A DNA stretch of 15,193 nt from positions 1-15,193 of the forward strand of contig WALA01000014.1 in the NCBI GenBank assembly GCA_015523085.1, given 5' to 3'. Shown in pieces: positions 1-15,193 of the stretch. A program made the position numbers and the translations under genes. Origin of the DNA: Candidatus Aenigmatarchaeota archaeon. Lineage in GTDB: Archaea; Aenigmatarchaeota; Aenigmatarchaeia; GW2011-AR5; WALA01. The notes beneath the pieces were generated by a model. It was given only the letters and a program-made list of their open reading frames with translations, was not told where the DNA came from and did not search any database. The number at the start of each line of letters is the position of its first letter. Positions within the stretch are counted from its first letter, which is position 1.

Positions 1-1053
1 GAGCTTCTCCGGCAAGTAAGTTTCCGTTATGAATTTCAGCCCGCGCGATGACAGGGCCTCTATCTCGGCCTTTATGCCCTTCTTTATCATGAGGTTGAGC
101 TCCCTCTGCCACTTTTCGTTCTGGAACCATGGATACTTCATGAGCTCCTTCGCGCGCTTTATGTCAACGTCCTTTGCCTTGATGGACATTTTCTCGAGCC
201 CGTACTTGTAAATGTCGGATATCGTGAGTCCTATGAACTTTGCGTCAGGCGTGCTTAACGATTCGGACACGTGCGCAAGGTTCATCGACCCGGACTTTAT
301 GACGGAGTAAATGTACCATCCGTAGCTGTCGGAGTCCGTCATTACGTACACTGGGAGTTTGAACTCCTCGTGGAGCTTGTGAATGAGCAGCCGTGTTCCC
401 CTCGATGCCTGCCCTCCGGTTCCGACGAGAATCGCCTTGTGCTTTTCCCAGAACTTGTCTTCATGAAGACGCTCGAATCCTGCGTTCTTCTCTATGACGA
501 GTATGAACTCGGCATCGACCTTCTTTATTTCGATCTCCTCCACGGTCGATGGTATGGACCAACCGCCGCTACCGAGCTTCGACCAATCTATGAGGTCCCC
601 GCGGTCCTTGATTATGACGTTTCCGACTATTATGCCTTTCCTGTCCGTCGTGAGGTGCAAGTCCTCCCTGAGAACGTCGAGTGCAACTTCAAGGTCAACT
701 ATTATGGGGTCCGATTCGCTTTGCTCGTCGAACGTGTTTTCCTTCGTCCCCGGAAGCGTGCGCTTCAAGTTGTAGTACATATCTCTTATGCTCGCGTGTA
801 TGTTTTCATTCACAAGACCCTTGCAGAACGCCGCGACGAGAAGCGTTTGCATGAACCTCTTCGAGTGGGCGACGTTCAGGAAGTACCTCTTGGAGTACTT
901 GTCACCGAGCGACAACTTTCCCGAATTTTTGTTGTATATGATGTTTGAAAACGACCTTATCGGAATGTCTATGTGAGGATTCCTACCTGCCTTCAAGTCG
1001 TTGATTATCTTCTTTCCCATTCCTTCAAGTTTTTCAATTGTTCTTTTGCTCAT
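1..1053 (-). CDS. top6A: DNA topoisomerase VI subunit A (3' end off the window)
   Basis: This is the Spo11-like DNA-cleaving subunit of the type IIB topoisomerase, which makes transient double-strand breaks and relaxes supercoils and catenanes as an A2B2 complex. I translated 351 codons from the ATG at 1053 with no stop before the edge. The reading ends in TETYLPEKL, close to the usual C-terminus, so only a few residues should be missing. The winged-helix (CAP-like) domain holds RDMYYNLK at residues 90-97, with Y94 the likely catalytic tyrosine. The Toprim domain shows E188 in VIEKNAGFERL and the acidic pair D240/D242 in TDSDSYGWYIYS. The start overlaps the end of top6B by 20 bases. An ATG one codon upstream (1056) is possible; GGTG lies six bases before the chosen one. 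Subunit identity is certain from motifs and from the adjacent B subunit. Confidence 0.97.
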   Translation of the reverse strand, partial: MSKRTIEKLEGMGKKIINDLKAGRNPHIDIPIRSFSNIIYNKNSGKLSLGDKYSKRYFLNVAHSKRFMQTLLVAAFCKGLVNENIHASIRDMYYNLKRTLPGTKENTFDEQSESDPIIVDLEVALDVLREDLHLTTDRKGIIVGNVIIKDRGDLIDWSKLGSGGWSIPSTVEEIEIKKVDAEFILVIEKNAGFERLHEDKFWEKHKAILVGTGGQASRGTRLLIHKLHEEFKLPVYVMTDSDSYGWYIYSVIKSGSMNLAHVSESLSTPDAKFIGLTISDIYKYGLEKMSIKAKDVDIKRAKELMKYPWFQNEKWQRELNLMIKKGIKAEIEALSSRGLKFITETYLPEKL

Positions 1054-2599
1054 CATCAACACCCTTCTTAACTTTCTTGTTTATGAGATTTGAAAACATT
1101 TTTTCTATTTCGGATTCTTTTATTCCCGTTAGCGCGCTCAGGGCTTCTGACGACGCGACCGCGTATTTCTCAAATATTTGTATCTTCCTCTTCATCTCAC
1201 CGATTTTCCTCTTTCCGGCTATGTACCTCGACAACTTTCTTGCCGCGTCCTGGATCGCGAGCTTCATTTCCTTGACTATGTCTGGGTACGGCGCTATGGC
1301 TTCCTTTCCTTCGGATATGAACGGAACCCAAACGGAGCACATGTGTATGGTGAGCACCATCGGGCCAACCGGAATCGAGCTTCCGCTCTGCTGCACGTTG
1401 TATCTCTTCCACGACGTTTTCGTGATTGCCTCGAAGGCGGCGCCGGCGCTTTGTTGGTAAATGAGCGGAACCCTGTTTGCAAACCTCATTATCTCGATTG
1501 GCTTGTCTTTCGGAAGGTCGCCTCCGTACGCGATGCCAACTTCAATTTGGAACGGGTTTCCGCGGTACACTGTTGGCGGCCTTGTCACAGAGACGAAGAA
1601 CTCCGCATTTGGAAATTCCTTTTTCAAGCTTTTCTCGAGCTCCTTCTCGCCTATTGGGGAAAGGCAGTCCGTCGGCGGTCGCTGAAGTTTGACCGTCTGC
1701 ATGGCGTTTATGAGTTTCTCCACCTCTCTTCTATCAAGTTCTGATGGTTTCTTTGATGGGTCGAGCTTTGCCACCTTGCATATCTCCTTCGCGCTCGTCT
1801 GGCCAACGCTCGAAAAGTCGCTTGAAAGGAACGACTGAAGCGTTCTCGCCTTCGTTGCCTTAAGCATCCTTAGCAATATTCCAAACTCAATTCCGTATGG
1901 ATGTGGCTTCATTTCCTTCGTTGGCTTTGGTAGGTAATCAATGCTTCTTGGAAACGTGATTGTCGTTCCATCAGGCGCCTTGTAGTGTATCTTTGCATAC
2001 GGATTCGCGATGGATGTCTGCTTCAGGTAATCGTCAACACCTTTGACCTTCTTGTATCGGCCGAGCACGATGAGCTCAATCCTCGTTCCGTGCTCCTTTA
2101 TTTTTTCAACGTCCTTGACTTCAAGTATTTCCGGCTCATTTTTCGTCGTGTCTATGTATATCTTGAACTTCTTTGTCAATTTCTGCTTTTCCGTTTTCGT
2201 ATACACGATTGCCGGTTCGCCTGTTGTTAGCTGGGCGTACAGGACGGCGGCTGATATTCCAATGCCTTGCTGCCCGCGGCTTTGCTTCAATCTGTGGAAT
2301 TTCGAGCCGTACAGAAGCTTTCCGAAAACCTTTCCAACGTGGCTTTCGGGTATGCCCGGTCCGTTGTCCTCAACGACGACCTTGTACACATTTTCCTTGA
2401 TTTGAGAAAGCGAAACCTTGATGTCAGGAAGTATGCCTGACTCTTCGCACGCATCGAGGCTATTGTCAACAGCTTCCTTCACGACCATGAGTAGCGCTTT
2501 TGTTTTGTTGTCGAAACCGAGAAGGTGCTTGTTCTTCTCAAAAAATTCACTCACGCTGATTTCTCTTTGAAGTTTTGCCATGTCTTCGGCAGTTACCAT
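1034..2599 (-). CDS. top6B: DNA topoisomerase VI subunit B
   Basis: This is the ATP-binding (GHKL-family) subunit of topoisomerase VI; ATP-driven dimerisation gates DNA passage through the A subunits. The protein is 521 residues (522 from the upstream ATG), normal for the short archaeal form. Visible motifs, numbered from the upstream ATG, are the N box VKEAVDNSLDA (41-51), the Mg/ATP motif VEDNGPGIP (77-85) and the glycine-rich lid SRGQQGIGISAA (108-119). A helix-two-turn-helix insert follows at about 245-300. The transducer domain contains SVWVPFISEGKEAIA with the switch lysine K433. A short charged C-terminal tail follows, without the extra Ig-like domain of some relatives. Two ATGs are in tandem. 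The second (2599) sits five bases after a GGTG core, the spacing seen at other genes here, while the first (2602) overlaps the upstream stop as ATGA. It is translationally coupled to the KH gene. Confidence 0.97.
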   Translation of the reverse strand: MVTAEDMAKLQREISVSEFFEKNKHLLGFDNKTKALLMVVKEAVDNSLDACEESGILPDIKVSLSQIKENVYKVVVEDNGPGIPESHVGKVFGKLLYGSKFHRLKQSRGQQGIGISAAVLYAQLTTGEPAIVYTKTEKQKLTKKFKIYIDTTKNEPEILEVKDVEKIKEHGTRIELIVLGRYKKVKGVDDYLKQTSIANPYAKIHYKAPDGTTITFPRSIDYLPKPTKEMKPHPYGIEFGILLRMLKATKARTLQSFLSSDFSSVGQTSAKEICKVAKLDPSKKPSELDRREVEKLINAMQTVKLQRPPTDCLSPIGEKELEKSLKKEFPNAEFFVSVTRPPTVYRGNPFQIEVGIAYGGDLPKDKPIEIMRFANRVPLIYQQSAGAAFEAITKTSWKRYNVQQSGSSIPVGPMVLTIHMCSVWVPFISEGKEAIAPYPDIVKEMKLAIQDAARKLSRYIAGKRKIGEMKRKIQIFEKYAVASSEALSALTGIKESEIEKMFSNLINKKVKKGVDDEQKNN

Positions 2600-3090
2600 C
2601 ATATCACCTTTTCTTCTTTTCTTTTCTTCAAAAATTTAAATACGGTGTTGAGGCGGCTTCCCTTGACTATCATTTTTATGGCCTCAACGGCGTCGTCCGT
2701 ATCGCGCCCAATGACGCACGCGGTCTTCCCGTACACCGATATGGTCGTGTTCGTGGAGTTCTCGATGTACTTCTTGACGTATCCATCCGTGCCTATTATC
2801 CTCGCCCGTATTCGTTCCAGCGTCTTTTTGTTCCTTGGGAGCTCCACCGTGTCTATAAAGAAGTCCTCATCCAGAAGTTTCAACGAATTTTTCGGCGAGA
2901 ACCCGCGCCCTATGGCGTAAATTATGCTCTCCGCCTTTATCACATCTATGGGATCGCCCTCAATTGAAACGAGGTTGCCGTCTATTTTGAGATTGACGTG
3001 GCAGAGCTTCGAAATCTTCTTCTTCGTCTCGCCACGCTTCCCTATGAGAACAGCGACACGTTCATTTGGAATGAGAACTTCCTTTATCAA
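2599..3090 (-). CDS. KH-domain RNA-binding protein, archaeal Pno1/Dim2-like
   Basis: The 163-residue protein has two KH domains and resembles the archaeal Pno1/Dim2 (Krr1-like) family, which binds near the 3' end of 16S rRNA in small-subunit maturation. The first KH has the GxxG loop in LIGKRGETKKKI (15-26). The linker motif AIGRGFSP (59-66) is typical of the family. The second KH has a degenerate loop, RIIGTDGYVKKYIE (97-110). The start is a TTG at 3088-3090, preceded at five bases by GGTG and nine bases after the aIF1A stop. There is no ATG in frame near the N-terminus, and starting later would damage the first KH domain. The basic C-terminal tail is KFLKKRKEEK. The gene lies between aIF1A and topoisomerase VI, which fits a housekeeping operon. 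Family assignment is strong; the precise role is inferred from the family. Confidence 0.9.
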   Translation of the reverse strand: MIKEVLIPNERVAVLIGKRGETKKKISKLCHVNLKIDGNLVSIEGDPIDVIKAESIIYAIGRGFSPKNSLKLLDEDFFIDTVELPRNKKTLERIRARIIGTDGYVKKYIENSTNTTISVYGKTACVIGRDTDDAVEAIKMIVKGSRLNTVFKFLKKRKEEKVI

Positions 3091-3099
3091 ACGAACACC

Positions 3100-3384
3100 C
3101 TAAAAATTGAGATACCCTCTTTTCTCAAGCCAGTACTTTTCGTTTCTCCTGTAAACCCACACGACATCGCACCGCTCGTTTGACTGAGTTTCCCACGGCT
3201 TGATTATTATTGCGTCTCCGACGTGCATCCAAATCCTGCTTTTCAGCTTACCCGGTATGCGCCCTATCCTCACGTTTCCGTCTTTGCATATCACGCGGAC
3301 GCGGCCGCCGCCAAGCATGGACTCAACTATTCCTATCATCTCATTTCCTTTTGGTAATCTTATTCTTACCGGTCCTTCTTCCAT
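3100..3384 (-). CDS. eif1A: Translation initiation factor aIF1A
   Basis: This is a 94-residue OB-fold (S1-IF1) protein that binds the A-site region of the small ribosomal subunit during start-codon selection. Family signatures are visible in order: VRIRLPKGNEMIGIVESMLG (6-25), RVRVICKDGN (28-37), the highly conserved RIGRIPGKLKSRIW (39-52), GDAIIIKPWE (56-65) and the tail EKYWLEKRGYL. The length is slightly short because the charged N- and C-terminal tails of some homologues are reduced. The ATG at 3382-3384 is the start that retains the RIRLPK strand. It lies inside the last 14 codons and stop of nmd3, so the two genes share 44 bases in different frames. No strong Shine-Dalgarno is visible beyond GATGGT, and translation is probably coupled to nmd3. 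Confidence 0.96.
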   Translation of the reverse strand: MEEGPVRIRLPKGNEMIGIVESMLGGGRVRVICKDGNVRIGRIPGKLKSRIWMHVGDAIIIKPWETQSNERCDVVWVYRRNEKYWLEKRGYLNF

Positions 3385-4021
3385 TCAACCATCTCACAGC
3401 ATAATAATTTCTATAGAGCTCACGCCCCTTTTTCTTCCCAACGAGCTTGTACGATTTCACGACGGAAATTCCGCGAACCGATTTCACGCGCTCATCGGCG
3501 ATTTTTTTATCAACAACAAATATATCGTAGCCTTCCTTTAAATTCTTGACGCTGACGACGTTTTCTTCGAGCTGTTTTGAGCTCAACATTACCCTCAGAA
3601 GGTGGTCCCGATTCTCGCCACGGACCTGTATGACGGCTTCATGATAATTTCCGGATTTCTTGACGCATATGGGGCAGAGATTCTTCTTAATTTTTATCTC
3701 GACTTTCTTCGTCTCCACCTTTGGTTTCGTACTCGGCGGTATGAAACCCGTTGCCTCGACTTTCACGAACGTCCGTCCACCGATCTTTTCGAGTTTCGTT
3801 TTCAGATCAACTATTTTTCCAAGTGGCTTTATCCTCTCGGCGACGGCTGATTTTATCGGGTCGGGTGACTCTTTCCACTCGTGAATCTTGTACCTTCCGC
3901 ACGACGGGCAGATGACGACGGAAAATGGCTTTATCTTGAAGAGCTCGTGCTCTTCGTTGTAGCATTCCTCGCACAGGTACCCGATTTTCGCCTCGCGCTT
4001 TCCACACTTTATGCACTTCAT
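3341..4021 (-). CDS. nmd3: NMD3 family 60S-export/ribosome maturation protein
   Basis: The 226-residue protein is an archaeal NMD3. In eukaryotes the family binds the large ribosomal subunit late in maturation and in nuclear export; the archaeal form keeps the zinc-binding and subunit-binding core. Four CxxC pairs are visible: C3/C6, C17/C20, C38/C41 and C116/C119, enough for two zinc sites. After them comes NYHEAVIQVRG (125-135), the family's Y-x-E-A-x-x-Q-x-R signature. The frame is open upstream to 4078, but starting there adds a segment translated from the promoter and the end of the previous gene. The ATG at 4021 places the first CxxC at residue 3, as in relatives. A TATA-like TTTAAA is centred about 26 bases before this ATG, so the mRNA is probably leaderless. 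It is the first gene of the informational operon. Confidence 0.93.
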   Translation of the reverse strand: MKCIKCGKREAKIGYLCEECYNEEHELFKIKPFSVVICPSCGRYKIHEWKESPDPIKSAVAERIKPLGKIVDLKTKLEKIGGRTFVKVEATGFIPPSTKPKVETKKVEIKIKKNLCPICVKKSGNYHEAVIQVRGENRDHLLRVMLSSKQLEENVVSVKNLKEGYDIFVVDKKIADERVKSVRGISVVKSYKLVGKKKGRELYRNYYAVRWLNGRRTGKNKITKRK

Positions 4022-4043
4022 AAAAAAACTTCTCAGAAAAAGC

Positions 4044-4049
4044 TTTAAA
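4044..4049 (-). promoter_or_regulatory. TATA box for the nmd3 operon (leaderless)
   Basis: On the minus strand the sequence reads GATTTAAAGC. The TTTAAA centre is about 26 bases before the A of the nmd3 ATG at 4021, which is the normal archaeal TATA-to-start-site distance, and there is no Shine-Dalgarno. That combination predicts a leaderless transcript. The box falls just after the stop codon (4050-4052) of the last pilus-operon gene. T-runs at 4037-4041 and 4022-4028 lie between box and start and might also weakly terminate the upstream transcript. Confidence 0.6.
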
Positions 4050-5267
4050 TCAGACAAAAATGTGCCACACGTAAACACGCACGATGAACGGCTCCAACAC
4101 CTTCAATCCGGGCAAGAAGTAATCGAGCGAGAAGTATTCCTTCCCCGGGACCTTCTCCGGTTCAAGCGGTGAAAAAGTGCTTCCATCAAGCTTGTACTTC
4201 TCAACGGCCGTGAAGAGAATTACCGCTTTTGTGAGCTCATCAATGTCAGAGTAATTGTATTCACCGACAATCCACGATGCGTACGCCTTTCCGTACGGTC
4301 GCACAGTCGCAAATGCGTTTCCGTCGTTGTAAAGAACGCTGTGGCTGCTGCTCTTTCCAGAGCCATCTATGTTGAATTCGTACGTCTTGTTCATTATCTC
4401 CAGGTCGGCGAACGTTTCTCCGTACGACGCGTTCCCATTGACGTTCTCAACGTATATTGCATACGGCGGTATTGAAAAGTTTTCTCCGATTTCATAATAC
4501 TTTCCCGACCCGACTGGATATTCGACGCAGTTGTGGCACGTGTCGTTGTCAAACGTTTTTATCTCGTAATTTGTTTTTTGAAGCGTAATGTTTCCCGTTT
4601 GCTCCGATTCAGAACCGTGCGTGAGAACTCTGAACGGCGATAACGTGAAAATTCTTGATATATGGTATGACATCGATGAGACGCTTGAATTGAAATGAGC
4701 ATTACCTTCCACTTTCGATACATCGGACAAATCGAACAAGTCATCGACCGAATCCGTATCGTTGCTTATGAGAACGATTCCAATTCCTCTTTTCAAATAC
4801 CTTTCCGCCGTGCCTTCGTCGATTTTCGTTTGATTGTAAAAAACTATGACATCGGAGTTCGCCAGACCTTCAAGGGTTCCGTTCTTGATTCTTATCTCCG
4901 TGCCGCGTCCGTTGTACTTGAATTCGAGCGGCTCCAGCGTCCTGTTCAGTCGTTCGATGTTCGTTTTGTTGCAAACGCATCCGACCTTGACGATTGGCTT
5001 CGGAAGGCCGATTATTTCTATGGAGAAATCGTACGGACCAACGAGCATGCTTTCAAGTGAGCTGTGGAAGCCCCTCCAATCGTTGTTCATCACGTAGTTC
5101 AGCGTTCTGTTTGTCAGCGAAAGCGCAGATAGGAGATCTTCCATTTCGCGATGCGCGTATATCTTTGACCAGGGCTCCATCTCGTGCGGTGCGGTGAATT
5201 GATAGAGAACTGCGAATATTATTATCGATGCCAGCAACGCTTCCAGTGTTTTCACGAACCCTTTCAT
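4050..5267 (-). CDS. Large pilin-like surface protein rich in N-glycosylation sequons
   Basis: No family was recognised over the whole 405 residues. The N-terminus, MKGFVKTLEALLASIIIFAV, has a short basic leader ending in KG and then a Glu-containing hydrophobic helix, as in class III/type IV pilin-like signals. The rest should be outside the membrane. Thirteen N-x-S/T sequons occur (for example N53, N100, N108, N145, N226, N338), and there are two cysteine pairs, C97/C99 and C244/C247. Residues about 136-168 (SDVIVFYNQTKIDEGTAERY and the strand GIGIVLIS) look like part of a GATase1/Rossmann-like domain, a weak similarity. The end, RVYVWHIFV, is aromatic. It is the last gene of the pilus operon. 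The ATG at 5267 overlaps the preceding stop as TGATG. An in-frame TTG at 5270 is four bases after a GGTG and is an alternative start. It may be a minor tip pilin or adhesin. Confidence 0.75.
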   Translation of the reverse strand: MKGFVKTLEALLASIIIFAVLYQFTAPHEMEPWSKIYAHREMEDLLSALSLTNRTLNYVMNNDWRGFHSSLESMLVGPYDFSIEIIGLPKPIVKVGCVCNKTNIERLNRTLEPLEFKYNGRGTEIRIKNGTLEGLANSDVIVFYNQTKIDEGTAERYLKRGIGIVLISNDTDSVDDLFDLSDVSKVEGNAHFNSSVSSMSYHISRIFTLSPFRVLTHGSESEQTGNITLQKTNYEIKTFDNDTCHNCVEYPVGSGKYYEIGENFSIPPYAIYVENVNGNASYGETFADLEIMNKTYEFNIDGSGKSSSHSVLYNDGNAFATVRPYGKAYASWIVGEYNYSDIDELTKAVILFTAVEKYKLDGSTFSPLEPEKVPGKEYFSLDYFLPGLKVLEPFIVRVYVWHIFV

Positions 5268-5710
5268 CAATAAACACCAACTGTTATTTTTGCTATTTCA
5301 TAAGACCCCGTGGTTTCGTTTTTGAACACGCCGAACCTGTTTATGATGTACGAGCGCTTTAACCTGTTAACGGGGCCGCACTCGCTCACAATGTCTCCGT
5401 TTTCGTTTTCCACGCGGACAATCAGAAGTCCATTGACGTTGAGCTCCTTCACGAGTCCCGCATAATCCGAATTGCACGACGATGTGAACTCATTGACTTT
5501 CGTGAGATTTATGAAATACGGCGCGCCAGATGAGAAATTCTTGAAAAGCAGGTACTCACTTATCTGATAGCACTTTGCCATCTTGTAATTTGTGACGTAA
5601 TTGTTGTGCACCTTCGGCATCTCGGACGCGATGAAGCTTACAACGGCGAGTATGGAAATTGCGAATATTCCGACGTCTATTATGAATTCTATGTCGCTTT
5701 GCGCTTTCAT
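5267..5710 (-). CDS. Class III signal peptide pilin-like protein (147 aa)
   Basis: This is a small exported subunit of the pilus-like system. It begins MKAQSDIEFIIDVGIFAISI, a textbook class III signal: cleavage is expected after KA, giving a mature Q1 with Glu at +5, followed by a hydrophobic helix that packs into the filament core or anchors the precursor. The rest is hydrophilic, with three cysteines (in KCYQ, SSCNSD and SECGP) and sequons NFS, NLT and NET. The frame is open far upstream, but that segment lies inside the platform gene. The ATG at 5710 overlaps the platform gene's stop as ATGA and yields the signal peptide, so it is preferred. Which pilin is the major one cannot be told from sequence. 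Confidence 0.85.
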   Translation of the reverse strand: MKAQSDIEFIIDVGIFAISILAVVSFIASEMPKVHNNYVTNYKMAKCYQISEYLLFKNFSSGAPYFINLTKVNEFTSSCNSDYAGLVKELNVNGLLIVRVENENGDIVSECGPVNRLKRSYIINRFGVFKNETTGSYEIAKITVGVY

Positions 5711-6630
5711 ATTATACCAAGCCACCCTATGAGCATGAATATGAGTACTCCACTCAAGCTCATTATTATGAGATGCTTGAGGCCCGCCTTGAGCGAGTTG
5801 GACTCTATGACGCCGGCTATGAGGCCGGAAAATACGGCCTGTATCATTATCATGGCGAAGAACATACCTTTGTAATAGCACTGAGCTCCCATCGTTTTTC
5901 CGAGTCCGAGCGAGAGACAGACTGAGTTGAATATCGGGCATCCAATGCAGACAAGTGGATCGTGGCACACGCTGCATGGGTCTCCACCAAACGACATTCC
6001 GAATTGGCTCGCTCCCACGCTTATGCTCATCATGGGCGCCATGAATTTTAGAAGTATGAGGACGATGCCTATGAATATGAAGAATATGGCGTATATCATA
6101 GTGACATGCTGCGACATCAAACTCTTTCTCTTCTTTTCTATTTCTTTTATCTTTTCTAGATTCGCGGCAAGGCTTTCCGATATCTTTGTTATGTCCCCTC
6201 CTGAAACGTACGCCTGCATTATTATGTACATCACGCGCTTTATGGTCTTGCTGTCCGTTCTATCTATGAATTTCTTTATGGCCTTATTCATTCCGACGTT
6301 CCATGACGCTTCGGAAACCATTTTTTTCAATTCCTTCGAGAACGGCCCGTAGTCCTCCTTGCTCGCCATCTTGAAACAGTCGTAAAGGTTCAGTCCGGAT
6401 TTCGAGTGTTCGGCGATGCTCCGCAGGAACATTGGAAGGACACTTTCCATGTCCTTCATGCGCTTGTACTTTATGTAATTGTAAACTCCGTACGGGACGG
6501 CCGTGAGTATCACGCCCCATATGATTATGTTTATGCCTATTATCGCGTTCTTGATAAACAGAACGTTGACTAAAAGAAGGACGGCCGTAGCGGCCAACAC
6601 TGATATCTCGTAAATTTTCATCTTGTTCAT
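5707..6630 (-). CDS. TadC/FlaJ-like membrane platform protein with six-cysteine external loop
   Basis: The 307-residue protein belongs by architecture to the T2SSF (GspF/TadC/FlaJ) group, the inner-membrane platform that the assembly ATPase acts upon. Two N-terminal membrane segments (about 9-26 and 31-50) are followed by a cytoplasmic helical domain (about 58-175) with the typical LRSIAEHSKSGLNLYDCF and QAYVSGGDITKISESLA repeats. Three more membrane segments lie near 178-200, 254-275 and 286-305. Between the third and fourth is an unusual loop with C219, C222, C228, C231, C238 and C251; by the expected topology it faces outside. It follows a second, cysteine-poor TadC gene by five bases, so the platform is probably a heterodimer. 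The start ATG at 6630 follows the upstream stop TGA, whose AGTGA could serve as a weak ribosome site. Confidence 0.88.
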   Translation of the reverse strand: MNKMKIYEISVLAATAVLLLVNVLFIKNAIIGINIIIWGVILTAVPYGVYNYIKYKRMKDMESVLPMFLRSIAEHSKSGLNLYDCFKMASKEDYGPFSKELKKMVSEASWNVGMNKAIKKFIDRTDSKTIKRVMYIIMQAYVSGGDITKISESLAANLEKIKEIEKKRKSLMSQHVTMIYAIFFIFIGIVLILLKFMAPMMSISVGASQFGMSFGGDPCSVCHDPLVCIGCPIFNSVCLSLGLGKTMGAQCYYKGMFFAMIMIQAVFSGLIAGVIESNSLKAGLKHLIIMSLSGVLIFMLIGWLGII

Positions 6631-6635
6631 TCAAA

Positions 6636-7496
6636 TCACTGCACTGGTGAAACGGATTTCGTGAATATTATGAACATTATGGATATGAGCGGCAGCAGTA
6701 TGAATATCACGAACGATTGTATCATGACGATGGAAGGCGACGCTGAAATGAGTCCCATGACTGCCGACAGGACTATGAAAAATATGGAGCCGGCGATTAT
6801 CATCGTGAAATATATTTCAATGTACACCGAGAGGTCTTGCGAGAATTTTTCTATGCGGTTCGCATAGTCGTCCATGAGCTCATCCGACTTATCCTTCAAG
6901 TACTCGTTCAGCCGCCCGCCGGATGAAATGGTCGTGTACATCCCCCACAGGAATTCCTTGAGCTTTTTGGACGGCGTGGACTCAGCAACTGTTTTTATGG
7001 ATTTCAATATGTCCATTCCGAACATTTCCACGTTCCGCGATATCTCCTCGGACTCCTTTGAAACCTCGCCGTAGTCCTTGAACTTTGACATTGTCTTGAA
7101 CAGCTGACTAGGAAGAACATCGCCGGACGAAAGAGCGTAAAAGTAAGTCGCCGAAAACGGAAGCGTGAGGTCTATGTCCTTTTCGCGGTTTTTCGATATT
7201 GACGATGGATACACGTAGAAGAACAAAAACAGCATTCCCGAAAGCGCCACGGAAAGGGTGAACGCCATTATGACAGCTTCCACCGGGTTCTTGAACGTGA
7301 ATCCGAATATCATGGACAGGAAGATTGTCTCGAAAGCAAACGTTATGAGAGTCGTTGATACGGCCACGGAAAGATACTCGTCAAGCGTGAGACCCATCTT
7401 TGAGCTCGCCAAATCCGACTTCATGTCCTTGAAGTAATCCCTAATTATTCTCACTATCCATCCGAAATGTTTCCTCGAAAAATTAACATAATTCAT
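6636..7496 (-). CDS. TadC/FlaJ-like membrane platform protein
   Basis: The 286-residue protein is the first of two T2SSF-type platform subunits for pilin assembly. An amphipathic, basic N-terminus (to about residue 40) precedes membrane segments near 44-66 and 71-97. A cytoplasmic helical domain (about 103-222) contains FSATYFYALSSGDVLPSQLF and GMYTTISSGGRLNEYLKDKS, the duplicated helical motif of FlaJ/TadC proteins. Two C-terminal membrane segments (about 228-251 and 257-279) follow. It lacks the cysteine loop of its downstream partner. The frame is open upstream to 7601, but that part overlaps the ATPase and reads as basic, non-conserved sequence. The ATG at 7496 overlaps the ATPase stop as ATGA and has GAGG upstream. 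Coupling to the ATPase gene fits their physical interaction. Confidence 0.88.
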   Translation of the reverse strand: MNYVNFSRKHFGWIVRIIRDYFKDMKSDLASSKMGLTLDEYLSVAVSTTLITFAFETIFLSMIFGFTFKNPVEAVIMAFTLSVALSGMLFLFFYVYPSSISKNREKDIDLTLPFSATYFYALSSGDVLPSQLFKTMSKFKDYGEVSKESEEISRNVEMFGMDILKSIKTVAESTPSKKLKEFLWGMYTTISSGGRLNEYLKDKSDELMDDYANRIEKFSQDLSVYIEIYFTMIIAGSIFFIVLSAVMGLISASPSIVMIQSFVIFILLPLISIMFIIFTKSVSPVQ

Positions 7497-9430
7497 AATT
7501 CTGCCTCTATTCTCGTGAGCACTTCGTCCTTTTTCATCTTGTAAAGGTCTATGACGCGCGTGAATATTCGGTAGTCGTTTATCTTCCTGAGCGCTATCCA
7601 CTTCAGGAGCTTCGTTCTGTTCTTGAATTCTTCCTTGAGCTCCTCTTCAACGAACCCGTGGACGGAGCGGACTTTTTCGAGCATGTAACTCTTGTTGTCT
7701 ATGATGAACTTGTCGTGGTCCGCATCCCAGTGGAATATGCGCCTCGTTATGGGCTGATTGCTTTTCCTGTCGAATCCGAGAATTTCCACAACTTCGTTGA
7801 CCCTTCTTATGTACCTGTTCTTGTACTTCATTCTCTTGAGGAACACGATTATGTTTAAGCTCTCTATCAAGCTCGGTGAAAGGTTTATGGGAGGCGTCGT
7901 CAGCCTGTCCATAAGCTTGTTGAAATCCTCTGCGTGTATTGTCGATATGCCCGGGTGGCCCGTCGCCATCTGCTGGAAAAGGACGTACGCTTCCTTGCCA
8001 CGGACTTCACCGACTATTATGTAATCAGGCCTCTGCCTAAGCGACTCGCGTAGCAAATCGAACATCGTTACACCGCCAAGTGTGGATGACCTTGCGACTT
8101 CCGGTATCCAGTTCGGGTGTATGAGACGGATTTCCGCCGTGTCCTCTATGGAAACTATTTTCGCCTCCTTTGGAATGAATAGCGATATTGCGTTGAGCAG
8201 GGACGTCTTTCCCGTTGCCGTTCCGCCTGATATGAGAACAGACGACGAATTCTCTATGAGGAACCACAGGTACGCCACAATGTTCAAGTCCATCGTTCCG
8301 TTCAGGAGCATGTCCGTCGGCGTCAGCGGCATTTCCGGGAATTTTCTTATAGTGAAGTTGCTTCCCTTGTGGGCTATGTCGCTGCCAAGCGTTGCCTGCA
8401 CTCTCGACCCGTCTGGAAGCGAGCTGTCCAAGAGAGGGCGAAGTATGGAAATACTCTTCTTGCACTTTTCCGCGAGCTTCATAACGAACTCGTCGAGTTC
8501 GTCCTTTGAATTGAAAACTATGTTTGTCGCAATTGATCCGATCCTGTTGTCCTTGTGGTAGACGAATATCGGTATGCCGACTCCATCACACGATATGTCC
8601 TCTATGTTCGGGTCCTTCATAAGGGCGTCTATCTTTTCAAGACCGAGAAAATCGCGGAATATGTAATACTTCAAAACGCGCTTTCGCTTCTCGTCCTTTA
8701 TGCTAAAATAATCAAATGCCTCATCGACCTTCTTTTCCAAGTACGCTATGGCTTCCTTCTTGTTTATCTCATCGAATATTACGTTTATCTTGTCCTCTAT
8801 GTACTCCTTTATGACGACTATCTGCTTCTTTCCCGCGTCGTCGAGCTTCGGTTCAACGACTTCGTAAACCAAGTTCCCCCTTCTCTCATCCCAGTGTATG
8901 TGCGCGTACGCGAGCGCCTTGTCCAAGGACGCCTTTTTCGGCACGAGCGAGTACTTCATTTCTATGCCCTGCCTTTCGGCTTCCGTGAGCTCCTCCGCTT
9001 CCTCTTTCACGACGTCCTCGGTGGCTGGAATCTCTATTCCGGCGTCAAGATTTATTCCATTCTCATCGCTTTGGACGTGGTCACTTCTTTGATCACTTCG
9101 GTCGCGCTGCTCGTTTACGACTATTATTTTCTCTTCGGGCGTCCGCGCGTTCTGCAACTTTTCGAGCTCACTTATGATGCGCTCGTCAATAACCTCGGCT
9201 TTTGGACGCTCATGAACAATCTCTTTGACAATTTCCTTCGTCGGTTTGATTATCTCCTTTGTGGTGGGATGCCTTATCTTCTCCTCTATGTGCTTGAGTC
9301 GTTCTAATATCTCCTCGTTCTTCTCAACGTCCGTTATTGAGCGGTGAACTTGCGGCGACAGTTTTACCTTCGACTTTCTCACCCGTCTCGTGTTCGCTCC
9401 GGGCTTTACCATGATGCGTATCTTTCTCAA
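7493..9430 (-). CDS. VirB11/FlaI/TadA-family secretion ATPase with long N-terminal extension
   Basis: This 645-residue type II/IV secretion ATPase powers assembly or export of the pilins on the cytoplasmic face. The catalytic core has Walker A SGGTATGKTSLLN (K408), the Asp box IVSIEDTAEI (425-434), Walker B PDYIIVGEVRG (468-478) and the His box GHPGISTIHAED (491-502). The N2-type domain spans roughly 255-365, including NIEDISCDGVGIPIFV. Residues 1 to about 155 are an extra, highly charged and probably partly coiled segment. The C-terminal 130 residues resemble the FlaI-type tail (RRVNEVVEILGFD and RRIFHWDADHDKF). The start is TTG at 9428-9430, five bases after GGTG within GTGGTGAT. An ATG at residue 7 (MVKPGAN) is the alternative. 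The subfamily (pilus, archaellum or secretion) is not decided by sequence; no FlaH partner is present here. Confidence 0.93.
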   Translation of the reverse strand: MRKIRIMVKPGANTRRVRKSKVKLSPQVHRSITDVEKNEEILERLKHIEEKIRHPTTKEIIKPTKEIVKEIVHERPKAEVIDERIISELEKLQNARTPEEKIIVVNEQRDRSDQRSDHVQSDENGINLDAGIEIPATEDVVKEEAEELTEAERQGIEMKYSLVPKKASLDKALAYAHIHWDERRGNLVYEVVEPKLDDAGKKQIVVIKEYIEDKINVIFDEINKKEAIAYLEKKVDEAFDYFSIKDEKRKRVLKYYIFRDFLGLEKIDALMKDPNIEDISCDGVGIPIFVYHKDNRIGSIATNIVFNSKDELDEFVMKLAEKCKKSISILRPLLDSSLPDGSRVQATLGSDIAHKGSNFTIRKFPEMPLTPTDMLLNGTMDLNIVAYLWFLIENSSSVLISGGTATGKTSLLNAISLFIPKEAKIVSIEDTAEIRLIHPNWIPEVARSSTLGGVTMFDLLRESLRQRPDYIIVGEVRGKEAYVLFQQMATGHPGISTIHAEDFNKLMDRLTTPPINLSPSLIESLNIIVFLKRMKYKNRYIRRVNEVVEILGFDRKSNQPITRRIFHWDADHDKFIIDNKSYMLEKVRSVHGFVEEELKEEFKNRTKLLKWIALRKINDYRIFTRVIDLYKMKKDEVLTRIEAEL

Positions 9431-9433
9431 ACT

Positions 9434-9441
9434 ATCACCAC
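9434..9441 (-). promoter_or_regulatory. Ribosome binding site for the ATPase TTG start
   Basis: The minus strand reads GTGGTGAT, complementary to the ATCACC at the 3' end of archaeal 16S rRNA. The GGTG core is five bases before the TTG at 9428-9430. This spacing, shared with other genes of the window, favours TTG over the ATG 18 bases further on. Confidence 0.65.
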
Positions 9442-9466
9442 TTATATTTGTTTTTTATTTTTATAT
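9442..9466 (-). promoter_or_regulatory. AT-rich gap, possible internal promoter before the ATPase gene
   Basis: The only sizeable gap inside the pilus operon (9431-9466) is almost pure A/T on the minus strand and contains TATAAAAATA, centred near 9462. That is about 26 bases before 9436, just ahead of the ribosome binding site. It could be an internal promoter that raises ATPase and platform expression separately from the pilins, or only an AT-rich spacer. Upstream purine (BRE) context is unremarkable. Confidence 0.3.
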
Positions 9467-9850
9467 TTATGAGCTCCCGTAGCTTATTCTGACGATGTTG
9501 TGGAAGCTCGTGAATTTTCCAAACTTGCTTATTCCGTACAGGACGTCCGTGAAGCTCATGTTCCCCCTGAGTGTTTGGGTTCGGAGCTCATTTCCGCTTG
9601 CGATGACTACGTACTCGTTCTTTCCGATGGTTTGCGGAATGCGGACGGTGATTGTTGCATTCTCGCCGCACGCATAATCGTCTACGATTATGGATGATAT
9701 GAGAGAATTCACGTCCATGAGCTGGTCACGAACGAGCGTGCTTCCGACGGACGCGGACGCCATATTGAAGACTAGCATCACAGATGATGCAAGCACCACC
9801 CCGAGGGCGAATATTAATATTTCTTCAAATATGGCATTTTGTCCTTTCAT
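9467..9850 (-). CDS. Class III signal peptide pilin-like protein (127 aa)
   Basis: This is a small pilin-like subunit starting MKGQNAIFEEILIFALGVVL: KG precedes a predicted cleavage site, the mature protein starts with Gln, acidic residues lie at +6/+7, and a hydrophobic helix follows. The remaining 90 residues are predicted extracytoplasmic, with one cysteine (DDYACGENAT) and sequons NAT and NMS. Its leader is nearly identical to that of the gene just upstream (MKGQNQ), which suggests processing by the same archaeal prepilin peptidase. The ATG at 9850 overlaps the previous stop as ATGA. No Shine-Dalgarno is visible, so translation likely depends on coupling. Candidate for a major or minor pilin; its role is not resolved. 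Confidence 0.85.
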   Translation of the reverse strand: MKGQNAIFEEILIFALGVVLASSVMLVFNMASASVGSTLVRDQLMDVNSLISSIIVDDYACGENATITVRIPQTIGKNEYVVIASGNELRTQTLRGNMSFTDVLYGISKFGKFTSFHNIVRISYGSS

Positions 9851-10464
9851 GAAAATGATAATTTTATTTCGGATATTGTTATCGTGGAGCCGTCGGGAAT
9901 TCCCGGAATGTTGTTGGCCACTTCCGTGTCTGTCCCGACGTTTTCTATCGTAATTTGGTGATTGGGGCCGACGCTGAACGATTTTCCTGTGAGGTCGATT
10001 TCATAGCAGCGCGCGCCTTCGCACAGCGGGAACGTCTGGAGCACGTAGGATGTCATGTACTTCTTCCCGACCATCCTCGTGCTTTCGTGGAGCACGTAAG
10101 GGTCGTCCGAACCCCACACTCCGTATCCGTTTGTCGGTATGGTTTTGCTGCCGACAAAGTAAATTGTGCCACCAACAGAATAAATCGTTCCGTCCGTCGT
10201 GAGGTTTATTTCCACGTAATTTTGGTCTGGGAAGAACCTGAACGTTCCGGGAATGTTGAAATAGACAACGGACTTCCCACCGTTGTTTGCCACGAACTTT
10301 ATCCGGTTGCTGAGGTCGTTCATGAACGCCTCGCTTCTCTTCAAATAAACCGTGTCCTTGTTCTTCTGTATGAGCGGCATCCCCCAAAGGTACGCCGTGG
10401 ACACGACGGCTATCATTATACCCGTAATCAGAATTGGCGTGAGCGCTTGGTTCTGGCCTTTCAA
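9847..10464 (-). CDS. Pilin-like exported protein with class III-type leader (205 aa)
   Basis: The protein starts MKGQNQALTPILITGIMIAV, so it has the KG-Q processing site and hydrophobic helix of archaeal pilin-like proteins. It lacks the acidic residue at +5/+6 found in the other pilins of this operon. After the helix comes a mainly beta-strand domain (about 45-200) with one cysteine pair (C148 and C153 in CEGARCYE) that could form a small disulfide loop. Few sequons are present (NLT). The start is TTG at 10462-10464, five bases after the GGTG of AGAGGTG, which overlaps the end of the coiled-coil gene. Alternatives are a minor pilin or an FlaF/FlaG-like stator component; sequence alone cannot separate these. 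Confidence 0.8.
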   Translation of the reverse strand: MKGQNQALTPILITGIMIAVVSTAYLWGMPLIQKNKDTVYLKRSEAFMNDLSNRIKFVANNGGKSVVYFNIPGTFRFFPDQNYVEINLTTDGTIYSVGGTIYFVGSKTIPTNGYGVWGSDDPYVLHESTRMVGKKYMTSYVLQTFPLCEGARCYEIDLTGKSFSVGPNHQITIENVGTDTEVANNIPGIPDGSTITISEIKLSFS

Positions 10465-10468
10465 AGGC

Positions 10469-10897
10469 TCACCTCTTGACGTTTCCTATCATTTTGGTGG
10501 GCCAGTTCTTTTGGGCACGTGAAAGTACGAGGGCATTAACCTTGCGCTCGATTTTCTCTATCTTCTCGAGAAGTTGCTGGTGTGACTCGAGCAACTTCTT
10601 GTTTTCCTCGATAAGCTTTGCCGTGTCCTCCGTCGGCTCCTCCTCTATGACGTCTATCCTGTTCAGAAAATCGGAGAGCTTGTCAACGAGGTTTTGTATG
10701 CTCCCCTTGAGCTCAGTTATGGCCTTCACGGTGTCGACGTTCATCTTGGCGAGGTCGTCCACAATTTTTTGATTCGTTTTTACCATTTCAATTATCTGAT
10801 CGTTCAGTCCGTTACCGCCATTTTTCTCGAGCTCCTCTATTTTCCTCTCGAGCCTTCTTATGGGATTTAACGGAACGAGTTCGTATTCGTCACTCAT
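10469..10897 (-). CDS. Small coiled-coil protein, first gene of the pilus-like operon
   Basis: The protein is about 142 residues, soluble, without signal peptide or membrane segment, and has two stretches of heptad-like leucine/isoleucine pattern. One is near the N-terminus (RRLERKIEELEK, then a helix rich in I/V/L to about residue 85). The other is at about 95-125 (KLIEENKKLLESHQQLLEKI). The end, ALVLSRAQKNWPTKMIGNVK, is basic. Its place before pilins and ATPase recalls the coiled-coil FlaC/D/E-type proteins of archaellum operons, but I see no conserved FlaD/E motif, so the parallel is positional only. Of two tandem ATGs (10900, 10897) the second is five bases from the GGTG core. A TATA box lies about 26-30 bases before the likely transcription start. 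Confidence 0.8.
   Translation of the reverse strand: MSDEYELVPLNPIRRLERKIEELEKNGGNGLNDQIIEMVKTNQKIVDDLAKMNVDTVKAITELKGSIQNLVDKLSDFLNRIDVIEEEPTEDTAKLIEENKKLLESHQQLLEKIEKIERKVNALVLSRAQKNWPTKMIGNVKR
10470..10476 (-). promoter_or_regulatory. Ribosome binding site for the 205-aa pilin TTG start
   Basis: The minus strand reads AGAGGTG, with its GGTG core five bases before TTG (10462-10464). It includes the last codons and stop (TGA) of the coiled-coil gene, so the two genes are tightly coupled. No ATG lies near, and a later start would lose the leader. Confidence 0.7.
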
Positions 10898-10900
10898 CAT

Positions 10901-10937
10901 ACCACCTATCTATTATTTGTTTTGTAATATATAAAAT
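10901..10937 (-). promoter_or_regulatory. Promoter and ribosome binding site of the pilus-like operon
   Basis: Minus-strand reading gives a TATA box ATTTTATATATT at 10926-10937, then about 20 bases of A/T-rich sequence, then AGGTGGT at 10901-10907 next to the start codons. A transcription start near 10908 would give a very short leader that just includes the Shine-Dalgarno. It drives leftward transcription of the eight genes 10897 to 4050. Confidence 0.6.
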
Positions 10938-10960
10938 AATTGATTTCAGGCGAAATAAAG

Positions 10961-10972
10961 GTTTTTATAATT
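10961..10972 (+). promoter_or_regulatory. TATA box of the uridine kinase gene
   Basis: The plus strand shows TTTTTATAA centred near 10967, some 27-30 bases before the ATG at 10997, with no Shine-Dalgarno between. This predicts a leaderless or nearly leaderless transcript. It lies back to back with the pilus-operon TATA box about 35 bases away, so the two promoters may compete or share a regulator. Confidence 0.55.
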
Positions 10973-10996
10973 AAACAATAATTATTTTTGATATAC

Positions 10997-11605
10997 ATGG
11001 ACGTGAAATTGATATTGATTGGCGGCGGAACGGCCTCGGGAAAGACGACAATGGCCAAGAAGATATCCGAATTCTTTGACGATGTTCTGATAATAAGCAT
11101 AGACAACTACTACAATAGCAATTGGAACGTCCCTCTGAAGGAGCGCGAAAAAATAAACTACGACCACCCAAAGTCGATTGAGTGGACTCTGTTCAAGAAT
11201 CAGTTGCGCGATCTAATTGGAGGTCACAGCGTCAAGATGCCGCAGTACGATTTCACGAAGCACGAACGTATGCGAGAGAGAATACACGTCGAACCGGCAA
11301 GCATAATAATAGTTGACGGGATATTCGCCTTGTACGACGAGGAGATACGCAGCATGGCGGACATAAAGATATACGTGGACACGCCATCGGACATAAGATT
11401 CATACGCCGCCTTGTCCGCGACATAAATGAGCGCGGTCGCACGATGGAGTCCGTCATAAATCAGTACATGAGCACGGTGCGTCCAATGCACATAGCGTTC
11501 GTCGAGCCGACAAAGAAATTTGCGGACATAATAATACCGTGGGGCGCAAATGACGTTGCCGTGGATGTCATAAGAACAAAAATAGAAAAATATTTGAAAA
11601 AATGA
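10997..11605 (+). CDS. udk: Uridine kinase
   Basis: The 202-residue P-loop kinase phosphorylates uridine and cytidine for pyrimidine salvage. Motifs are the Walker A loop GGGTASGKTT (9-18), the substrate Asp in SIDNYYN (34-40), PQYDFTKHERM (82-92), the strand IIIVDGIFALYD (103-114) and the arginine-rich lid IRRLVRDINERGRTMESV (136-153). Near the end comes YMSTVRPMHIAFVEPTKKFA, strongly typical of Udk rather than phosphoribulokinase. I chose the ATG at 10997: the frame also has a TTG at 10988, but the TATA distance favours the ATG. It is the only plus-strand gene, convergent with the thermosome eight bases away. Its last codons are A-rich, which forms the thermosome terminator on the other strand. 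Confidence 0.93.
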   Translation: MDVKLILIGGGTASGKTTMAKKISEFFDDVLIISIDNYYNSNWNVPLKEREKINYDHPKSIEWTLFKNQLRDLIGGHSVKMPQYDFTKHERMRERIHVEPASIIIVDGIFALYDEEIRSMADIKIYVDTPSDIRFIRRLVRDINERGRTMESVINQYMSTVRPMHIAFVEPTKKFADIIIPWGANDVAVDVIRTKIEKYLKK

Positions 11606-11609
11606 AAAA
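11578..11609 (-). terminator. Oligo-T terminator downstream of the thermosome
   Basis: On the minus strand the four T-runs are T5, T6, T5 and T5 (plus-strand A-runs at 11605-11609, 11597-11602, 11586-11590 and 11578-11582). They start just past the thermosome stop at 11614. Archaeal termination relies on such T-tracts without need of a hairpin. The runs lie inside the end of the uridine kinase gene, where they encode lysine-rich codons. Confidence 0.6.
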
Positions 11610-11613
11610 GGGC

Positions 11614-13269
11614 TTAGTACTCAGGCATTCCTCCTCCCGGTGACTGCTTCGGTGCAGACGACTTCGATGCCGCAATGACGTCGTCTATTCTCAATATCAT
11701 CTCCGCCGCTTCTGCTGACGACTTTATCGCCTGCGTCTTTATTTTCAGCGGCTCGATGACGTTGAGCTTGTACATGTCCGAAATCTTCCTGTTTATGACG
11801 TCGACACCAACGTTCTTCTCACCCTTCTCGTGCCTTGAACGGAGCTCAACTATCGCGTCTATTGGATCGAGTCCAGTGGATTCCGCGAGTGTCTTTGGCA
11901 CGACTTCGACTGCCTCCGCAAAAGCGTTTATGGCAAGTTGCTCGCGTCCGCCGACGGTCTCTGCGTATTCCTTGAGCTTCTTGGAGAGTTCGACTTCAAC
12001 AGCTCCTCCTCCCGCGACGATTTTTCCGAGCTCAAGCGCGCTTATTACTCCGAGTATGGCGTCCTCTATGGCGCGCTCGACTTCATCCACAACGTGGTCA
12101 GTTCCACCGCGGACGAGAAGCGTCACGGATTTCGGATTTGCGCAATCGCGTACAAACACCATGGCCTCTCCTGCGAGCTTCTTTTCCTCAACGACTCCCG
12201 CTGTTCCAAGGTCCTTCTCGCTCAAGTCGTCGAGGTTCGTCACGATGGTTGCTCCGGTTGCCTTTGCAAGCTTCTCCATGTCGCTTGCCTTCACACGGCG
12301 CACAGCCATTATTCCCTTCTTTGCGAGGTAGTGCTGCGCGAGGTCGTCTATTCCCTTCTGGCAGAACACGACGTTTGCGCCCGCCTTCTCGATTTTCTCG
12401 ACCATTTCCTTCAACTGCTTGGACTGCTGGTCTATGAATGCCTGCATCTGCTCAGGCGTGCTTATCTGTATCTTTGCGTCGCCTTCGATTTCCTTGATTT
12501 CGAGTGCGCTGTCTATAAGAAGTATCTTCGCACCGGAAACGTGCTTCGGCATTCCGCTGTGCACGACTTCCTTGTCTATGACTATTCCCTTGATGAGCTC
12601 CGTGTCGTCTATGGACGCTCCCTTGACCTTCTGTATTTTTATGTCGTCCTTGTCTATTACAAGTTTTCCATTCTCCTTGGTTGCGACCGTCTTGACCGCC
12701 TGAACGACGAGCGATGCGAGCGAATCTTTCGCGGCTTCGCTTCCCTTTCCCGTCATCGCGGTCATTGCGATTTTTTCAAGCACGTCGTCGTTGTTTATGT
12801 CGACGTCGTATCCGATTTCATTGAGTATTTCGAGTGCCTTCGCCTTCGCCATCCTGTATCCGGCCGTGATTATGCTCGGGTGTATGTTCTGGTCTACGAG
12901 CTCCGACGCCTTCTTGAGGAGTTCGCCTGCAAGCACGACGGCCGTTGTCGTTCCGTCGCCGACTTCCTTCTCCTGGGTCTTCGCGACCTCAACCATCATC
13001 TTTGCGGCTGGGTGCTCGAGCTCCATTTCATCGAGTATGGTTGCACCGTCATTTGTTATCGTGACGTCTCCAAGTGAGTCAACGAGCATCTTGTCCATTC
13101 CACGTGGGCCCATCGTGGTTCTCACGGACTCTGCGATTGCCTTTGCCGCCTCAATGTTGTTCTTCAGAGCTTCGCGCCCCGTCTTTCTTATCGCCCCTTC
13201 CGGAAGAATCAAAATAGGCTGTCCGCCCATGTTTCCATAATTCATGTTTCCCATAGCTCCGTAGTTCAT
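11614..13269 (-). CDS. thsA: Thermosome subunit (group II chaperonin)
   Basis: The 551-residue protein is an ATP-driven double-ring folding chaperone with a built-in lid. Signatures are visible along its length: [14 protein letters not shown] (49-62), [14 protein letters not shown] (69-82), the phosphate-binding [15 protein letters not shown] (104-118), [12 protein letters not shown] in the C-terminal equatorial domain, [12 protein letters not shown], and the glycine-rich tail ending PGGGMPEY. The N-terminus carries a tandem eight-residue element, MNYGAMGN then MNYGNMGG, before the usual [10 protein letters not shown]. The ATG at 13269 has the best ribosome site of the window (AGGAGGTG, five bases away), which supports inclusion of the tandem. 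An upstream repeat pair suggests regulation. Only one subunit gene is present here; whether others exist elsewhere is unknown. Confidence 0.98.
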
Positions 13270-13274
13270 TTCAA

Positions 13275-13282
13275 CACCTCCT
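13275..13282 (-). promoter_or_regulatory. Strong Shine-Dalgarno of the thermosome
   Basis: The minus strand reads AGGAGGTG, ending five bases before the ATG at 13269. It is the longest anti-Shine-Dalgarno match in the window, consistent with high expression of the chaperonin. Confidence 0.85.
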
Positions 13283-13308
13283 AACCTTTATCATTTGAAC
13301 GAAGCGAG

Positions 13309-13319
13309 CATAAATAATT
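13309..13319 (-). promoter_or_regulatory. Probable TATA box of the thermosome
   Basis: The minus strand reads AATTATTTATG, centred near 13313. A start site about 26 bases downstream (near 13287) would leave a leader of roughly 18 bases holding the Shine-Dalgarno. The box abuts the first of two repeated operator-like sites. A second AT-rich stretch (AAATTTAAATATAC on the minus strand, 13369-13382) is further away and less likely. Confidence 0.45.
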
Positions 13320-13372
13320 ATGTATATGAAGGTATACACCCAATTCAATAGTTTATGTATATGGAAGTATAT
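13318..13372. repeat. Two imperfect 20-bp direct repeats, likely operators for the thermosome
   Basis: On the plus strand TTATGTATATGAAGGTATAC (13318-13337) and TTATGTATATGGAAGTATAT (13353-13372) match at 17 of 20 positions, with 35 bases from start to start. The first has internal dyad symmetry (GTATAT, four bases, GTATAC), as expected for a dimeric regulator. They sit immediately upstream of the predicted TATA box, a position that suits an activator or a repressor blocking TBP/TFB. They do not obviously match the Phr or HSR1 sites I know. The 125-base gap between thermosome and the next gene holds nothing else I can support. Confidence 0.5.
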
Positions 13373-13394
13373 TTAAATTTAACGGATGTGCGCC

Positions 13395-14153
13395 CTAATT
13401 AGATGAGAACGATTCATAGCACGCGCGGGCCTTTTGATATTCCTCGTACGCCTTTTTTATGAGGTTGTCGTCGCCTTTTTGCTGCGCGTCCACAACGGCG
13501 TTGTACGCGCGGACGAATGCCCTGTACGCTTCCTCCTTGCTCGACGCGCATGCTGTCTGATTGGATGATGAATTGTCGAAGCCGCTGAATATATCCTCTT
13601 GAGATATTGTGAAATGCTGCGGTTCGTTTCCAAGAAGCGTAAACTTGATGCGTTCCACACCCGTGTCTTCGAAGATGTTGAGCGCGACGTTCATCAAGTC
13701 CTCTTTGAATGAAGAATAATTTCCAAAGTGGTAAAATGAAATCCTTGCCTCGTTGTCATCGACGCTGACGTTTTCCGGGAGGAAGTCGTAGATCCACAAA
13801 TCCGAAATGATTTTCAGCCAGTCGGACCGAATGTCTTCGACGGAAACGAGCTCACCGCTTTTGAAATTCATTTTCACGAGTGGTTGTGGCGGCTCCGTTA
13901 TGTTGATGAATCCAAGTACAGTCACGTTCTTATTCGTTTTTTGCGAAGCATCCCTTCCAATGGCAAGCGACTTGTAAAACACCTCGTCCGGGAGGGGGGC
14001 ACTGTAAGTTAGAACGACCCCGGCATCTTTGCCATTCGAAATGTTGAAAAGCGATGCTTTGAAATCTAAATTGATATCGACGATGTGCAACGAGTTTAAA
14101 AAATAAACCAACGCTCCGAGCGCGATTAGGAAGAAAATTAATTTCTTTATCAT
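13395..14153 (-). CDS. Membrane-anchored extracytoplasmic protein, weakly GerMN-like
   Basis: No firm family was recognised. The 252-residue product has an N-terminal uncleaved signal/anchor (LIFFLIALGALVYFLNSL, about 5-22) and an extracytoplasmic domain with seven sequons (N37, N76, N84, N128, N145, N194 and N198). The segment DLMNVALNIFEDTGVERIKF (152-171) followed by a TLLG strand resembles the helix-strand unit of GerMN-type domains, but this is a weak resemblance. A helical, charged C-terminal tail (about 203-250) contains two cysteines (C202 and C245). It could form a helical hairpin. The ATG at 14153 overlaps the upstream stop as ATGA, so it is co-translated with the preceding gene and likely acts with it. 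GGTG is seven bases before the start. Confidence 0.7.
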   Translation of the reverse strand: MIKKLIFFLIALGALVYFLNSLHIVDINLDFKASLFNISNGKDAGVVLTYSAPLPDEVFYKSLAIGRDASQKTNKNVTVLGFINITEPPQPLVKMNFKSGELVSVEDIRSDWLKIISDLWIYDFLPENVSVDDNEARISFYHFGNYSSFKEDLMNVALNIFEDTGVERIKFTLLGNEPQHFTISQEDIFSGFDNSSSNQTACASSKEEAYRAFVRAYNAVVDAQQKGDDNLIKKAYEEYQKARACYESFSSN

Positions 14154-15193
14154 TTCAGCTCACCGTTTTCCATTGCCTGAAGTATGTACAAGTCGGCCCT
14201 GGCCTTTATGTCCTTGTACTGACCTTTGGACATCGTGTTCAAATACTGAGACGCCGCATTTTCCTCGGCGGAGCTCATTCCCGTAAATCCCCCTTCCAAA
14301 TCCTCGAGGTCATCCTTGATTCGATTGTGGACATCCTTCCACTTCATTCCGTGCGAGCGGTAGAACTTCGCCTGCTTGACAACGTAATCGTATTCTTTGT
14401 GGTAATACCTTGCGATGATTTTTTTCGTTCCCATGGTCATTGCGTCGACGGCGAATTCCATCGGTTTTCCGACCGCCGGAACGGAAACGAGCGTGTTCTT
14501 GGACACGGAGAGCGATTTCTCGCGGTCCTCGACACCGCTCATTTGGTTGTACAGCGATGCGCTCTTCCTGTCCACGTTCAGGTCTCGTGCCGTTTTCTCA
14601 ACACTATTGTCAAAAAAGTTCGTGTCCTTGTCATCCTTGAAATAATCCTTGTATGCGCCTAATACGGGAAGCTTGCTCGCTATGGCGTCTATCAACGGGT
14701 TTGAGACGTACTTGTTGAAGCCGTACTTCAACTTGAACCAAAGCCCCGTGCCTTTCTTGACGTTTGGATGGGATTTTTCTATTGCCCGATCGTCTTGGAC
14801 TATTTTCACAACGCTCCCTCCGGGAGTTTTCACGGCAATTGTTTCCGCGCCAGTGCTGATTGCAATCTTCTTGACATTCGATGAGACGGATTCCAATTTT
14901 TTCTTCTTGCCTTGAAGGCGCTGCTCCGTCTCGCGGTATATTTTAATTAGCTTTTTCGTTTCTCCGCTCTCCACAGATGATTCGTGCTTTTGTGATTGGG
15001 TTTTCGGCGGCGTTTTCGGCTTGAAGTAAACCGTGACCTCGGCCTTCTTTTCATTGTCGCCTTTTTTGACGTATGCGCTCACGGTTGCCTGAGGGAAAAT
15101 CTCATCGGGCGCCAAATGAATTATACGCTCTGCAACGCCGTTGACGACGTTCATCTCACCGCCGAGAATGACTCCCTGTGCTTCGTAGTGAGC
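14150..15193 (-). CDS. Hypothetical protein, 5' end beyond the window
   Basis: No family was recognised. The frame stays open from the stop at 14150 to the right edge. An ATG at 15154 would give 334 residues, but the 13 codons above it (reading AHYEAQGVILGGE) look like continuing protein, and GGTG is only two bases from that ATG instead of the usual five. I therefore treat the gene as 5'-truncated. The first visible 60 residues (such as HLAPDEIFPQATVSAYV) look like beta-strands of a sandwich domain. A lysine/glutamine-rich linker with helical character follows, then a mixed helical region with no clear membrane segment. It is coupled to the downstream membrane-anchored gene. Confidence 0.65.
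   Translation of the reverse strand, partial: AHYEAQGVILGGEMNVVNGVAERIIHLAPDEIFPQATVSAYVKKGDNEKKAEVTVYFKPKTPPKTQSQKHESSVESGETKKLIKIYRETEQRLQGKKKKLESVSSNVKKIAISTGAETIAVKTPGGSVVKIVQDDRAIEKSHPNVKKGTGLWFKLKYGFNKYVSNPLIDAIASKLPVLGAYKDYFKDDKDTNFFDNSVEKTARDLNVDRKSASLYNQMSGVEDREKSLSVSKNTLVSVPAVGKPMEFAVDAMTMGTKKIIARYYHKEYDYVVKQAKFYRSHGMKWKDVHNRIKDDLEDLEGGFTGMSSAEENAASQYLNTMSKGQYKDIKARADLYILQAMENGELK

Follow-up and report, generated by a model that had tools for sequence, protein, structure and literature searches.

The pilus gene cluster and its second platform protein

The window, by which we mean the whole stretch of 15,193 nucleotides analysed, is contig C14 of a small archaeal genome (432 kb, 81% complete) whose named kin are mostly titled Candidatus Aenigmatarchaeota. 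Positions 4050-10900 of the minus strand hold a tight cluster in which several genes overlap. Starting from the first gene, the cluster reads as follows:

10469..10900 (-), coiled-coil-like protein of 143 aa that opens the apparent operon; homologues found in 36 of the 45 loci searched, and only weak matches to coiled-coil families
9847..10464 (-), pilin-like protein of 205 aa with a KGQ start; homologues in 36 of the 45 loci searched
9467..9850 (-), pilin-like protein of 127 aa with an MKGQ start; homologues in 35 of the 45 loci searched
7493..9430 (-), pilus assembly ATPase: T2SSE (PF00437, E 3.8e-32) and PilB3_C (PF23989, E 3.9e-7)
6636..7496 (-), J1, first platform protein, T2SSF (PF00482, E 4.8e-13), zero cysteines
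5707..6630 (-), J2, second platform protein, T2SSF of the TadC/ArlJ type, 307 aa, five predicted transmembrane (TM) segments
5267..5710 (-), DUF7287-like class III pilin with a cysteine pair, C79/C111 (PF23958, E 5e-5; 24.4 bits, under the cut-off of 27)
4050..5267 (-), pilin-like protein of 405 aa, DUF7288-like, with C97-x-C99 (C97 in 25 of 27 aligned rows, C99 in 26 of 27)

The likely start of J1 is the ATG at 7496, which overlaps the ATPase stop; the open frame runs over 6636-7601 and, as expected by the original prediction, encodes no cysteine at all. At its other end, J2 is overlapped by 4 bases by the DUF7287-like gene. J2 itself is a T2SSF platform protein of the PilC/GspF/TadC/ArlJ kind: it carries the T2SSF domain (PF00482, scoring 66.1 bits where the cut-off is 25.2), the cytoplasmic helical fold (region 48-178 matches the cytoplasmic domains of PilC, EpsF and OutF), and it has ATPase and pilin neighbours. 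The NCBIfam ArlJ equivalog model placed J2 under its cut-off (best 66.3 bits against 400), the ArlJ models being longer than the split J1 and J2, which lowers the score. No solved structure was convincingly related to J2 by sequence (best E 0.48), and the clear fold matches cover the cytoplasmic domain only, so that an unmatched loop says nothing about novelty of fold.

According to hydropathy and the structure model, J2 is laid out as an N-terminal hairpin, the T2SSF domain, TM3, a loop, TM4, a short turn and TM5. The features of the loop are given below, with C1 to C6 denoting its cysteines in order; codon positions are read from the gene, and the partners are those suggested by the pairing pattern described further on.

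5869..6036 (-), TM3-TM4 exoplasmic loop, residues about 199-254, housing the six-cysteine subdomain (placed by charge pattern and AlphaFold elements)
5974..5976 (-), C219 (C1), probable partner C231
5965..5967 (-), C222 (C2), probable partner C228
5947..5949 (-), C228 (C3), probable partner C222
5938..5940 (-), C231 (C4), probable partner C219
5917..5919 (-), C238 (C5), probable partner C251
5878..5880 (-), C251 (C6), at the outer end of TM4 (model helix from 249), probable partner C238

Translation of 5707-6630 (-) gives seven cysteines, at residues 85, 219, 222, 228, 231, 238 and 251. Both the predicted CxxC-x5-CxxC-x6-C-x12-C arrangement (C219, C222, C228, C231, C238, C251) and a single further cysteine outside the loop (C85) are therefore present as described. 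The interval first assigned to the six cysteines, 5942-6010, was wrong: it covers the codons of residues ~208-230 and thus only C219, C222 and C228, the six codons in fact occupying 5878-5976 (-), with 33 residues from C219 to C251. At least six of seven cysteines fall within one 33-residue span with a probability of 6.5e-6, or ~0.002 once 275 spans are counted. Clustering by itself is thus modestly unlikely, and the certainty that the feature is real comes from conservation.

A protein search with J2 returned nine relatives, and matches (E 0.001) were found in 58 of 59 genomes, a set that includes its own. In an alignment of 40 rows, one of which is the paralogue from the same genome that lacks the loop, C219 was kept in 39, C222 in 38, C228 in 38, C231 in 39, C238 in 17 and C251 in 18. 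Conservation across homologues rules out a chance cluster of cysteines in J2.

The loop was predicted to face outside, and this was supported by a positive-inside charge count together with the identity and order of the cytoplasmic domain. Averaged over 80 members, the loop has 2.1 K+R against 4.7 D+E and is net negative, while mean K+R is 19.9 in residues 48-173 and 1.2 in the TM4-TM5 turn. Such evidence points, indirectly, to an exoplasmic position of the cysteine loop. In the AlphaFold (AF2) model of J2 (mean pLDDT 83, pTM 0.70), helices span 218-221, 227-241 and 249-277, TM4 beginning at 249, so that C238 and C251 lie on successive helices. Block mean pLDDT rises from 53-58 at 201-220, the weak stretch in which C219 sits, to 70 at 221-230 and to 83 at 231-240. 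In this model, C219 and C222 could lie opposite C228 and C231 over a tight turn, and C238 could lie near C251.

Distribution of the loop and the cysteines of neighbouring proteins

The cysteine loop was found in 43 of 75 named loci and was absent from the other 32, which come mostly from other DPANN groups. By title, the loci with the loop comprise 37 Aenigmatarchaeota or Aenigmarchaeota (including Aenigmarchaeum), three labelled archaeon, two Nanoarchaeota (L058 and L064) and one Micrarchaeota (L049). Those without cysteines comprise 16 Pacearchaeota, five Nanoarchaeota, three labelled archaeon, two Aenigmatarchaeota (L081 and L083) and one each of Woesearchaeota, Altiarchaeota, archaeon UBA55, Undinarchaeales, Euryarchaeota and DPANN. 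The proteins of L081 and L083 are, like the paralogues, short (273 and 267 aa).

Length separates the two kinds of loop as well. The stretch equivalent to J2 196-260 has 62-78 residues in the loci with cysteines against 27-50 in those without, and within its own genome the 65 residues of J2 compare with 25, and no cysteine, in the copy from a second platform pair on contig C7. Twenty of the 20 paralogues fetched, hand-chosen out of many hits, have 26-38 residues and zero cysteine there; four of their genomes (G004, G009, G010, G014) have no full-length J2 match. Platform proteins with and without the cysteine loop were both read in the genome of the window and in G002, G007, G012, G013, G021, G028, G038 and G053. 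The paralogues on contig C7 and in relatives thus belong to the same T2SSF family, but lack the longer, cysteine-bearing stretch of J2. Within this sampling, the subdomain thus seems to have been added to a single platform subunit, in one pilus system of one lineage of archaea. It is also worth mentioning that the only same-genus genome among the 59 (G001, 94% complete) gave no match (E 0.001) to J2 or its paralogues, so that members of the genus may be able to do without the pilus machine.

Two neighbours of J2 carry cysteines of their own. In the DUF7287-like pilin, C79 is kept in 29 of 31 rows and C111 in 30 of 31. Both cysteines were present in the DUF7287 protein of 33 of 40 loci with the cysteine loop against 0 of 24 without it, and only one of the two in seven of the 40 rows and one of the 24. 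The cysteine content of this protein therefore tracks the loop, but the correspondence is confounded with lineage and may go back to a single shared event. In the 405-aa protein, the CxC supplies the only constant cysteines in 27 aligned rows, a few relatives having CxxC instead. A DUF7288 match was obtained for two of 25 members of this protein's family and not for the protein of the window itself. A wider iterated profile recovered CxC in 26 of 37 loci with the cysteine loop, and 25 loci without it were unaligned at that site. No constant cysteine was found in the two upstream pilin-like proteins, where the best columns reached 17 and 15 of 38, and 4 of 36.

The neighbouring genes themselves are more widespread than the loop. 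In loci with enough downstream DNA, profile matches to the DUF7287 protein were obtained in 38 of 40 loci with the loop and 24 of 31 without it, and to the 405-aa protein in 35 of 37 and 21 of 24, respectively; these profiles were iterated and may drift, and presence was counted anywhere in the locus. That the loop is present only beside DUF7287- and DUF7288-like genes was ruled out. Many cysteine-free loci share those neighbours. Profiles of all eight cluster genes match in 31 of 43 loci with the loop (counted by eye, some contigs being cut short), and most of them also match loci of Pacearchaeota, Undinarchaeales and Altiarchaeota. As for the ATPase, the orthologue at L062:2018-5101 contains an intein, with Intein_splicing and LAGLIDADG_3 matches between the ATPase halves, and at L035:3411-5007 the match to the homologue is spread over two overlapping frames, pointing to a frameshift or to an error of assembly.

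Paired gain and loss of the loop cysteines

With 59 hits from a profile search and 75 loci from a scan of named genomes, the set grew to 165 aligned sequences, among which near-duplicates were frequent. After removal of five remote ones (P0055-P0059), the remaining 160 were thinned to 112 (<85% identity), and 80 of these have cysteines in the loop. The number of cysteines is even in 79 of these 80 non-redundant loops. Writing C1 to C6 in order, with a dot for an absent cysteine, the states were CCCC.. in 34 loops, CCCCCC in 27, C..C.. in 14, C..CCC in two,.CC.CC in one and CCCC.C in one; the remaining loop (P0053) has two cysteines and an unsure alignment. For the tree-based tests, a manual re-scoring changed P0053 from C1+C3 to C1+C4; the counts over the 80 loops precede this change.

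Three pairings stand out, since C1 and C4 agree in presence or absence in 79 of the 80 loops, and the same holds for C2 and C3 (79 of 80) and for C5 and C6 (79 of 80), while each of the 12 other pairings disagrees in 17 to 51. The single mismatch for C1-C4 and for C2-C3 is the badly aligned P0053, and that for C5-C6 is P0006, which keeps C6 without C5 and is the only exception to parity. A second, later set came from a search with a new profile, made from divergent family members: the best 120 of 464 hits gave 118 newly numbered proteins, of which 77 remained after thinning against the first set and among themselves. Being found by a profile of family members, these are new sequences of the same family. 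All 77 have even numbers of cysteines and only the predicted states (CCCCCC 43, CCCC.. 30, C..CCC 2,.CC.CC 2). It had been asked whether relatives conserve the six cysteines as a set; they are conserved, but they come and go as the pairs C1+C4, C2+C3 and C5+C6.

The same pairs emerged on trees. On an 80-row tree built without the loop columns, C1, C2, C3 and C4 changed 1, 2, 2 and 1 times, and changes fell on the same branch in 1 of 1 for C1/C4, 2 of 2 for C2/C3 and 8 of 9 and 8 for C5/C6, with no same-branch change for the 12 other pairings. On a 157-row tree (1, 3, 3 and 1 changes), the figures were 1 of 1, 3 of 3 and 14 of 15 and 14, the single C1/C4 change falling on a branch that also carries one C5/C6 change. 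Few events thus stand behind C2/C3 (three) and C1/C4 (one). With only well-supported branches considered, C5/C6 yielded six pairs, of which five went the same way and one showed no difference (sign test p 0.06). The trees were quick ones with many weak forks, and the hypergeometric p values for co-change, which treat branches as equal, are indicative only.

Because the cysteines are gained and lost jointly in twos, with the rest unaffected, we read them as three structural disulfides. Most probably, the J2 loop is a small exoplasmic subdomain between TM3 and TM4 held by these three bonds in a type IV pilus-like machine of Aenigmatarchaeota. Paired conservation and loss, together with the indirectly supported exoplasmic location, are what would be expected of a disulfide-rich subdomain, and the bonds would presumably form in the cell. 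The variable spacing within the motif, the placement of C238 and C251 on successive model helices and the conserved cysteine pairs of the two proteins encoded next also speak for this reading.

The bonds might instead run between subunits, from J2 to J2 or from J2 to a pilin, a reading encouraged by the DUF7287 cysteine pair, which occurs only beside cysteine loops. However, that contrast follows lineage, and the DUF7287 cysteines are conserved as a pair of their own. Inside J2, moreover, the pairs change together at short separations that suit bonds within one loop, so we regard bonding between subunits as improbable.

The original prediction had proposed a metal-, disulfide- or cluster-binding plug. 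Its disulfide part agrees with the paired gain and loss, while the metal or cluster part does not, since either C2+C3 or C1+C4 can be dispensed with. CxxC repeats are reminiscent of zinc knuckles, and C219, C222, C228 and C231 are all present in 62 of the 80 non-redundant loops, so a four-cysteine core might form a tetrathiolate site for zinc or for an iron-sulfur cluster, with C238 and C251 as extras. Yet C2+C3 are missing while C1+C4 are kept in the C..C.. loops (14 of 80) and the C..CCC loops (2 of 80 and 2 of 77), and the reverse is seen in.CC.CC (1 of 80 and 2 of 77). A tetrathiolate site would not survive either loss, and we therefore reject this reading. The spacing also drifts: C1 and C2 are separated by two residues in 61 loops and by four in one (CxxxxC), C3 and C4 by two in 57 and by three in five (CxxxC), and the central gap between C2 and C3 varies from four to eight; the charge of the loop, in addition, places it outside. 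Metal or cluster binding is, on these grounds, very improbable.

Hardly credible, finally, is a platform-borne relay of the Dsb or Mia40 type, with the CxxC motifs as redox-active thiol-disulfide pairs: in its favour are the two CxxC motifs of the loop, the CxC of the neighbouring DUF7288-like protein and a genome (81% complete) without a match to the VKOR, Thioredoxin_4 and Thioredoxin oxidoreductase families, but it predicts that C1/C2 and C3/C4 move together, and the CxxC is not an evolutionary unit, as these pairs disagree in 18 and 18 of the 80 loops, never change on a common branch of either tree and are broken in the 14 of 80 loops with C1 and C4 only, plus P0053 as re-scored. Among the 59 genomes, which include that of the window, VKOR was matched in two (one over the cut-off) and Thioredoxin_4 in 35 (30 over the cut-off). 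The lack of matches in the window's own genome and the rarity of VKOR count against the disulfide reading; co-occurrence with an oxidase was weak as support for it and was set aside.

A probable stapled outer domain on a type IV filament platform

Under the disulfide reading, C219-C231 and C222-C228 would form a nested pair stapling the tight turn between the short helix 218-221 and helix 227-241, and C238-C251 would tie helix 227-241 to the outer end of TM4. In alpha-hairpinins and twin-Cx3C proteins, nested C1-C4 and C2-C3 staples hold a helical turn. The loop of J2 may be likened to them by connectivity alone, as it has CxxC-x4 to 8-CxxC within a loop of a membrane protein. The third bond, C238-C251, is optional, which suggests tuning of stability rather than catalysis. 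The result is most likely a rigid loop shape that is not seen among the related platform proteins compared.

By its position, the stapled domain might be a rigid cap or a surface for docking, either at the point of pilin extraction from the membrane or at the seat of the filament base and of minor pilins such as the DUF7287-like and DUF7288-like products, which it might contact. One could also imagine that the loop and its two cysteine-bearing neighbours make up a lineage-specific exoplasmic thiol-disulfide system, in which the DUF7288-like protein would use its CxC to oxidise, or to check, both the loop and the DUF7287-like pilin, and the pilus would assemble only with a correctly oxidised cap; we consider this a long shot.

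Like the PilC/GspF/PulF and ArlJ/TadC systems, the J2 system combines a T2SSF protein with a secretion ATPase and pilin-like proteins of class III, whereas the 33-residue cysteine subdomain (C219-C251) between TM3 and TM4 is a feature of J2. In a model of PulF, a short periplasmic loop links TMS1 and TMS2 (PMC10790770). For ArlJ, an archaellum review describes conserved cytosolic loops, and the word "cysteine" is absent from its main text (PMC8978795). A census of archaeal type IV pili reported disulfide-prone cysteines in almost every component of one Thermoproteales system, as well as in ATPase N-terminal domains and an S-layer-like protein (Makarova 2016; PMC4858521). The Thermoproteales parts, like J2, have conserved cysteines predicted to form disulfides, but the census passages on such cysteines name no platform loop and no DPANN case, and the term "DPANN" is absent from its main text (PMC4858521). 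Homologues of FlaG, FlaI and FlaJ have been reported from Aenigmarchaeota (PMC8407114). Our searches of the open-access literature brought up no T2SSF platform protein described as having a cysteine loop.

Overall, J2 and its loop represent a known machine in a form restricted, as far as sampled, to one lineage; its outer face may have become cysteine-stapled in the Aenigmatarchaeota lineage, possibly in one inherited event. Platform proteins are a core part of type IV filament machines and are poorly understood. On the outer face of one platform subunit, a probably stapled, conserved domain indicates a site at which a specific partner may contact the platform from the exterior. The pairing predicted for the cysteines is sharp enough for a single mass-spectrometry experiment, and the same experiment would establish the topology of this class of proteins in these archaea.
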